A stretch of 64,000 nucleotides of DNA from Bacillota bacterium (GTDB lineage: Bacteria > Bacillota > Clostridia > Oscillospirales > Oscillospiraceae). Both the position numbers and the translations under genes were made by a program. The stretch is from assembly GCA_021770445.1 (NCBI GenBank), contig JAETQY010000005.1, positions 177,185 through 241,184 on the forward strand. The letters run 5' to 3'. Below are positions 1-64,000 of the stretch, piece by piece (the first letter of the stretch is position 1; every line of letters starts with the position of its first letter). The notes beneath the pieces were generated by a model. The model saw only the letters and a program-made list of their open reading frames with translations. It made no database searches and was not told the DNA's origin.

Positions 1-278
1 TTGGCAAGAGCCTGGAGGCCAAGGTCACGCTGAAGGTGGCCGACCCGGACAGCTTCCTCCTGCCCGAGATGGACGAGGACGCCCTGGCCGATATTCTCAT
101 CGTCTCCCAGGTGGCCCTGGAGAAAGGCGGAGACGGGCTGGCCGTGGAGGTCGCCCCCGCCGCCGGCGAGAAGTGCGAACGCTGCTGGAAGGTGCTGCCC
201 ACCGTGGGCCAGGACGCCAAGCACCCCACACTCTGCCCGAGATGTGCGAAGGTTGTTCCCGCCATCGAAGTCGAATAA
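1..278 (+). CDS. ileS: Isoleucyl-tRNA synthetase, C-terminal fragment (5' truncated by window)
   Basis: Reading frame open from window start; C-terminal zinc-finger motif KCERCWKVLPTVGQD...LCPRCAKVV typical of IleS. Confidence 0.9.
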   Translation, partial: GKSLEAKVTLKVADPDSFLLPEMDEDALADILIVSQVALEKGGDGLAVEVAPAAGEKCERCWKVLPTVGQDAKHPTLCPRCAKVVPAIEVE

Positions 279-286
279 AATATACT

Positions 287-322
287 CCGCCCGGCGTGAA
301 ATTCACGCCGGGCGGCTCTTTT
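287..322 (+). terminator. Rho-independent terminator after ileS
   Basis: ccgcccggcgtgaa/ttcacgccgggcgg stem followed by ctctttta. Confidence 0.8.
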
Positions 323-479
323 ATTCCCTTTTTCCGTTGCCTTTTGACTCCAGATAGGCCTCCACAACCTCAACTACCAGGGTGGAGACGCTCTTCATCT
401 CACTCTTGGCCTGAGCGGTCAGGCGGGCCTTCAAGTCCTTTGTCAAACGAATTCCCAACTGGGCGTCAATTTTCGGCAT
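321..479 (-). CDS. Small ribbon-helix-helix / Arc-like DNA-binding protein
   Basis: MPKIDAQLGIRLTKDLKARLTAQAKSEMKSVSTLVVEVVEAYLESKGNGKRE; RHH pattern (beta strand IRLTKDL, then two helices). Confidence 0.6.
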   Translation of the reverse strand: MPKIDAQLGIRLTKDLKARLTAQAKSEMKSVSTLVVEVVEAYLESKGNGKRE

Positions 480-530
480 AATATTCACTCCTCTTCGTCT
501 ATTATAGTGCCGAAACGCCCATTTGTCCAT

Positions 531-680
531 TTATTCTGCTTCTTTCTCCGCCAGATAATCTTCCATAACAATGCGGACCATGCTGGCCACGCTCCGACGC
601 TCTTTATGCGCTTGCGCCTCCAGCCGTCTCTTAAACTCATTTGTAATACGGAAGGCGACTTGTGTTTCTGTTTTTGCCAT
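531..680 (-). CDS. Second small ribbon-helix-helix protein (49 aa, not in ORF track)
   Basis: Hand translation of minus strand: MAKTETQVAFRITNEFKRRLEAQAHKERRSVASMVRIVMEDYLAEKEAE*. Confidence 0.6.
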   Translation of the reverse strand: MAKTETQVAFRITNEFKRRLEAQAHKERRSVASMVRIVMEDYLAEKEAE

Positions 681-855
681 ACAAGCGCCCCCTTTTCCTA
701 GTGACTACCATTGTACAACAATAATCAAAACTTTAGGTGTAAAACATTGCATATCAATGAACACCAATGACTGCCAATGATTGTCGCATAATTCGACAAT
801 TTTTGACACTTTTGCTTCCTTGTTTTTGCAATAATAAAGAAAAGGAGGTTTTACC

Positions 856-1020
856 ATGGAAAACAAGGAAAACGTACTCGCCACCGAACAGTATCACGCC
901 CTGTATCTCCGGGCCTTCTCCCGACTGGAGGATATCTCCCGCCGGACAGAGCAGGCTATGCGGGAGCTGGAAGAGCTCCAGCTGAGTATGGGCGACCCGC
1001 CTATAGGGGAACGGACATAA
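856..1020 (+). CDS. Small hypothetical protein (54 aa, not in ORF track)
   Basis: RBS aaaggagg then ATG; MENKENVLATEQYHALYLRAFSRLEDISRRTEQAMRELEELQLSMGDPPIGERT*. Confidence 0.5.
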   Translation: MENKENVLATEQYHALYLRAFSRLEDISRRTEQAMRELEELQLSMGDPPIGERT

Positions 1021-1201
1021 AATTTTCTCAAAAACATGGAATTTCCCCTTTACATCAGGAAAAAACTATGATATATTATCCGGGCACGATGTGTGCCCCG
1101 TCCATCGCTTGGTTCCGGGATATGGCCCGCGCAGGTGCGCGGGGACACACCCGCCCGCTACCCGGCCCTTGGACAGAACATTTTGAAAGGTGGAATTTCC
1201 C

Positions 1202-1468
1202 ATGATCCGCAAGGACGAAAAGACGGCCGTTATCGAGGCCAACCGCACCCACGAGACCGACACCGGCTCCCCTGAGGTGCAGATCGCGATCCTCACTGCC
1301 CGCATCAACGAGCTCACCGAGCACCTGAAGGTGCACATCCACGACAACCACAGCCGCCGCGGCCTGTACAAAATGATCGGTAAGCGCCGCAAGCTGCTGG
1401 ATTACCTGATGGCCAAGGACATCGAGCGCTACCGCGCCATCATCGCCAAGCTGGGCATCCGTAAGTAA
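1202..1468 (+). CDS. rpsO: 30S ribosomal protein S15
   Basis: [43 protein letters not shown]...HSRRGL; canonical S15. Confidence 0.97.
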
Positions 1469-1704
1469 GTCCCGATGCGTCTGAGCCGTCGTGAGCAGCG
1501 CGGATGGACCGGAGTGAGGGATACAAACCAAGAACCGCCTGGCGGTTCTGTTTGTGTCTCGAGTCGGAGGGAAGCCGCGCGTCGCGAACAGGCGAGGCGT
1601 GATCATGATTGCCTCATAGGGCGGGCGTTTTCGCGCTCCGCCCTATGTTCGCATATAGACCCCGGCGTTTTTTCTGGGCTTTTAGCAGTTGAATATGGGG
1701 TTGG

Positions 1705-1817
1705 CCTCATCAGTCACGGCTTCGCCGTGCCAGCTTCCCCTAAAGGGGAAGCCAAAGGTAATGCCCCCCCAAGCCTTCCCCTTTAGGGGAAGGTGCCCCC
1801 GAAGGGGGCGGATGAGG
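1705..1817. repeat. Palindromic intergenic repeat (MITE/REP-like), copy 1
   Basis: CCTCATCAGTCACGGCTTCGCCGTGCCAGCTTCCCCTAAAGGGGAAG...CTTCCCCTTTAGGGGAAGGTGCCCCCGAAGGGGGCGGATGAGG; related sequence at 34903-35019. Confidence 0.8.
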
Positions 1818-1887
1818 GCCCAAACCCGTATTCAAGTGCTAAAGGGCAGTGAAAGCTCTGGGGAAACCAATGAAAAGGAGAAACGAA

Positions 1888-4038
1888 ATGTCAACGATTA
1901 TCAAACACAAGCAGTTCCCCAAGTTCAAGAGCTGGACCATGGACCTGTGCGGCCGTCCCCTCACCATCGAGGTGGGCAAGGTGGCCGAGCTGGCCTCCGC
2001 CTCCGCCCTGGTGAAGTACGGCGAGACCACCGTTATGGTGGCCGTCACCGTCTCCCCCCGCCCCCGGGACGGCATCGACTTCTTCCCTCTGTCCGTGGAG
2101 TTCGAGGAGAAGCTGTACGCCGTGGGACGCATCCCCGGCTCCTTTATGCGCCGTGAGGGCCGTCCCTCTCTGCCCGCCGTGCTGGCCAGCCGCCTCATCG
2201 ACCGGCCCATGCGCCCCCTGTTCCCCTATGACTTCCGCAACGACGTGTGCATCCAGTGCACCGTCATGAGCGTGGACTACGACTGCTCCCCCGAGGTGGC
2301 CGCCATGATCGGCGCCTCCGCCTGCGTGAGCTATAGTGAAATTCCCTTTGCCGGCCCCATCGGCTGCCTGGAGGTGGGCTTCTGCGACGGTCAGATCGTC
2401 CTCAATCCCAACCAGGAGCAGCGCAAGACCAGCCGCATGGACGTGACCGTGGCCGCCACCCGGGAGAAGGTGGTCATGATCGAGGCCGGGGCGGATGAGA
2501 TCCCCGACGAGATCATGTACGCCGGCATCGTGAAGGCCCACGAGGAGATCCGCAAGCAGATCGACTTCATCGACCAGATCGTCCGGGAGATCGGCAAGCC
2601 CAAGATGGAGTACGACCACGCCCAGTTCGATCAGGAGCTCTTCGACGACATCGTGGCCAACTTCATGGACGAGGCCAAGGCCGCCATGGACACCGACGAC
2701 AAGACCGTCCGGGAGCAGCGCTGGAACGAGATGATCGACCACTGGCACGAGAAGTATCTGGAGCAGTATCCCGATATGGACCAGTACCTGGAGGAGTTCA
2801 CCTACAAGTTCCAAAAGAAGATCGTCAAGGCCTGGCTGCTGGAGGGCCACCGGGTGGACGGCCGCGCCCAAAATGAAATTCGTCCCCTGGCCGCCGAGGT
2901 GGGCGTCCTGCCCCGGGTTCACGGCTCCGGCCTGTTCACCCGCGGCCAGACCCAGGTGCTTTCTGTTTGCACCCTGAACACCCTGGCCGCCTCCCAGAAG
3001 CTGGACACCATCTGGGAGGAGACCGAGAAGCGGTATATGCACCACTACAACTTCCCGCCCTACTCCGTAGGTGAGGCCCGGGCGCCCCGCTCCACCAATC
3101 GCCGGGAGTACGGCCACGGCTTCCTGGCCGAGCGGGCCCTGGTTCCGGTGCTGCCCTCTGTGGAGGAGTTCCCCTACGCCATCCGCGTGGTCAGCGAGGT
3201 GCTGTCCTCCAACGGCTCCACCTCTCAGGGCTCCATCTGCGGCTCCACCCTGGCCCTGATGGACGCCGGCGTGCCCATCAAGGCCCCGGTGGCCGGCATC
3301 TCCTGCGGCCTGATCCAGGACGACAACGGCGGGTTTACCACCTTTATCGACATCCAGGGCGTGGAGGACTTCCACGGCGAGATGGACTTTAAGGTGGCGG
3401 GCACCAAGTCGGGCATCACCGCCATCCAGATGGACCTGAAGAACGACGGTCTCACCCATGAGATCATCAAGGAGGCCCTGGACATCACCCGGGACGCCCG
3501 CTTCGCCATCCTAGACGAGATCATGCTGCCCTGCATCTCCGCCCCCCGGGCCGAGGTGAGCAAGTGGGCCCCCAAGATGATCTCCATGAAGATCGACCCG
3601 GACAAGATCCGGGAGGTCATCGGCAAGGGCGGCTCTGTCATCCAGAAGATCACCGCCGACTCCGGCGCCCAGATCGACATCGAGGACGACGGCACCATCC
3701 ACATCGCCTCCCCCAACGCCGAGGCCTGCGACGCCGCCAAAAAGATGATCGAGACCATCGTGTTCGTCCCCCAGGTGGGTGAGCTGTACTACGGCAAGGT
3801 GGTGCGCATCCTCCAGTTCGGCGCCTTTGTGGAGCTGGCCCCCGGCAAGGACGGCATGGTCCACATCTCCAAGCTGGCTGAGCACCGGGTGGAGAAGGTA
3901 GAGGACGTGGTCAACATCGGCGATATGATCTGGGTGAAGGTCACCGAGATCGACGAGAAGGGCCGGGTCAACCTGTCCTACAAGGACGCTCTCCGAGAGA
4001 TCAAGGCCCGGAAAGAGGCCGGCGAGCCCATCAAGTAA
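1888..4038 (+). CDS. pnp: Polyribonucleotide nucleotidyltransferase
   Basis: Full-length PNPase with KH (MISMKIDPDKIREVIGKGGSVIQKI) and S1 (GELYYGKVVRILQFGAFVELAPGKDGMVHIS) domains; start chosen at ATG after aaaaggag RBS. Confidence 0.96.
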   Translation: MSTIIKHKQFPKFKSWTMDLCGRPLTIEVGKVAELASASALVKYGETTVMVAVTVSPRPRDGIDFFPLSVEFEEKLYAVGRIPGSFMRREGRPSLPAVLASRLIDRPMRPLFPYDFRNDVCIQCTVMSVDYDCSPEVAAMIGASACVSYSEIPFAGPIGCLEVGFCDGQIVLNPNQEQRKTSRMDVTVAATREKVVMIEAGADEIPDEIMYAGIVKAHEEIRKQIDFIDQIVREIGKPKMEYDHAQFDQELFDDIVANFMDEAKAAMDTDDKTVREQRWNEMIDHWHEKYLEQYPDMDQYLEEFTYKFQKKIVKAWLLEGHRVDGRAQNEIRPLAAEVGVLPRVHGSGLFTRGQTQVLSVCTLNTLAASQKLDTIWEETEKRYMHHYNFPPYSVGEARAPRSTNRREYGHGFLAERALVPVLPSVEEFPYAIRVVSEVLSSNGSTSQGSICGSTLALMDAGVPIKAPVAGISCGLIQDDNGGFTTFIDIQGVEDFHGEMDFKVAGTKSGITAIQMDLKNDGLTHEIIKEALDITRDARFAILDEIMLPCISAPRAEVSKWAPKMISMKIDPDKIREVIGKGGSVIQKITADSGAQIDIEDDGTIHIASPNAEACDAAKKMIETIVFVPQVGELYYGKVVRILQFGAFVELAPGKDGMVHISKLAEHRVEKVEDVVNIGDMIWVKVTEIDEKGRVNLSYKDALREIKARKEAGEPIK

Positions 4039-4040
4039 GC

Positions 4041-4080
4041 AAAAAATATTCTCCGCCCTTCGGGCGGAGAATATTTTTTA
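4041..4080. terminator. Rho-independent terminator after pnp (bidirectional)
   Basis: aaaaaatattctccgcccttcgggcggagaatatttttta. Confidence 0.85.
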
Positions 4081-4082
4081 TT

Positions 4083-4439
4083 TCAGCAGGAACCCTGGAA
4101 CGCCTGAATGGCTGTAACGGTCTGCTCATAGTCCTGGCTCACCGTGGGGAACAGCTGAGCGGCCAGGGCATAGTCCTTGGTGCGCAGCGCTTCGGTGATC
4201 TCATGGCTGGAGCGGTACAGTTTGGTAAAGCTGAGGTTCTGCGCCACCCCCTTCAGCGTATGGGCGGCGCGGAAGGCCTCGTCGTACTCTTCGGCGCTCA
4301 GGCTGCTTTCCAGCAGCTGGAAGGACTGGTCGGCCAGGAATTTACCCACAAATTTCTTGACCAGTGCCTCGCTGTACAGCCGGCCCAGTACCTCCTCGTA
4401 GTCGCCCTCCAGGGCGGCGTAACACTCTTGAATCGTCAA
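4083..4439 (-). CDS. Histidine phosphotransfer (HPt) domain protein
   Basis: Stand-alone 118-aa helical protein with the AHTLKGVAQNLSF HPt motif; adjacent to RR and hybrid kinase genes. Confidence 0.85.
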   Translation of the reverse strand: MTIQECYAALEGDYEEVLGRLYSEALVKKFVGKFLADQSFQLLESSLSAEEYDEAFRAAHTLKGVAQNLSFTKLYRSSHEITEALRTKDYALAAQLFPTVSQDYEQTVTAIQAFQGSC

Positions 4440-5989
4440 CGGACTGCCTCCTTTTCATCAAGCTCCGTGATCCTGCCGATGGCCCCGGTGTACTGGGGCG
4501 GTTCATCCGCGGACCACATGGCGCGGCTGATAATATGAACGGGCTTGGACTGTCCATCCACGCACATGTCGCAGTCAAACTCTACTACAGGGTTGTCAAT
4601 CGTGCTGCTGCGCAGAAGCCTGGCCAGCTTGGCCAGGGATTCCGCGCCCATGGTGTTCAGCACTTTTTCATTACTGTAAGGATTTACAATGCTCTCCGCC
4701 AGTCCCAGGCGCTGAACGCCCGCGGAGGAGAGAGTGAGCATAGGCGGGTCATCAATATATTCAAAGAGAATGGCCTGCGTCACAGACATGAAGAACCGGT
4801 ATTTGGCCCGCTCATACTCCAGCATATGCAGACTGCGGTCCACCGTGGACAAATCCTCGTACTGGACTACCTCCGCCGCCGTGTTCTCCGCGGCCCGCAG
4901 GTCACCCTGGAGGGAGGGGTCAATGGACATCTCCTGCTGGATGATGTCGCTGCTCTCCACCAGACACTCCAGTAGCAGGGGCTGGAAGGCGCCGCACTCC
5001 CCGTTGAGGATCATGGACATAGCCTTTTCGTGGGGGTGGGCCGGCTTGTAGACCCGGGGGCTGGTCAGGGCGTCGTACACGTCGGCCAGGGCCACCACCT
5101 GGGCGGAGATGGGGATCTCCTCCCCCTTCAGCCCGTCCGGGTAACCCCGTCCGTCGTACCGCTCGTGGTGCCAGCGGCAGATCTCGTAGGCGTATTTGAC
5201 CAGCGGCTCGTCCTGGTCGGGCACACTCTTCATCATCTCGGCGCCCATCTGGGAGTGCTGCTTCATGATGGCGAATTCCTCTTCGGTAAACCGGCCCGGC
5301 TTATTCAGGATCTCGGTGGGTATGCCGATCTTGCCCACGTCGTGGAGGGTGGAGGCGTTGCCGATAAGGTTGATGGTCTCACGGTCCAGCTGGTACTTGT
5401 CGGTCTTGCGCGTCAGGCTCTTGAGCAGGATCTCCGTCATGGTCTGGATGTGCAGCACATGCAGACCGCTCTCCTCGTTGCGGAACTCTACGATGTGGCT
5501 GAGAATAGAGATCATCAGGTTGTTGACCTTTTCCCGCTGATAGATCTGCTCGTTCACCATTCCGGCCAGGCGGCGCTGCTTGGCGTACAGCATAATGGTG
5601 TTGATGACCCGCCGCCGCACCACCATCATGTCAAAGGGGCGGCTGATGTAGTCGGTGACCCCCATGTTGTAGGCCCGCTCGATAAAGTCGTGGGTGCTCT
5701 CTGCGGAGATCATGATAACGGGCACACTGTCGATCCAGTTGTATTTGTTCATGGCGGACAGCACGTCGAAGCCGTCCATATTGGGCATCACCAGGTCCAG
5801 CAGGACCAGGGCGATCTCCTGCTCCATCTGCTGGAGGATGGCCACCGCCTGAAGGCCGTCCTCCGCCTCGACAATATCGTAGGACTCCTCCAGCATGGAG
5901 CGCAGGATGGAACGGTTCATCTCTGAGTCATCAGCTACCAGAATGGTATACCGCTGCTCTCTTTTTGGGGCCATAAATCTGTCACTCAC
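4436..5989 (-). CDS. Response regulator with HD-GYP phosphodiesterase domain and C-terminal PAS-like region
   Basis: REC domain (ILVADDSEMNRSILRSML...LVLLDLVMPNMDG), HD (LHDVGKIGIP) and HHERYDGRGYPDGLKGEEIP. Confidence 0.9.
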   Translation of the reverse strand: MSDRFMAPKREQRYTILVADDSEMNRSILRSMLEESYDIVEAEDGLQAVAILQQMEQEIALVLLDLVMPNMDGFDVLSAMNKYNWIDSVPVIMISAESTHDFIERAYNMGVTDYISRPFDMMVVRRRVINTIMLYAKQRRLAGMVNEQIYQREKVNNLMISILSHIVEFRNEESGLHVLHIQTMTEILLKSLTRKTDKYQLDRETINLIGNASTLHDVGKIGIPTEILNKPGRFTEEEFAIMKQHSQMGAEMMKSVPDQDEPLVKYAYEICRWHHERYDGRGYPDGLKGEEIPISAQVVALADVYDALTSPRVYKPAHPHEKAMSMILNGECGAFQPLLLECLVESSDIIQQEMSIDPSLQGDLRAAENTAAEVVQYEDLSTVDRSLHMLEYERAKYRFFMSVTQAILFEYIDDPPMLTLSSAGVQRLGLAESIVNPYSNEKVLNTMGAESLAKLARLLRSSTIDNPVVEFDCDMCVDGQSKPVHIISRAMWSADEPPQYTGAIGRITELDEKEAVR

Positions 5990-8546
5990 CTTCCGTTGGG
6001 GTTAAGTTCCGTTTGGGGCTGCGCTGGGCCATCAGCTTGGTCAGCGTAGCGCAAAGCTGTTCGATATTGATGGGCTTGGCCAGATGGGCATCCATACCCG
6101 CCTGGGCGGTGCGGCTGATGTCCTCCGCAAAGGCGTTGGCCGTCAGGGCCACGATGGGGACAGTCTTGGCGTCCGGCCGGTCCAGGGCCCGGATGGCCTC
6201 GGTGGCCTGACAGCCGTCCATCTCCGGCATCTGCATATCCATCAGGATGGCGTCGAAGAAGTAAGGCTCCTCCTTCTGGAAGGCGTCCACTGCCTCCCGG
6301 CCGTTTTCCGCCGGAGTCACCTGGGCCCCCCGCATCTGAAGCAGCTCGGTGGCAATCTCCATATTCAGGAAGTTGTCCTCAGCCAGCAGGATGTGCCGGC
6401 CCTCCAGCTGAGCGGCGGGAGGGGCGTCGTTCTCCAGAGCGGACTGGGGGGCCTCCCCCACGTCGAAGGGCAGGGTGACGGAGAATATGGTCCCCTTACC
6501 CAGGGTGCTGTTGGCGGTGATCTGGCCGCCCATGCGGGTGACCAGGTTCTTTACAATGGGCATACCCAGGCCAGTGCCCATGACCTCCTTGGCGCCGAAC
6601 CGAATCTCCCGCTCATAGGGGTCAAAGAGCTTGGGCAGAAATTCCTTCGACATACCTGCGCCGGTGTCCTCCACGGTAAAGAGGTAGTTGTTGCGCCTGC
6701 CCTCGTCCATCTGCCGCAGAGTGACGGACACCCGGTCACCCGACTTGGTAAACTTCATGGCGTTGGACACCAGATTGTTGATAATCTGACCCAGCCGGGC
6801 CGGGTCGCCCTTGATCATGACATCCTTCACGTCCATGGACAGCTGGAACTCCTTCCCCCCGGCCTGGGCCTGGGACTGGAAGGGGGCGCTCCAGGTCTGC
6901 ATGGCGTCTACCAGATTGAAGGACTTGATCTCCATGGAGATGTTGCCCTGCTCCAGGCGGGAGATCTCCAGAATGTCGTTGATGAGGGCCAGCAGCTGCT
7001 GGCTGGCACCGCCGATCTTGTTCAGGTAGTCCCGGGTCTTATTCAGGTCCCCGCCGGCCTGAAGGGCCAGGTTGGTCATACCAATAATAATATTCAGCGG
7101 GGTACGCATGTCGTGACTCATGACGGAGAAGAACTGCTTCTGGGAGCGCTCGCTCTGCTCGGCGGCGGCCAGGGCGCCCTTGAGCAGGTAGACCTGTTGC
7201 TGCTGCTCCTCCTTCTCCTTCTCAATGTCCCGGAAGCAGATGACCGCCTCGTTGGGCATGATCTCCGGGTCGATCAGCAGGCGCGCGCTGATCCAGTGCT
7301 CCCCGTCGTCGAAGCGGCGCAGGAACTCGCCGCCGAAGTCCCGGGACTGCTGCCGGGCCAGCTCCCGGATGTTCTCCAGGGAGAAGTTTTTGGCGAAATC
7401 CTCCCCGGTCCAGTCGTCCAGGCCGGAAACGATGACCTTGAGCAGGTCGTCGTAGTCGCCCTGTCCCCTCCCCAGCTCCTCCATCACCAGATCGGAGGCC
7501 TTCGTGACCTCGTAAGTACCCGCCTTGATGTCGACGCGGTAGATGGCGTAGTACATGTTGCCCAAAACCTGCACCGTCTCGGTGGTCCGCTTGGCCGTGC
7601 GGCTCAGCGTCCGGTCCCGCAGCCACATGCCTATGGCGATGATCAGGAACAGCGCGATGCCGATGCTGTAATAGATCAGGATGCTCTGCACGCCCTGGAG
7701 CAGCGTGTCGTAGGGGACCGTCAGGATACACAGCCAGCCGTTGTTCGTGTGCTGGTAGTACAGCCCCCGGGTCAGCCCCTGCATACCGACGATCTCGTTG
7801 TCTCTGCCGTCCAGTTCTCCCCGGTTGACCCGGTCGAACAGGTTTTTAGTGTAGACCTGGAGCTCCTCATAAGTAGCCGTGAAGGGGGTGGCGGAATAGA
7901 GCAGATCGCCCTGGCTGTCCAGCACGTAGTAGGCGCCGCCCGCGGGCATCTCCTGAATGGTATGGTTCAGGACGAACTGCTCCAGGGGCACGTCAAACGC
8001 CACGGCGTTGTTGCTGCCCGCCGCGGAGACGGCCACAGTGATCACCTGTTCGTTTCCGCACACGCCGCAGACGTGGGCGTCGGTGAAGATCACCTCTCCT
8101 TCCGCCGCTATGGCCTGCTGATACCACTCCTGGTCCCGGTAGTCGTAGTCCCGGTTCCGCACTCCGCTGGCGGAGAGGACCTGACCGTCCCACACGGCGT
8201 AGATATCCGTGTGGCTGGTGTTGAGCAGCGAGGCGCTTTTTGCGAAGAAGTCGGCAAGCCAGGCCTCAAACTCCTCCGCACTGGCGCCCTGGCCGTACAT
8301 GTCCTCCTGGTAGTACATGGCCATGGTAAGGGTGCGGTCGTATTCGTTGAGCTGGCTGTTTTCATCGTTGGCGTAGCTGGTTACCAGGTTTTTCCCCATT
8401 GTCCTGGCATTTTCCAGCAGCAGTTCCCGGCTAATCAGCATCCCGGCCGCCGCCACCGCTATAAACAGCGCCAATATCCAGAGGATCCGCCAGCTGCTCC
8501 AATGGGAAGGGGCGACGCGCCCCTTATTATACTGCATATTGTTCAC
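5982..8546 (-). CDS. Hybrid sensor histidine kinase (extracellular Cache-like sensor, HisKA, HATPase, REC)
   Basis: Two TM segments flanking an extracellular region, FFSVMSHDMRTPLNIIIGM H-box, HATPase motifs, C-terminal REC (ILLAEDNFLNMEIATELL...AILMDMQMPEMDG). Confidence 0.92.
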   Translation of the reverse strand: MNNMQYNKGRVAPSHWSSWRILWILALFIAVAAAGMLISRELLLENARTMGKNLVTSYANDENSQLNEYDRTLTMAMYYQEDMYGQGASAEEFEAWLADFFAKSASLLNTSHTDIYAVWDGQVLSASGVRNRDYDYRDQEWYQQAIAAEGEVIFTDAHVCGVCGNEQVITVAVSAAGSNNAVAFDVPLEQFVLNHTIQEMPAGGAYYVLDSQGDLLYSATPFTATYEELQVYTKNLFDRVNRGELDGRDNEIVGMQGLTRGLYYQHTNNGWLCILTVPYDTLLQGVQSILIYYSIGIALFLIIAIGMWLRDRTLSRTAKRTTETVQVLGNMYYAIYRVDIKAGTYEVTKASDLVMEELGRGQGDYDDLLKVIVSGLDDWTGEDFAKNFSLENIRELARQQSRDFGGEFLRRFDDGEHWISARLLIDPEIMPNEAVICFRDIEKEKEEQQQQVYLLKGALAAAEQSERSQKQFFSVMSHDMRTPLNIIIGMTNLALQAGGDLNKTRDYLNKIGGASQQLLALINDILEISRLEQGNISMEIKSFNLVDAMQTWSAPFQSQAQAGGKEFQLSMDVKDVMIKGDPARLGQIINNLVSNAMKFTKSGDRVSVTLRQMDEGRRNNYLFTVEDTGAGMSKEFLPKLFDPYEREIRFGAKEVMGTGLGMPIVKNLVTRMGGQITANSTLGKGTIFSVTLPFDVGEAPQSALENDAPPAAQLEGRHILLAEDNFLNMEIATELLQMRGAQVTPAENGREAVDAFQKEEPYFFDAILMDMQMPEMDGCQATEAIRALDRPDAKTVPIVALTANAFAEDISRTAQAGMDAHLAKPINIEQLCATLTKLMAQRSPKRNLTPTEGE

Positions 8547-8779
8547 TCCTTGTCTGGCCAGAGGTCCGTCTGGTCAAATGAAGCCGGTCTCTGTTATAAA
8601 CGGGCAGATAATCAGTCAACTTATAGTATATCATACTGCATCCGCGGTGTAAAGGCATTAAAGCTAAAATAAACAGGACTATAACACTTGTCAAGCGGGA
8701 AAAAAGGCATTATAATAAGGAGGTCTTACCCGGCAACCCGCGTAAGGCCATTGATCTTGCACGATATGGAGAGGATTTT

Positions 8780-10174
<1,395 letters not shown>

Positions 10175-10189
10175 GCTAAAATCATATCT

Positions 10190-10219
10190 GAGCGGGCCGG
10201 GCGTAAGCCCGGCCCGCTC
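10190..10219 (+). terminator. Terminator hairpin after asnS
   Basis: gagcgggccgggc gtaa gcccggcccgctc perfect stem. Confidence 0.65.
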
Positions 10220-10245
10220 CATGTGTAAAAAAATTATGAACGCTA

Positions 10246-10274
10246 TTGCAATTTGGTAACGAATGCGCTAGAAT
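10246..10274 (+). promoter_or_regulatory. SigA-type promoter for htpG
   Basis: TTGCAA (10246-10251), 17-nt spacer, TAGAAT (10269-10274). Confidence 0.7.
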
Positions 10275-10278
10275 ACGG

Positions 10279-10305
10279 TTAGCACTCAAGCGGAAAGAGT
10301 GCTAA
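10279..10305 (+). promoter_or_regulatory. CIRCE (HrcA operator)
   Basis: Exact TTAGCACTC-N9-GAGTGCTAA; the dyad extends outward to TACGGTTAGCACTC/GAGTGCTAACCGTA. Confidence 0.95.
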
Positions 10306-10352
10306 CCGTATTGTTATCAAACAAATTTATTATACATGGAGGAATCAAAATC

Positions 10353-12269
10353 ATGGCAAAGAAGCAATTCAAAGCGGAATCTAAGCGACTGCTGGACCTG
10401 ATGGTCAATTCCATCTACACCCACAAGGAGATCTTTCTCCGGGAGCTGATCTCCAACGCCAGTGACGCAGAGGACAAGCTGGCCTACAAGTCCCTCACCG
10501 ACGACAGCGTAAGCGTCAAGCGCAAGGACCTGAAAATTACCATCGTCCCTGACAAGGAGGGGCGGCTGCTCACCGTGTCAGACAACGGCATCGGCATGAG
10601 CAAGGAGGACCTGGAGGCCAACCTGGGCACCATCGCCCGCAGCGGCTCCGGCCAGTTCAAGGCCGGTCTCACCGAGGACGACAAAGCCGCCGACAAGATT
10701 GACGTCATCGGTCAGTTTGGCGTGGGCTTCTACTCCGCCTTCATGGTGGCCGACCACGTGACCGTCATCTCCCGGGCCTGGGGCAGCGACGAGGCCTGGA
10801 TGTGGCAGTCCGACGGGGCGGACGGCTACACCGTCACCGCCTGCGAGAAGGAGGCCCCCGGCACCGATGTCATCATGCACATCAAGGCCAACGCCGAGGG
10901 AGAGGACTACGATCAGTATTTGGAGACCTATAAATTACAGGAGCTCATTAAGAAGTACTCCGACTACATCCGCTACCCCATCGTCATGGAGGTGGAGGAC
11001 TACCGCCAGAAGGAGAAGCCCGCCGACGCCCCCGAGGACTACAAGCCCGAGTGGGAGACCGTCAAGGAGTGGAAGACCTTGAACTCCATGGTCCCCCTGT
11101 GGCAGCGGCAGAAGAGCAAGGTGAAGCCCGAGGAGTACAACGCCTTTTATAAGGAGAAGTTCGGCGACTGGCAGGACCCCCTGACAGTGATCCACACCAG
11201 CGCCGAGGGCGCCGTCACCTACAAGGCCATGCTCTACATCCCGGAGAAGACCCCCTACGACTTCTACACCCGAGAGTATCAGAAGGGTCTCCAGCTCTAC
11301 TCCTCCGGGGTGCTCATCATGGACAAGTGCGCCGATCTGCTCCCCGACCATTTCCGCTTTGTCAAGGGCGTGGTGGACTCCTCCGACTTCTCCCTGAACA
11401 TCAGCCGTGAGGTCCTCCAGCATACCCGGCAGCTCAAGACCATCGCCGCCGCCCTGGAGAAAAAGATCAAGAACGAGCTGCTGAAAATGCAGAAGGAGGA
11501 CCGGGAGAAGTACGAAAAATTCTGGTCCGCCTTCGGCACTCAGCTGAAGTACGGCGTGGTGTCCGACTACGGCCAGCACAAGGATATTTTGCAGGATCTG
11601 CTGCTGTTCTGGTCCTCTAAGGAGGGCAAAAACACCACCCTAGCCGCCTACAAGGACCGGATGCCTGAGGACCAGCCCTTCTACTACTACGCCTGCGGCG
11701 AGAGTGTGGAGAAAATCGCCAAGCTGCCCCAGGTGGAGCGCATCCTGGACAAGGGCTATGAAATTCTGTACTGCACCGAGGATGTGGACGACTTCGTCAT
11801 GAAGGGCCTGCGGGAAATCGACGGCAAGCAGTTCAAGTCAGTCACCGAGGAGGACGCCCTCCCCCAGACCGACGAGGAGAAGAAGGCGGCCGAGGAGAAG
11901 GCCGAGGCCGGCAAGCCGGTGCTGGAGGCGGTGAAAGAGGCCCTGGGCGATCAGGTAAAGGAGGTACGGGTGTCCGCCATCCTCAAGTCGGGGGCCTGCT
12001 GTCTGTCTGCCGACGGGCCGGTCTCCATCGAGATGGAGCGATACATGCGCAAGGTGGAGGGCGGCCAGCCCATGAAGGCCGACCGGGTGTTGGAGCTCAA
12101 CCCCGATTCCGCCCCCTTCGCCGCCCTCAAGAAGGCGGTGGACGCCGGGGACAAGGAGCTTGTGGCGAAATATTCCAAGCTCCTCTACGCCCAGGCCCTG
12201 CTGCTGGCCGACCTGCCCCTGGAGGACCCGGCGGAGTACACCGAGCTGGTGTGTTCCCTGATGGTCTGA
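10353..12269 (+). CDS. htpG: Molecular chaperone HtpG (Hsp90)
   Basis: KRLLDLMVNSIYTHKEIFLRELISNASDA and SDNGIGMSKEDL; ATG after tggagg RBS. Confidence 0.96.
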   Translation: MAKKQFKAESKRLLDLMVNSIYTHKEIFLRELISNASDAEDKLAYKSLTDDSVSVKRKDLKITIVPDKEGRLLTVSDNGIGMSKEDLEANLGTIARSGSGQFKAGLTEDDKAADKIDVIGQFGVGFYSAFMVADHVTVISRAWGSDEAWMWQSDGADGYTVTACEKEAPGTDVIMHIKANAEGEDYDQYLETYKLQELIKKYSDYIRYPIVMEVEDYRQKEKPADAPEDYKPEWETVKEWKTLNSMVPLWQRQKSKVKPEEYNAFYKEKFGDWQDPLTVIHTSAEGAVTYKAMLYIPEKTPYDFYTREYQKGLQLYSSGVLIMDKCADLLPDHFRFVKGVVDSSDFSLNISREVLQHTRQLKTIAAALEKKIKNELLKMQKEDREKYEKFWSAFGTQLKYGVVSDYGQHKDILQDLLLFWSSKEGKNTTLAAYKDRMPEDQPFYYYACGESVEKIAKLPQVERILDKGYEILYCTEDVDDFVMKGLREIDGKQFKSVTEEDALPQTDEEKKAAEEKAEAGKPVLEAVKEALGDQVKEVRVSAILKSGACCLSADGPVSIEMERYMRKVEGGQPMKADRVLELNPDSAPFAALKKAVDAGDKELVAKYSKLLYAQALLLADLPLEDPAEYTELVCSLMV

Positions 12270-12335
12270 TAACGGATATGGCTGTGTGGAAAGCTGAGCT
12301 TTCTCAGGAATAATGTATTCAGGAGGTAAATTGAG

Positions 12336-12710
12336 ATGGAACAGAGGTTTTTTATTTGTGAGCACTGCGGCAACATCGTTGCTATGGTGAAGGATAGCGG
12401 CGTGCCAGTCATGTGTTGCGGGCAGAAGATGAAGGAGATTGTCCCCGGCACCACTGACGCGGCTGTAGAGAAGCACATCCCCGTGTATCAGGTGGAGGAC
12501 GGCGTAGTGACGGTGCGTGTCGGCTCTGTGGACCACCCTATGCTGCCGGAGCACTATATTGAGTGGGTGTCCCTCCAGACCAGGCAGGGCAACCAGCGCA
12601 AGGCGTTACACCCGGGAGACGCTCCGGAGGTCTGCTTTGCCCTGTGCGAGGGGGACGAGGTGGAGGCTGTCTATGCCTACTGCAACCTCCATGGGCTCTG
12701 GAAGGTGTAA
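12336..12710 (+). CDS. dfx: Desulfoferrodoxin / superoxide reductase
   Basis: MEQRFFICEHCGNIVAMVKDSGVPVMCCGQKM (desulforedoxin Cys) plus VDHPMLPEHYIEWV and YCNLHGLWK (SOR centre). Confidence 0.93.
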   Translation: MEQRFFICEHCGNIVAMVKDSGVPVMCCGQKMKEIVPGTTDAAVEKHIPVYQVEDGVVTVRVGSVDHPMLPEHYIEWVSLQTRQGNQRKALHPGDAPEVCFALCEGDEVEAVYAYCNLHGLWKV

Positions 12711-12795
12711 CGGGAGTCCCCGCATTTTTGAATAAAAATCCGCCCTTTCGGTTAAACTGGCCACAAGCCAAATTTTACCGAAAGGGTGGTTTTCC

Positions 12796-13224
12796 ATGCA
12801 GGTGAAGGACCTTATGAATCCCAGCGCGGTGACGGTGGAGCCCTCCTCCTCCGCGGCGCTGGCCGCCCGGCTCATCAGCCGGCACAACGTGGGGGCGCTG
12901 CCGGTGTGCGGGAGCGACCGCCGCCTCCGGGGGATGGTCACCGACCGGGACATCGTCCTGCGGTGCATCGCCGCCGAGGAGGACCCGGCCCAGACCCCGG
13001 TGCGGGACATTATGACCCGCTCCTGCGCCACCGTCGCCCCCGGGGACGACTGCCGGGAGGCCACCCGGCTCATGGCACAGCACCAGGTCCGCCGCCTGCC
13101 GGTGGTGGAGGGTGGCAAGCTGGTGGGGGTGATCTCCCTGTCCGACCTGGCCCGCAGCGGCCGATTCGACATGGAGGCCGCTCAGGCCCTCAGTGAAATT
13201 TCAGAAAACATTATCGTGCGCTGA
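12796..13224 (+). CDS. CBS domain-containing protein
   Basis: Two tandem CBS motifs: VKDLMNPSAVTVEPSSSAALAARLISRHNVGALPV...MVTDRDIVLR / VRDIMTRSCATVAP...RRLPVVEGGKLVGVISLSDLAR. Confidence 0.92.
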   Translation: MQVKDLMNPSAVTVEPSSSAALAARLISRHNVGALPVCGSDRRLRGMVTDRDIVLRCIAAEEDPAQTPVRDIMTRSCATVAPGDDCREATRLMAQHQVRRLPVVEGGKLVGVISLSDLARSGRFDMEAAQALSEISENIIVR

Positions 13225-13274
13225 TTGGACAAACGCCCTCCTGTGCCTTATAATGGGTGCAGGAGGGATTTTTT

Positions 13275-13940
13275 ATGGAGATGACCCCCATTGCCCATAT
13301 CAGAAGCGACTTTTCAGAAAAATTTGGCATTCCCCGGCAGAGCGGCTTGGTAGAGGAGCTGAGGGCCTCCATCGTGTTTGAGCCCCCATATCGGGACCCC
13401 AGCGCCCTGCGGGGGATCGACGGCTTCTCCCACCTGTGGCTCATCTGGGAGTTCTCCCAGGCTCAGGGCTGGTCCCCCACCGTCCGGCCACCCCGCCTGG
13501 GCGGGAACAAGCGGCTGGGGGTGTTCGCCACCCGCTCTCCCTTCCGGCCCAATCCCATCGGCCTGTCCTGCGTCCGGCTGGTGGAGGTCTGTCAGGATCG
13601 GGAGCTGGGACTGGTCCTGGTGGTGGCCGGGGCCGATCTGATGGATGGCACCCCCATCTACGATGTAAAACCCTATCTGCCCTACGCCGACTGCAAGTCC
13701 GACGCCGTGGGGGGCTTTGCCTCTATCCCAAAGGAGGCCAGCTTGGAGGTGGACTGCCCCCCAGAGCTGCTGCAACCTGTCCCGGGGGACAAACGGGCCG
13801 CCCTGCTGGCTGTGTTGGCTCAGGACCCCCGGCCCCAGTACCAGGACGACCGGTCCCGGGTGTACGGCATGTCCTTCGCCGGGTGCGAGGTGAAGTTCCG
13901 GGTGGAGGGAGACAGGCTGACGGTTATGGAAATTTCATAG
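13275..13940 (+). CDS. trmO: tRNA (N6-threonylcarbamoyladenosine(37)-N6)-methyltransferase TrmO (TsaA-like)
   Basis: IAHIRSDFSEKFGIPRQSGL...FSHLWLIWEF...RSPFRPNPIGLSCVRL...GADLMDGTPIYDVKPYLPYAD. Confidence 0.92.
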   Translation: MEMTPIAHIRSDFSEKFGIPRQSGLVEELRASIVFEPPYRDPSALRGIDGFSHLWLIWEFSQAQGWSPTVRPPRLGGNKRLGVFATRSPFRPNPIGLSCVRLVEVCQDRELGLVLVVAGADLMDGTPIYDVKPYLPYADCKSDAVGGFASIPKEASLEVDCPPELLQPVPGDKRAALLAVLAQDPRPQYQDDRSRVYGMSFAGCEVKFRVEGDRLTVMEIS

Positions 13941-13985
13941 GCGCCCCTACAGTGGGTGGAACCCGAAAAATTTTTCAAAAACCTC

Positions 13986-14016
13986 TTGACCTTCCCCCTT
14001 CTGGACCGTGTATGAT
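13986..14016 (+). promoter_or_regulatory. MerR-family-type promoter (19-bp spacer) upstream of YhfC-like gene
   Basis: TTGACC-TTCCCCCTTCTGGACCGTG (19)-TATGAT; same -35 and operator half as 14838-14868. Confidence 0.7.
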
Positions 14017-14040
14017 CGTCTCAGAAAGGAGCTGAAGAAC

Positions 14041-14841
14041 ATGGAGCACAATCTGACAGTGGCCCAGACCGCAATTACGGCCATGGCCCTGGTCGGGGTA
14101 TTTACAGTGGTCCTTCCTCTGGGACTGGGAATCTTCTTTTGGAAAAGAACCGGGGGACGCTGGAGGTTTTTCTTCCTCGGCTGCGTGGTATTTCCTGTCT
14201 TTGCCATGGTGCTGGAACAACAGGTCCATGGGCTGCTGCTGGGCGGTTCTCTTGGCCCGACACTGCAAGGGAATCTCTGGCTGTACGCCCTGTACGCCGG
14301 CCTGATGGCCGGGATATTTGAGGAGTGCGGCCGGTGGCTGGCCTTTAAGCTGTCCCTGCGGTGGAGCCGGGGACCAGAGGACGCCCTGATGTACGGCGCG
14401 GGCCACGGCGGGATTGAGGCGGTGCTGCTGGCCGGGATGACAATGGTAAACAACATCGTCATCTCCCTGACGCTGAACCGGGGCGGGCTGGATGCGGTGG
14501 AGGAACTGATGGGCCCCATCCCGGAGGCCGGTATGACGGCGATCCGGGGCATAGCCGCCACTCCGGCGGGCCTCTACTTCTGGACAGCCTTTGAGCGGCT
14601 GTCGGCGGTGGGCCTGCACATTGCCCTGTCGGTGCTGGTGTACGCTGCCGTCCGCAATCGGGGCAAGCGGTACTGGTTCCCCGCGGCGATTCTGATCCAC
14701 GCCCTGGTGGATATGGTGGCCGTTTTGACCAACGCCCTCTTCTCCGTTGTCATCACAGAGGGGACCGTCGCTCTGCTCACCCTGGGGGTGATATTCCTGG
14801 CGCGAAAGGTTTATTTGGGTGAAAAGCAAGAAATCTCTTGA
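14041..14841 (+). CDS. YhfC-family putative intramembrane glutamic protease
   Basis: Multi-TM protein with FEECGRWLAF and HGGIEA motifs typical of YhfC/PrsW-like families. Confidence 0.75.
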   Translation: MEHNLTVAQTAITAMALVGVFTVVLPLGLGIFFWKRTGGRWRFFFLGCVVFPVFAMVLEQQVHGLLLGGSLGPTLQGNLWLYALYAGLMAGIFEECGRWLAFKLSLRWSRGPEDALMYGAGHGGIEAVLLAGMTMVNNIVISLTLNRGGLDAVEELMGPIPEAGMTAIRGIAATPAGLYFWTAFERLSAVGLHIALSVLVYAAVRNRGKRYWFPAAILIHALVDMVAVLTNALFSVVITEGTVALLTLGVIFLARKVYLGEKQEIS

Positions 14842-14868
14842 CCTTCCCCCTTGTGGAAGGTGTAAGGT
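14838..14868 (+). promoter_or_regulatory. MerR-family-type promoter (19-bp spacer) upstream of merR gene
   Basis: TTGACC-TTCCCCCTTGTGGAAGGTG (19)-TAAGGT with dyad CCTTCC...GGAAGG. Confidence 0.8.
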
Positions 14869-14891
14869 AGTTTCAAAAAGGGGGAACGTCC

Positions 14892-15542
14892 ATGAAGATC
14901 AACGAGGTGGAGGCCCAGGTGGGCATCACAAAAAAGAACATCCGCTTCTATGAGGAGCAGGGGCTGCTGTCCCCCCGGCGCAACAGCGAGAACGGCTACC
15001 GGGACTACGGCGAGGCGGAGGTGGCCGTCCTGCGGCAGATCAAGCTCATGCGCAAGCTGGGCGTGCCCCTGGAGGAGATCAGGAAAATGCAGGCCGGCGG
15101 CACCGTGGCCGACGGGATGCGCCGCCACCTGGTCACCCTGGAGCGGGAGCAGAAGAGCCTGGAGAAGTCCATCCAGCTCTGCCAGTCCCTGAAGGACCGG
15201 GAGGAGCGGCTGGACGCCCTGGACGCCGCCGGGCTGCTGGAGGAGATGGAGAGGCTGGAGCAGGCGGGCACCACCTTCCAGGACAAGCAGAAAAACGACT
15301 TGAAGCCTGTCCGGTATGTGGGCGCCGTTGTCATGGCCCTGCTCACCACCGCCCTGATGGCCGCCCTCATTGCGTTGATGGTGTGGGCCTTCACCGTGGA
15401 CCCCGCCGACGCCCCGCCTTTGGCGCTGGTAGTGGTGCTGGTGGCCCTTCCCGGGGTGGTTATCCTGGGGGTGCTGCTGGCTCTGTTCCAGCGGATCAAG
15501 GAAATTCAGAAGGGAGAGGAAGACGATGCGAAAAACTACTAG
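14892..15542 (+). CDS. MerR-family transcriptional regulator with C-terminal two-TM membrane module
   Basis: MKINEVEAQVGITKKNIRFYEEQGLLSPRRNSENGYRDYGEAEVAVL...; C-terminal hydrophobic segments ending LFQRIKEIQKGEEDDAKNY. Confidence 0.92.
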   Translation: MKINEVEAQVGITKKNIRFYEEQGLLSPRRNSENGYRDYGEAEVAVLRQIKLMRKLGVPLEEIRKMQAGGTVADGMRRHLVTLEREQKSLEKSIQLCQSLKDREERLDALDAAGLLEEMERLEQAGTTFQDKQKNDLKPVRYVGAVVMALLTTALMAALIALMVWAFTVDPADAPPLALVVVLVALPGVVILGVLLALFQRIKEIQKGEEDDAKNY

Positions 15543-15780
15543 CGGCAAGGGCTTCGCCGGAGCGGTGGTCATCACCGTTTTGGTGGCCGCGTTTATGCTC
15601 CTGGCCACCGGGGCCCTGCTGGCGGGCTACTTCAGCGAAAACCCGGAGCCCTTCGCCACCGGGCTGATCCTGTTCGTGGCGTTTTTGTACCTGGCCATCG
15701 CTGTGGGAGTGATTGTGGCCCTGTTCCAGCGGTGGAGAGAGATCAAGGGAGGGGAAGAGGACGAAGCAAAAAAGTACTGA
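15526..15780 (+). CDS. Small two-TM protein homologous to the MerR tail
   Basis: 84 aa; ends VALFQRWREIKGGEEDEAKKY; start overlaps MerR 3' end. Confidence 0.75.
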   Translation: MRKTTSGKGFAGAVVITVLVAAFMLLATGALLAGYFSENPEPFATGLILFVAFLYLAIAVGVIVALFQRWREIKGGEEDEAKKY

Positions 15781-15793
15781 GAAGCGTGCGGCG

Positions 15794-16006
15794 GTGCGGT
15801 CGGTGGTCCTCAGCACCCTGTTCCAACTGATGACGATAGGGGCGCTGCTGTACGCCCGGTCCTGCACGGACATCGGCTGGCTGCGGAACCTGACGCTCTT
15901 TCTGGCCGTGGCCGACCTGATTACCATTCCCTTCACCTTTGCCGTCCTGCGACAGCGAGTGCGGGAGATTGAGAAGGGCGAGCTGGAGGAAGCCAAAAAG
16001 TATTGA
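15794..16006 (+). CDS. Small two-TM protein with the same C-terminal motif (start uncertain, GTG proposed)
   Basis: Ends AVLRQRVREIEKGELEEAKKY; frame open from 15713, likely GTG start at 15794. Confidence 0.55.
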   Translation: MRSVVLSTLFQLMTIGALLYARSCTDIGWLRNLTLFLAVADLITIPFTFAVLRQRVREIEKGELEEAKKY

Positions 16007-16033
16007 TTCATTTATAATAAGGAGGAAGAAATT

Positions 16034-16345
16034 ATGCTGCTGGTAAACATCGACTACATCCCCGGGAAGGAATTTGAGGTGCTGGGCATGGCCAAGGGCA
16101 CCGTGGTCCAGTCCAAGAACTTCGGCAAGGACTTTATGGCGGGCATGAAGACCCTGGTGGGCGGGGAGATCACCGGCTATACCGAGATGCTCAACGAGGC
16201 CCGGCAGATCGCCGTCAAGCGCATGGTGGACGAGGCCGAGGGCCTGGGGGCCGACGCGGTGGTCAACATCCGCTACGGCTCCTCCGCCGTGATGCAGGGG
16301 GCGGCCGAGGTGATCGCCTACGGCACGGCGGTGCGGTTCAAATAA
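16034..16345 (+). CDS. YbjQ family (UPF0145) protein
   Basis: IPGKEFEVLGMAKGTVVQSKNFGKDFMAGMKTLVGGEITGYTEMLNEARQIAVKRMVDEAEGLGADAVVNIRY. Confidence 0.92.
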   Translation: MLLVNIDYIPGKEFEVLGMAKGTVVQSKNFGKDFMAGMKTLVGGEITGYTEMLNEARQIAVKRMVDEAEGLGADAVVNIRYGSSAVMQGAAEVIAYGTAVRFK

Positions 16346-16349
16346 AATG

Positions 16350-16376
16350 GGGCTTCCCCCTAGAGGGAAGCCCTTT
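16350..16376 (+). terminator. Terminator after ybjQ
   Basis: ggggcttccccctagagggaagccctttcttt hairpin plus T-rich tail. Confidence 0.7.
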
Positions 16377-16442
16377 CTTTCATTGACAGCCTCCGCCTTC
16401 GGGCTTATAATGCGGTCAGCATACCCCAGAACAAAACAGGAG

Positions 16443-17342
16443 ATGACTGCTGTGTTTGGATTTGGAAAAAAAGAGACAAAGACGCCAGAGGAGCGGCTGG
16501 CCGACCTCCAGAAGAAAAAGGACTGGGCAGGTTTGGCCAAGGCCTATTACGAAATGGGCACAGCCGCCATGGACGGGGGCGATTTGAACCGCGCCCAGCT
16601 CTGGCTCCACCGGGCGGACACCATCTACAGCGCCGACGACGCCGTATACGAGAAGGTGGGGGACAAGCTCACCGACGACTGCTCCGAGCGCATCGGGGCC
16701 CTGGAGGACGAGGAGCTGCTGTATAACTCCATCCTCTCGGAGATCGAGGAGAAAGCGGAGGAGCTGGAGGACACTCAGCTCCGGGTGTGGGGCCTGCTGT
16801 CCGTGGCCCGGCTGGTGAAGCTGGGGAATCGGCTGTCCTCCCTGCCCGGCTGCCAGGTGCTGGGCGAGCTGGGCTGGGCGGTGGAAATGATGCTCAACTC
16901 TTTCCTGAAGCTGCCCTCCCAGGAGGACTATCAGAAGCTGATGGACATCTGCAACGGCCTGTATGAGCTGGGGGATTCCGAGGCCTTCTACGGCGGCGGA
17001 CAGATCGATGTCCCCGGCAAAGCCCCCTTCCAGGTCTTTGACCTGAACGGTATGGGGGTCCTGCTGGAGCTCAGCGGCTGCGTGGACAGTCACCTGCGTC
17101 TGCTGGCCGCCCTGAGCCAGGGGGCGGCGGACCTGCCCCGGGGTGAGATCGGCGTCGTGAGCTGTGCGCTCCTGCCTGACTACTACGTCCGCACCCTGGG
17201 CGGAAAGCCGGAGGATGCGCCCCAGATCAAGGCGGAGCTGGCGCGCATTTGGAGCGATTATGAGCTTGTCCGCTCCGGCGGTCTCTTGAGTGAGGCGGCC
17301 AAGCGTATCAGTCAGTATCAGGAGCTGGATATTCTCCAATAA
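16443..17342 (+). CDS. Hypothetical protein with TPR-like helical N-terminus
   Basis: RBS aggag then ATG; MTAVFGFGKKETKTPEERLADLQKKKDWAGLAKAYYEMGTAAMDGGDLNRAQLWLHRADTIY. Confidence 0.75.
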   Translation: MTAVFGFGKKETKTPEERLADLQKKKDWAGLAKAYYEMGTAAMDGGDLNRAQLWLHRADTIYSADDAVYEKVGDKLTDDCSERIGALEDEELLYNSILSEIEEKAEELEDTQLRVWGLLSVARLVKLGNRLSSLPGCQVLGELGWAVEMMLNSFLKLPSQEDYQKLMDICNGLYELGDSEAFYGGGQIDVPGKAPFQVFDLNGMGVLLELSGCVDSHLRLLAALSQGAADLPRGEIGVVSCALLPDYYVRTLGGKPEDAPQIKAELARIWSDYELVRSGGLLSEAAKRISQYQELDILQ

Positions 17343-17344
17343 AC

Positions 17345-17382
17345 GCGCAAGAGCTCCGGTCACTGACCGGAGCTCTTGTCTT
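17345..17382. terminator. Terminator hairpin between convergent genes
   Basis: caagagctccggtcactgaccggagctcttgtctttt. Confidence 0.8.
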
Positions 17383-17608
17383 TTCTTGGATAGGGGGTAG
17401 GATCGTCCGTCAGGCCCACCAGGTAGTCGATGGATACCTTGTAAAACTCCGCGATGCGCATGATAATGGACAGCTTTGGCTCCTGCCTGCCCACTTCATA
17501 ATTTTGGTAGGCCTTTTCTGTCATATCGCAGTAAATGGATACTTCTCTTTGCGTATATTTCCCTTGCTTCCGGCAAGCCCGCAGTCGCTCAGCTAATATT
17601 TTCCTCAT
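17360..17608 (-). CDS. XRE-family helix-turn-helix regulator
   Basis: LAERLRACRKQGKYTQREVSIYCDMTEKAYQNYEVGRQEPKLSIIMRIAEFYKVSIDYLVG. Confidence 0.9.
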   Translation of the reverse strand: MRKILAERLRACRKQGKYTQREVSIYCDMTEKAYQNYEVGRQEPKLSIIMRIAEFYKVSIDYLVGLTDDPTPYPRKDKSSGQ

Positions 17609-17621
17609 ATTTATACACCCA

Positions 17622-17692
17622 CAATCGTTCTTGACATATCATTATAGAGTGGTATAATGGAGAATATTCTAGTAAACATTACCGAACGATTG
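17622..17692. promoter_or_regulatory. Divergent promoter/operator region (TTGACA-16-TATAAT; 9-bp inverted repeat)
   Basis: CAATCGTTC (17622-17630) / GAACGATTG (17684-17692) flank TTGACA (17631) and TATAAT (17653). Confidence 0.65.
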
Positions 17693-17704
17693 GTTGTGAT
17701 AACG

Positions 17705-17923
17705 ATGGAGCCATCCATCTCTTACACAGTGGACGACGCCCTCATCACGGGGGTCATCGCGAAGGCGGTATGGTCGGAGCAGCGGCGGCCCGGGCTGTGG
17801 CAGGACATGCTCTCCGCCTTGGAGCGGGGGGCGGCCAAGACAGAGGAGGGGACCGTCAACGCCTTTTTGTTCCAGGCCATGGTGGACCGGCTGCTGGAGG
17901 AATTTCACACTGAGGAAAAATAG
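17705..17923 (+). CDS. Small hypothetical protein
   Basis: MEPSISYTVDDALITGVIAKAVWSEQRRPG...; start moved from 17657 because that ATG lies within the -10 box. Confidence 0.55.
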   Translation: MEPSISYTVDDALITGVIAKAVWSEQRRPGLWQDMLSALERGAAKTEEGTVNAFLFQAMVDRLLEEFHTEEK

Positions 17924-18016
17924 GGACTGCCCGCACTCAAACGGGCGGTCCCTGTTGTTGTCCATTGGGGATACGCCCCAGGAGGGAGAAAAGGGAAAAA
18001 ATTTTGCCCACTATGT

Positions 18017-18043
18017 TATGTTTCTTGAGAAACAGTCCGATAA
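18017..18043 (+). promoter_or_regulatory. Possible sigma-D (FliA-type) promoter for flagellar operon
   Basis: tatg-N15-tCCGATAA resembling TAAA-N15-GCCGATAA; the -35 is weak. Confidence 0.45.
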
Positions 18044-18112
18044 ATATGGTACAGAAGAGTTTAGGATTGCTACGCGTTCTCCCCTCCGGGGAGGATTCAG
18101 GAGGTTACAGAT

Positions 18113-18418
18113 ATGTTAGTTACAAGACGTGAAGGCTTTACTTCCGCCCCCATTACCGCCGGCGCCGCCCGCTCTGGCGGAACCAAGCGCGCCCGGACGG
18201 CGGAGAGCAGCTTCGACCAGATTACCCTGTCCGCCAGAGCGGGTCAGGAGGCCAGCCCCGCCTTCCGGGACCTGGCCGCCGCCCTGTCCCAGCAGGTGCG
18301 TACCTACAACACCACCGGCAAGGTGCAGGAGCTGCACCGCCAGGTGATATCCGGGGAGTACCGCCCCGACGCCAGAGAGACAGCGGCCCGGATGCTGCTG
18401 CTGACGGAGGACGAGTAA
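18113..18418 (+). CDS. flgM: Anti-sigma-28 factor FlgM
   Basis: C-terminal FlgM-like region (SSFDQITLSARA...YNTTGKVQELHRQVISGEYRPDARETAARML) plus position before flgN/flgK. Confidence 0.8.
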   Translation: MLVTRREGFTSAPITAGAARSGGTKRARTAESSFDQITLSARAGQEASPAFRDLAAALSQQVRTYNTTGKVQELHRQVISGEYRPDARETAARMLLLTEDE

Positions 18419-18868
18419 ATGGCGAGCTGGCAGGATTACCTAAAGCTGATGGTCAGCCTGACCCACACCCTGGAAGAGCTTACCGGGGTGGAGCAAAATA
18501 AGAATGACGCCGCCTCCCGGGGAGACCTGGCCGGGGTGGAGGCCTGCATGAAGCAGGAGCAGGTGCTCAGCCTGACCCTGCGCGGCTATGACCAGAAGCG
18601 GGACGCCATGCTGGCCGCTCTGGACCTGCGGGGGACCACCCTCAGCCAGCTGGAGAACCGCTGCCCTGATGAGCTCCAGCTGGAGGTCAAGGGCGTGGTG
18701 GAGGAGCTGCGCCGGCAGTACAGTCTGTTTCAGGCCGCCAGCCAGGTGGCCAGAGACACACTGGAGGTCAACCTGCGGGCCATCGAGCGTATGCAGGCCG
18801 TCCAGGCCGGAGACGCCGCCCAGGCGGCGGAGGACCGCAAGACCCACCAGACAGATTTCCGGGCTTGA
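18419..18868 (+). CDS. FlgN-like flagellar export chaperone
   Basis: Helical 149-aa protein between flgM and flgK (FlgN/YvyG position). Confidence 0.75.
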   Translation: MASWQDYLKLMVSLTHTLEELTGVEQNKNDAASRGDLAGVEACMKQEQVLSLTLRGYDQKRDAMLAALDLRGTTLSQLENRCPDELQLEVKGVVEELRRQYSLFQAASQVARDTLEVNLRAIERMQAVQAGDAAQAAEDRKTHQTDFRA

Positions 18869-18969
18869 GGCCCGACAAAAGTTCCAATTCTTTTTTGTGT
18901 TTCCGCCCCCTGCGGGGGCGGGAGACGGAGCCTCGACGAATTGGAAGATTAAGATAAAGGAGAACTACC

Positions 18970-21234
18970 ATGGCTATTATTGGTACTTTTGGCTCTTTCA
19001 CCGCCGCGCGGCTGGGGATCTACGCTTCCCAGGCCTCTCTCAACCTGACGGGCAACAATATCGCCAATATCAACACCAAGGGCTACACCCGCCAGCGGCT
19101 GGACCTGGTGTCCCTGCACTCCGACGGCAATATCCGGTACGCCAACAGCTACAACCTGGATATCGGCTACGGCGTGCTGGCTGAGGGCACCTCCCAGCTG
19201 CGCGACCCCTTTATGGACATCCGCTACCGCAACGAGCAGTCCAGCGTGGGTGCCTATGAGGCCCGGCTGGACGGTTTGAAGCAGCTGTCCAACATCCTGG
19301 ACGAGGTGGGCGACGGCGATGGCGACTTCGGCGTCATCGAGTACCAGTTCAACGACCTGATCCAGCAGCTGCAAATTCTCAGCCGCAACGCCAACGACGA
19401 CACCAGCGACACCAACGTCCGCTCCTCCTGCGAGAGCCTGGTGCAGCTGTTCAACGACTACGCCAACGCCCTGGTCACCGCCAAGGACACCATCACCGAC
19501 AAGCTGAAGGAGCAGGTCGGGTCGGTCAACACAATCCTGACCCAGATTCGGGACCTGAACGAGCAGATCAGAGAGGCGGGCATCTACGGGGACAACGCCC
19601 TGGAGCTGCGGGACCACCGCAACCTGCTCATCGACGAGCTGTCTACCTATATCAAGGTGGATGTGCGGTACGATATGGAGAAGATTGACGAGTTTAACTC
19701 CGTGGAACGGCTGAATATCTCCATCGCCGGCACCGGCAATCCCCCCATCAAGCTGATCCAGGGCATCTACGGCACCCAGCTCACCATGCCCGAGATGACG
19801 CCCATGCGCAACCCGAAGTACGACCCCAGCCTGCCCACCAGCAACCGCTATATCAGCCAGGACAGCACCCCCGGCAACTTCAAATATACCGATAATATCC
19901 AGGCCGCATTGAAGGACGCAGACGGAAAGGCCATTACCAATGATGCCGAAGGTCAGGACCTTATTAGAAACATAAAAGGGTTTGAAACCGGTATCCCTGA
20001 TGACAACATGTATGGAAGGGGGCCGGCCGGGACCGCCGAGAAGTATCTGGACGCCAACGACGCCCCCACTAACGATCCCGACCAGGCGAAGCCGGTCAAC
20101 AACGCGGTGAAAAAGGCGGACGACAACCGCCTGTGGATGGGGCTGGAGGCCCTGACGGACCGCAAGGGCAAGGTTATGAAGGAGGAGGGCAACATCGACA
20201 GCCAGCCGGTGGACCTGAGCGACACCGTCCTGTTCGGTTCCCTCCAGGCGTACCGCGAGCTGATCACCGAGGAGGGCGAGTTCTCCAGCGAGCAGGATAT
20301 CGCCTTCGACAAAGACGCCAGCATCAAGCGGGGCATTCCCTACTACCAGCACGCCCTGGACGCCCTGGCCCGGAAGTTTGCCGAGACCATGAACAAGGCC
20401 AATGAGCCCAAATTCGCCGGCTACGAGACGGAATTTATTGATGACGGTAAGGGCAACAAGGTCGAGGTGTATAAGCTCGATCCCCCGGGGAAGTGTGATT
20501 TGGAGACCGGCGACAATCTGGGCGATCTTATTCAAAAGATCGCAAAAGAAAAGAATATAACTGATGACGAAGCCAAGCTGTATCTGCGGCGCACCGATTT
20601 GTCAGATTTGCCCGAGGACCTGAGGGAGGAACTCAAGATCGTTCAGGAGAAGCACCTGTCCCCCACCGGATTGGACCACGGCATCAAAAAGATGGCGGGC
20701 GGCAACCTGTTCAGCACCCGCGGCGACAGCGACGACGACGGCACGGATCCCGCCGATCCGACGAAAGGCTCACAGATCACCGCCGCCAACATCTCCATTG
20801 CCAAGAGCTGGTCCACCGGCGAGGTCCGCATCCGGTGCTTCAAGGAGAACACCGACGGTCTGGACCACTCCACTGACAACAGCAATGTCAACCACATGAT
20901 TTCCCTGATGGGGGAAAAGCTGGAGTATGCGCCTAAGGATGTGGTAAGCGACGCGGCCAGCGACAAAAAGTATTTTAACGGCACCTTCCAGGAGATGCTG
21001 AACAATACCAACCACATTCTGGCCACCGACCAGAAGACCTCTACCACCCTCTACAACGGCTACACCTCCAGAGCGCTGGCCCTGGACAACGACCGGCAGA
21101 GCGTCTCCGGTGTGGACCTCAACGAGGAGGCCACCAGCATGATGATGTACCAGAAATCCTATGCCGCCGCCTGTCAGCTCATGACCACGCTGGATTCCAT
21201 GCTGGATAAGCTGATCAACGGCACCATCAGATAA
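18970..21234 (+). CDS. flgK: Flagellar hook-associated protein FlgK
   Basis: FTAARLGIYASQASLNLTGNNIANINTKGYTRQRLD N-terminus; C-terminal VSGVDLNEEATSMMMYQKSYAAACQLMTTLDSMLDKLI. Confidence 0.95.
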   Translation: MAIIGTFGSFTAARLGIYASQASLNLTGNNIANINTKGYTRQRLDLVSLHSDGNIRYANSYNLDIGYGVLAEGTSQLRDPFMDIRYRNEQSSVGAYEARLDGLKQLSNILDEVGDGDGDFGVIEYQFNDLIQQLQILSRNANDDTSDTNVRSSCESLVQLFNDYANALVTAKDTITDKLKEQVGSVNTILTQIRDLNEQIREAGIYGDNALELRDHRNLLIDELSTYIKVDVRYDMEKIDEFNSVERLNISIAGTGNPPIKLIQGIYGTQLTMPEMTPMRNPKYDPSLPTSNRYISQDSTPGNFKYTDNIQAALKDADGKAITNDAEGQDLIRNIKGFETGIPDDNMYGRGPAGTAEKYLDANDAPTNDPDQAKPVNNAVKKADDNRLWMGLEALTDRKGKVMKEEGNIDSQPVDLSDTVLFGSLQAYRELITEEGEFSSEQDIAFDKDASIKRGIPYYQHALDALARKFAETMNKANEPKFAGYETEFIDDGKGNKVEVYKLDPPGKCDLETGDNLGDLIQKIAKEKNITDDEAKLYLRRTDLSDLPEDLREELKIVQEKHLSPTGLDHGIKKMAGGNLFSTRGDSDDDGTDPADPTKGSQITAANISIAKSWSTGEVRIRCFKENTDGLDHSTDNSNVNHMISLMGEKLEYAPKDVVSDAASDKKYFNGTFQEMLNNTNHILATDQKTSTTLYNGYTSRALALDNDRQSVSGVDLNEEATSMMMYQKSYAAACQLMTTLDSMLDKLINGTIR

Positions 21235-21248
21235 GGAGGTAACCTGAG

Positions 21249-22472
21249 ATGGGCTTTCGCATTACCACCAACATGATGATGAACACCTACCGCTACAATC
21301 TGATGAATTCCACCAACACGCTTTCAGATTCAGTGGATAAGGTGCAGACCAAGCGCAACTTCAACAGCTACGCGGAGGACCCCGCCGCCGCCTCTCAGGC
21401 CTTCCGCCTGCGCCGGCAGTGGTGCCAGACCAGCAGCCAGCTGGACAACACCGACGCCACCTACAGCAAATTCCATACCGCCTGGACCAACCTGGGCGGC
21501 ATCATCAAGGACCTGAGCGACGCCAACGGCCGGGTGTCCGCCATCCGGGGCAACAGCGACACCTCCGGCGAGAGCCGCAAGGCCCTGGCTCAGGTCCTGC
21601 GGGAGACCGCCGACTCGGTGGTCCAGTCCATGAACCAGAAGGTGGGCGAGCAGTTCATCTTCGCCGGGAACGACGGGCTCAACGTCCCCTTCACCTGGAA
21701 CGACGACCACACCAAGCTGTACTACCGGGGGGTCAACGTGAACGCTGGCGGGGTGCAAAAGCCTGATGAGGCTACCAATCCCCCGCCCGCCTGGACAGCC
21801 AACGATCTAGACCCCCGAACTTACCTGCCCAAGGATATGCCCTCCTCTGACCCCGACCCGGACGTGCAGGCCTGGATCGACTACTACAAGGACCAGGCCG
21901 ACGTGAAGAAGCTGGAGGCTATGAACAAGGAGGAGCTGCCCCTGGACATGGGCATGGGCCTGAAGGAGATTAACGGCGTGCTGGTCAACGGCTCCGCCTT
22001 TGACAGCGCCCTGCGGGGCATCAGCTTCCTGAACTACGGCGTGGACGAGAAGACCGGCGACCCCAACAGCCTGCCCTTGGTGATGCGGGAGCTGGCCGAC
22101 GTGTTCCAGGCCTGGGACGAGGATATCGATCCCCAGGGCTATAACCCGGCTCTGGCCGGTCCGTCGGCCCAGGGGCTGAGCGCCTCGGAGCTGCAGGCCA
22201 AGGCCTACCGGCTGATGGATAAGCTGAACGCCGCCCAGGAGCACACCACCGAGAAGTACGTGGAGCTGGACGCCAAGTCCTCCTTCCTCCAGTCCAACAG
22301 CAGCCGGCTGTCTACCGAGGTCACCAACCTGAACGAGCAGGTGCTGGGCGTGGAGCAGATCAACCTGGCCGACGCCATCACCCAGCTCTCCTGGGACCAG
22401 ATGTGCTACAACGCCGCACTGAAAATCGGTACCCAGCTGCTCAGCCAGTCCCTCATCGACTATATGAACTGA
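21249..22472 (+). CDS. flgL: Flagellar hook-associated protein FlgL
   Basis: MGFRITTNMMMNTYRYNLMNSTNTL...; follows flgK; flagellin-like termini. Confidence 0.9.
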   Translation: MGFRITTNMMMNTYRYNLMNSTNTLSDSVDKVQTKRNFNSYAEDPAAASQAFRLRRQWCQTSSQLDNTDATYSKFHTAWTNLGGIIKDLSDANGRVSAIRGNSDTSGESRKALAQVLRETADSVVQSMNQKVGEQFIFAGNDGLNVPFTWNDDHTKLYYRGVNVNAGGVQKPDEATNPPPAWTANDLDPRTYLPKDMPSSDPDPDVQAWIDYYKDQADVKKLEAMNKEELPLDMGMGLKEINGVLVNGSAFDSALRGISFLNYGVDEKTGDPNSLPLVMRELADVFQAWDEDIDPQGYNPALAGPSAQGLSASELQAKAYRLMDKLNAAQEHTTEKYVELDAKSSFLQSNSSRLSTEVTNLNEQVLGVEQINLADAITQLSWDQMCYNAALKIGTQLLSQSLIDYMN

Positions 22473-22556
22473 GCCCACCCATTCAATTGTGTGTAATGTG
22501 AGGCAGGGAAGCCTTTAAGACGTCTAAAAGATGTAGAAGGGAGCGCGTATCACACA

Positions 22557-23168
22557 ATGAAACCTCTGATTGAAATTACCACTGTCCCCATCCAGATCGA
22601 GATGAAAACCACCAACGCCAAGCTGGAGTACGCCCGGGGCACCGCCGAAATGGAGATCACCAGGCAGGACAACGGCGGTCTCCAGATTAAGAGCCGTCCC
22701 ATCAAGGTGAATATCGACACCTACGAGGCCCGGAATTCTCTGACGCCTACCATCGCCCGCTACCTGGAGCAGGGCAGCCAGAAGGGCCAGCAGGCGGCCT
22801 ACGAGGCCACCGCTACCTACGCCCGGCAGGGCCAGCTCATGATGGAGACCAAAATCGGGGAGGAGCTGGTCACCAAGTTCGCCGGAGAGGCCATGATGAA
22901 GGACGTCAAGACCAATGTGGGCCTTCAGTTCCTGCCCGACCCCGGCCCCGAGATCACCTGGGACCCGGGCGAGATGAACATTCGCTATGAGATGGATAAG
23001 CTGGCCATCGACTGGAAGCTGAACGAGGGCAGCTTTGAGTTCACCCCCGGAGATATTGAGTTTACCGTAGCCCAGCGGCCCGACGTGGTCATCAAGTATA
23101 TTGGGGGTCCCATTTATGTCCCGCCCTCTTCCGACCCCAACTACGAGCCGGTGGATGTGAAAGTATAA
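22557..23168 (+). CDS. DUF6470 / YviE-like protein
   Basis: PLIEITTVPIQIEMKTTNAKLEY...; position between flgL and fliW as YviE in Bacillus. Confidence 0.8.
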   Translation: MKPLIEITTVPIQIEMKTTNAKLEYARGTAEMEITRQDNGGLQIKSRPIKVNIDTYEARNSLTPTIARYLEQGSQKGQQAAYEATATYARQGQLMMETKIGEELVTKFAGEAMMKDVKTNVGLQFLPDPGPEITWDPGEMNIRYEMDKLAIDWKLNEGSFEFTPGDIEFTVAQRPDVVIKYIGGPIYVPPSSDPNYEPVDVKV

Positions 23169-23177
23169 GCACATGCT

Positions 23178-23204
23178 CCTCCTCCCCTCCCACAGGGGAG
23201 GAGG
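23178..23204 (+). other. Perfect 11-bp stem-loop in the yviE-fliW spacer
   Basis: CCTCCTCCCCT-cccac-AGGGGAGGAGG, no U tract. Confidence 0.7.
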
Positions 23205-23225
23205 ATTGCCAAAATAGGAGGAGAC

Positions 23226-23678
23226 ATGCGGTTAAATACGAAATATTTCGGTCAGATTAACTGTCCAGAGGAGGACAAGCTCCATTTCCCGGAGGGACTG
23301 TTCGGCTTTGAGGAGGAGAAGGAGTTCTTCCTCCTGCCCTTCGAGGGCAGCGAGGACACCCTCCTCTGCTTCCAAAGCGCAACGACGCCCGGCCTGGCCT
23401 TTGTGGCGGTAAATCCCTTCTCTCTCAAGCCGGACTATGCACCCATTCTCACCCGGGAGGAGCTGAAGGCTCTGGGGGTGGAGCGCAGTGAGGACCTGTG
23501 CTTCTATACCCTGTGCGTGGTGCGCAGCCCGGTGGGCGACAGCACGGTAAATCTGCGCTGCCCGGTGGCCGTCAACGACCAGACCCGGCAGGCTTTTCAG
23601 GTAATTCTGGAGGAGGGCAGCTACCACATGCACCACCTTCTGTCAGAATTCGGACGGAAGGGGGAGGGCAAATGCTGA
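23226..23678 (+). CDS. fliW: Flagellar assembly factor FliW
   Basis: KLHFPEGLFGFEEEKEFFLLPFEGSEDTLLCFQSATTPGLAFVAVNPF. Confidence 0.95.
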   Translation: MRLNTKYFGQINCPEEDKLHFPEGLFGFEEEKEFFLLPFEGSEDTLLCFQSATTPGLAFVAVNPFSLKPDYAPILTREELKALGVERSEDLCFYTLCVVRSPVGDSTVNLRCPVAVNDQTRQAFQVILEEGSYHMHHLLSEFGRKGEGKC

Positions 23679-23902
23679 TCCTCCAACGGAAAGAAGGGGA
23701 GTCGCTACTGATCGGGGACGAGGTGGAGGTCACTGTCTTATCGGTAGAGGCGGGACGGGTCCGCCTGGCCATCCAGGCCCCCCGCAGTGTCACCATCCTG
23801 CGCAGCGAGCTGAAGGGCGCCGCCGACACTAACCGGGAGGCGGCGGACGAGGAGGTCTCTCCCCTGGAGCTGCTGGGCGTACTGAAAAAGCCAGAGAACT
23901 AA
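23672..23902 (+). CDS. csrA: Carbon storage regulator CsrA
   Basis: MLILQRKEGESLLIGDEVEVTVLSVEAGRVRLAIQAPRSVTILR; overlaps fliW stop. Confidence 0.95.
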   Translation: MLILQRKEGESLLIGDEVEVTVLSVEAGRVRLAIQAPRSVTILRSELKGAADTNREAADEEVSPLELLGVLKKPEN

Positions 23903-23940
23903 AAAAGGGCCGGATATCCGCTGGATATCCGGCCCTTCTC
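23902..23940. terminator. Bidirectional terminator
   Basis: aaaaaagggccggatatccgctggatatccggcccttctc. Confidence 0.8.
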
Positions 23941-23962
23941 GCTTTCTTTCGTGGACTGGTTT

Positions 23963-25372
23963 TTATCGGTGCGCCCCCGCCCTCAGGGGGACGGGCTGGG
24001 GATCGCCGGAGAGCTCCTCTGGCCGGTTGGGGTAGAGCCGGCGCAGGCGGGCGATACACAGGGCGCTGGCGGGCACCAGGAACAGGTCGGCGCACACCCA
24101 GGCAGCGGGGGAGGCGAAGCAGGCGGCGGTGTAACCGAAGGCGGGCACCAGCACCATTCCCACCCCGGTGCGGGCGGCCATTTCCAGCACGCCGGCCAGG
24201 ATGGCAAAGGGGCTGAAGCCCATACCCTGGATGGAGAAGCGGACGATGTTCACCAGGGCCAGAGGGAAGAAGAAGGCGGTACCGATCACGATGTACTGTG
24301 TGGTCAGCTCCATCAGGACCGCCACGTCCGTCTCCTTGGGGTCCAGGAAGAGCATAGCGCACTGGGGTGCGAAGCGGAGCATAGCGGCCAGAGCGATGGC
24401 CGAGTAGCCCAGTCCCAGCAGGGCGCAGGAGCGGATGCCCTTGGACAATCGGTCCAGCCTGCAAGCCCCCACGTTCTGGCCGCAGTAGGTGGCCATGGTG
24501 GCCCCCATGGCGTCGAAGGGGCAGGCCAGCAGCTGAAACACCTTGGCCCCCGCCGCCACGGCGGCCACGTAGAGGCTGCCCAGGGCGTTCACCGAGGACT
24601 GGAGCACGATGGAGCCGATGGCAGTAATCGAATATTGCAGCCCCATGGGGATACCCATGGTACACAGCACCCCGCAGGAGTGGAGGTCCAGCCGCCGCTC
24701 CTCCCTGGTCATGCGCAGAATGGGGTACTTCTTCATCATGTAGAACAGACAGGCGATGCCGGACACCCCCTGGGAGGCCACCGTGGCGATGGCCGCCCCA
24801 GCCACCCCGGCCTGGAAGCCTAGAATGAGGGCAAAGTCCAGGGCGATGTTCAGCACCGAAGACAGGGCCAGGAAGTACACTGGCGTCCTGCTGTCTCCCA
24901 GGGAGCGGATGATCCCGGCCAGCAGGTTGTAGAGGAAGGTGGCCGGTATGCCCATAAAGATGACAAAGATATAGGCGTGGGCGTTGTCGAAGATGTCCGC
25001 CGGGGTGAGCATTGCCGTCAGGATTTGCCGGCACAGCAGGCCGGTGGCGGTGGTGAGCACCACCGCGAAGAGGATAGACAGCCAGGCGGCGTTGGCTACA
25101 TAGCGGCGCATCTTGGAGGGCTCACCCGCCCCCATCCGCTGGGCCACCGGGATGGCGAAGCCGTTGCACACCCCCATACAGAAGCCAATCACGAAGAAGT
25201 TGACGGAGCCGGTGGAGCCCACGGCCGCCAGGGCGGCGGAGCCCAGCAGCTTGCCCACAATCATGGTGTCCACCAGGTTGTACAGCTGCTGGAACAGCAT
25301 ACCGAACAGGGTGGGCAGGGCGAAGCCCAGGATCAGCCGCATAGGGCTGCCCACAGTCAGGTCCTTGGTCAT
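23963..25372 (-). CDS. MATE family efflux transporter
   Basis: MTKDLTVGSPMRLILGFALPTLFGMLFQQLYNLVDTMIVGKLLGSAALAAVGSTGSVNF. Confidence 0.93.
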   Translation of the reverse strand: MTKDLTVGSPMRLILGFALPTLFGMLFQQLYNLVDTMIVGKLLGSAALAAVGSTGSVNFFVIGFCMGVCNGFAIPVAQRMGAGEPSKMRRYVANAAWLSILFAVVLTTATGLLCRQILTAMLTPADIFDNAHAYIFVIFMGIPATFLYNLLAGIIRSLGDSRTPVYFLALSSVLNIALDFALILGFQAGVAGAAIATVASQGVSGIACLFYMMKKYPILRMTREERRLDLHSCGVLCTMGIPMGLQYSITAIGSIVLQSSVNALGSLYVAAVAAGAKVFQLLACPFDAMGATMATYCGQNVGACRLDRLSKGIRSCALLGLGYSAIALAAMLRFAPQCAMLFLDPKETDVAVLMELTTQYIVIGTAFFFPLALVNIVRFSIQGMGFSPFAILAGVLEMAARTGVGMVLVPAFGYTAACFASPAAWVCADLFLVPASALCIARLRRLYPNRPEELSGDPQPVPLRAGAHR

Positions 25373-25522
25373 AGATATACCTTCCTTTTGGAAAATCTCC
25401 GACCTATTATAGCCATCCTCCCCTCGCCTGGCTAGCGGCTTTTTGACGGTTTTATCCCCCAGCTTTGGGGATTTTTTCATCAAAATCCCCCCGTCCGGTC
25501 ACGGCCGGGCGGAGGGATGTCA

Positions 25523-27370
25523 TTATGCGTTCTTCGCCATCCGGCTACAGGCCAGGGCGGTAGCCAGAAAGTAGCCCCCGTAGACCACCAGGATCACCCC
25601 CGCGGTGACGGCGCTGCTGGCGGTGCTGTCCACCTTGCCCACGGCGAAGATGATATCGTTGGCGGCCTTCATGCCCACCACAGAGTGGACCAGGGCCAGG
25701 ACCAGAGGCAGGAGGAAGGCCAGAGCCACCTGCTGGGTGGCGGAGCGCTTCATTTGCTTCTCTTCGGCCCCCAGGCGGCGGAGGACGGCGTAGCGGCCGG
25801 TGTTGTCCGCCCCCTGGCTGAGCTGCTGGAGGGCCAGCACCGCCGCGGCGGCCAGCAGGAAGGTGAAGCCCAGGTACAGCCCCAGAAACAGGGCCAGAAT
25901 CTTGTTGCCCACCATGTCGGCGTAGATGAACAGCCGGGTCTCCATCCGAACGGACAGCCTGTCGTTCAGGGGCCGGATGAGCTGGAGGAGCTGATTTTCC
26001 GTCTCCTCCCCGCTGCCCCCGGCGTAGTCGGCGGACCACACCTGACGGCGTATTTCCAGCCGTTCCGCCATTTCGTCAGGGATGACCACACAGCGCAGTC
26101 CCAGATTGCCTGTGGAGAGCTTGTCTTCCCGATCCTCCAGCAGGGCGGGCAGGGGGCCGGCGTAGGCTGGCAGGCCCTGTCTGGTCAGCAGAGCGTCACA
26201 GTCGGACACTCGGATGGCAGCGCTGGCGTCCTCGATACCGGTGACCTCTTTTTCATTGTAGTAGAAGGGTGTGTCGTGGCTCCAGGCCAGCTTCTCGTCC
26301 GGGTCAAAGCCCCCCTCCCGGAGGAGGGCGTCAAAGTCGATGAGCTCGGTGTCCCCCGACTGGTTCTGCACCGTGATATCGAAGGGGGCCTCTCCGTCGG
26401 TCATGGCGGTGAGGGTGGAGTTGAGGCCCAGGGAGCTGGCGGTGATGCCGATGGCCAGCAGCAGGAGGATGCACACCACCGTCTGGGCCAGGTAGGTGGT
26501 GTGAACCTTGCTGATCCACTGCCGCAGGGTGAACACATTCAGATTTTTGAAGTACAGCCCCGGGCGGCCCTGGACGAACTTCATCACGAACCCGGACAGG
26601 GAGCGGAAAATGAGCAGGGTGCCCAGCGTTCCCAGCCCCAGCATGGGGAAGCACAGGAAGGGAATCGCCACGGCCAGGGCCATGCCAAAGAACAGCAGAA
26701 TGGCGTAGGCGGCGGCCAGGCATACTACCCCCAGGACAAACTGGAACACCGCCACCCCCAGGGGCCGGGGCTTGAGCACCTCATTTTTCCGCTCCCCGTG
26801 GATCAGGTCGATGAGCTTTGCCTTGGACACCTGCACTCCGCTGAGGGCCATCACCAGCAGGAAGATAACACCGAAGTACAATACCGTCTTGACCGCCGCC
26901 TTGGGGGAAAAGTTCAGAGCCAGCAGAGCGGATACGTCCATCTCAAACATGGACAGGGTGAGGGCGGACATGCCGAAGCTGGCGGCCACCCCCAGGGCCA
27001 ACCCGGCGATGAGGGAGACGATCCCGATGAGCCCCGTCTCCAGAAAGAGCAGCCGGGACACCTGCCCCTGGCTCAGGCCCAGCAGCAGATAGGTGCCCAG
27101 CTCCCGCTTCCGGCGGCGGAGCAGAAAGCGGTTGGCGTAGAGGATGAGGCAGGCCAGCACCACCGCCACAAAGACGGAGAACACGTCAATGAGCATCATA
27201 ATGGCCCCCACCATAGGGTTCCCGGTCCGGCCTAGAAAGACCATGGCCCCCTGGCCGTCGATGGAGTTGAAGGTATAGAATAGGCACACGCCGAAGGTGA
27301 GGGTGAGCAGGTACACCCCGTAGTCCCGGAAGGACCGGCGCACGTTGCGCAGGGCCAGCTTAGAGAACAT
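25523..27370 (-). CDS. ABC transporter permease (FtsX/BceB-like)
   Basis: [37 protein letters not shown]...; multi-TM with large extracellular loop. Confidence 0.9.
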   Translation of the reverse strand: MFSKLALRNVRRSFRDYGVYLLTLTFGVCLFYTFNSIDGQGAMVFLGRTGNPMVGAIMMLIDVFSVFVAVVLACLILYANRFLLRRRKRELGTYLLLGLSQGQVSRLLFLETGLIGIVSLIAGLALGVAASFGMSALTLSMFEMDVSALLALNFSPKAAVKTVLYFGVIFLLVMALSGVQVSKAKLIDLIHGERKNEVLKPRPLGVAVFQFVLGVVCLAAAYAILLFFGMALAVAIPFLCFPMLGLGTLGTLLIFRSLSGFVMKFVQGRPGLYFKNLNVFTLRQWISKVHTTYLAQTVVCILLLLAIGITASSLGLNSTLTAMTDGEAPFDITVQNQSGDTELIDFDALLREGGFDPDEKLAWSHDTPFYYNEKEVTGIEDASAAIRVSDCDALLTRQGLPAYAGPLPALLEDREDKLSTGNLGLRCVVIPDEMAERLEIRRQVWSADYAGGSGEETENQLLQLIRPLNDRLSVRMETRLFIYADMVGNKILALFLGLYLGFTFLLAAAAVLALQQLSQGADNTGRYAVLRRLGAEEKQMKRSATQQVALAFLLPLVLALVHSVVGMKAANDIIFAVGKVDSTASSAVTAGVILVVYGGYFLATALACSRMAKNA

Positions 27371-28127
27371 CGGCCATCCCTCCCCCCATCTCGGTGACCA
27401 CCTGGATGATCTTCTTAAAGAAGGCCTTCCGACTGTCGTTCCCCCGGTGGAGCTCCAGGAAGATCTGGCCGTCCCGGAGAAAGACTACCCGGCGGCAGCA
27501 GCTGGCAGTAAAGGCGTCGTGGGTGACCATGAGGATGGTGGCCCCCAGCTCCTGGTTCAGCTCGTCCAGCCGGTCCAACAGCAGTTGAGAGGACTTGGAG
27601 TCCAGGGCGCCGGTGGGCTCGTCGGCCAGCACTAGGGCCGGGCGGGTCACCATGGCCCGGGCAGCGGCGCACCGCTGCTGCTGGCCCCCGGACATCTGGT
27701 AGGGGTACTTGTCCAGGCAGTCGGTGATACCCAGAAGGTCCGCCATCTCCCGCACCCGCTTATCAATCTTCTGGGCGGGGGCCTTCACAATGGACAGGGA
27801 CAGGGCGATGTTCTCATAGGCGGTGAGGGTGTCCAGGAGGTTGCAGTCCTGGAAGATGAACCCCAGCCGCTCCCGGCGGAATTTGGCCAGCTCCTTGCCC
27901 TTGAGGCGGGTGAGCTCTTTGCCGTCGATGACGATGGAGCCGGCGGAGGGCCGGTCGATGGTGGACACGCAGTTGAGCAGGGTGGTCTTACCCGACCCGG
28001 AGGGGCCCATGACCCCCACGAACTCCCCAGCCTCCAGAGACAGGGACACGCCGTCCAGCGCCCGGGTCAACGACCCGCCCTTTCCATAGACCTTTTTCAG
28101 GTCGGTAACAGTTAAGATCTCAGACAT
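27360..28127 (-). CDS. ABC transporter ATP-binding protein (BceA-like)
   Basis: [41 protein letters not shown]. Confidence 0.93.
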
Positions 28128-28290
28128 GGTGATCTGCTCCCTTCGTTTAACTGTACTAGAGTGTATCATACAGTTGTGAAAAATGCTCTAAAGGAATCAT
28201 GAGGATTTCATTAAGGTTTCTTTAAATTGGTTTTCCTTGATTTTCTCCCCCAAATATGCGATACTACTTAAAAACAAAGGGGGCGGGACC

Positions 28291-28920
28291 ATGCTGGAGG
28301 TGCGCGGGCTGTGCAAGAGCTACGGGGGACGCCAGGTACTCTGTCCAGTGAGCTTCGTCCTGCCTCCGGGTCAGTGTCTGGGGCTGGCCGGGCACAACGG
28401 CTCGGGGAAGTCCACTCTGCTGCGGCTCATCGCCCAGATCGAAAAACCGGACGGGGGCGACGTCCTCTATGAGGGCCGCTCCGTTCTGGGAAACCGGCAA
28501 TTCCTGCGCAAAATGCTGGGTTACGTCCCCCAGAGTACGGAGCTGGCCCGGGAGCTGACGGTAAAACAGCAGCTCAGGCTGTGGCAGGCGGCCTGCGGGC
28601 TGTCCGGCCCCCTCCCAGGGGACATTCTGGACCTGCTAGGGCTGGAGCCCCTGATGAAATCCCCCATCCGCACCCTGTCGGGGGGGATGGCCCAGCGGGT
28701 GAGCATCGCTATGGCCCTGCTGTCCCGGCCCCGGGTGCTGCTGATGGACGAGGCCGCCTCCGGCCTGGATGGCGGCTATGTCCCAAAGCTGCTGGACTGG
28801 CTGGAGAGTACCTACCTGCCCGGCGGCGGCAGCCTGATCTGGTGCAGCCACCACCCCGAAGAGCTCTCCCGGCTGTGCGGCGCGGTGCTGACCCTGGAGA
28901 ATGGAACGCTGATTTCATAA
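28291..28920 (+). CDS. ABC transporter ATP-binding protein
   Basis: GHNGSGKSTLLR, TLSGGMAQRVSIAMALL, VLLMDEAASGLD. Confidence 0.92.
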   Translation: MLEVRGLCKSYGGRQVLCPVSFVLPPGQCLGLAGHNGSGKSTLLRLIAQIEKPDGGDVLYEGRSVLGNRQFLRKMLGYVPQSTELARELTVKQQLRLWQAACGLSGPLPGDILDLLGLEPLMKSPIRTLSGGMAQRVSIAMALLSRPRVLLMDEAASGLDGGYVPKLLDWLESTYLPGGGSLIWCSHHPEELSRLCGAVLTLENGTLIS

Positions 28921-28938
28921 GGAAGAGGAGGAAATGAG

Positions 28939-30642
28939 ATGATTTGCAGAAACTGCGGAAACGAGATGCGGGAGGACGCCCGATTCTGTCCCCACTGCGG
29001 GGCGATGAACGCCCCCGCTCCGGAGGGCGGGCTGCCCCAGGGCGCCCCCTCTTACAGCTCCGCCGCTCCCGCCTGGGAGGGCCCCGAGGGCGGCGGAAGG
29101 AAGAAAAAGACCGGCCTCTTCATCGGCGTCGGCGTGGCTGTGGTGGCGGTGATCGCCCTTGTAGCGGTGTTCGCCGGCGGCCTGTTCTCCAACCCTAAAA
29201 AGCAGGTGGAGGCCGCCTTTGTCAAGAGCGCCGCCGCCTATGTCCAGGCGGAGAAGGCCCTGAACCTGCCCGACACCGCCCAGTGGCAGCGGGAGCAAAA
29301 TATCAGCCAGTACCTGACCCTGGCCCTGAAAGACATCAACAGCGGCCTGATTGGCTATGACATGTCCGCCCTCAGCGGTCTGGAAGTATTGCTGTCCGCC
29401 TCCTACAACGGCGGGGACCGGTACGCGGCCTTCGATCTGACGGCCAACTGGGCGGAGGAGGAGCTGCTCTCCCTGTCTATGACAGCGTCCGACCCCTATC
29501 TGTGGTTCAATTCCCCCCAGCTCACCGGCAACACCCACTACGGCGTGAACACTGAGACCCTGGGGGCCGACCTGACGGCTATGACCGGGGACGACTCCAT
29601 GAAGGACGTCAGCTTCAACCTCTTCGACCTGGTGGACACGGTGCTGGAGAGGGTGGACCAGGAGAAGCTGGAGCAGGACATCACTGCGGCCAACAAGACC
29701 CTGTGGGAGGAGGCGCAGGTCAAGAAGACCGGAGCCAAAACCCTGGACCTGAACGGGACGGAGACCAAGACCACCGCCTTCCGGGTGACCTTCCCCCAGG
29801 AGGCCCTGGAGGGCTACGCGGACGCCCTGGTGAAGGTCATGTCCGCCATGAGCTACTACGACCTCTACGAGGAGCTCTACCGCTCCATGGGCATGCCTCA
29901 GGACCAGATCGACGAGATCATGGACGCGCTGGAGGAGCTGGACCCCTACGCCGCGCTGGCCGATGACCTCAAGGACGCCATCGGCGAGGCCGGCGGCCTG
30001 GAGTTGGAGGTCTGCCTCAGCGGCGGGTATGTGTCCGCCCTGCTGTACGAGGGCGAAATCGACGGCACAGACCTGTCCCTGGCCCTGTACCTGGGCGGCG
30101 GCGAGGCCTATGTGGACGACCTGAGCCTGGAACTGGAGGTGGACGGGGTCAAGCTGACGGTGAAGTCCACCGGCGACCACGGCGGCAGGAGCGGCGTCTT
30201 TACCGACAAGACCACCATCAAGGGCAGCCTTCTGGGCCTGACCTCCCTCAACTCCGATCTCCGCTATGAGCCCCACCGCTATGACCCCCAAAAGTTCAAC
30301 GATAATTTCAGCTGGGAGCTGTCCATTCCCGGCGCGGGCTCTCTGGAGATGGCGGGCGCCCTCGACATCTCCGAAGTCCGCTTCGACCTGGACCTGGACG
30401 ACGTCACTCTCAAGGTGATGGGCGCGGACGTGTGTACCCTGTCCCTCTCCTATCTGGTGGAGCACCGGGCCGTCCACGGAGGCGTTCCCCCCACCTTCCA
30501 GTCCCTCACCCGGATGGACCCGATGGAGCTGATGACGGCGGCGCTGGACGTCCAGAGCAGGGCCGAGGCCTGGGCGGCCGAGATGGAGGCGCTGTTCGTC
30601 TCCCGCCTGCCCGCCGAGCTGCTCTACGGCACGATGTACTGA
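28939..30642 (+). CDS. Zinc-ribbon, single-TM protein with large extracytoplasmic region
   Basis: MICRNCGNEMREDARFCPHCGAM zinc ribbon, then low-complexity linker and one TM (GLFIGVGVAVVAVIALVAVFAGGLF). Confidence 0.85.
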   Translation: MICRNCGNEMREDARFCPHCGAMNAPAPEGGLPQGAPSYSSAAPAWEGPEGGGRKKKTGLFIGVGVAVVAVIALVAVFAGGLFSNPKKQVEAAFVKSAAAYVQAEKALNLPDTAQWQREQNISQYLTLALKDINSGLIGYDMSALSGLEVLLSASYNGGDRYAAFDLTANWAEEELLSLSMTASDPYLWFNSPQLTGNTHYGVNTETLGADLTAMTGDDSMKDVSFNLFDLVDTVLERVDQEKLEQDITAANKTLWEEAQVKKTGAKTLDLNGTETKTTAFRVTFPQEALEGYADALVKVMSAMSYYDLYEELYRSMGMPQDQIDEIMDALEELDPYAALADDLKDAIGEAGGLELEVCLSGGYVSALLYEGEIDGTDLSLALYLGGGEAYVDDLSLELEVDGVKLTVKSTGDHGGRSGVFTDKTTIKGSLLGLTSLNSDLRYEPHRYDPQKFNDNFSWELSIPGAGSLEMAGALDISEVRFDLDLDDVTLKVMGADVCTLSLSYLVEHRAVHGGVPPTFQSLTRMDPMELMTAALDVQSRAEAWAAEMEALFVSRLPAELLYGTMY

Positions 30643-31853
30643 TGGATACCCTCCGCTTCGGCGCAACTTATTTTAAGCTGACCCTGGGCAGGCTCTGCCA
30701 ACAGCGCTGGCTGCTGGCAGGGCTGGCTCTTTTGTGCCTTCTTTTGCCCCTTGGGGCGGGCCAGGCGGCCAATACCCTGCTGTCCCGGGGGGTGGACTTT
30801 CACGGTGTCACCCTGGCGATTTCCGCCCCGGAGGGGGACGGCGTCCCCCAAATGCTGGAACAGTTTATGGGGGACATGGAGGATATCGCCCAGTATTGCC
30901 GCATCGTCTCCATGGACGAGGAGGCGGCCCTGTCCGCCCTGGAACGGGGGGAGGTCACTGCCGTGCTGGCCCTGCCGGAGAACTTTATCCGGGGGGTGAT
31001 GTGGGGGGAGAACCCGGACCTGCGGCTCATCGTGGCCGGGGACCGGCCCCTGGAGTCTCTGCTGCTGCTGTGGGTGGGCCAGAGCGCCTGCGACATCCTC
31101 TCCGCCTTCCAGAGCGGGGTGTACGCTGTACTGGATCTCTATGAGGAAGCCCCGCCCCCCGGCCTTGACCGGGAAGACGTGGTGCTGGACATCAACCTGC
31201 GCTATATCTCCCTGGCTGTGGACCGGACGGACATGTTCCGGACGGAGGAGATCTCCGCCACCCGGACCCTACCCGTCCCCCTCCACTACGCTCTGGCTCT
31301 CATCTCCTACTTCGCCCTGTCCGCCGCCCCCCTGTTCGTCCCTGTCTACAGTGGGGACTGGCTGCGCCCCCAGCGGCGGCTGCGGGCGGCGGGCCGGGGG
31401 ACTGCCGCCGGATACTGGTCCGGGGTGCTGGCCGGGATGGTCTTTCTGCTTCCGCTTCTGCTCCCCGCCCTGCTGCTGGCGGGGGGCGGGGAGCCCCTGT
31501 CTCTGGTGGCCTCCGCCCTGGGGATGGCCTTGTACTGCTCCCTCTTTTCCTCGGTGTGCTGCCTGGCCGCCCGGAGCGTTGCCGGGTGCGGGGCGGCGGC
31601 CTTTACAATTTCCTTGGCCTCTCTGGCCTTGGCTGGCGGTATCGTCCCCCCGGTGCTGCTGCCTGGGCCGATGGGTCAGCTGAGCGGGCTGTCGCCGGTG
31701 ACCTGGCTGATGGAGCTGGCCGCTCGCCCCATGGGCATCTGCCAGGTGTCCGCCTCCGCCTGGGCCGGTCTGGTCCTGACGGGCGTGGGGATGGCCGCTC
31801 TCGCCCTGTTCCTCTACCGCCGCCGGGCGGACAGCGAGGAGGTGGGACTGTGA
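30642..31853 (+). CDS. ABC-2-type membrane permease subunit 1
   Basis: N-terminal TM, extracytoplasmic domain, then 5-6 TM segments; start overlaps previous stop (TGATG). Confidence 0.7.
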   Translation: MDTLRFGATYFKLTLGRLCQQRWLLAGLALLCLLLPLGAGQAANTLLSRGVDFHGVTLAISAPEGDGVPQMLEQFMGDMEDIAQYCRIVSMDEEAALSALERGEVTAVLALPENFIRGVMWGENPDLRLIVAGDRPLESLLLLWVGQSACDILSAFQSGVYAVLDLYEEAPPPGLDREDVVLDINLRYISLAVDRTDMFRTEEISATRTLPVPLHYALALISYFALSAAPLFVPVYSGDWLRPQRRLRAAGRGTAAGYWSGVLAGMVFLLPLLLPALLLAGGGEPLSLVASALGMALYCSLFSSVCCLAARSVAGCGAAAFTISLASLALAGGIVPPVLLPGPMGQLSGLSPVTWLMELAARPMGICQVSASAWAGLVLTGVGMAALALFLYRRRADSEEVGL

Positions 31854-32977
31854 ATTTTTCCCTCACTCTGTTTAAGGCGGCCCTTCTGTCCCGGCTAACC
31901 GGCTGGCGGACCTGGCTTCTGCTCCTGCTCCTGCCGGCGGTGACCTTCGGGGCCAGGGCCCTCCTCCCAGCGGAGGAGGTATCCACCCCTGTTCAGGTGG
32001 GGGTGGTGCTCCCGGAGAAGGGAGGCGAGGCCTTCTGGGCGCGGCTGGAGGCGCGTTCCGGCCTGGTGGTCACCTTCCACTCCGCCGATCTGGCCTATGC
32101 GGAGGGACAGGTGGCGGCGGGCCGTTGGGACTGCGCCCTGGTCCTGCCCCAGGACTTCGAGAACCGTCTGGCCCGGCTGGAGGTGGACGGCCTGTTCACT
32201 CTGCTCACCGGCCCGGGCTCCGCCGTCTACCCCATGGTGCGGGAGACGGTGTCTGCCTGCGTGGCCGAGCTCATTTCCCCCGGCATGGCGGAGGAGTACC
32301 TGCTGGACAGCGGCATTGTGGACGCAGACCGGCTTGACAACCTCCGCCCCCGGCTCCACGAGGTGCTGCTGGACCAGGACCGGGTGCTGATCTCCATGGA
32401 GAGCCTGGACGGACGGCCCCTGGACCCACTAAGTCTGGCGGACAGCGGGGTATCCAATCTGCTGTCCGGCCTGGCCGCCATTTTGCTGCTCATTTGGGCG
32501 CTGCTCACCGCCATGGACCTAGGTCGGTGGCTGGACGCCCCCTTCGCCCGGCGGCTGCGCCCCCTCCGGGGGACATCAGTCCTCCTTCTGCCCCGGCTGG
32601 GGGCGGCGCTGGTCCCCGCTCTGTGCGCCGGCGCCCTGGCCCTACTGGCGGTGGACCACCCCCTCCCCTGCATCCTGGCCTTACTCCCCTACCTGCTGTT
32701 CTGGGGGGCGGCCATCCTATTGCTGGCACGTCTGCGCCCGGTGTGGAGCGCCCTGCCCGCGGTGGTCCCCTTTGTCCCGGTGCTGGGTCTACTCCTGTCC
32801 CCAGTGCTACTGGACCTGTCCCTTCTCTTTCCCGCCTTGAGCCCTGTCATCCGCTGGAACCCCGTTACCCTCTACCTTCGCGCCTGCGGCGGCGCCTGGA
32901 CGGATGGGGCGGTTCTGGCGGCGGCCGGCGTAGTCCTTCTAGTCCTGCCGCCTCTCCTAGAGGGCAAAAGAGCATAA
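31850..32977 (+). CDS. ABC-2-type membrane permease subunit 2 (GTG start)
   Basis: Same topology as upstream gene; GTG overlaps upstream TGA. Confidence 0.7.
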   Translation: MNFSLTLFKAALLSRLTGWRTWLLLLLLPAVTFGARALLPAEEVSTPVQVGVVLPEKGGEAFWARLEARSGLVVTFHSADLAYAEGQVAAGRWDCALVLPQDFENRLARLEVDGLFTLLTGPGSAVYPMVRETVSACVAELISPGMAEEYLLDSGIVDADRLDNLRPRLHEVLLDQDRVLISMESLDGRPLDPLSLADSGVSNLLSGLAAILLLIWALLTAMDLGRWLDAPFARRLRPLRGTSVLLLPRLGAALVPALCAGALALLAVDHPLPCILALLPYLLFWGAAILLLARLRPVWSALPAVVPFVPVLGLLLSPVLLDLSLLFPALSPVIRWNPVTLYLRACGGAWTDGAVLAAAGVVLLVLPPLLEGKRA

Positions 32978-33132
32978 CAAAGCGGCCCGGCGGACTTCCC
33001 GCCGGGCTGCCAATATGGTAAGGAGGAAAAAGAAGAAAACCTCTGATCCTTGGTAAAAGCGCCAACCGGGCGCCTGGTTCGGGGGTGGCCGGCCGCCCCC
33101 TCACTCCATACTATGCGCCCGCCGCCGGAGCG

Positions 33133-33408
33133 TTACAGTAGAAACAGCCACACCGCCCAGCCCAGAGAGGCCAGCGCCGCCCCCAGCGCCCCCCAGGCGG
33201 GGGCAGGGATGCGCTCCAGCCGCCGGTTCCACACCTTGCCCTGCCTGATATAGCCGTCGGCGGCCTGCCGGGCCTCCCGGAGCACCTTGTCGGCGCTCAC
33301 CCCCTCCCGGGCCAGGGCCTCCTCCTTGACGATGAAGATGGCCTCCTCAAAGAGCCGGGGGTCGGGGGATTTTACCAAGATCACCTGCCGGGTGATACCC
33401 TTCACCAT
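33133..33408 (-). CDS. Small tail-anchored hypothetical protein
   Basis: MVKGITRQVILVKSPDPRLFEEAIFIVKEEALAREGVSADKVLREARQAA... with C-terminal TM. Confidence 0.75.
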   Translation of the reverse strand: MVKGITRQVILVKSPDPRLFEEAIFIVKEEALAREGVSADKVLREARQAADGYIRQGKVWNRRLERIPAPAWGALGAALASLGWAVWLFLL

Positions 33409-33468
33409 GATAACCACATCCTTTGCCAGTGTTTTCCTTTAGTCTGCCCGGATCTTGGAAAGTTATTC

Positions 33469-34359
33469 TCAGCTCAGCAGCAGCTCCAGCTCCTCCAGGG
33501 AGATGCCCGGCTGGAGGGCCATGCTGAGCCCGTAGCCAATCACCTTGGCCAGGTCGTTCACCTGGCTGTCGATGTCCTTGGGGGTGACAAGCAGGTCCTT
33601 CCCCTCCCCCAGGTCGGGCAGGTCGTCGGTGCCCAGCAGGTCGGCGGCCAGGGTGGCGCCGTCCACCACAGTGGGCACCCCCAGGGCAATCACCGGCACC
33701 CCCAGGGTGTCCTGGGTGAGCCCCATGCGGTGGTTGCCCACCCCGGAGCCGGGGGTGATTCCCGTGTCGGCGATCTGCACCGTCTTACACAGCCGGGCCA
33801 CCGACCGGGAGGCCAGGGCGTCTACCGCCACCACGCAGGCGGGCCGGATCTTCTCACACACCGCCCGCACCAGCTCACCACTCTCCACCCCGGTGGTGCC
33901 CATCACCTCGGCGGCCAGAGAGGCCACCGGCCGCAGGGAGCCGAAGTGCTCCGGCATCTGGCGCACCAGGTGACGGGTAATCAGCACATTCTCATGGACC
34001 TTCGGGCCGATGGCGTCGGGGGTGATGGCCCGGTTGCCCAGCCCCGCCACCAGCACCAGCCCTTTCTCGGGCACCTCCTCCAACAGGGGGGACAGCTCCC
34101 CCGCCACCGCCTGGACCGACCGCTGAAAGACACCCTCCTCTCGGCTGGCCAGCCCCTCCAGGGTGAGGGTGACGTAGGTGCCCCGGGGCTTGCCCAGGGC
34201 CTTCTCCCCCCGTCCGTCCAGAATTTTGACGGTGTTCACCGAGATGCCCTCCCGGTACCCGTCCCGGGCCTCCACCCCCGGCAGAGCGGTAAGGGCCCCC
34301 GCCTGCTCCTGCCACAGCTCCCTGGCCTCCAGGGCCAGGTCGGTCCGTCTCATGCGCAT
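33469..34359 (-). CDS. gpr: Germination protease GPR
   Basis: RTDLALEARELWQ, GLGNRAITPDAIGPKVHENVLITRHL, VVAVDALASRSVARLCKTVQIADTGITPGSGVGNHR. Confidence 0.95.
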   Translation of the reverse strand: MRMRRTDLALEARELWQEQAGALTALPGVEARDGYREGISVNTVKILDGRGEKALGKPRGTYVTLTLEGLASREEGVFQRSVQAVAGELSPLLEEVPEKGLVLVAGLGNRAITPDAIGPKVHENVLITRHLVRQMPEHFGSLRPVASLAAEVMGTTGVESGELVRAVCEKIRPACVVAVDALASRSVARLCKTVQIADTGITPGSGVGNHRMGLTQDTLGVPVIALGVPTVVDGATLAADLLGTDDLPDLGEGKDLLVTPKDIDSQVNDLAKVIGYGLSMALQPGISLEELELLLS

Positions 34360-34559
34360 AGCTGTCCTCCCCCTTATGCAATATGTTGTGGAATATTTTT
34401 CTTGCCGCCCTAGTTTTTGCCTCTTTCAAAAAACTATCCCGCCGCCGCAAAAAAAATCAAAAAAACAGTTGATTTTTTCGTTGAGCAATGGTACAATACA
34501 AATCTGCGTGGGCGCATTGACGCCCAAAATCAAAAATAAAATCGGAGGAGGTGTTTGGT

Positions 34560-34823
34560 TTGCCGAATATTAAGTCTGCCAAGAAGCGCGTTCTGGTGTC
34601 TCAGGCCAAGGCCGCGCAGAACAAGGCCGCGAAGTCCGCGCTCAAGACCGACATCAAGAAGTTTGAGGCCGCGGTGGCGGAAGGCAACCGCAGCGAGGCC
34701 GATGCCGCTTACAAGGTGGCCGTCAAGGCGGTGGACAAGGCCGCTGCCAAGGGTCTGCTGCACCGCAACAATGCCGCCAACAAGAAGAGCAAGATGACCG
34801 TCAAGCTGAGCAAGCTGGCTTGA
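34560..34823 (+). CDS. rpsT: 30S ribosomal protein S20 (TTG start)
   Basis: LPNIKSAKKRVLVSQAKAAQNKAAKSALKTDIKKFEAAV...KGLLHRNNAANKKSKMTVKLSKLA. Confidence 0.95.
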   Translation: MPNIKSAKKRVLVSQAKAAQNKAAKSALKTDIKKFEAAVAEGNRSEADAAYKVAVKAVDKAAAKGLLHRNNAANKKSKMTVKLSKLA

Positions 34824-34840
34824 CCGTAGCGCGCGTGGAA

Positions 34841-34867
34841 AGCCGTCTGTGTTCAGACGGCTTTTTT
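34841..34867 (+). terminator. Terminator after rpsT
   Basis: agccgtctgtgttcagacggcttttttc. Confidence 0.85.
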
Positions 34868-34902
34868 CGTATTTGTTTCGACGGGGATATGTGGTAGAAT
34901 GA

Positions 34903-35019
34903 CCTCATCCGTCACAGCCTTCGGCTGTGCCACCTTCCCCTAAAGGGGAAGGCTTTGGGATGCGTAGCCTTTGGCTTCCCCTAAAGGGGAAGCCGTCAAG
35001 CGAAGCGAGACTGATGAGG
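34903..35019. repeat. Palindromic intergenic repeat (MITE/REP-like), copy 2
   Basis: CCTCATCCGTCACAGCCTTCGGCTGTGCCACCTTCCCCTAAAGGGGAAGG...GACTGATGAGG; related to 1705-1817. Confidence 0.8.
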
Positions 35020-35091
35020 CGTTTCGCGGAGCGAAACATACGAAGTAAACAAAAGTAAGGGGCCGTTTGGTGTTCGAAAGGAGGCCGCCAG

Positions 35092-35943
35092 ATGAAAAAA
35101 ATTCTCTCTTTCCCCCCGGTCTCCTTCGCGGTGGAGACGGCGGACCTCTATATGTCCATCGGGGCCCCCCGGTCGGCGGCCGCCCTGTCCTACTTTCTGA
35201 TCCTCACCCTCTTTCCCCTGCTGGTGTGCGTCAACTACTTCATCGGCCTGTTCCACCTGGACCTGGAAAATCTGCTCCGCTCCCTGGACCAGCTCCTCCC
35301 CGCCGGGGCGCTGGCCGTGATGGAGGACTACCTGGGCTATGTGGCAGGCAGCCAGTCAGACGCCCTGCTGCTGGCCAGCATCATCACCATTCTGATCTCC
35401 GCCTCGGCGGGACTGCGCACCCTGCTGGCCACCCTGGACAGCCTCCACGGGACGCAGAACGTCCATATCGTCCGCCGGGTGCTGCTCAGCGTACTGCTGT
35501 CCGCCCTGTTTCTGCTCACCATCTACCTGTCGGTGGTGGTCATCTTCACCGGCGAATGGTTCTTCTGGCTGCTGGAGGAGCGGCTGCCCGGTCGTATCGC
35601 CCAGCTGGTCCCCCCGCTGTCTGGGCTATGGCGGTGGATGCGCTACCTGCTGCTGTTCTGCTTCGTGCTGCTGCTGGTGCTGGTGGTCTACCGGGCGGGC
35701 ACCCCCCGGAGGGCCATGCGGACTAGGATGGTGGTGCTGTCCTCCCTGTTGGCGGCGGCGGCTATCGCGGCGGCGTCGGCGCTGTTCTCCTGGTTCATCG
35801 GCATGTCCTCCCGCTATGCCCTGATCTACGGCTCCCTGGCCTCCCTCATTATCCTGCTGGTGTGGCTCTACCTGTGCGGCTGCATCCTGCTGCTGGGGGC
35901 GGTAGTGGGAAGGGTGCTGGAAAACCGGTGGAAAAAAGCATAA
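35092..35943 (+). CDS. YihY/BrkB family membrane protein
   Basis: PRSAAALSYFLILTLFPLLVCVNYFIG...SSRYALIYGSLASLIILLVWLYLCGCILLLGAVVG. Confidence 0.92.
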   Translation: MKKILSFPPVSFAVETADLYMSIGAPRSAAALSYFLILTLFPLLVCVNYFIGLFHLDLENLLRSLDQLLPAGALAVMEDYLGYVAGSQSDALLLASIITILISASAGLRTLLATLDSLHGTQNVHIVRRVLLSVLLSALFLLTIYLSVVVIFTGEWFFWLLEERLPGRIAQLVPPLSGLWRWMRYLLLFCFVLLLVLVVYRAGTPRRAMRTRMVVLSSLLAAAAIAAASALFSWFIGMSSRYALIYGSLASLIILLVWLYLCGCILLLGAVVGRVLENRWKKA

Positions 35944-35974
35944 AAACAGCGCCGGAAAACCGGCGCTGTTTTTC
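35943..35974. terminator. Bidirectional terminator
   Basis: aaaacagcgccggaaaaccggcgctgttttt. Confidence 0.85.
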
Positions 35975-35979
35975 ATTGT

Positions 35980-37005
35980 TTACTCGCTGTAGGGCTTGTC
36001 GGTCTCGATAAAGACGCCCCGGCCGGCTTCCCAGCCTACATAGAAGTTCAGCGCCTTCCCCAGGTCCCGGAGCTTGAAGTAGTTGCTGCCACCGATCTTG
36101 TAGACGGTCAGGCTGGTCTCCATGCCGTCGATAACGATGGCATCGTTGGAGGGGGAGGCCTCCTTGGCCGCCGCCGGCGCCCCTGCCAGCTCCTTGCCGG
36201 TGGCCTCGTAGGGCTGGCCGGAGGTGACCGTCACCTTGCCGCCGCTGTAGCCCACGGCAAACTGCTTCTCCGTGCCGTTGAGCACCGCCGCCACATCCCG
36301 GATTTTGAAGTAGTTGCTCCCGCCGATCTTGTACACGGTGGGGTCCTGGGCCGCGCCGTTCACCTCCAGCTTGTCGTTGGTGGGGTTGGCGGTTTTAGTA
36401 TCGGCAGGCTTTTCGGGCTCCACGGGCTGGGTGCTCCCGTTATCCGGTACTATCTCAAACCAGAGATAGGTATAGCGATCGAAACCACCGAAAGTGTTGT
36501 AGTCTTCGTAGTCTTCGCGAAAACCACGGCTTAAACAATATCCTCTGTCTCCCTCGAAGGGCGGAGTAGCGGGCAAGGGCTGAGTGGGAGTGGCTTTAGC
36601 TTCATCAAGGAAATCAAAGGTAGACATACCCTCCAGGTCGCCAAACCACTGAGCATCGTAACCACCGTAAATACTATCAAAAACGGTGCCCACAACATAC
36701 GCCGCAACACCTCCACCATTGGGCAGTTTGTAGACAAGACGGCCACCCATATAATACCCTTCCTCTTCTACCTCTTCTTTTATGGTTCCTTCGGGGAATA
36801 CAGGTGTGATGATGGTGCCTTCCGGAATTTGATAGTAAGTTATCCCAGATTGGTCATCAACGCGGGTACCCACCACTGGCTTGGATAAGGTATAGCTGAA
36901 TCCGCCATCATCCTGAATGGTGGTCTCTCCCGCCGCCATTGCGGGGATCGTCAGCCCCAGACACATCGTCAAGGCCAGCGCGAGGGATAGGATTTTCTTT
37001 TTCAT
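35980..37005 (-). CDS. Secreted protein with two stalk (copper amine oxidase N-term-like) repeats
   Basis: Signal peptide MKKKILSLALALTMCLGLTIPAMA; repeated YKIGGSNYFKIRDVAAVLNG / YKIGGSNYFKLRDLGKALNF. Confidence 0.8.
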   Translation of the reverse strand: MKKKILSLALALTMCLGLTIPAMAAGETTIQDDGGFSYTLSKPVVGTRVDDQSGITYYQIPEGTIITPVFPEGTIKEEVEEEGYYMGGRLVYKLPNGGGVAAYVVGTVFDSIYGGYDAQWFGDLEGMSTFDFLDEAKATPTQPLPATPPFEGDRGYCLSRGFREDYEDYNTFGGFDRYTYLWFEIVPDNGSTQPVEPEKPADTKTANPTNDKLEVNGAAQDPTVYKIGGSNYFKIRDVAAVLNGTEKQFAVGYSGGKVTVTSGQPYEATGKELAGAPAAAKEASPSNDAIVIDGMETSLTVYKIGGSNYFKLRDLGKALNFYVGWEAGRGVFIETDKPYSE

Positions 37006-37164
37006 CTGCTTTCTTCCTCTCTTTTTGTTTTCTCAGCGGCACATACCCTCGGAGGGCGGGAAATTGCGGCCCTCCGGGGCGTTTTCCGCCGAGACAAACA
37101 AAAGCGGCGCAGGATCAATGACCCCACACCGCATATATCCAGACACAAACCCCCAAACCGCCCC

Positions 37165-37372
37165 TTGTAAAAGGGCGGTCTTTCCGGTATAATGAGGGCT
37201 GGCGCAGCAATGCTGTTGTGTGGGAGGTCCGTTCTCCCGCATAGGGGCGCGGGGGTGGTCGAGACCCCCACGTCCTGCCTTTATTTGCCTCGTGCCATTA
37301 CTATAACATAACTCGACGGATTACACAAGGAAATTTTTAGCGGCGCGGCTCGGTTTCGGGCCGCGTTTTCCC
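37165..37372 (+). other. Structured intergenic segment with plus-strand promoter and terminator-like hairpin (ncRNA or repeat candidate)
   Basis: TTGTAA-17-TATAAT, hairpins GGGAG-gtccgtt-CTCCC and GGGGGT-ggtcgag-ACCCCC, then CGCGGC-tcggtttcgg-GCCGCG-TTTT. Confidence 0.4.
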
Positions 37373-37457
37373 TTTCCAAATGCCGGGAATTGTGCTAAAA
37401 TTAGCATGAGAAATTTTTGCCGCTCCGCAGGCCCGGAGCGAATCATGGGGTGACGAT

Positions 37458-40400
37458 ATGAACAAGATAATTCGCCAGCTGAACCGGGACATTCTGGAGG
37501 CCCTGGCCGCTCGCCGGCCCGGAGGGCTGACCAATCGTCGCGTCCTCCAGGACCTGATGAAGGCCCCCGCCTGGGACGAGGGCCTGTCCGCCCTGTTCCC
37601 CATCCGGGAGCGGCTGAGCTGCGCCCACATCCTGGAGCTGTGCACCCCTGTCCTGGACACCCTGTGTCCCGTCCCCCCCAAGGAGGGCTGGGGGAAGTTC
37701 ACCTACCAGTATGTCTGCCACCTCATGTTCCCGGAGGGCGGCTTCGCCCCTGAGGCGGAGCGGTCTGGAGCCGGGGCGGAGTTCTATCTGGTAGCCCTCC
37801 AGGTCCTGCTGGACCACGAGCGCTCCGCTCTGCCCTTCGACCCCATGCTGGACTTTCAGTTCCTCCCCGAGGAGGAGTATGAGACCTGCGACAAGGCCCG
37901 GGAGTACCGCCGCTTCCTGGCCGCCTGGCGCGGGGAGTTCCTCTACGAGCTGATGCGCCTGGGGATGGAGTTCACCCCCTTCAAGACCCTGAGCCACATC
38001 GCCGGGGTCCACCACATCGCCATGACCGCCGCCCGGGGGCTGGCCCAGGCCGGAGTGGAGGTGGACCTGGCCCTCATCTCGGGGGCCGCCGCCGCCCACG
38101 ACGTAGGCAAGTTCGGCTGCCGCCCCGGGGAGCGGGTGCCCTACCTCCACTACTACTACACCGACCAGTGGCTGCTGGACCGGAAAATGGAGGATATCAG
38201 CCACATCGCCTCCAACCACTCCACCTGGGACCTGGAGCTGGAGTCCCTATCGGTGGAGTCCCTGCTGCTCATCTACGCCGACTTCCGCTCCAAGTCGGAG
38301 CGGGACAAGGAGGGCAACGAGGTCGTGGTCCTCTACCCCCTGGACCAGTCCTTCCAGGTGATTTTGTCCAAGCTGGACAACGTGGACCGAAAGAAGCGTC
38401 GGCGGTACGAGTTCGTCTATGGCAAGCTCCACGACTTTGAGGACTACATGCGCCGGCTGGGGGTGGACGTGGACCTGACCGGCCAGCACCAGGCGCCCGT
38501 CCCGGCTAAGGACCCCGCCCTCATGGGCCCGGAGGAAACCCTGGATAGCCTGATCCTCCTGTCGGTGGAACACAACCTGCAATTGATGCACATGCTGTCC
38601 AACGAGCAGAAGTTCGGCAACATCATCGAGGCCGCCCGCTCCACCAAGAGCTGGCAGCAGCTCCGGGCCTACCTCAACGTCTTTGAGGAGTATTTCACCT
38701 ACCTGTCGGTGCGGCAAAAGACCCAGGCCTTGAGCTTTCTCTATGAGCTGCTGATGCACCGTGAGGGCGATATCCGCCGTCAGGCCGGCGCCCTCATCGG
38801 CCAGATTGTGGCCCGGTTCCACCTGGTCTACCGCAAGGAGGTGCCCAACCACGCCCAGAACGACCCGGCGGAGGAGGTACCCTTCACCCTGTGGGGCCAG
38901 TATTTGGACATGATCATCTTCCCCGACCACAAAACTACCCCTCAGCAGCGCTCCCACATCAGCTACACCCTGAAGCTGGTGGTGGAGTCCATGCTGAACC
39001 ACGCCCGGCCTGGGGACATCCCCCGGTTCCTGGACGCCCTGCTGCGCTACTACAACGACCCGGAGCACACCGACGACGACACCGCTTTCACCCTCCTCGA
39101 TGCTGCCCGCTACCTGCCTCCCAAGCACTACGGAGAGGAGACCCGGGAGAAGCTGGTCAATTTCGCCGCCCACTTCGCCGCCTCGGAGGACCTTCGGCTG
39201 GTGACGGCCGCCCTCCAGTTCCTCCGGGAGACGGTACGTAACATCCCACGCAGCCACCCCCAGATGGCTCGCATCGCCGATCTGGTGGAGTCGGTGCCCT
39301 CCAGCCAGCTGACCACCGTGTTCCTGAAATGCCGCATCCTGCGCCGGGCAGGGCGGGACGTGTCCGCCCTGGAGAATACCCTGTACCGCACCGACATCAC
39401 CAGTGAGGTCTTTCTGGACAACCTGAAAATCGCCACCCCTTGGATCGTCAAGGTAGCCGGTGTGGAGCTGCTCCGAGACCAGGTGGAGCACGGGGTGGAG
39501 GCCCACATCCTCCACATCGCCACCCACTTCTCCAACCTGGTGAAGGTATCCGAGCGGGTGGTGGTGCGGCACACCGCCGGCTCCGCCCTGGTGCACACCC
39601 TGTCCCTGCTCCGCCGGGACCAGCGCAACGAGGTGGTGGTGGAGCTGGGCAAGGGCCTGGAGATGGGTCAGTACGAGATCTCCAAGTACATCCCCCAGTA
39701 CCTGGGGGAGGCCGCCCTCTACCTCCACCCCAGCGAGCTGGACGAGCAGGTGCTGTGGCTGAAAACCCTGCTGGGCTCCCCCAACGACTCCGCCGTGGCC
39801 GGGGCGCTGAACACCATCGCCGTCCTCCTCCAGCACTACCCCGCCTATCAGCAGCGCTTCCCCGAGAAGCGGGAGGTCTACGAGGCGCGGCGGCAGGAGC
39901 TGCTGGGTCTGCTCCTCCAGGGGCTGGCCCACTATCGGGAGACGGTGCGCCAGGAGGCCCTTCTGGTCACCGGCAAGCTGTTGTTCGAGAGCCCCATCCT
40001 GGATATGGAGGAGAAGGCCAGGCTGTTCTCCCTCAGCTACCGCAAGCTGCTCTTCCTCACCCAGGAGTCCTCCTCCCGGCAGGACGGCCTCACCTTCTTC
40101 TACCGGGCGGCCGCCCTGGCCCACATCAACCGCTTTATCGCCCTGCGGCGGCTGGACCACGGCCCCTTTACCTTTGAGAAGCCCCGGAAGATCGCCTTCT
40201 TCCCCGGCACCTTCGACCCCTTCACCCTGTCCCACAAGGGCATCGTCCACGCCATCCGGGACCTTGGCTTTGAGGTCTACCTGGCGGTGGACGAGTTCTC
40301 CTGGTCCAAGAAGGCCCAGCCCCATCTGATCCGCCGGCAGATCGTCAACCTGTCCATCGCCGGGGACTTCCACGTCCACCTCTTCCCCGACGACATCCCG

Positions 40401-42251
40401 GTGAACATCGCCAACCCCGCCGACCTGCGGCGGCTGGTGGAGCTCTTCCCGGAGCAGCAGGTGTACATCGTGGCGGGCAGCGACGTGGTGGCCAACGCCT
40501 CCGCCTATAAGACCGAACCGGTGCCCTTCTCCATCCGCCGGATGAACCACGTCATCTTCCGCCGGGCGGGAGAGGCCGAGCTGCCCGCCCCTCTGCCCAT
40601 CACCGGACGGGTCATCCAGCTCCAGCTGCCCCCCCACCTGGAGGACATCAGCTCCACCCGCATCCGGGAGAACGTGGACCTGAACCGGGACATCTCCAAT
40701 TTCATCGACCCGGTGATCCAGGATTTTATCTACCAGAACGGTCTCTACCTCCGGGACAGCCAGGACAAGCCCATGCTGGGGGCCGGCGATCTGGAGTTCC
40801 AGTGGGTGGGCCAGCCCGACCCCCTGCTGCTGGACAGCCTCACTGCCGGCCAGCCCGACCGGGAAGCGGTGCGTTCCGCTATCTCCGACCAGGGGGACCG
40901 GGTGCTGCTGCTGCGCCGGACCGGCAGTGGGGACATTCTGGGCTACATCGCCTACCGCTCCCTCACTACCTCCCAGCTCTTTACCGCCCTGGGGGACACG
41001 GAGCTTGCCAACCGGGTCCGCCTGCGGGCTGCGGGCAAGACTATCCTCATCACCGCCCTGGCCGCCGACAGCAGCCATCGTTTCAAGGACTACCACCAGC
41101 TGCTGCTGTGCGAGCTGCTGGCCCGGTCCCTGGAGGAGGGCTGCGTCTATGGGGTGTTCTGCCCCCACGATGGGAAACTGGATGACCGGCTGGAGGATGT
41201 GCTTCTTCGTACCGGCTTTGTGGCCCGGGAGGCGGGCCGGCCCATCCGGGAGGCGGACATGCACGCCCCCGCTACCCTCATTCAGAACCTGGAGACCACC
41301 ATTCAGGAGCCCCTGGCCCAGAACCCCAGGGTGCTCTCCGCCATCCGCCGCAGCCACCAGAGCCTCCAGCGGGCCCTGGCCCGGCTCTGGCCCGGCTCCC
41401 TGATGCTCACCCTGTCCGCCGACATCATCCACCAGCGGCTGCTGGAGAAGATCACCGCCTACAACAACGTCCCCGCCGTCCCCACCACCCCACGGGTGCT
41501 GGGGGAGAACATGTGCGTCCCCTACGGCAAGCTCCTCCGGGGCAAGACTGTGCCCAACACGGTCACCAAGACCATCCACACCGACCGGGTCTACTCCCCC
41601 GACCTGTCGGAAAGCGTGATGGAGCCCTTCCCCTACTACGCCCCCATCCCCAGCCAGATCAGGACCATCAAGTCCTTCGACCGGCCGGTGATTTTGGTGG
41701 ACGACCTGATGCATCCCGGCTTCCGCTTCAAGGCCCTGGACCCCATCCTGCGCCAGGAGGGGGTGCCCATCCGCATGGTGCTGGTAGGGGTGCTGTCGGG
41801 CTACGGCAAGGACCTGATGGACGCCTGGGAGCGGCCGGTGGACTCGGTGTACTACCTGCCCACCCTGCGGCAATGGTTCATCGAGGCCACTTTGTACCCC
41901 TTTATCGGCGGCAACACCGTCCGGCGGCCCAGCTCGCCGGTGCCCGGCCTGCTGCCCGGCATTAACCACATCCTGCCCTACGCCCAGCCCGTCTATCAGG
42001 AGCCCTGCGCCCAGGAGGCGATATTTGAGCTGTCCCGCACCTGCCTGGAGGGGGCGCTGGACGTGATCCGTACCCTGGAGCAGGAGTACCGCATTCTCTA
42101 CGGCCGCAACCTGACACTGGCCCGGCTGCCCGAAGCGGTGATCCTCCCCCTGTGCCCCGACAAGGGCACCTGCCTGCACTACGACCCCACCCTGTCCGCC
42201 TCCGTCTACCTGGAGAACGACCTGGAGCAGCTGCTGCGGCAGCATCAATAA
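37458..42251 (+). CDS. Giant multidomain protein: HD-type phosphohydrolase, helical-repeat region, NadD-like nucleotidyltransferase, GNAT-like and PRTase-like domains
   Basis: AAAHDVGKFG (HD); KIAFFPGTFDPFTLSHKG and ISSTRIRE (nucleotidyltransferase); VILVDDLMHPGFRF (PRPP-binding-like). Confidence 0.8.
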   Translation: MNKIIRQLNRDILEALAARRPGGLTNRRVLQDLMKAPAWDEGLSALFPIRERLSCAHILELCTPVLDTLCPVPPKEGWGKFTYQYVCHLMFPEGGFAPEAERSGAGAEFYLVALQVLLDHERSALPFDPMLDFQFLPEEEYETCDKAREYRRFLAAWRGEFLYELMRLGMEFTPFKTLSHIAGVHHIAMTAARGLAQAGVEVDLALISGAAAAHDVGKFGCRPGERVPYLHYYYTDQWLLDRKMEDISHIASNHSTWDLELESLSVESLLLIYADFRSKSERDKEGNEVVVLYPLDQSFQVILSKLDNVDRKKRRRYEFVYGKLHDFEDYMRRLGVDVDLTGQHQAPVPAKDPALMGPEETLDSLILLSVEHNLQLMHMLSNEQKFGNIIEAARSTKSWQQLRAYLNVFEEYFTYLSVRQKTQALSFLYELLMHREGDIRRQAGALIGQIVARFHLVYRKEVPNHAQNDPAEEVPFTLWGQYLDMIIFPDHKTTPQQRSHISYTLKLVVESMLNHARPGDIPRFLDALLRYYNDPEHTDDDTAFTLLDAARYLPPKHYGEETREKLVNFAAHFAASEDLRLVTAALQFLRETVRNIPRSHPQMARIADLVESVPSSQLTTVFLKCRILRRAGRDVSALENTLYRTDITSEVFLDNLKIATPWIVKVAGVELLRDQVEHGVEAHILHIATHFSNLVKVSERVVVRHTAGSALVHTLSLLRRDQRNEVVVELGKGLEMGQYEISKYIPQYLGEAALYLHPSELDEQVLWLKTLLGSPNDSAVAGALNTIAVLLQHYPAYQQRFPEKREVYEARRQELLGLLLQGLAHYRETVRQEALLVTGKLLFESPILDMEEKARLFSLSYRKLLFLTQESSSRQDGLTFFYRAAALAHINRFIALRRLDHGPFTFEKPRKIAFFPGTFDPFTLSHKGIVHAIRDLGFEVYLAVDEFSWSKKAQPHLIRRQIVNLSIAGDFHVHLFPDDIPVNIANPADLRRLVELFPEQQVYIVAGSDVVANASAYKTEPVPFSIRRMNHVIFRRAGEAELPAPLPITGRVIQLQLPPHLEDISSTRIRENVDLNRDISNFIDPVIQDFIYQNGLYLRDSQDKPMLGAGDLEFQWVGQPDPLLLDSLTAGQPDREAVRSAISDQGDRVLLLRRTGSGDILGYIAYRSLTTSQLFTALGDTELANRVRLRAAGKTILITALAADSSHRFKDYHQLLLCELLARSLEEGCVYGVFCPHDGKLDDRLEDVLLRTGFVAREAGRPIREADMHAPATLIQNLETTIQEPLAQNPRVLSAIRRSHQSLQRALARLWPGSLMLTLSADIIHQRLLEKITAYNNVPAVPTTPRVLGENMCVPYGKLLRGKTVPNTVTKTIHTDRVYSPDLSESVMEPFPYYAPIPSQIRTIKSFDRPVILVDDLMHPGFRFKALDPILRQEGVPIRMVLVGVLSGYGKDLMDAWERPVDSVYYLPTLRQWFIEATLYPFIGGNTVRRPSSPVPGLLPGINHILPYAQPVYQEPCAQEAIFELSRTCLEGALDVIRTLEQEYRILYGRNLTLARLPEAVILPLCPDKGTCLHYDPTLSASVYLENDLEQLLRQHQ

Positions 42252-42372
42252 AAAGCCTCCCTCTCGGAGAGAGGTGGCACAGCGAAGCTGCGACGGAGGG
42301 AGTTTTTATGCGAATTACTCCCTCAGTCACCGCCTGATGGCGGCGACAGCTCCCTCAGAGAGGGAGCCTTGG
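42252..42372. repeat. Palindromic intergenic repeat of a second type
   Basis: GCCTCCCTCTCGGAGAGAGGTGGC...CTCCCTCAGTCACCGCCTGATGGCGGCGACAGCTCCCTCAGAGAGGGAGCCTT. Confidence 0.65.
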
Positions 42373-43688
42373 AAGAAATAATTACAGGACGTGATATTAC
42401 CATGTATTACTACAATGTCAACGGCGCCACCCTGGTCTCCCTTGTCCCGCTGGAGGGCTTTGGCCCCCAGACCGAGCCCGCCAACAGCTGGCGGATGTTC
42501 GCCGCCGTCCCTGGCGACCCGGTGCTGGGCCGGGGGTCCTTCCGGGTGAGCCACCCCGGCCAGCTTCTGGCCGGCCACGGCCTGGAGGCGCTGGACGCCT
42601 CCCGCCTGCCCAGCTTTGACGACGGCCCCACCAGCGCCGTGGTCAACGGGGAGGTCATCCCCCTGGAGCTGGACGAGACCGTCCGGCAGGCCATCGACGA
42701 CGGCCGGCTCACCGCCGTCAACACCGCCCGCCCGGGCTGGGAGGAGACCATTCACCGCTCCTTCCGCTCCGGCAAGCAGCGGGTGAACATCCTGGCCATC
42801 GGCGACGTGGGCTCCACCCTCCTCACCGGGCTGAAGCTGCTGGGCGGAGACACCATCTCCTCCATCGGCATCTGCGACCTCAGCGACCAGATCACCGCCC
42901 GGTGGGAGTTCGAGATGGGCCAGATCAGCCTGCCCTGGCAGTACGACGTCTTTCCCGAGGTGGAGGTGGTCTCTCCGGATGACCTCTTCGACTGCGACAT
43001 GTTCGTCTTTGTGGCCTCCAAGGGCATCCCGCCGGTGGGCTCCCAGGTGAAGGACGTGCGCATGGCCCAGTTCGAGGCCAACGCGGGCATTGTGAAGCAC
43101 TACGCCAGAATGGCCCGAGAGAAGCAGTTCAAGGGCCTGTGGTGCGCGGTGTCCGACCCGGTGGACCCCCTGGCCAAGACCGCCTATCTGGAGAGCAACA
43201 AGGACGAAAACGGCGTCTTTGACGGCAAGGGCCTGCGTCCCGAGCAGGTCCAGGGCTTCGGCCTGGGGGTGATGAACGCCCGGGCGGCCTACTTCGCCAA
43301 GCGGGACCCGAAATTGGCCTCCTTCCTCAGCGAGGGCCGGTCCTTCGGCCCCCACGGCACGGGGCTGTTTATCGCCAACTCCATCGCCAACTACGACGAG
43401 GAGCTGTCCCAGGAGCTGACCCACCTCACCGTCACCGCCAACCTGAAAATGCGGGAAATAGGTTTTAAGCCCTATGTGGCCCCCGCCCTGTCCTCCGGGG
43501 CCCTGTCCCTGCTGCTCACCCTCCGGGGGGAGTGGCACTGCGGCTCTGTGTTCCTGGACGGGGTGTACATGGGCGTGAAAAACCGCTACACCCCCGCCGG
43601 GGTGGAGACCGAGCTGCTGCCCCACATCCCCGATCCCCTCTTTACCCATATCCAGGAGGCGGCGGAGCACCTCAAGAGCATCATTTAA
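42369..43688 (+). CDS. Lactate/malate dehydrogenase-like NAD-binding protein
   Basis: NILAIGDVGSTLLTGLKLLGGDTISSIGICDLSD Rossmann; CDMFVFVASKGIPPVGSQVKDVRMAQFEANAGIVKHYARMA LDH-like. Start may be internal (ATG 42402). Confidence 0.75.
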   Translation: MEEIITGRDITMYYYNVNGATLVSLVPLEGFGPQTEPANSWRMFAAVPGDPVLGRGSFRVSHPGQLLAGHGLEALDASRLPSFDDGPTSAVVNGEVIPLELDETVRQAIDDGRLTAVNTARPGWEETIHRSFRSGKQRVNILAIGDVGSTLLTGLKLLGGDTISSIGICDLSDQITARWEFEMGQISLPWQYDVFPEVEVVSPDDLFDCDMFVFVASKGIPPVGSQVKDVRMAQFEANAGIVKHYARMAREKQFKGLWCAVSDPVDPLAKTAYLESNKDENGVFDGKGLRPEQVQGFGLGVMNARAAYFAKRDPKLASFLSEGRSFGPHGTGLFIANSIANYDEELSQELTHLTVTANLKMREIGFKPYVAPALSSGALSLLLTLRGEWHCGSVFLDGVYMGVKNRYTPAGVETELLPHIPDPLFTHIQEAAEHLKSII

Positions 43689-43700
43689 GAAGGTGGAACT

Positions 43701-44759
43701 ATGCCCATTACCCTGATCCATCCCGCCCCCGATTCCGGCTGGGCGGGCCAGCGGCTGGACACCGTCCTCAAGCACGCCCTGGCCGGCCGGGAGGTCCGCG
43801 TCGTGCGCAGGGCGGAGGAGCTGTCCGGTCTGGAGGGCCGGCGGCTGCTGCTGGCCCTGCCCCTGGGGGACACGGGGGTCAATCTGGAGTACATGCGCAT
43901 GCTGGCCCGGCTGCGGAGGGAGCCCGGTCTGCTGGACCGCTGCACCGGCGGGCTGATCGTAGACGGGGCTGGTGAGCTGTTTACCAAATCCGCCGCCGCC
44001 GAGGGGGCCCTGGCCATGAACCGGGCAGGCTGCGCCCTGGTGGGCCGGCCTCTGGTGGAGGGCACCGGCTCCCTGGCCAACTTCGCCGTCCAGGCTAAAA
44101 ACCTGGGGGTAGACCTGATGGGGGCCTACCGCCACGCCGCCGCCGAGTTGGCCGGCCAGGTGGAGGGCTTCGACTTTCCCAAAAAGGAGCGGCCGGAGGT
44201 GCTGGTCCTTCACGCCTCCAGCCATCACACCTCCAACACCATGGACCTGTGGGCCGGGGTGCGGGAGAAGCTGGAGGGGCAGTGTACCATCCGGGAGATC
44301 GGCCTGCGCAACGGCACTCTGTCCGACTGCTCCGGCTGCCCCTATACCATGTGCCTCCACTTCGGGGAGCAGGGGGGCTGCTTCTACGGCGGCGTGATGC
44401 AGGACGAGGTCTACCCCGCCGTCCGGGCGGCGGACGCCCTGGTGCTGTTGTGCCCCAACTACAACGACGCCCTGTCCGCCAACCTCACCGCCTGTATTAA
44501 CCGGCTCACCGCCCTGTTCCGCCAGACCAGGTTCTACGACAAGGCCGTCTTTGCCATCGTGGTCTCTGGCTACTCCGGGGGAGATACAGTGGCCCGGCAG
44601 GTGATTTCCGCCATGAATATGAACAAGTCCTTCTACCTCCCCGGCCGTTTCGCCCTCATTGAGACGGCCAACGATCCCGGCCAGGCCCTGGCCCTCCCCG
44701 GGATCGGGGAACGTCTGGAGGGCTTTGCGCAAAACATTCTGGACACGCTTTGCCTGTAA
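43701..44759 (+). CDS. Flavodoxin-fold NAD(P)H-dependent oxidoreductase with shikimate dehydrogenase-like N-terminal region
   Basis: VLVLHASSHHTSNTMDLWAGV...NGTLSDCSGCPYTMC...ADALVLLCPNYNDALSANLTACINRLTALFR. Confidence 0.75.
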   Translation: MPITLIHPAPDSGWAGQRLDTVLKHALAGREVRVVRRAEELSGLEGRRLLLALPLGDTGVNLEYMRMLARLRREPGLLDRCTGGLIVDGAGELFTKSAAAEGALAMNRAGCALVGRPLVEGTGSLANFAVQAKNLGVDLMGAYRHAAAELAGQVEGFDFPKKERPEVLVLHASSHHTSNTMDLWAGVREKLEGQCTIREIGLRNGTLSDCSGCPYTMCLHFGEQGGCFYGGVMQDEVYPAVRAADALVLLCPNYNDALSANLTACINRLTALFRQTRFYDKAVFAIVVSGYSGGDTVARQVISAMNMNKSFYLPGRFALIETANDPGQALALPGIGERLEGFAQNILDTLCL

Positions 44760-44763
44760 CATA

Positions 44764-44801
44764 GAAAACCGCCGCGGAACGAAACCCGCGGCGGTTTTTT
44801 T
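44764..44801. terminator. Terminator between convergent genes
   Basis: aaaaccgccgcggaacgaaacccgcggcggttttttt. Confidence 0.85.
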
Positions 44802-45585
44802 ACTCCAAATTTAGCTTGTGCTCCAAGATCCAACACACGGCGGCCAGAAAGAGGGCGGCAGGGATGAGCATGGTGGCGCTTGCGGTGAGCATAGAGCCGT
44901 AGGCATTGGCGGTAGCCATATCCATCAGCCGCTGAATGAAGGTAGCGGAGAACACCCGGCCGTATACGTTCATCAGCAGGATATACAGCCCAATGAAGGC
45001 GGCCACGCCAGCCAGCTTCCGGTGCCGGGGGACCAGATGCCCGATGGCGATTGCCAGATAGATGGCGGCAATGAACTGTACCATAGCTGACAGGGACATT
45101 AGGAGAAACTCCGCTACCAGGATCAGCATATCGGGGTGCTTTATCAGAGCCCGGAGGATATCCGACCAGAAGGGGACCTGCAGCAGATCGGACAGGTTCA
45201 ATGGGAGCATAACGAGAGCGGAGAGGAAACTCACGGCGCTGCATCCCACCCAGGTGACCGCTCCGCAGATCAGCTTGGAGGCCACCAGCTCCCAGCTTCG
45301 GACGGGAAGGGTGTGCATGAGATAGCCCTCGTCCCCCAGCAGACCTTTGGAGAAGCGGTTGATGACAAAGATGATGCCGATGACGAACATGGCGATGATT
45401 ACGGCCATAAAGGCAAACATTGGTACACTTGAAACGAAGGAGTTCCGGAGATGCACCGCGCGGTCGTCCGCGTCCACAAAAATGCTGAACCGGTTCACCA
45501 GGGCCAGCACCAGCGCCGCACCCCAGACCAGGGAAAACTGCTTCCACATAGCCCGGAAGTCGTATTTCAACAGCTTAAACAGCAC
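44800..45585 (-). CDS. ABC transporter permease
   Basis: MLFKLLKYDFRAMWKQFSLVWGAALVLALVNRFS...; 6-TM pattern. Confidence 0.85.
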   Translation of the reverse strand: MLFKLLKYDFRAMWKQFSLVWGAALVLALVNRFSIFVDADDRAVHLRNSFVSSVPMFAFMAVIIAMFVIGIIFVINRFSKGLLGDEGYLMHTLPVRSWELVASKLICGAVTWVGCSAVSFLSALVMLPLNLSDLLQVPFWSDILRALIKHPDMLILVAEFLLMSLSAMVQFIAAIYLAIAIGHLVPRHRKLAGVAAFIGLYILLMNVYGRVFSATFIQRLMDMATANAYGSMLTASATMLIPAALFLAAVCWILEHKLNLE

Positions 45586-46312
45586 GGTCTTCCCCTCCTT
45601 CCCACATAGGCTCTGCCTTGAAAATCTCCCGGAAGAGGGCGTCCACGCTCTTGCCTTCCTTCTCCCGGATGTCGTCCACCGTGGCGTGGAGCATGATTTT
45701 GCCCTCCTTCAGGAAAATGGCCTCGTCCAGCACCTTTTCAATGTCGGAGATCAGGTGGGTGGACAGCAGGACGGTGCCCTCCGGGTTGTAGTTAGTGAGA
45801 ATGGTGCGCAGGATAAAATCCCGGGCCGCCGGGTCCACCCCGGCGATAGGCTCGTCCAGCAGATAGAGCTTTGCCGCCCGGGCCATCACCAGCACCAGCT
45901 GCACCTTCTCCTTGGTGCCCTTGGACATGGACTTCAGCCGGTCCTTCGGCTCCACCCCCAGGGAGCGGCACATGGCCAGGGCCTTCTGGTAGTCAAAGTC
46001 GGCGTAGAAGTCCCGGAACAGGTCGAAGAGGTCTAGCGCCTTCATCCAGTCGGCGAAGTACATCCGGTCGGGCAGGTAGCTCACCACCGACTTGGTGTAG
46101 GGGCCGACGGCCTCGCCGTCGATGGCCAGCCAGCCCGTGGTGGGCTGGAGCAGACCACACAACAGCTTAATGAGGGTGGTCTTACCGCTGCCGTTGGGAC
46201 CCAGCAGGCCCACGATCCGTCCCGGCCCCACCTCCAGGTCCACCCCGCTCAGGGCAGGCCGCAGGCCGTAGGACTTGTAAAGCCCCCGGCACTCAATTAA
46301 AAAATCGCTCAT
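45575..46312 (-). CDS. ABC transporter ATP-binding protein
   Basis: GPNGSGKTTLIKLLCG, MSKGTKEKVQLVLVMARAA, LYLLDEPIAGVDPAARD. Confidence 0.92.
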   Translation of the reverse strand: MSDFLIECRGLYKSYGLRPALSGVDLEVGPGRIVGLLGPNGSGKTTLIKLLCGLLQPTTGWLAIDGEAVGPYTKSVVSYLPDRMYFADWMKALDLFDLFRDFYADFDYQKALAMCRSLGVEPKDRLKSMSKGTKEKVQLVLVMARAAKLYLLDEPIAGVDPAARDFILRTILTNYNPEGTVLLSTHLISDIEKVLDEAIFLKEGKIMLHATVDDIREKEGKSVDALFREIFKAEPMWEGGEDRAV

Positions 46313-46668
46313 GGTATCTCCTCCTTTAACAGCTCCACCGCCCGCTCCCGGCTGTAGCCCAGGGCGGACATGGCCTCGAAATAGTCCTGGACCACCGCCC
46401 GGGCCTCCCGCAAGCGGGCTCCCTCCAGAATGGCGGCATCCTGGGTGACTAGACGGCCCGCCGTCCGGTCGGCCCGGGCCAGCCCCTCCTGCTCCAGCTG
46501 AGCCAGCGCCCGCTGCATGGTGTTGGGGTTAACCCCCGCCTCCGCCGCCAACTCCCGCACTGAGGGCAGCCTGCTCCCCGGAGGGTAGACCCCGGCGATG
46601 ATCCGCCGAGCCAGCTGCTGGCTGAGCTGGGGCCAGATGGGCCGTCCGTCGTCCAGCTTCCAATCCAT
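46309..46668 (-). CDS. GntR-family (YtrA-like) regulator
   Basis: MDWKLDDGRPIWPQLSQQLARRIIAGVYPPGSRLPSVRELAAEAGVNPNTMQRALAQLEQEGL. Confidence 0.92.
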   Translation of the reverse strand: MDWKLDDGRPIWPQLSQQLARRIIAGVYPPGSRLPSVRELAAEAGVNPNTMQRALAQLEQEGLARADRTAGRLVTQDAAILEGARLREARAVVQDYFEAMSALGYSRERAVELLKEEIP

Positions 46669-46689
46669 GGCGGTCACCTCCCGCTTCAT

Positions 46690-46711
46690 TTGTATTATGT
46701 ACTTAATACAA
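46690..46711. promoter_or_regulatory. Putative GntR operator
   Basis: TTGTATTA-N6-TAATACAA perfect inverted repeat just upstream of the regulator gene; on the minus strand it follows TTGACA-17-TATTGT. Confidence 0.65.
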
Positions 46712-46744
46712 TAATACATCCAGAGCGGTTTGTCAACCCCTCCG

Positions 46745-46790
46745 GCAAAAAAATTTTGCCCCGCCGGAGTTCTGGCTCCGGCGGGGCATC
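46745..46790. terminator. Terminator after mnmE
   Basis: gccccgccggagttctggctccggcggggc with flanking T/A tracts. Confidence 0.8.
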
Positions 46791-46795
46791 TGCTT

Positions 46796-48169
46796 CTATT
46801 TTCCGACGCAGAATTTGGAGAAGATGCGGTCGGTCACATCCTCCCGGACAGACTGCCCGGTGAGCTCCCCCAGGGCGGCCAGGGCCTCCTCCACGTCGGC
46901 GAGGAGGGCATCGGGGGTAAAACCGGCTGTGAGCGCCTCCCGGGCCCTGTGGACGGCCTCCCGAGCCCGGGAAGCCGCCTCCTCCTGGCGGGCGTTGGTG
47001 AGGATCTGGCCGTAGCCCCACCAGAGGTCCTGGGGAAAGGCGCAGGAGATCTCCTGGCACAGCTCGTCCAGATATCTGGTCCTAGCGCTCACCGTCACCG
47101 ATGGAGGCAGCTCCATGTTCACAACAGGGATAGGTGCGGAGGGCAGGTCCCCCTTGGTCCACACCAGAATGGTGGGAGCCAGAGCCATGGCCTCCCGGAG
47201 CAAGGCAAAGTCCTCCTCCTGGGCGGGCTGGGAGGCGTCGATGAGCACCAGAATCAGCCCCGCCTCCTTCATGGCCCTCCGGGAGCGCTCCACCCCCAGC
47301 TTCTCCACCGGGTCCTCCGTGTCCCGCAGGCCGGCGGTGTCGATGAGCCGCAGGGGGACGCCCCCCAGCTCGCACCGCTCCTCCACTGTGTCCCTTGTGG
47401 TGCCGGGGACATCGGTGACGATGGCCCGGTCCCAGCCCAGCATGGCGTTGAGTAGGGAGGACTTGCCCGCGTTGGGTCGACCCACAATGGCGCAGGGCAC
47501 CCCATCCCGCAGCAGCTTCCCCCGGCCGCAGGAGGCCAGCAGCACATTCAGCTCCCCCTCCTGGTCGGCCAGGGCCTCATCCAGCGTCTCCAGGCGGAAG
47601 GGGTCGATATCCTCGTCCGGGTAGTCCAGCACGGCGTGGAAGTGGGCCATCACGTCCACCAGCGCGGAGTAGATGTCCCCGATCTTTTTCGACAGCGCCC
47701 CGGCCAGCTGGCCCGCCGCGTGACGGGCCCCCTCCCGGCTCTGGGCCTCCAGCAGATCGCCCACCGCCTCCGCCTGGGCCAGGTCCAGCCGGCCGTTGAG
47801 GAATGCCCTTCTTGTAAACTCTCCCGCCCGGGCCTGCCGGGCCCCGGCGGCAAAGAGAGCCTCCAGCCCCAGGGTCAGCACCATGGGGGAGCCGTGGCAC
47901 TGAAATTCCGCCGTGTCCTCCCCGGTGTAGCTACTGGGGCCCAGACTGTAGGTGCACAGCACCCGGTCGATGGCCTGTCCCCCGCTGTCCAGCAGGTCGC
48001 CGTAAACCAGCTCCCGGGGGGCGTGGTCCCGCAAACCCTTGCGCCCCAACGGTTTAAAGCATCTCTCGGCAATAGGCACAGCCTGGGGTCCGGACAGGCG
48101 CAGGATGCCGATGGCCCCGGGCCCCGGGGGAGTGGAGATGGCGGCGATGGTGTCGGGATGGATAGGCAT
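46796..48169 (-). CDS. mnmE: tRNA uridine-5-carboxymethylaminomethyl(34) synthesis GTPase MnmE
   Basis: DTIAAISTPPGPGAIGILRLSGPQA, GRPNAGKSSLLNAMLG, C-terminal FCVGK. Confidence 0.96.
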   Translation of the reverse strand: MPIHPDTIAAISTPPGPGAIGILRLSGPQAVPIAERCFKPLGRKGLRDHAPRELVYGDLLDSGGQAIDRVLCTYSLGPSSYTGEDTAEFQCHGSPMVLTLGLEALFAAGARQARAGEFTRRAFLNGRLDLAQAEAVGDLLEAQSREGARHAAGQLAGALSKKIGDIYSALVDVMAHFHAVLDYPDEDIDPFRLETLDEALADQEGELNVLLASCGRGKLLRDGVPCAIVGRPNAGKSSLLNAMLGWDRAIVTDVPGTTRDTVEERCELGGVPLRLIDTAGLRDTEDPVEKLGVERSRRAMKEAGLILVLIDASQPAQEEDFALLREAMALAPTILVWTKGDLPSAPIPVVNMELPPSVTVSARTRYLDELCQEISCAFPQDLWWGYGQILTNARQEEAASRAREAVHRAREALTAGFTPDALLADVEEALAALGELTGQSVREDVTDRIFSKFCVGK

Positions 48170-48316
48170 GGAGCGCACTCCTTTCGCAATGCGGTGGAAC
48201 ATTCACTTTCCCTTGCAAAAACACCGCCGGGAAAAGTTTGTGTAATATTGATCCTTGACAAATGTTATGGAAACCTGCAAATGAATATTCACGGTTTAGA
48301 CAGTTGACATAACCGA

Positions 48317-48400
48317 TGTGGAAAAACCTGTGGACAATGTGGAAAACCCCTCTGTCTCAGGAAAAATAGCTGTTGAAATAACGGTGTAAAAAGTGGATAA
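48317..48400 (+). other. Cluster of four DnaA-box-like 9-mers
   Basis: TGTGGAAAA (48317), TGTGGACAA (48329), TGTGGAAAA (48338), AGTGGATAA (48392), each one mismatch from TGTGGATAA. Confidence 0.5.
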
Positions 48401-48498
48401 AAAACTGCATAGGGGGTGACAAAATAATTTTTACAGCCGGCGCGGCGCTGGAATTTCCTGGGCGGCACTCTCCGCGTTTTGCAGGAGAAGCACCACCA

Positions 48499-49260
48499 CT
48501 AGAGCCAAATGCCCCAGCCGTCATACCGGAAGGTGCCCGCGCCGTGGCGGAGCTTCCCTTCCGCTTTTAGCTGACGGAGAGCATCCCGCATCTTTGCCGG
48601 GGTATCCGCTGGGACCTCCAGCGCGTGATGGGCGGGCAAAACCCGCCGAGCCGGTAGGGTGGCCACCGTCTCCAGGGAGGCTAGGTACGCCTCCGGGTCG
48701 GTGGAGGGGTAGTAGGCAAAGAGGGTGTCCAGATAGACCAAATCGCCGGTGTACAGGCCGCCCCGGTCCGCCTCCCAGAAGCACAGGTGCCCCGGAGAGT
48801 GGCCCGGCGTATGGAGCACCTGGACGGTCCGTCCGCCCAGGTCCAGTATCTCGCCGCCCTTCAAAATCCGGGCGGGCGTCCCCTGGAACATCTCGTAGGT
48901 GCTCACATCGAAGTCTTCCGGCGGGTCGCAGCGGTCCAGTACCATCTCCCGGACGGTCTCAATGGACAGAGGGAACTCCCCCTGGAGCCAGGGCAGCTCC
49001 GCCTCATGGGCGTAGAAGTCGGGGAAGTACTTGTGCCCGCCGATGTGGTCCCAGTGAATGTGGGTAGCGATGGCGGTGACCGGCTTGTCCGTCAGCTGGC
49101 AGACCTCCTCGTAGATATTGCAGATACCCAGCCCGGTGTCGATAAGCAAGGCGCGGTCCTTGCCGATCAGGAGGTAGCAGTGGGTCTCCTCCCAGTGGTG
49201 GTATTCGCTGATAACCCAGGTGTCGGGGGCAAGCTGTTCGGTGGTAAACCAGGGGCGCAT
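48499..49260 (-). CDS. MBL-fold metallo-hydrolase
   Basis: ATHIHWDHIGGHKYF and LHTPGHSPGHLCFW. Confidence 0.93.
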   Translation of the reverse strand: MRPWFTTEQLAPDTWVISEYHHWEETHCYLLIGKDRALLIDTGLGICNIYEEVCQLTDKPVTAIATHIHWDHIGGHKYFPDFYAHEAELPWLQGEFPLSIETVREMVLDRCDPPEDFDVSTYEMFQGTPARILKGGEILDLGGRTVQVLHTPGHSPGHLCFWEADRGGLYTGDLVYLDTLFAYYPSTDPEAYLASLETVATLPARRVLPAHHALEVPADTPAKMRDALRQLKAEGKLRHGAGTFRYDGWGIWL

Positions 49261-49292
49261 AAAGAATCTCCTTTCACGTCTTCGTATGTAGG

Positions 49293-49490
49293 GGCAAAAA
49301 AGCCTCCTTTTGAAAGGAGGTGCCCCAGTGCGCACACTGGGGCGGAGGATTGTATTTCGCCGCAAGCGAAATGTGCGGAGCAAACAAGATTTCTGCAAAC
49401 TTTATTTACTTCGTACATTTTGCTTCGCAAAATACAATCCCCACCCGGCTTCGCCGGGAGCCCCTTTCAAAAGGGGCCTTTTGGGTGCAA
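49293..49490. repeat. Roughly 200-bp palindromic intergenic element
   Basis: AAAGCCTCCTTTTGAAAGGAGGTGCCCC ... GGAGGATTGTATTT ... AAATACAATCC ... GCCCCTTTCAAAAGGGGCCTTTT. Confidence 0.65.
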
Positions 49491-49500
49491 ATCTGCGGCC

Positions 49501-50889
49501 TTACAGCCTCTTGCAGATGGCCCTTGCGGCCTGGACGCCGGAGGCCCCGGCCTGAGCCAGACCCCGGGTGACCCCGGCCCCGTCGCCGGCGGCGAAAAAG
49601 TTGGGCAGGGCGGTCTCCAGCTCCTGGGTGAGCTGGAGGCGGGCGGAGTAGAACTTCACCTCGGCGCCGTAGAGCAGGGTGTCGTAGTTGGCGGTGCCAG
49701 GGGCGATCTTGTCCAGCTGGTAGATCATCTCGATCAGGTCGTCCAGCTGCCGCTTGGGCAGGGTGAGGGACAGGTCCCCGGGGACGGCGGCAGTGAGGGT
49801 GGGCCGGACGGTGGACTTGCTCATGCGGTGCTCGTTGGTGCGCCGGCCCCCCACCAGGTCGCCGAAGCGCTGGACCAGCACTCCGCCGGCCAGCATGTTG
49901 GACAGGGAGGCCACGTGCTTGCCGTAGCGGTAGGGCTCGTTGAAGGGCTTGGTGAAGCGGTTGGAGACCAGCAGGGCGAAGTTGGTGTTCTCGGAGCGGA
50001 GGGCGGGGTCGGCGTAGGAGTGGCCGTTGACGGTGTTGATGCCCTCCACGTTCTCCGCCACCACGTGGCCGTAGGGGTTCATGCAGAAGGTGCGCACGCT
50101 GTCGCCGTACTGCTTGGTGCGGTAGACCAGCTTGGACTCGTAGACCACGTCGGTGATGTGCTCGAAGATGACGGCGGGCAGCTCCACCCGCACGCCCACG
50201 TCCACCTGGTTGTTCAGCAGCTCCAGCCCCAGGTCCTTGCACTGGTTGGAGAACCACTCCGCCCCCGACCGGCCCGGCGCGGCGATGAGGTACTTGCACT
50301 GTACCTCGCCCCCGCGGGCCAGAATCAGGCGGTAGCCCTCGTCTGCCTTGGCGATGGAGGCCACCTCCGTGTTAAACCGGAACTCCAGCTTGTCCATCAA
50401 ACCCTCATAGATGTTGGTGAGGATGCGCAGGTTGTTCTCGGTGCCCAGGTGCTTGCACCGGGCCTGGAGCAGGTGGAGGTCGTAGGCCAGGGCCCGGCGG
50501 GCTAGCTTCCGGGCCGCCTCGCTCTCGGTGGAGTAGACCTCGGTGGTGGCCCCGTGGTGGACGTTGATGGAGTCCACGTAGTCAATGAGCTCCATCACAT
50601 GGGCGGGCTCCATGAAGTCAGTGAGCCAGCCGCCAAACTGGGTGGTGAAGTTGAACTTCCCGTCGGAGAAGGCCCCAGCTCCGCCGAAGCCGCACATGGT
50701 GTGGCACACGGGACAGTGGATGCACTCCTTCACCTTGCCCGCCACAATGGGGCAGCTGCGGTGGTAGATGTCCGCCCCCTGGTCCAAGGCCAGCACCTTC
50801 AGCTCGGGGTGGAGATGGGCCAGCTCGTAGGCGGCGAAGATGCCCGCCTCGCCGCAGCCCAGAATAATCACGTCGTATCTGGCGTTCAT
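49501..50889 (-). CDS. FAD-dependent oxidoreductase
   Basis: YDVIILGCGEAGIFAAYELAHLHPELKVLALDQG; C-terminal NFFAAGDGAGVTRGLAQAGASGVQAARAI. Confidence 0.92.
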   Translation of the reverse strand: MNARYDVIILGCGEAGIFAAYELAHLHPELKVLALDQGADIYHRSCPIVAGKVKECIHCPVCHTMCGFGGAGAFSDGKFNFTTQFGGWLTDFMEPAHVMELIDYVDSINVHHGATTEVYSTESEAARKLARRALAYDLHLLQARCKHLGTENNLRILTNIYEGLMDKLEFRFNTEVASIAKADEGYRLILARGGEVQCKYLIAAPGRSGAEWFSNQCKDLGLELLNNQVDVGVRVELPAVIFEHITDVVYESKLVYRTKQYGDSVRTFCMNPYGHVVAENVEGINTVNGHSYADPALRSENTNFALLVSNRFTKPFNEPYRYGKHVASLSNMLAGGVLVQRFGDLVGGRRTNEHRMSKSTVRPTLTAAVPGDLSLTLPKRQLDDLIEMIYQLDKIAPGTANYDTLLYGAEVKFYSARLQLTQELETALPNFFAAGDGAGVTRGLAQAGASGVQAARAICKRL

Positions 50890-50986
50890 GAGGTCTCCTC
50901 CTTTTGTACATGTATCCTGAGTATAACACAGCTCTGGACAAAACTCAACGGCCCGTCAATATCTGGCGGGCCGCATTTTGAAGTAT

Positions 50987-51382
50987 TCAGCTCTTTTCCT
51001 GGAAGCTGGCGCCGCAGGAGCGGCAGGTGACGGTGATCTGTCCCTTGCCTCTGGGCACCCGCAGCCGCTGGCCGCAGCTGGGGCACTTGAAGTAGACGTG
51101 CTCCTTGTCCCGGCGGATGTTCCGGCGCATATGGAACCAGCTGATCAACGGACCGGCGGCCTTCATAAATTTTGCGTTCTCCATCCGCCGCCGCTCTATG
51201 TTGCGGGAGAGCAGCCGAAACAGGGTGATCAGTAACAGGGCGAAGCTGATCCAGTACAGCGGCTCCGCCCGGACAAAGATAAACACCAGATAGAACAGCA
51301 GATACAGGCCCAGCAGGAACACATTCAGCGGGTCGTTCCCGTATCGGCCATACATAAATCGCTGAATTGCGTTGCGAATCAT
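50987..51382 (-). CDS. Two-TM protein with C-terminal zinc ribbon
   Basis: MIRNAIQRFMYGRYGNDPLNVFLLGLYLLFYLVFIFV...FKCPSCGQRLRVPRGKGQITVTCRSCGASF. Confidence 0.85.
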   Translation of the reverse strand: MIRNAIQRFMYGRYGNDPLNVFLLGLYLLFYLVFIFVRAEPLYWISFALLLITLFRLLSRNIERRRMENAKFMKAAGPLISWFHMRRNIRRDKEHVYFKCPSCGQRLRVPRGKGQITVTCRSCGASFQEKS

Positions 51383-51560
51383 CAAAGTGGCCTCCTTGGC
51401 TGACGAAAGGCGGCAGGCGTAAGCGCCTGCCAAAAATACAATTTATATGATAACCCTTCCGTGGAGGCCAGTCAAGAAGAAAATCGTAAACAATATGTTA
51501 ATTCCACCGCCTTTTCCCACTTTTCCGTCCGTCTGGCTCCCTCTGTAAGGGTGAAACCCC

Positions 51561-52814
51561 TTACAGAAGGATGCGCTCCGGGAAGGCCTCCCGGCGCAGG
51601 ATGCCCCACATCTTGTCAATATAGGACAGGGTGTAGAAATTCTCGTAGTAGTGGTAGAAAAACGCCCCCTTCAGGGTCATCTGCCAGACGCCGTCCTCCT
51701 CCGTCACAAGGCCCAGCAGCCTGGCGGCCCTCAGCTCCAGGCCGTACATCCGCCTCAGCGGGACGCCGAAAAACCGCTGAAAGTCCCTCTCGTCTACCCG
51801 GGTGCTGTAGGCAGTCCAGAAGAGATAGTACACCATCCGCTGGCGGAGGGAAAACCGCAGGGTCAGGGAGGTGGGAAGCACCCCGCGCTCCACCCGTCGG
51901 CAATACTCCTGGACGGAAAAGGTGTTGATCTTGAACTGCTCCCGCAGCAGGGTGGTGGCGGAGCAGCCGAAGCCCAGGAAGTTGTCCCGGGTCATGGAGG
52001 AGTACCGAGCCCCCGCCCGGCTAGAGAAGGTCCAGATGGAGGTACGGGTATACCCCTGCTCCAGACAGTAGGTGGTGATCTGGTCCAGCAGCCTCCGCTT
52101 CTCCCCCTTGTCCATTGCCGGGAGGGAGCTGGAGGTAAAGGTGAAGTCGATAAAGGGGTAGATGGCCACATGGTTTGCCCCGCCGGCAAAGGCCAGATCC
52201 ACATCCGTCCGCAGGTCCTGGAAGGTCTGCCCCGGGAGGGCGAAGATCAGGTCCATGGACACCGTCTCGAAGGGGACCTGCTCCAGGGCGGCCGACAGGG
52301 CGGACAAGTCCACCGCCCCGCGCCCCAGGAGGGTCTGATACTTCTCCTGAAAGGACTGCACCCCTATGCTGATCTTCGTCACGCCAGCCTCCTTCAGTGT
52401 CCGCAGGAGGGGGACGGTCACGTCGTCCGGGTGGAGCTCCACTCCGATCCCCTGGGTGACGGTGAAGTGCTCCCCTACCGCCCCGATGATCTCCCCCAGC
52501 CGCCCGGCGGCCAGGGCCGGGGTCCCGCCACCGAAGTACAGGCTAGTGACCTCCCGTCTGCCCTCCGTCTGGCCGCCCACCATGTGGATCTCCCGGATCA
52601 GGGCATTGATGTACTGATCGCACAGATCGGCGTTGTAGACCGTCTTGCAGTAGGGGCAGAAATTGCACAGGCTCCGGCAGAAGGGGATGTGGATATACAG
52701 CCCCAGCCCCTCGCAGTCCCCATAGGGGAGGACCTGGTCAAACTCGCCGGTGAATACAAAGGGTTTTACAGACCGGGTGAGCCACATCCGCGTTAAATTG
52801 GTGATGATCCCCAT
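51561..52814 (-). CDS. Radical SAM protein, coproporphyrinogen III oxidase/HemW-like
   Basis: GLYIHIPFCRSLCNFCPYCKT, YFGGGTPALA, ISIGVQSF. Confidence 0.88.
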   Translation of the reverse strand: MGIITNLTRMWLTRSVKPFVFTGEFDQVLPYGDCEGLGLYIHIPFCRSLCNFCPYCKTVYNADLCDQYINALIREIHMVGGQTEGRREVTSLYFGGGTPALAAGRLGEIIGAVGEHFTVTQGIGVELHPDDVTVPLLRTLKEAGVTKISIGVQSFQEKYQTLLGRGAVDLSALSAALEQVPFETVSMDLIFALPGQTFQDLRTDVDLAFAGGANHVAIYPFIDFTFTSSSLPAMDKGEKRRLLDQITTYCLEQGYTRTSIWTFSSRAGARYSSMTRDNFLGFGCSATTLLREQFKINTFSVQEYCRRVERGVLPTSLTLRFSLRQRMVYYLFWTAYSTRVDERDFQRFFGVPLRRMYGLELRAARLLGLVTEEDGVWQMTLKGAFFYHYYENFYTLSYIDKMWGILRREAFPERILL

Positions 52815-52825
52815 AGGCCCGCTCC

Positions 52826-53728
52826 TCAGATATAGTGTAAATAGGTCCGCAGCATCTCCCAGATGACCTTGATATTCCCCCGGAACAGCAGGGTATACTC
52901 GGCCACAAAGAAATAGCCGCACCGCTGGCACAGGCCGGGCACATGGATGCACCGCCCGCAGGTACTGAGCTGGCCGTCCTCCATCACCACGCACTGGTGA
53001 CAGGGGGTTGGGAACCGGTTGTCAATGAGGTAGGGGAAGGCGCTCTTCAGGTTGAACACAGGGGCCCCCTCCTCCATCATTTGGATGATATCGGCACAGC
53101 ACCAGGCCTTCTCCTCCCGGCTCAGGGCCAGCTCCTCCGTGTCCGGATAGGGAGTATGGAAGTTGAAGGACACCGCCCGGACGTTGGGCTCCTCCTTTGC
53201 CATCCGGCACACATGCCGAATGGCCCCCTTGTTGATCTGGTTGATGGCCATATAGAGACAGATGTTGTCGGAGGAGGCATTGCGGATATTCTCCAGGATC
53301 AGGTCGTAGGTGTCCCCCCGGATGGCGTTGTGCCGCTCCCGGTCCCCGTCCAGGCTGAGAAGGATCAGGTCGGCCTGGGGCAGGTCCAGAGGGTAGGTGC
53401 CGTTGGTCACCACATTGACAATGAGAAAGCCCAGCGCCCGGGCCTCGATGACCAGCTCCCGCAGTCCTCTCTCTCCGTCCCGCCATAGGAAGGTCTCGCC
53501 GCCGCAGAAAAACAGGATACGCACCCCCATCCCATACAGGCGGACCATCTCCTCTCTGATCTGCCCGTAGGGGTAGATCACGGCGGTGATGTTGTTCACC
53601 GAGCAGTGCTTACAGTGCAGGTTGCACTTGTCTGTCAGGATGATAGTACCCAGAATGGGGTCCTTTCTTCGGAACAGGATGGTTTTTACGCCGAACCCGG
53701 CCAGATGGACAAACGATGAAAGCTTCAC
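52826..53728 (-). CDS. Radical SAM protein (GTG start)
   Basis: IILTDKCNLHCKHCSVN CxxxCxxC motif; C-terminal Cys-rich CHQCVVMEDGQLSTCGRCIHVPGLCQRCGYF. Confidence 0.88.
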   Translation of the reverse strand: MKLSSFVHLAGFGVKTILFRRKDPILGTIILTDKCNLHCKHCSVNNITAVIYPYGQIREEMVRLYGMGVRILFFCGGETFLWRDGERGLRELVIEARALGFLIVNVVTNGTYPLDLPQADLILLSLDGDRERHNAIRGDTYDLILENIRNASSDNICLYMAINQINKGAIRHVCRMAKEEPNVRAVSFNFHTPYPDTEELALSREEKAWCCADIIQMMEEGAPVFNLKSAFPYLIDNRFPTPCHQCVVMEDGQLSTCGRCIHVPGLCQRCGYFFVAEYTLLFRGNIKVIWEMLRTYLHYI

Positions 53729-53793
53729 AGCCCCCGCCCCCTTTGCTCCAGTATAGCCGCCCCACCCCCGGCCTGTCTACCGGCTTAGGACAG

Positions 53794-53820
53794 TCGGTCG
53801 TTTTTGAGGGATAATCGGTC
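53794..53820 (-). promoter_or_regulatory. Direct repeat GACCGA x2, 21-bp period, upstream of radical SAM pair
   Basis: Minus strand TTATGACCGATTATCCCTCAAAAACGACCGACTGT; TATACT -10-like at 53750-53755. Confidence 0.5.
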
Positions 53821-53843
53821 ATAAACGAAAAAGGAGCGCCCTT

Positions 53844-53875
53844 GGGAGAGGTAACGTAAGGAAGTTACCTCTCCC
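53844..53875. other. Perfect hairpin near left boundary of mobile element
   Basis: GGGAGAGGTAAC-gtaaggaa-GTTACCTCTCCC. Confidence 0.6.
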
Positions 53876-53942
53876 TTATTATTTGTAGACAGCCGAAAGT
53901 GATTGAATTGCGGGGATATTCAACATATCGGAGGAAAGCATC

Positions 53943-54311
53943 ATGGCAAAGTCTACATTTGAACAAATGGGCGGAACTTACCGCCAAGAGGGAGAGTATT
54001 TTCTCCCGAACCTCACTGTGCCGGAAAGTGTTTCCATTGGTATCTGGGGCCAGCGGCGGAAACGGTATCTGCGAGAGCATAGAAAGGCACTCTACACCGC
54101 CATGCTGTTATCTGATAAACTAAACGATCACCTGACTGAAATCGACCAACAAGCTGAAAAAATGTTTCCTCAGCTTGTAAAGCAGATGGCAGGACAAGAG
54201 GATATCACCGAACAGCTTAAAGCAGATCATCAGATGGAATGGATAGGATTTATGAACGACATACGAAATAGAGCAATAGAAATTATAAATACAGACTTGA
54301 TCTACGTATAG
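53943..54311 (+). CDS. TnpV-family transposon-encoded protein
   Basis: MAKSTFEQMGGTYRQEGEYFLPNLTVPESVSIGIWGQRRKRYLREHRKALYTAMLLSDKLNDHLTEIDQQA. Confidence 0.85.
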   Translation: MAKSTFEQMGGTYRQEGEYFLPNLTVPESVSIGIWGQRRKRYLREHRKALYTAMLLSDKLNDHLTEIDQQAEKMFPQLVKQMAGQEDITEQLKADHQMEWIGFMNDIRNRAIEIINTDLIYV

Positions 54312-54320
54312 AGGATAGAG

Positions 54321-54362
54321 AAGGGTAGCAGAACAGCAATTGTTGGTTCTGCTACCCTTTTC
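54321..54362 (+). terminator. Terminator after tnpV
   Basis: AAGGGTAGCAGAAC / GTTCTGCTACCCTT perfect 14-bp stem plus T-rich tail. Confidence 0.8.
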
Positions 54363-54475
54363 CATATAAGCCAAAGCTTTCTTAGCAGAGCATCATTTTT
54401 GCTTGATGTTCAGGCTGATGTATGCTACAATAATAATGAAATTGTCAAATTATTTGTGGAAGATGAGGAATTATT

Positions 54476-55441
54476 ATGGGAATCAATAGAGATAGGCCAG
54501 ATTTATGGAAAGATGATATAATTCATTCCGTTGATTTGTACAATGATTGGTTTATGAAATTTGCGCCAAAAGCTTTTAGGGAAACACGTGTATCTACTGC
54601 AAGTAGTGTTGAGCGCGCATTATCTAATACAAATTATTTGCAAAACATTTCGGTGGAGCTGTTGCGAAATCATCCGGAAGTGTTACCCATATTAAGAATG
54701 TCCACGTGTCCGCCTATTGCAAGGGATAGACTTGTCGGTTTAGCTGGTGTAACAAAAAGCTTAGTAGAAAATATGGAAAATGTAAAAAATCCACATGTTT
54801 CTCCCCGAATGGCTACGGCGAGGTTGACCAGCGAACTTACTAAAATTGCTCGAATAATCAACCAAATGGCAGACCCAGATATTTTTATCTGGCTATCCGA
54901 AGGCCGTGTGCCTACTGAGGTAGAAGTTCAGCGCTCTGCCACTATTATTGCAGACAGATTGTGTGGAGCAGTTGCTGATCCTATTATTCGGAATGCTCAA
55001 GAAAAGCGCCAGCTTGCCGTTATAACAGAGTTCTTATGTGACAGAGGATATAGAGAGGCAAGTGTAGGAATAAAGTATAACGAAATGGTAGCAGGAACAT
55101 TCTCATTTCACACTAATGTTCCTGTATTGGTCGCAGAGGGAGCGGATAGCACCATAAACATACCTGTTGATGTAGCTGTCTTACCTAAAGCTGCCAAAGA
55201 CGGAGATTTTCCGTTGCTTATTGAAGCAAAATCAGCAGGTGATTTTACAAATGTAAATAAACGTCGTAAAGAGGAAGCAACTAAAATGCAACAGTTAAAA
55301 AACACATACGGCAAATCAGTTTCATATAGCTTGTTTTTATGCGGTTATTTTGATTCTGGATATTTGGGATATGAGGCCGCAGAAGGAATTGATTGGATAT
55401 GGGAGCACAGAATCATCGATTTGGAGCAGTTGGGAATCTAA
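54476..55441 (+). CDS. Restriction endonuclease, XamI-like
   Basis: Partner of overlapping adenine MTase; overall sequence resembles the XamI family; PLLIEAKSAGDFTNVNKRRKEE nuclease-like E-x-K core. Confidence 0.6.
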   Translation: MGINRDRPDLWKDDIIHSVDLYNDWFMKFAPKAFRETRVSTASSVERALSNTNYLQNISVELLRNHPEVLPILRMSTCPPIARDRLVGLAGVTKSLVENMENVKNPHVSPRMATARLTSELTKIARIINQMADPDIFIWLSEGRVPTEVEVQRSATIIADRLCGAVADPIIRNAQEKRQLAVITEFLCDRGYREASVGIKYNEMVAGTFSFHTNVPVLVAEGADSTINIPVDVAVLPKAAKDGDFPLLIEAKSAGDFTNVNKRRKEEATKMQQLKNTYGKSVSYSLFLCGYFDSGYLGYEAAEGIDWIWEHRIIDLEQLGI

Positions 55442-56958
55442 AAGCAATAGAAGCAAAAAGGATACAATTGCAAGCCGAAATAGATAGCAACAAAAGTATC
55501 GAAGATCGTAAGCGGCTGGGGCAGTTTGCAACCCCAATTGAATTGGCAAAAGAGATTATCTCATATGGATTAACATTACAAGACGATACAGAAATATCTT
55601 TTTTAGAGCCAGCATTTGGAACAGGGTCATTTTATTCAGCGCTCTTATCTGAGATTTCTCATTCAACAAAACAATTGAAGAATGTTGTTGGGATTGAGAT
55701 AGATGATGCGTTTTATACAGCGGCCCAAGACCTCTGGAAAAATACTAACATCACACTTATACATTCGGACTTTACAGCATTAAAGAGTTTGGGAACGGCT
55801 AATCTCTTGATCAGCAATCCACCATATGTTAGACACCATTATATAAATCAAGAGCAAAAAGTGAAACTTAGCACTTTAACCAAAGAAGAAACAAGCCTAT
55901 CTCTTTCTGGCCTTGCGGGTTTGTACTGTTACTTTATTTTGTTAGCCCACAAATGGCTTGCGCCAAACGCTATATGCGGATGGCTAATACCGAGCGAATT
56001 TTTGGATGTTAACTATGGCAATATTTTAAAGCAATATTTACTAAATAGTGTCCACTTATTAAGGGTGCATAGATACAATCCTGAACACTGTAAATTCAAT
56101 GATGCATTAGTTTCCTCATGTGTAGTGTGGTTTAAAAATGAAACAATATCAGGCAATTACGAAGTGGAGTTTTCGTATGGGGGTACACATAACAATCCGG
56201 AAGTGAGTCAAAAAATAGAGAAACAGAATTTAGAAGAATATAGAAAATGGACACATTTCCCCGCACTTAGAATGAAAAGCACGAGAATCGGCAGTAGTCA
56301 AGCACCAACATTAGGTGATTATTTCAATATTAAGCGTGGGCTTGCCACGGGAGACAACAATTTTTTCATTTTATCCAGAGAACAAATTGATAAGCTTAAT
56401 CTTGATATGAAATTTTTAACCCCAATTTTGCCAAGTCCTCGCTACTTGAAATGTGATGAGATATTTAGTGATTCAAATGGTTTGCCTCAGTTGGATACTC
56501 AATATTTTTTACTCAACTGTTCACTTCCAGAAGATGTATTAAAAGTTTATTACCCCTCAACTTGGTGCTATTTAGATAGTGGAAAGGAAACTACTGCTCA
56601 AAAGTATTTGTGTAAAAATCGAAAAGTTTGGTATTCGCAAGAGTATAGAGAAGCAACTCCTTTTTTGTGCTCGTATATGGGAAGAAGCAGGGATGATGAT
56701 ATTGCACCTTTTAGATTCATTTTAAATCACACAAGTGCTATTGCAACAAATTCCTACTTAATGTTATATCCTAAGCAATTTCTTAAAGAGGTCATTTCTC
56801 AATCTCCCGATATGGCACACAAAATATGGGGCATTCTTACAAGCATAGCAGCAAGCAATCTTGAGAGTGAGGGGCGAATTTATGGGGGAGGCTTAAAGAA
56901 AATAGAGCCTAAAGAACTTTCCCATGTAAAATGTCCGCAATTAACAGAATTGCTCTAA
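55399..56958 (+). CDS. N6-adenine DNA methyltransferase (Eco57I/TaqI-like)
   Basis: RLGQFATPIELAKEII, FLEPAFGTGSFYSALL, LLISNPPYVRHHYI. Confidence 0.9.
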   Translation: MGAQNHRFGAVGNLKAIEAKRIQLQAEIDSNKSIEDRKRLGQFATPIELAKEIISYGLTLQDDTEISFLEPAFGTGSFYSALLSEISHSTKQLKNVVGIEIDDAFYTAAQDLWKNTNITLIHSDFTALKSLGTANLLISNPPYVRHHYINQEQKVKLSTLTKEETSLSLSGLAGLYCYFILLAHKWLAPNAICGWLIPSEFLDVNYGNILKQYLLNSVHLLRVHRYNPEHCKFNDALVSSCVVWFKNETISGNYEVEFSYGGTHNNPEVSQKIEKQNLEEYRKWTHFPALRMKSTRIGSSQAPTLGDYFNIKRGLATGDNNFFILSREQIDKLNLDMKFLTPILPSPRYLKCDEIFSDSNGLPQLDTQYFLLNCSLPEDVLKVYYPSTWCYLDSGKETTAQKYLCKNRKVWYSQEYREATPFLCSYMGRSRDDDIAPFRFILNHTSAIATNSYLMLYPKQFLKEVISQSPDMAHKIWGILTSIAASNLESEGRIYGGGLKKIEPKELSHVKCPQLTELL

Positions 56959-57106
56959 AATATAATTGTTCGGTAGGTTATTATTGCCTTAAATTGATAT
57001 GATGATTGTGAAGTTAGGATATAGCAGAATAGCAAAAAGCACATTCACTTGATGCCCTATTTAAATTGTACTGAAAGCTCTAACATAAAAATACAAGGAG
57101 TTTGTC

Positions 57107-58636
57107 ATGAAAATCAGAAGCCTAAGGATCAAAAACTTTCGTGGATATTGTGATGAAATATCAATAAACTTTGATGAATTCACAGCACTTGTTGGGAAAA
57201 ATGATATCGGAAAATCCAGCATTGTGGACGCCTTAGATATATTTTTTAATGGTGGAAAAGGCGTTGTTCCCATAGAGAAAGAAGATGTAAATGTTGGTGC
57301 ACGGGCAAATCAGGAGAATGAAATAAGTATTGCAGTTTGTTTTTCGGAACTCCCAGATAGAATCGTTATTGATGCAACAAATGAAACCACGCTTTCCAGT
57401 GAACATCTCCTAAATACCGATGGCCTACTTGAGATTATAAAAAAGTATCCAAATGGTGGAAGCGCTAAGGTATTTATCAGAGCTTTCCATCCAACAAACC
57501 CGGATTGTGCAGACTTACTTTTGAAAAAGGACAATGAGTTGCGTCGAATAATAGATACAAAACAAGTTCCCTGTGATGATAGGACAAGAAACGCCGTAAT
57601 GAGATCAGCCATATGGCGATATTATAGCGATGATTTGCAGATGTCAACTATTGATATTGATGTTACAAAAGGAGATACAAAATCGATTTGGGAGAAATTA
57701 CAAAAATATTTGCCGATATATTCACTGTTTCAATCAGATAGAAAGAATAGTGATGGTGATAGTGAAGTGCAAGACCCACTCAAAGAAGCCGTGAAAGAAA
57801 TACTTCGGGATGAGGAATTGCAGCGGATATTGGATGGTGTGGCTACAACTGTTGAAGGAAAATTGAGAGAAGTTTCCACTCGTACTTTAGAAAAACTTCA
57901 GGAGATGAGCCCTGATATTGCCAGCACACTTGATCCAGTCATTCCTACAGCCAGTAGTTTGAAATGGGCAGATGTATTCAAAAATGTATCTATAACGAGT
58001 GATGAAAACATACCGATTAACAAACGTGGGAGCGGCTCAAAGCGGCTTATTCTGCTCAATTTTTTTCGAGCCGAGCTCGAACGACGCCAAAGCGAAGCAA
58101 ATGCAACAAGTGTAATATATGCGATTGAAGAACCTGAAACTTCCCAGCACACAGAAAATCAACGGAAGTTAATTCATGCGCTTATGGAATTGGCTCAGGC
58201 ACCTAACACCCAAGTTATCATCACAACGCATAGTGCACCAATTGTTCGGGAGTTGAACTTGTATAATATACGGCTTATTCGGAATGAAAACGGAGAGAAA
58301 ACAGTTGAGAATGTGCCTCGGAATCAGTTGCCATATCCCTCACTAAACGAAGTGAATTATTTAGCCTTTTCCGAAATCTCTGTAGAATATCATGATGAAT
58401 TATACGGATATATTGACGAGCAGGGATGGCTAAATGAGTATAAACAAGGAAAACCTACACGACCTTATATTCGTTTGCGTAGGGATGGAACTACTTTAGA
58501 AGAACCTAAAATTTTGAGCGAATATATTCGACATGTGATACACCACCCTGAAAATATAAATAATGCTCGGTTTACCTTGGATGAACTTCGTCAGTCTATT
58601 GAAATGATGAGAGATTTCATATCCAGCAAGATTTAA
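57107..58636 (+). CDS. AAA/OLD-like ATPase with HEPN-like C-terminal motif
   Basis: MKIRSLRIKNFRGYCDEISINFDEFTALVGKNDIGKSSIVDAL (Walker A), VIYAIEEPETSQH (Walker B), VIITTHSAPIVREL, C-terminal EYIRHVIHHPENINNARFTLDELRQSIEMM. Confidence 0.85.
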   Translation: MKIRSLRIKNFRGYCDEISINFDEFTALVGKNDIGKSSIVDALDIFFNGGKGVVPIEKEDVNVGARANQENEISIAVCFSELPDRIVIDATNETTLSSEHLLNTDGLLEIIKKYPNGGSAKVFIRAFHPTNPDCADLLLKKDNELRRIIDTKQVPCDDRTRNAVMRSAIWRYYSDDLQMSTIDIDVTKGDTKSIWEKLQKYLPIYSLFQSDRKNSDGDSEVQDPLKEAVKEILRDEELQRILDGVATTVEGKLREVSTRTLEKLQEMSPDIASTLDPVIPTASSLKWADVFKNVSITSDENIPINKRGSGSKRLILLNFFRAELERRQSEANATSVIYAIEEPETSQHTENQRKLIHALMELAQAPNTQVIITTHSAPIVRELNLYNIRLIRNENGEKTVENVPRNQLPYPSLNEVNYLAFSEISVEYHDELYGYIDEQGWLNEYKQGKPTRPYIRLRRDGTTLEEPKILSEYIRHVIHHPENINNARFTLDELRQSIEMMRDFISSKI

Positions 58637-58769
58637 GGCAACATACCATAATAGCGTCACCCACTGTTTGCCAAAAATTTGTTAAACTGTGATATTAGGC
58701 ATTGACATACACCCGTTCCATATGCTAAACTAAAACTCCCATTTAGTGGGCGAACTGAATACGGCTTTC

Positions 58770-58848
58770 AGCCGGTACATAGACAACCACACAAGAACCC
58801 CAGCGAGAGGAAAGCTCCCGCTGGGGTTGGTGCGTCTATGTACCGGCT
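58770..58848. other. Long nested hairpin (terminator-like)
   Basis: AGCCGGTACATAGAC (58770-58784) / GTCTATGTACCGGCT (58834-58848), inner AACCCCAGCG/CGCTGGGGTT, then TTCTTTTTT on + strand. Confidence 0.7.
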
Positions 58849-58941
58849 TCTTTTTTGCCCCAAACAACTGAATGACCGTCCGAATGGGATACTCCGCCAC
58901 GATCTCCGCCGGGGAGGGAGCGAAACAACGCCGCTGAAAAG

Positions 58942-60297
58942 GGTAAGGTACAATAAGATGCGCAAATTAAAAAAAGTATGAAAAGAGACATGGTTTGCAG
59001 GTCTCTGGTAGAATGAAGTTGGAACAGACCATTCTGAGAGGAGACAGTAAACCATGTCGGAGAAGATTGTACAGCTAAATGAAGAAGTAATCAAGGGTCA
59101 ATTAAAGGAACTGGTTCGAGGGAGCGTGGAAGAAACGCTAAACGAGCTGCTGGAGCAAGAAGCGGAGAAATTAACCCAGGCAGCCCGGTACGAGCGGAAT
59201 GAGGCTCGCCTGGGGTACCGCAGCGGTCACTACAACCGGAATCTTACCACCACCTCCGGAGATGTAACACTCCATGTGCCCCGCCTGAAGGGAGTCTCTT
59301 TTGAAACGGCCATCATAGAGCGGTATCGCCGGCGTGAAAGCAGTGTGGAGGAAGCTCTCATTGAAATGTACCTGGCTGGCGTCTCGGTGCGCAGAGTAGA
59401 GGATATTACCGAGGCGCTGTGGGGCAGCAAAGTGTCTCCAGCTACCATCAGCGAGTTGAACAAGAAAGCGTATGTCCACATTGAGGCTTGGCGCAACCGA
59501 CCTTTACAAGGTGGGCACTATCCGTATGTGTATGTGGACGGAATCTATCTGCGGCGCAACTGGGGCGGAGCGTATGAGAATGTAGCCATTCTGGTGGCAA
59601 TTGCGGTAAATGAGGACGGTTACCGTGAAGTTCTTGGTGCTACTGAGGGTATGAAAGAGGACAAGGCCAGTTGGGTCAGCTTCTTTCAGTGGCTGCGAGG
59701 CCGTGGCCTGAACGGTGTAAAGCTGGTAGTTGGGGACAAATGCCTTGGGATGCTGGAGGCGGTGGGAGAGGTGTTCCCGGAGGCCAAATACCAGCGGTGT
59801 ACTGTCCATTTCTACCGCAATGTATTTTCTGTGACACCGCGCTCTAAGGTGAAACTGGTAGCCAAGATGCTCAAGGCGATTCACGCCCAGGAGTGCAAAA
59901 AAGCTGCTCGGGAGAAGGCCAAAGCTGTGGCAGAGGAGCTTCGTGCCATGAAGCTGAGAGAGGCTGCTAAGAAAGTTGAGGATGGTATTGAGGAGACGTT
60001 GACTTACTGCGACTTTCCCAGCGAACACTGGACTCGCATCCGCACGAACAACGTCATTGAGCGGCTCAACCGGGAGATCCGCCGCCGCACCAGGGTGGTG
60101 GGCTGCTTCCCGGATGGCAATTCTGCCCTGATGCTGGTCTGCGCCAGGCTCCGCCACGTAGCCGGCACCCAGTGGGGCAACAAGAAGTACATGAATATGA
60201 AGCACTTAGAGGCGATCCAAGAAGACACCCCTATTGCTGGCTGACCTCATTTAGCCAGAGTCTGCAAACCATTTTGCGCATTATTCTTGACATTACC
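58942..60297 (+). mobile_element. IS256-family insertion sequence
   Basis: Imperfect IRs GGTAAGGTACAATAAGATGCGCAAA / GGTAATGTCAAGAATAATGCGCAAA (reverse complement of right end) and duplicated CTGAAAAG at 58934-58941 and 60298-60305. Confidence 0.88.
59054..60244 (+). CDS. IS256-family (mutator-type) transposase
   Basis: YVYVDGIYLRRNWGGAYENVAILVAIAVNEDGYREVLG; RTNNVIERLNREIRRRTRVVGCFPDGNSALMLVCARL. Confidence 0.96.
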   Translation: MSEKIVQLNEEVIKGQLKELVRGSVEETLNELLEQEAEKLTQAARYERNEARLGYRSGHYNRNLTTTSGDVTLHVPRLKGVSFETAIIERYRRRESSVEEALIEMYLAGVSVRRVEDITEALWGSKVSPATISELNKKAYVHIEAWRNRPLQGGHYPYVYVDGIYLRRNWGGAYENVAILVAIAVNEDGYREVLGATEGMKEDKASWVSFFQWLRGRGLNGVKLVVGDKCLGMLEAVGEVFPEAKYQRCTVHFYRNVFSVTPRSKVKLVAKMLKAIHAQECKKAAREKAKAVAEELRAMKLREAAKKVEDGIEETLTYCDFPSEHWTRIRTNNVIERLNREIRRRTRVVGCFPDGNSALMLVCARLRHVAGTQWGNKKYMNMKHLEAIQEDTPIAG

Positions 60298-60384
60298 CTG
60301 AAAAGGGGCAGGACACCATCCGGGAAAAACGGCAAAGCTGGGTGGTGGCAAATCGCCGTCACATGAACTGCGCCAAACCACCAT

Positions 60385-60472
60385 GACGGCATTTTGCCGT
60401 CTGCCCATGTGACGTCAAATTTGACGCCACTCCACCATCTGCAATCAGCCATGACGCCATTTTTGATGTCAC
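60385..60472. other. Three consecutive palindromes, oriT/operator candidate
   Basis: GACGGCATTTTGCCGTC (60385-60401), GTGACGTCAAATTTGACGCCAC (60409-60430), ATGACGCCATTTTTGATGTCAC (60451-60472). Confidence 0.55.
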
Positions 60473-60657
60473 TTTTATATAGCATCGACCCCATAGCGCC
60501 CCGCAGAAGAGAAGCCACCGAACGACAGCCCGCAACCCTGTCTTGTGGGGTAGCGAGCATAGCTTTTGTGTTGCCGGGGGCACCCCAAAAGCGGGCGGCG
60601 CTTTGCGCCGAAAGGGGCTCCACCCCTATAACCCCAGCCAGAAAGGAGCGGATCAAA

Positions 60658-60963
60658 ATGGCCGACAGAAAGAGAACGACAGCCATCCAAGTTCGGGTGA
60701 CCGAGCAGGAAAAGCGGAAACTGGAACGGCAGGCCAAGCGTTGCGGCCTGTCCCTGTCCGGGTATCTCCGGCGGGTGGGTACCGGGAAACCTGTGGCGGT
60801 GTTCCCCGGCCAGCGGTTCCATACCCTCTATCAGCGGGTCAATGTCCTGCGGGATAACCTCACCACCCAGTCTATGGAGCAGACAGCGGCCCAACTGGAC
60901 GAGTTAGCGGGGCAAATCCTGGCAGCTTACACCAGCGGAGGTGTGGACGATGGCAACAACTAA
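60658..60963 (+). CDS. MobC-type relaxosome accessory protein
   Basis: TTAIQVRVTEQEKRKLERQAKRCGLSLSGYLRRVGTGKPV; RHH-like N-terminus, upstream of relaxase. Confidence 0.88.
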   Translation: MADRKRTTAIQVRVTEQEKRKLERQAKRCGLSLSGYLRRVGTGKPVAVFPGQRFHTLYQRVNVLRDNLTTQSMEQTAAQLDELAGQILAAYTSGGVDDGNN

Positions 60964-62332
60964 AATATGGCCCGTCAAGGACAGCCTTGCCCGTGTCGTA
61001 GACTATGCTAAAAACCCGGACAAGACTGTCTACTCGGATTTGCAAAAAGTTCTCCACTACGCCGCAAACGAGGAAAAGACCGTTGAGGGTGGGGAGCGGG
61101 CCATGTTCGTTACCGGCGTAAACTGCAACCGGGACACCGCTTTTCAAGAAATGCAAGCGGTCAAGGAGCGGTTCGGCAAGGCGGGCGGAAACGTGGCCTA
61201 CCACGCATATCAGAGTTTTAAGCCCGGAGAAGTCACCCAGGAGCTGTGCCATCGGCTCGGGGTAGAATTGGCAAAACGGATGTGGGGCGACGAGTACCAG
61301 GTGCTTGTCGCCACCCACTTCAACACTGGCACCTATCACAATCATTTTGTGGTCAATTCTGTGGGCCTGTGGGACGGCCAAAAATTCAACTGCGGCAAAC
61401 GGGCCTACTATCAGTTTCGCCAGTTATCAGACGACTTATGCAAGGAATACCAGCTTTCCATCATCAAAAACCCAAAAGGCAAAACACCTCGGAGCATTTA
61501 CTTTGCTGAAAAGAACGGCGAACCCACCAAGTACAACCTGATGCGGGAGGCCCTGGACGCCGCCCTCAAGGTCAGCGTAGACGGGAGCGACCTACGGAAA
61601 GCCCTCCGGGATCAGGGGTATGAGTTGGACACCAATTCCACCCACAAATATGCCACCTTGCGGCGGGTCGGGAGTAAAAAGGCTGTGCGGCTGCACAGGC
61701 TGGGGGAGGGCTACGATCTCCCTGCTCTCCGGGAGCGAATTGAGGAAAACCGCCAGCGGTATGCCTATGACTTGGGTTATCAGCGGTACAAGCCTGTCCC
61801 CGTTCAGCGGCCACGTCCCAGGCGTTTACAGTTAAAAGTCTCTTTCAGCACAGTAAAGAAAATCGGCGGTTTCCGGGGACTGTATCTGCACTATTGCTAC
61901 TGCTTGGGCATCCTGCCCGAAGGGAGTGGCCATCGTCCCCTCTCCCCGGAATTGCGGGAGGAGTGCCGTCGTCTGGACAGTATCAGCCGTCAGGCGCAGT
62001 TGATTTGCAGGGAAAAGCTGGACACCCGGCAGGACGTTGAGGATTTTATCAGCGAAAAACAGGCTGAAATAAAGGAATTGGGTGCCGCTCGTCAGAAATG
62101 CTACAACCGCCTGCGTCGCTGTCATGATGGGGCGGGGATCGCCCGGATCAAGGCCCAGCGTGACCGGCTGACGGCGGCAATGGCTGTTTGCCGAAAGGAC
62201 ATCAAAACCGCCGAAAACTTACTTTCCCAGAGTGATCGACTGAAAGAGAATTTGAAGCTGGAACAGAAAATGCAGACCCAACGCATGGGCCGCACACAGG
62301 ATAAGCGCAGAGAAAGGATTGTTGCCAGATGA
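60950..62332 (+). CDS. Relaxase/mobilization nuclease (MobA/VirD2-like)
   Basis: MATTKIWPVKDSLARVVDYAKNPDKT...YHAYQSFKPGEVT...LVATHFNTGTYHNHFVVNSV. Confidence 0.93.
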   Translation: MATTKIWPVKDSLARVVDYAKNPDKTVYSDLQKVLHYAANEEKTVEGGERAMFVTGVNCNRDTAFQEMQAVKERFGKAGGNVAYHAYQSFKPGEVTQELCHRLGVELAKRMWGDEYQVLVATHFNTGTYHNHFVVNSVGLWDGQKFNCGKRAYYQFRQLSDDLCKEYQLSIIKNPKGKTPRSIYFAEKNGEPTKYNLMREALDAALKVSVDGSDLRKALRDQGYELDTNSTHKYATLRRVGSKKAVRLHRLGEGYDLPALRERIEENRQRYAYDLGYQRYKPVPVQRPRPRRLQLKVSFSTVKKIGGFRGLYLHYCYCLGILPEGSGHRPLSPELREECRRLDSISRQAQLICREKLDTRQDVEDFISEKQAEIKELGAARQKCYNRLRRCHDGAGIARIKAQRDRLTAAMAVCRKDIKTAENLLSQSDRLKENLKLEQKMQTQRMGRTQDKRRERIVAR

Positions 62333-62598
62333 GCGTATTTCAGATTGAATTGACAGAAAAAGAATGGGAAATCTACGAGAAAATACAAGCCAGGGTAGGG
62401 GCAGAAACCGCTTGTCTTGCCACGTTGAGTCCAGAACAACGCCTTGTATGGTTCCGGGAACATCAGTATCCCCATCCCATCAGCTTTGAGCGAGAAATCA
62501 GCGGAACCATCTACACCGTCAACGCCCGTTTTAGCGAGGATGCCAAAAACGCCGAGGAAAAGATAAAACGCATTCTCAACCGAAATATCACACGTTAA
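62329..62598 (+). CDS. Small hypothetical protein of mobilizable element
   Basis: 89 aa, ATG overlaps relaxase stop. Confidence 0.65.
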   Translation: MSVFQIELTEKEWEIYEKIQARVGAETACLATLSPEQRLVWFREHQYPHPISFEREISGTIYTVNARFSEDAKNAEEKIKRILNRNITR

Positions 62599-62681
62599 AG
62601 TGTTGAAGTTTTGCGCCGGGTGTGGTATGATAATAGCACCTTGCAATTCATATCACATCCGGCTGCGGAAAGGAGCATATT

Positions 62682-64000
62682 TTGAAAAAGCAGCCAAATG
62701 AACAGCGAATTACAGTGTTATACGCCAGATTGTCCCGTGACGACGAGAAAGAGGGCATCTCCGGCAGTATCCAGAATCAAAGGGCTATTTTGGAGAAGTT
62801 TGCCGCAGACAACCATCTGCCAAGCCCCCGGTTCATGTTCGACGATGGGTACTCAGGTGTTACGTTCGCAAGGCCGGCTTTTATGGAGATCATGGAGTTG
62901 GCAGAACAGGGCCTTGTGGCAAATTTGGTGGTTAAAGATCATTCCCGGCTGGGCCGCAACCGCCTTATAGTGGGCCAGCTTCTGGAAGAGGATTTTGTGC
63001 GGCTGAACGTGCGGTACATCGCTATCATGGACAACATCGACACCGCCAACGGAGTGAGCGACATTGTGCCCATGCAAGACTTGTTCAATGAGTGGCACGC
63101 AAAAAATACGAGCGATAAGGTTCGCCGTGTCATGCAGAGCCGGGGAAACGCCGGAATACCGCTGACCACAAATGTTCCCTATGGCTACAAGAAAGACCCC
63201 GAGGATAAAAATAACTGGATCGTGGACGAAGCGACAGCACAGGTGGTACAGCGGATATTCCAGATGTGTATCAGCGGCCTGGGGCCTACGCAGATTGCCA
63301 AGCGGCTAAAGGCTGACGGTGTGCTGACGCCCAGCGAATACCAGCGCAGTATCGGCGTGAACTGTCCGACCAAACTTCCCGAATACCCGCACAAATGGTG
63401 CTCGCACACAGTTGCGGAAATCCTGGATCGACAGGAGTATGTGGGCGACACGGTAAACTTCCGTACTTACCGCCAGTCTTTTAAGCTGAAAAAGCAGTTG
63501 GACAGGCCGCAAGAGGAATGGAAAGTGTTCCCCAATACCCACCCCGCCATCATTGACCGGGAAACCTTTGCCCTTGTCCAAACCCTCCGCCAGCACCGCC
63601 GCAGACCCACAAGGACAGGCGCTGTGAGTATGTTCTCCGGGCTTCTTTACTGCACCGACTGCGGCAGTAAGCTGGGGTACAGCGCCACCAACAACTACAA
63701 GCGGGAACAAGCCTATTTTTTCTGTTCCGGCTACCGCAAAAATACCGACCTATGTTCTGCTCACTACATTCGGGAAAAGGTCGTGGAACAGCTTGTCCTT
63801 GAGGGACTGCAAAGGCTCCTATGGTACGTCCAGGTCTATAAAAAGCGGTTTGCCCAGGATCAAATGGAACGGTTTGGCCTGCAAGAGAAGAAAGAGTTGA
63901 CCGCCAAGCGCCGGGAGTTGGACAGGGCCAAACAGCGGGTGCCGGAGATTGACCAGCTCATCCAGAAAAGCTACGAGGACATGACCAAGGGCCTGCTGTC
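62682..64000 (+). CDS. Large serine recombinase (3' end beyond window; TTG start)
   Basis: Hand translation LKKQPNEQRITVLYARLSRDDEKEGISGSIQNQRAILEKFA...LVVKDHSRLGRNRLIVGQLLE; recombinase domain and zinc beta-ribbon (LLYCTDCGSKLGY). Absent from ORF track because it has no stop in the window. Confidence 0.95.
   Translation, partial: MKKQPNEQRITVLYARLSRDDEKEGISGSIQNQRAILEKFAADNHLPSPRFMFDDGYSGVTFARPAFMEIMELAEQGLVANLVVKDHSRLGRNRLIVGQLLEEDFVRLNVRYIAIMDNIDTANGVSDIVPMQDLFNEWHAKNTSDKVRRVMQSRGNAGIPLTTNVPYGYKKDPEDKNNWIVDEATAQVVQRIFQMCISGLGPTQIAKRLKADGVLTPSEYQRSIGVNCPTKLPEYPHKWCSHTVAEILDRQEYVGDTVNFRTYRQSFKLKKQLDRPQEEWKVFPNTHPAIIDRETFALVQTLRQHRRRPTRTGAVSMFSGLLYCTDCGSKLGYSATNNYKREQAYFFCSGYRKNTDLCSAHYIREKVVEQLVLEGLQRLLWYVQVYKKRFAQDQMERFGLQEKKELTAKRRELDRAKQRVPEIDQLIQKSYEDMTKGLL

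Follow-up and report, generated by a model that had tools for sequence, protein, structure and literature searches.

P0001, a protein of 509 amino acids encoded at positions 57107..58636 on the forward strand of the window (the whole 64,000-nucleotide stretch analyzed here), combines an AAA_15/OLD-type ABC-ATPase with a C-terminal HEPN-like module that recurs on other proteins and contains a conserved arginine-histidine motif. Its gene adjoins a restriction-modification (R-M) pair, and its closest ATPase relatives outside the family carry a different effector. With moderate confidence, we interpret P0001 as a single-gene, R-M-linked abortive-infection guard, in which an autoinhibited ABC sensor would be coupled to a HEPN-type RNase effector and act as a suicide backup.

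The ATPase and its TOPRIM-bearing relatives

The open reading frame of P0001 is intact, begins with an ATG preceded by the ribosome-binding site AAGGAG, and is present in a single copy in its genome; promoter and terminator scans gave matches at chance level only. Residues 1-380 matched AAA_15 in Pfam (8.6e-89). We aligned P0001 with 40 other full-length relatives, 50-77% identical to it, to give a 41-sequence alignment. The SMC-like ATPase core described in the first-pass annotation (GKNDIGKSS, YAIEEPE, and, following them, VIITTHSAP) is present, and most of its positions proved invariant in these 41 members. Invariant positions, all on the forward strand, comprise G30, N32, D33, G35, and K36 of Walker A (GKNDIGKSS, residues 30-38, 57194..57220), Y338 and I340-H348 of Walker B (YAIEEPETSQH, residues 338-348, 58118..58150), where A339 is nearly invariant, and the complete switch/H-loop TTHS (residues 373-376, 58223..58234). 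The signature-like NKRGSG (residues 305-310) was almost fully invariant as well. Because these four motifs are nearly invariant among the 41 members, P0001 is expected to be a working ATPase. The best PDB matches of P0001 were 6p74 (OLD) and GajA, and Foldseek with the full-length protein showed the ATPase part alone. No TOPRIM model matched P0001 at E values up to 1 in a Pfam scan, in agreement with the earlier description of the protein as lacking this domain.

A scan of a collection of species genomes identified 50 loci, most of which contained full-length relatives of P0001, with identities in the best segment of mostly 47-78%. The hosts belong to Bacillota, Bacteroidota, Pseudomonadota, Campylobacterota, and Planctomycetota, together with one archaeal (Altarchaeum) MAG. 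The family is rare, and only one of the 398 genomes sampled in the phylum, that of the window itself, contained it. The reading frame was interrupted in two gene copies, L047:7001-7834 (Pseudoflavonifractor sp. Marseille-P3106), in which residues 1-277 were 78% identical to the window copy, and L044:7001-8529, which suggests gene decay in some hosts.

ATPase relatives about 35-44% identical to P0001 over residues 1-401, with L074 and L080-L091 at about 42%, were located on plasmids of Enterobacteria and on viral contigs. Their C-terminus is a TOPRIM-type region of about 230 aa, compared with the 106-aa module of P0001. The OLD-like_TOPRIM model was matched by L074 (1.2e-6) and L086 (6.5e-4), and in the remaining relatives TOPRIM was called by eye from the pattern VEGxxDxxF...D.D. 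In a FastTree phylogeny built from the ATPase region, a single clade (support 0.997) held the TOPRIM-bearing proteins and adjoined the module-bearing ones, and two further carriers of the module, L092 and L093, were placed far from both. The effector has thus been swapped, since the nearest ATPases carry a TOPRIM-type nuclease in place of the module; the root and exact branch order of this tree are not fixed, so the direction of the swap (TOPRIM or module first) is not readable from it.

The C-terminal module: motif, portability, and fold

The module occupies residues 404-509 (58316..58633, forward strand), and the protein ends in EYIRHVIHHPENINNARFTLDELRQSIEMMRDFISSKI, within which the motif R475-H-V-I-H-H480 lies at 58529..58546 on the same strand. 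HEPN active sites are characterized by an R-x4-6-H motif with H, N, or D after the arginine (PMC3710099). The first-pass annotation had matched RHVIHH to this pattern, and conservation indicates that the fit is more than chance. R475, I478, H479, H480, P481, E482, N483, and N486 were invariant in all 41 members, and residue 476 was H in 37, N in 3, and D in 1, so that the block R475-[H37/N3/D1]-[Q]-I-H479-H480-P-E-N483-x-x-N486 is essentially fixed in the family. R475 and H480 were also invariant in a 44-row alignment and in a set of 11 diverged carriers of the module, where they were the sole invariant positions of R[H/N/D]xxxH. Elsewhere in the module, H429, L494, S497, and I498 were strictly invariant in the diverged set, and N486 and R488 were lost. 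Many HEPN families also conserve an acidic residue in an earlier helix (Ex3[KR]), of which we found no clear equivalent in the module: E431, in the helix 426-438, was invariant in the 41 members, variable in the diverged set, and without the Ex3[KR] spacing.

The module is portable between AAA_15 proteins, distant ABC-ATPases, and PF18871. It was found on clearly different ABC-ATPases at six loci (L053, L092, L093, L202, L203, and L220), with module identities to P0001 of 25-40% where measured. The carrier in L053 is a 667-aa protein from a genome of the same genus as the window, L092 and L093 are viral contigs, and the carriers in L202 and L203 are plasmid proteins. At L220 (5998-7446, Escherichia coli SCU-316) and L221, a module-bearing ATPase directly follows an integrase at the rcnR locus, and in SCU-316 the next gene after the ATPase encodes a capsid protein. 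Of 5426 complete E. coli genomes, 10 contained such a relative of the L202 carrier, with about 69% identity at the DNA level across 67% of the query. A 306-aa protein of the Staphylococcus epidermidis plasmid pSE45A5-2 (L201:4386-5306) bears the module without an ATPase; its N-terminal part is the HEPN/Toprim N-terminal domain PF18871 (2.3e-15), its module motif reads IRNxVHHPEN, and it offers a smaller system for study of the module. HEPN/Toprim-NTD1 has been reported in fusions with nucleases of the HEPN, TOPRIM, or Mrr type, and the ERFG_01251 HEPN family is fused both to ABC-ATPases and to HEPN/Toprim-NTD1 (PMC3710099).

AlphaFold2 modeled the isolated module with a pLDDT of 94.8 and a pTM of 0.86, using an alignment from which one row from a phage record was left out. 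The model consists of helix 413-421, helix 426-438, a short helix, a beta hairpin (451-469), helix 470-479 with R475, a loop, and helix 491-508. Ahead of the motif, the model has short helices of 9 and 13 residues together with the hairpin, which departs from the long helical bundle typical of HEPN. Foldseek with this model returned nothing better than E 0.55 against the PDB, although the PDB contains HEPN structures, and no meaningful match in BFVD. In Pfam, the module matched no family and the HEPN models did not rise above noise; hhalign gave no significant score against HepT, DUF4145, ApeA, RiboL, or RloC. The R-x4-H motif was placed in register with that of HepT at a non-significant score, and true HEPN families used as controls were mostly non-significant too. 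Column shuffles had favored HepT and DUF4145 (0/60), but a reversed HepT control outscored the true HepT, and we therefore set this profile-profile result aside. The proposal of a HEPN-like C-terminus consequently holds up for the conserved arginine and histidine; the fold is not recognizable as HEPN by Foldseek, Pfam, or hhalign. Based on the motif syntax, the position of the motif before the last helix, and the domain partners of the module, we consider its assignment to HEPN probable.

A less probable alternative is that the module is a catalytic effector of another class, with a novel nuclease fold or with the activity of a Fic/Doc-like modifier (H480-P-x4-N486-x-R488), still within an R-M-linked suicide system. 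The missing HEPN fold match in the PDB and BFVD is consistent with this, as are the many further invariant polar residues (S412, N414, E415, H429, E431, E482, N483, and S497). H480, P481, and N486, all invariant, together with R488, which is mostly R, recall the Fic motif HPFx(D/E)GNGR, and the modeled helix-loop-helix with an upstream beta hairpin is compatible with such an enzyme. However, the F and G positions of Fic are not kept, R488 varies (K, P, H), and the diverged carriers dispense with N486 while retaining R475 and H480; the PDB also contains Fic structures, and none of them matched either. We therefore rejected the specific Fic/Doc assignment as a likeness of motif alone. The restriction of residue 476 to H, N, or D, as in HEPN, argues against a different effector more generally. 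An HNH (beta-beta-alpha) reading of the hairpin and the following helix was likewise discarded, because the hairpin has no conserved histidine.

Mobile cargo and the link to restriction-modification

The gene lies in a cargo slot of a mobilizable element (54258..58700), between a TnpV gene and the mobilization module, with the flanks of the element at 53844-54257 and 58701-64000. Earlier described as AT-rich cargo, this segment has a GC content of 0.36-0.40, compared with about 0.60 for the flank upstream of it. Two genomes of the same genus (G005 and G035) have different cargo between the same flanks, which identifies the slot as a changeable cargo site. The slot in G005 (L217) contains a C5 methyltransferase, a DUF4928 endonuclease, Vsr, a Ymh-HEPN protein, and an AbiTii-like protein; a type II R-M system is thus paired with a recognized HEPN protein at the slot position of the R-M genes and P0001. 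The slot in G035 (L218:5005-9513) holds four genes encoding proteins of 597, 118, 403, and 371 aa, among them an AAA ATPase with a weak IetA match and another protein with a weak LmuB match, and looks like an uncharacterized defense system. An extra insertion at about 58940-60299 of the window belongs to the IS256 family, has imperfect inverted repeats of 27 nt, and is absent from the element in G005 and G035. Outside the element, two adjoining minus-strand genes at 51561-53728 have radical-SAM-like Cys motifs (CxxxCxxC).

The cargo upstream of P0001 consists of a XamI-family type II restriction endonuclease (PF09572; 54476..55441, forward strand; Pfam 7.7e-106) and its partner, an Eco57I-like type II DNA methyltransferase (55393..56958, forward strand; PADLOC MTase_II 1.2e-138, Pfam Eco57I 4e-13). 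Position 55393 is the first possible start of the methyltransferase, and the reading frame as given overlaps the endonuclease. The R-M module that the first-pass annotation placed next to the gene is therefore genuine, and the association extends to the family. R-M genes were detected within 3.5 kb of the gene in 18 of 44 loci, and none was seen within this distance in more than half of them. By distance, R-M matches accounted for 22 of 83 ORFs at 0-1 kb and for 11 of 90, 5 of 83, and 2 of 62 farther out, a gradient that is suggestive but not a rigorous test, because part of the R-M query set came from the same loci.

All three main types of R-M systems were represented. The gene is inserted between hsdS and hsdR in L006, L038, and L039: in the Campylobacter coli genome of L038, HsdS upstream and HsdR downstream were identified by Pfam and PADLOC, as was the downstream HsdR in L006, and L039 is alike by homology. 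HsdS is also located near the gene in L018 and HsdR in L034. NgoBV, Eco47II, and BsoBI type II endonucleases adjoin family genes at other loci, and type III-like Mod/Res genes are located nearby in L014 and L016. Shedu or Qat genes were found near the gene in L007 and L031. Among the TOPRIM-bearing relatives, 2 of 12 loci had R-M genes nearby. The prrC and rlo genes are known to sit in R-M loci (PMC3710099, PMC2610378, PMC2928727), and our data support a non-accidental link of the same pattern for the P0001 family.

Proposed function and relation to known systems

In the R-M-linked guard that we favor, the OLD/AAA_15-type ABC-ATPase (residues 1-400) would bind ATP, probably oligomerize, and keep the module (residues 404-509) inactive. 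The trigger may be a phage that disturbs restriction, through a DNA mimic, unmodified or damaged DNA, or a nucleotide change, upon which the ATPase would change state and free the module. The module would then act as a metal-independent HEPN-type endoribonuclease through R475, H476, and H480, with tRNA or other host RNA as its most likely target, leading to a translation stop. We infer this chemistry, substrate, trigger, and phenotype from PrrC, RloC, and PARIS (PMC2610378, PMC3710099, PMC9122126, PMC11455837, PMC12409363).

PrrC and RloC resemble P0001 in joining an ABC-ATPase to a C-terminal RNase, putative in P0001, and in the location of prrC and rlo genes in type I R-M loci. Their catalysis is metal-independent and of the HEPN type, a likeness to P0001 by proposal only. 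Their catalytic triad is R-x3-E-x(36-52)-H (PMC2610378), a spacing unlike the R-x4-H of P0001, and the zinc hook is absent from P0001, which also gave no match to AAA_13 (Rad50-like, PrrC/RloC type) at E values up to 1. APECO1_4465 and ERFG_01251 (PMC3710099) share with P0001 an N-terminal ABC-ATPase and a C-terminal HEPN (HEPN-like in P0001). The HEPN of ERFG_01251 also occurs on HEPN/Toprim-NTD1, as the module does in L201, and APECO1_4465 occurs in prophage islands (PMC3710099), comparable to the integrase island in which the L220 carrier has a capsid gene as its neighbor. Compared with these prototypes by their descriptions only, the P0001 clade differs in having an AAA_15 ATPase in common with TOPRIM proteins and in its R-M link.

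PARIS shares with P0001 an OLD/AAA_15-type ATPase sensor and an RNA-directed effector (putative in P0001), and its triggers are anti-restriction proteins, giving a logical link to restriction as for P0001. This allows a more specific reading, which we consider unlikely, of P0001 as an effector-swapped one-gene counterpart of PARIS, in which AAA_15 would sense anti-restriction proteins and free a HEPN-type RNase of new structure instead of AriB, guarding type I, II, and III R-M systems. P0001 did match the PADLOC AriA model (3.8e-76), but we did not take this label at face value, because the model responds to AAA_15 proteins in general and the solved AriA is distant, matching the family profile around Walker B only. 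AriB, DUF4435, and TOPRIM were absent from P0001 and from the scanned neighbors, and without AriB P0001 is not PARIS. OLD class 1 and GajA share the ATPase fold and motifs, whereas their nuclease is TOPRIM and P0001 carries the HEPN-like module instead; Gabija moreover includes a GajB helicase, and none is encoded beside P0001. Lacking TOPRIM, P0001 is therefore not OLD or GajA.

In an improbable reading, P0001 would be an OLD-type ATPase acting on DNA, its module would bind DNA or a partner instead of cleaving RNA, and the protein would stimulate or control the neighboring R-M enzyme. OLD and GajA, the solved proteins nearest to it in sequence and in fold, are DNA nucleases, and the gene lies inside R-M operons. 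Yet the R-M systems that accompany the gene belong to types I, II, and III and have unrelated endonucleases, no R-M gene was seen near more than half of the loci, the module is also found on PF18871 in a protein that lacks an ATPase, and the strict conservation of R, H, E, and N looks catalytic. A role of the ATPase in housekeeping or in maintenance of the element, and none in defense, for which one could cite an archaeal OLD protein that acts in the cell cycle (PMC12796447) and a P0001 without known phenotype, is very improbable given a gene so sporadic in its phylum, patchy across phyla despite high identity, and carried on mobile elements in defense neighborhoods.

ABC-HEPN fusions were catalogued in 2013 (PMC3710099), so proteins of the general kind of P0001 are already known, and OLD-type ATPases with alternative nucleases (HNH, PD-(D/E)XK, and PIN) have been published (PMC12839542). 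A limited literature search, in which ABC-ATPase classification was incompletely covered, found no publication that describes this module on an AAA_15 ATPase or a TOPRIM/HEPN-like swap, and both seem undescribed.

If the R-M-linked guard is correct, two nuclease classes that are unrelated to each other, TOPRIM and HEPN-like, share a single ATPase scaffold, and the split between sensor and effector in OLD-type defense would be directly testable through domain swaps. If the module is instead not HEPN, a strictly conserved, portable effector domain with no recognized solved relative would be a target in itself. As a guard, the P0001 family would represent a compact one-gene suicide backup that travels with all three main R-M types, in addition to the handful of anticodon nucleases already described.
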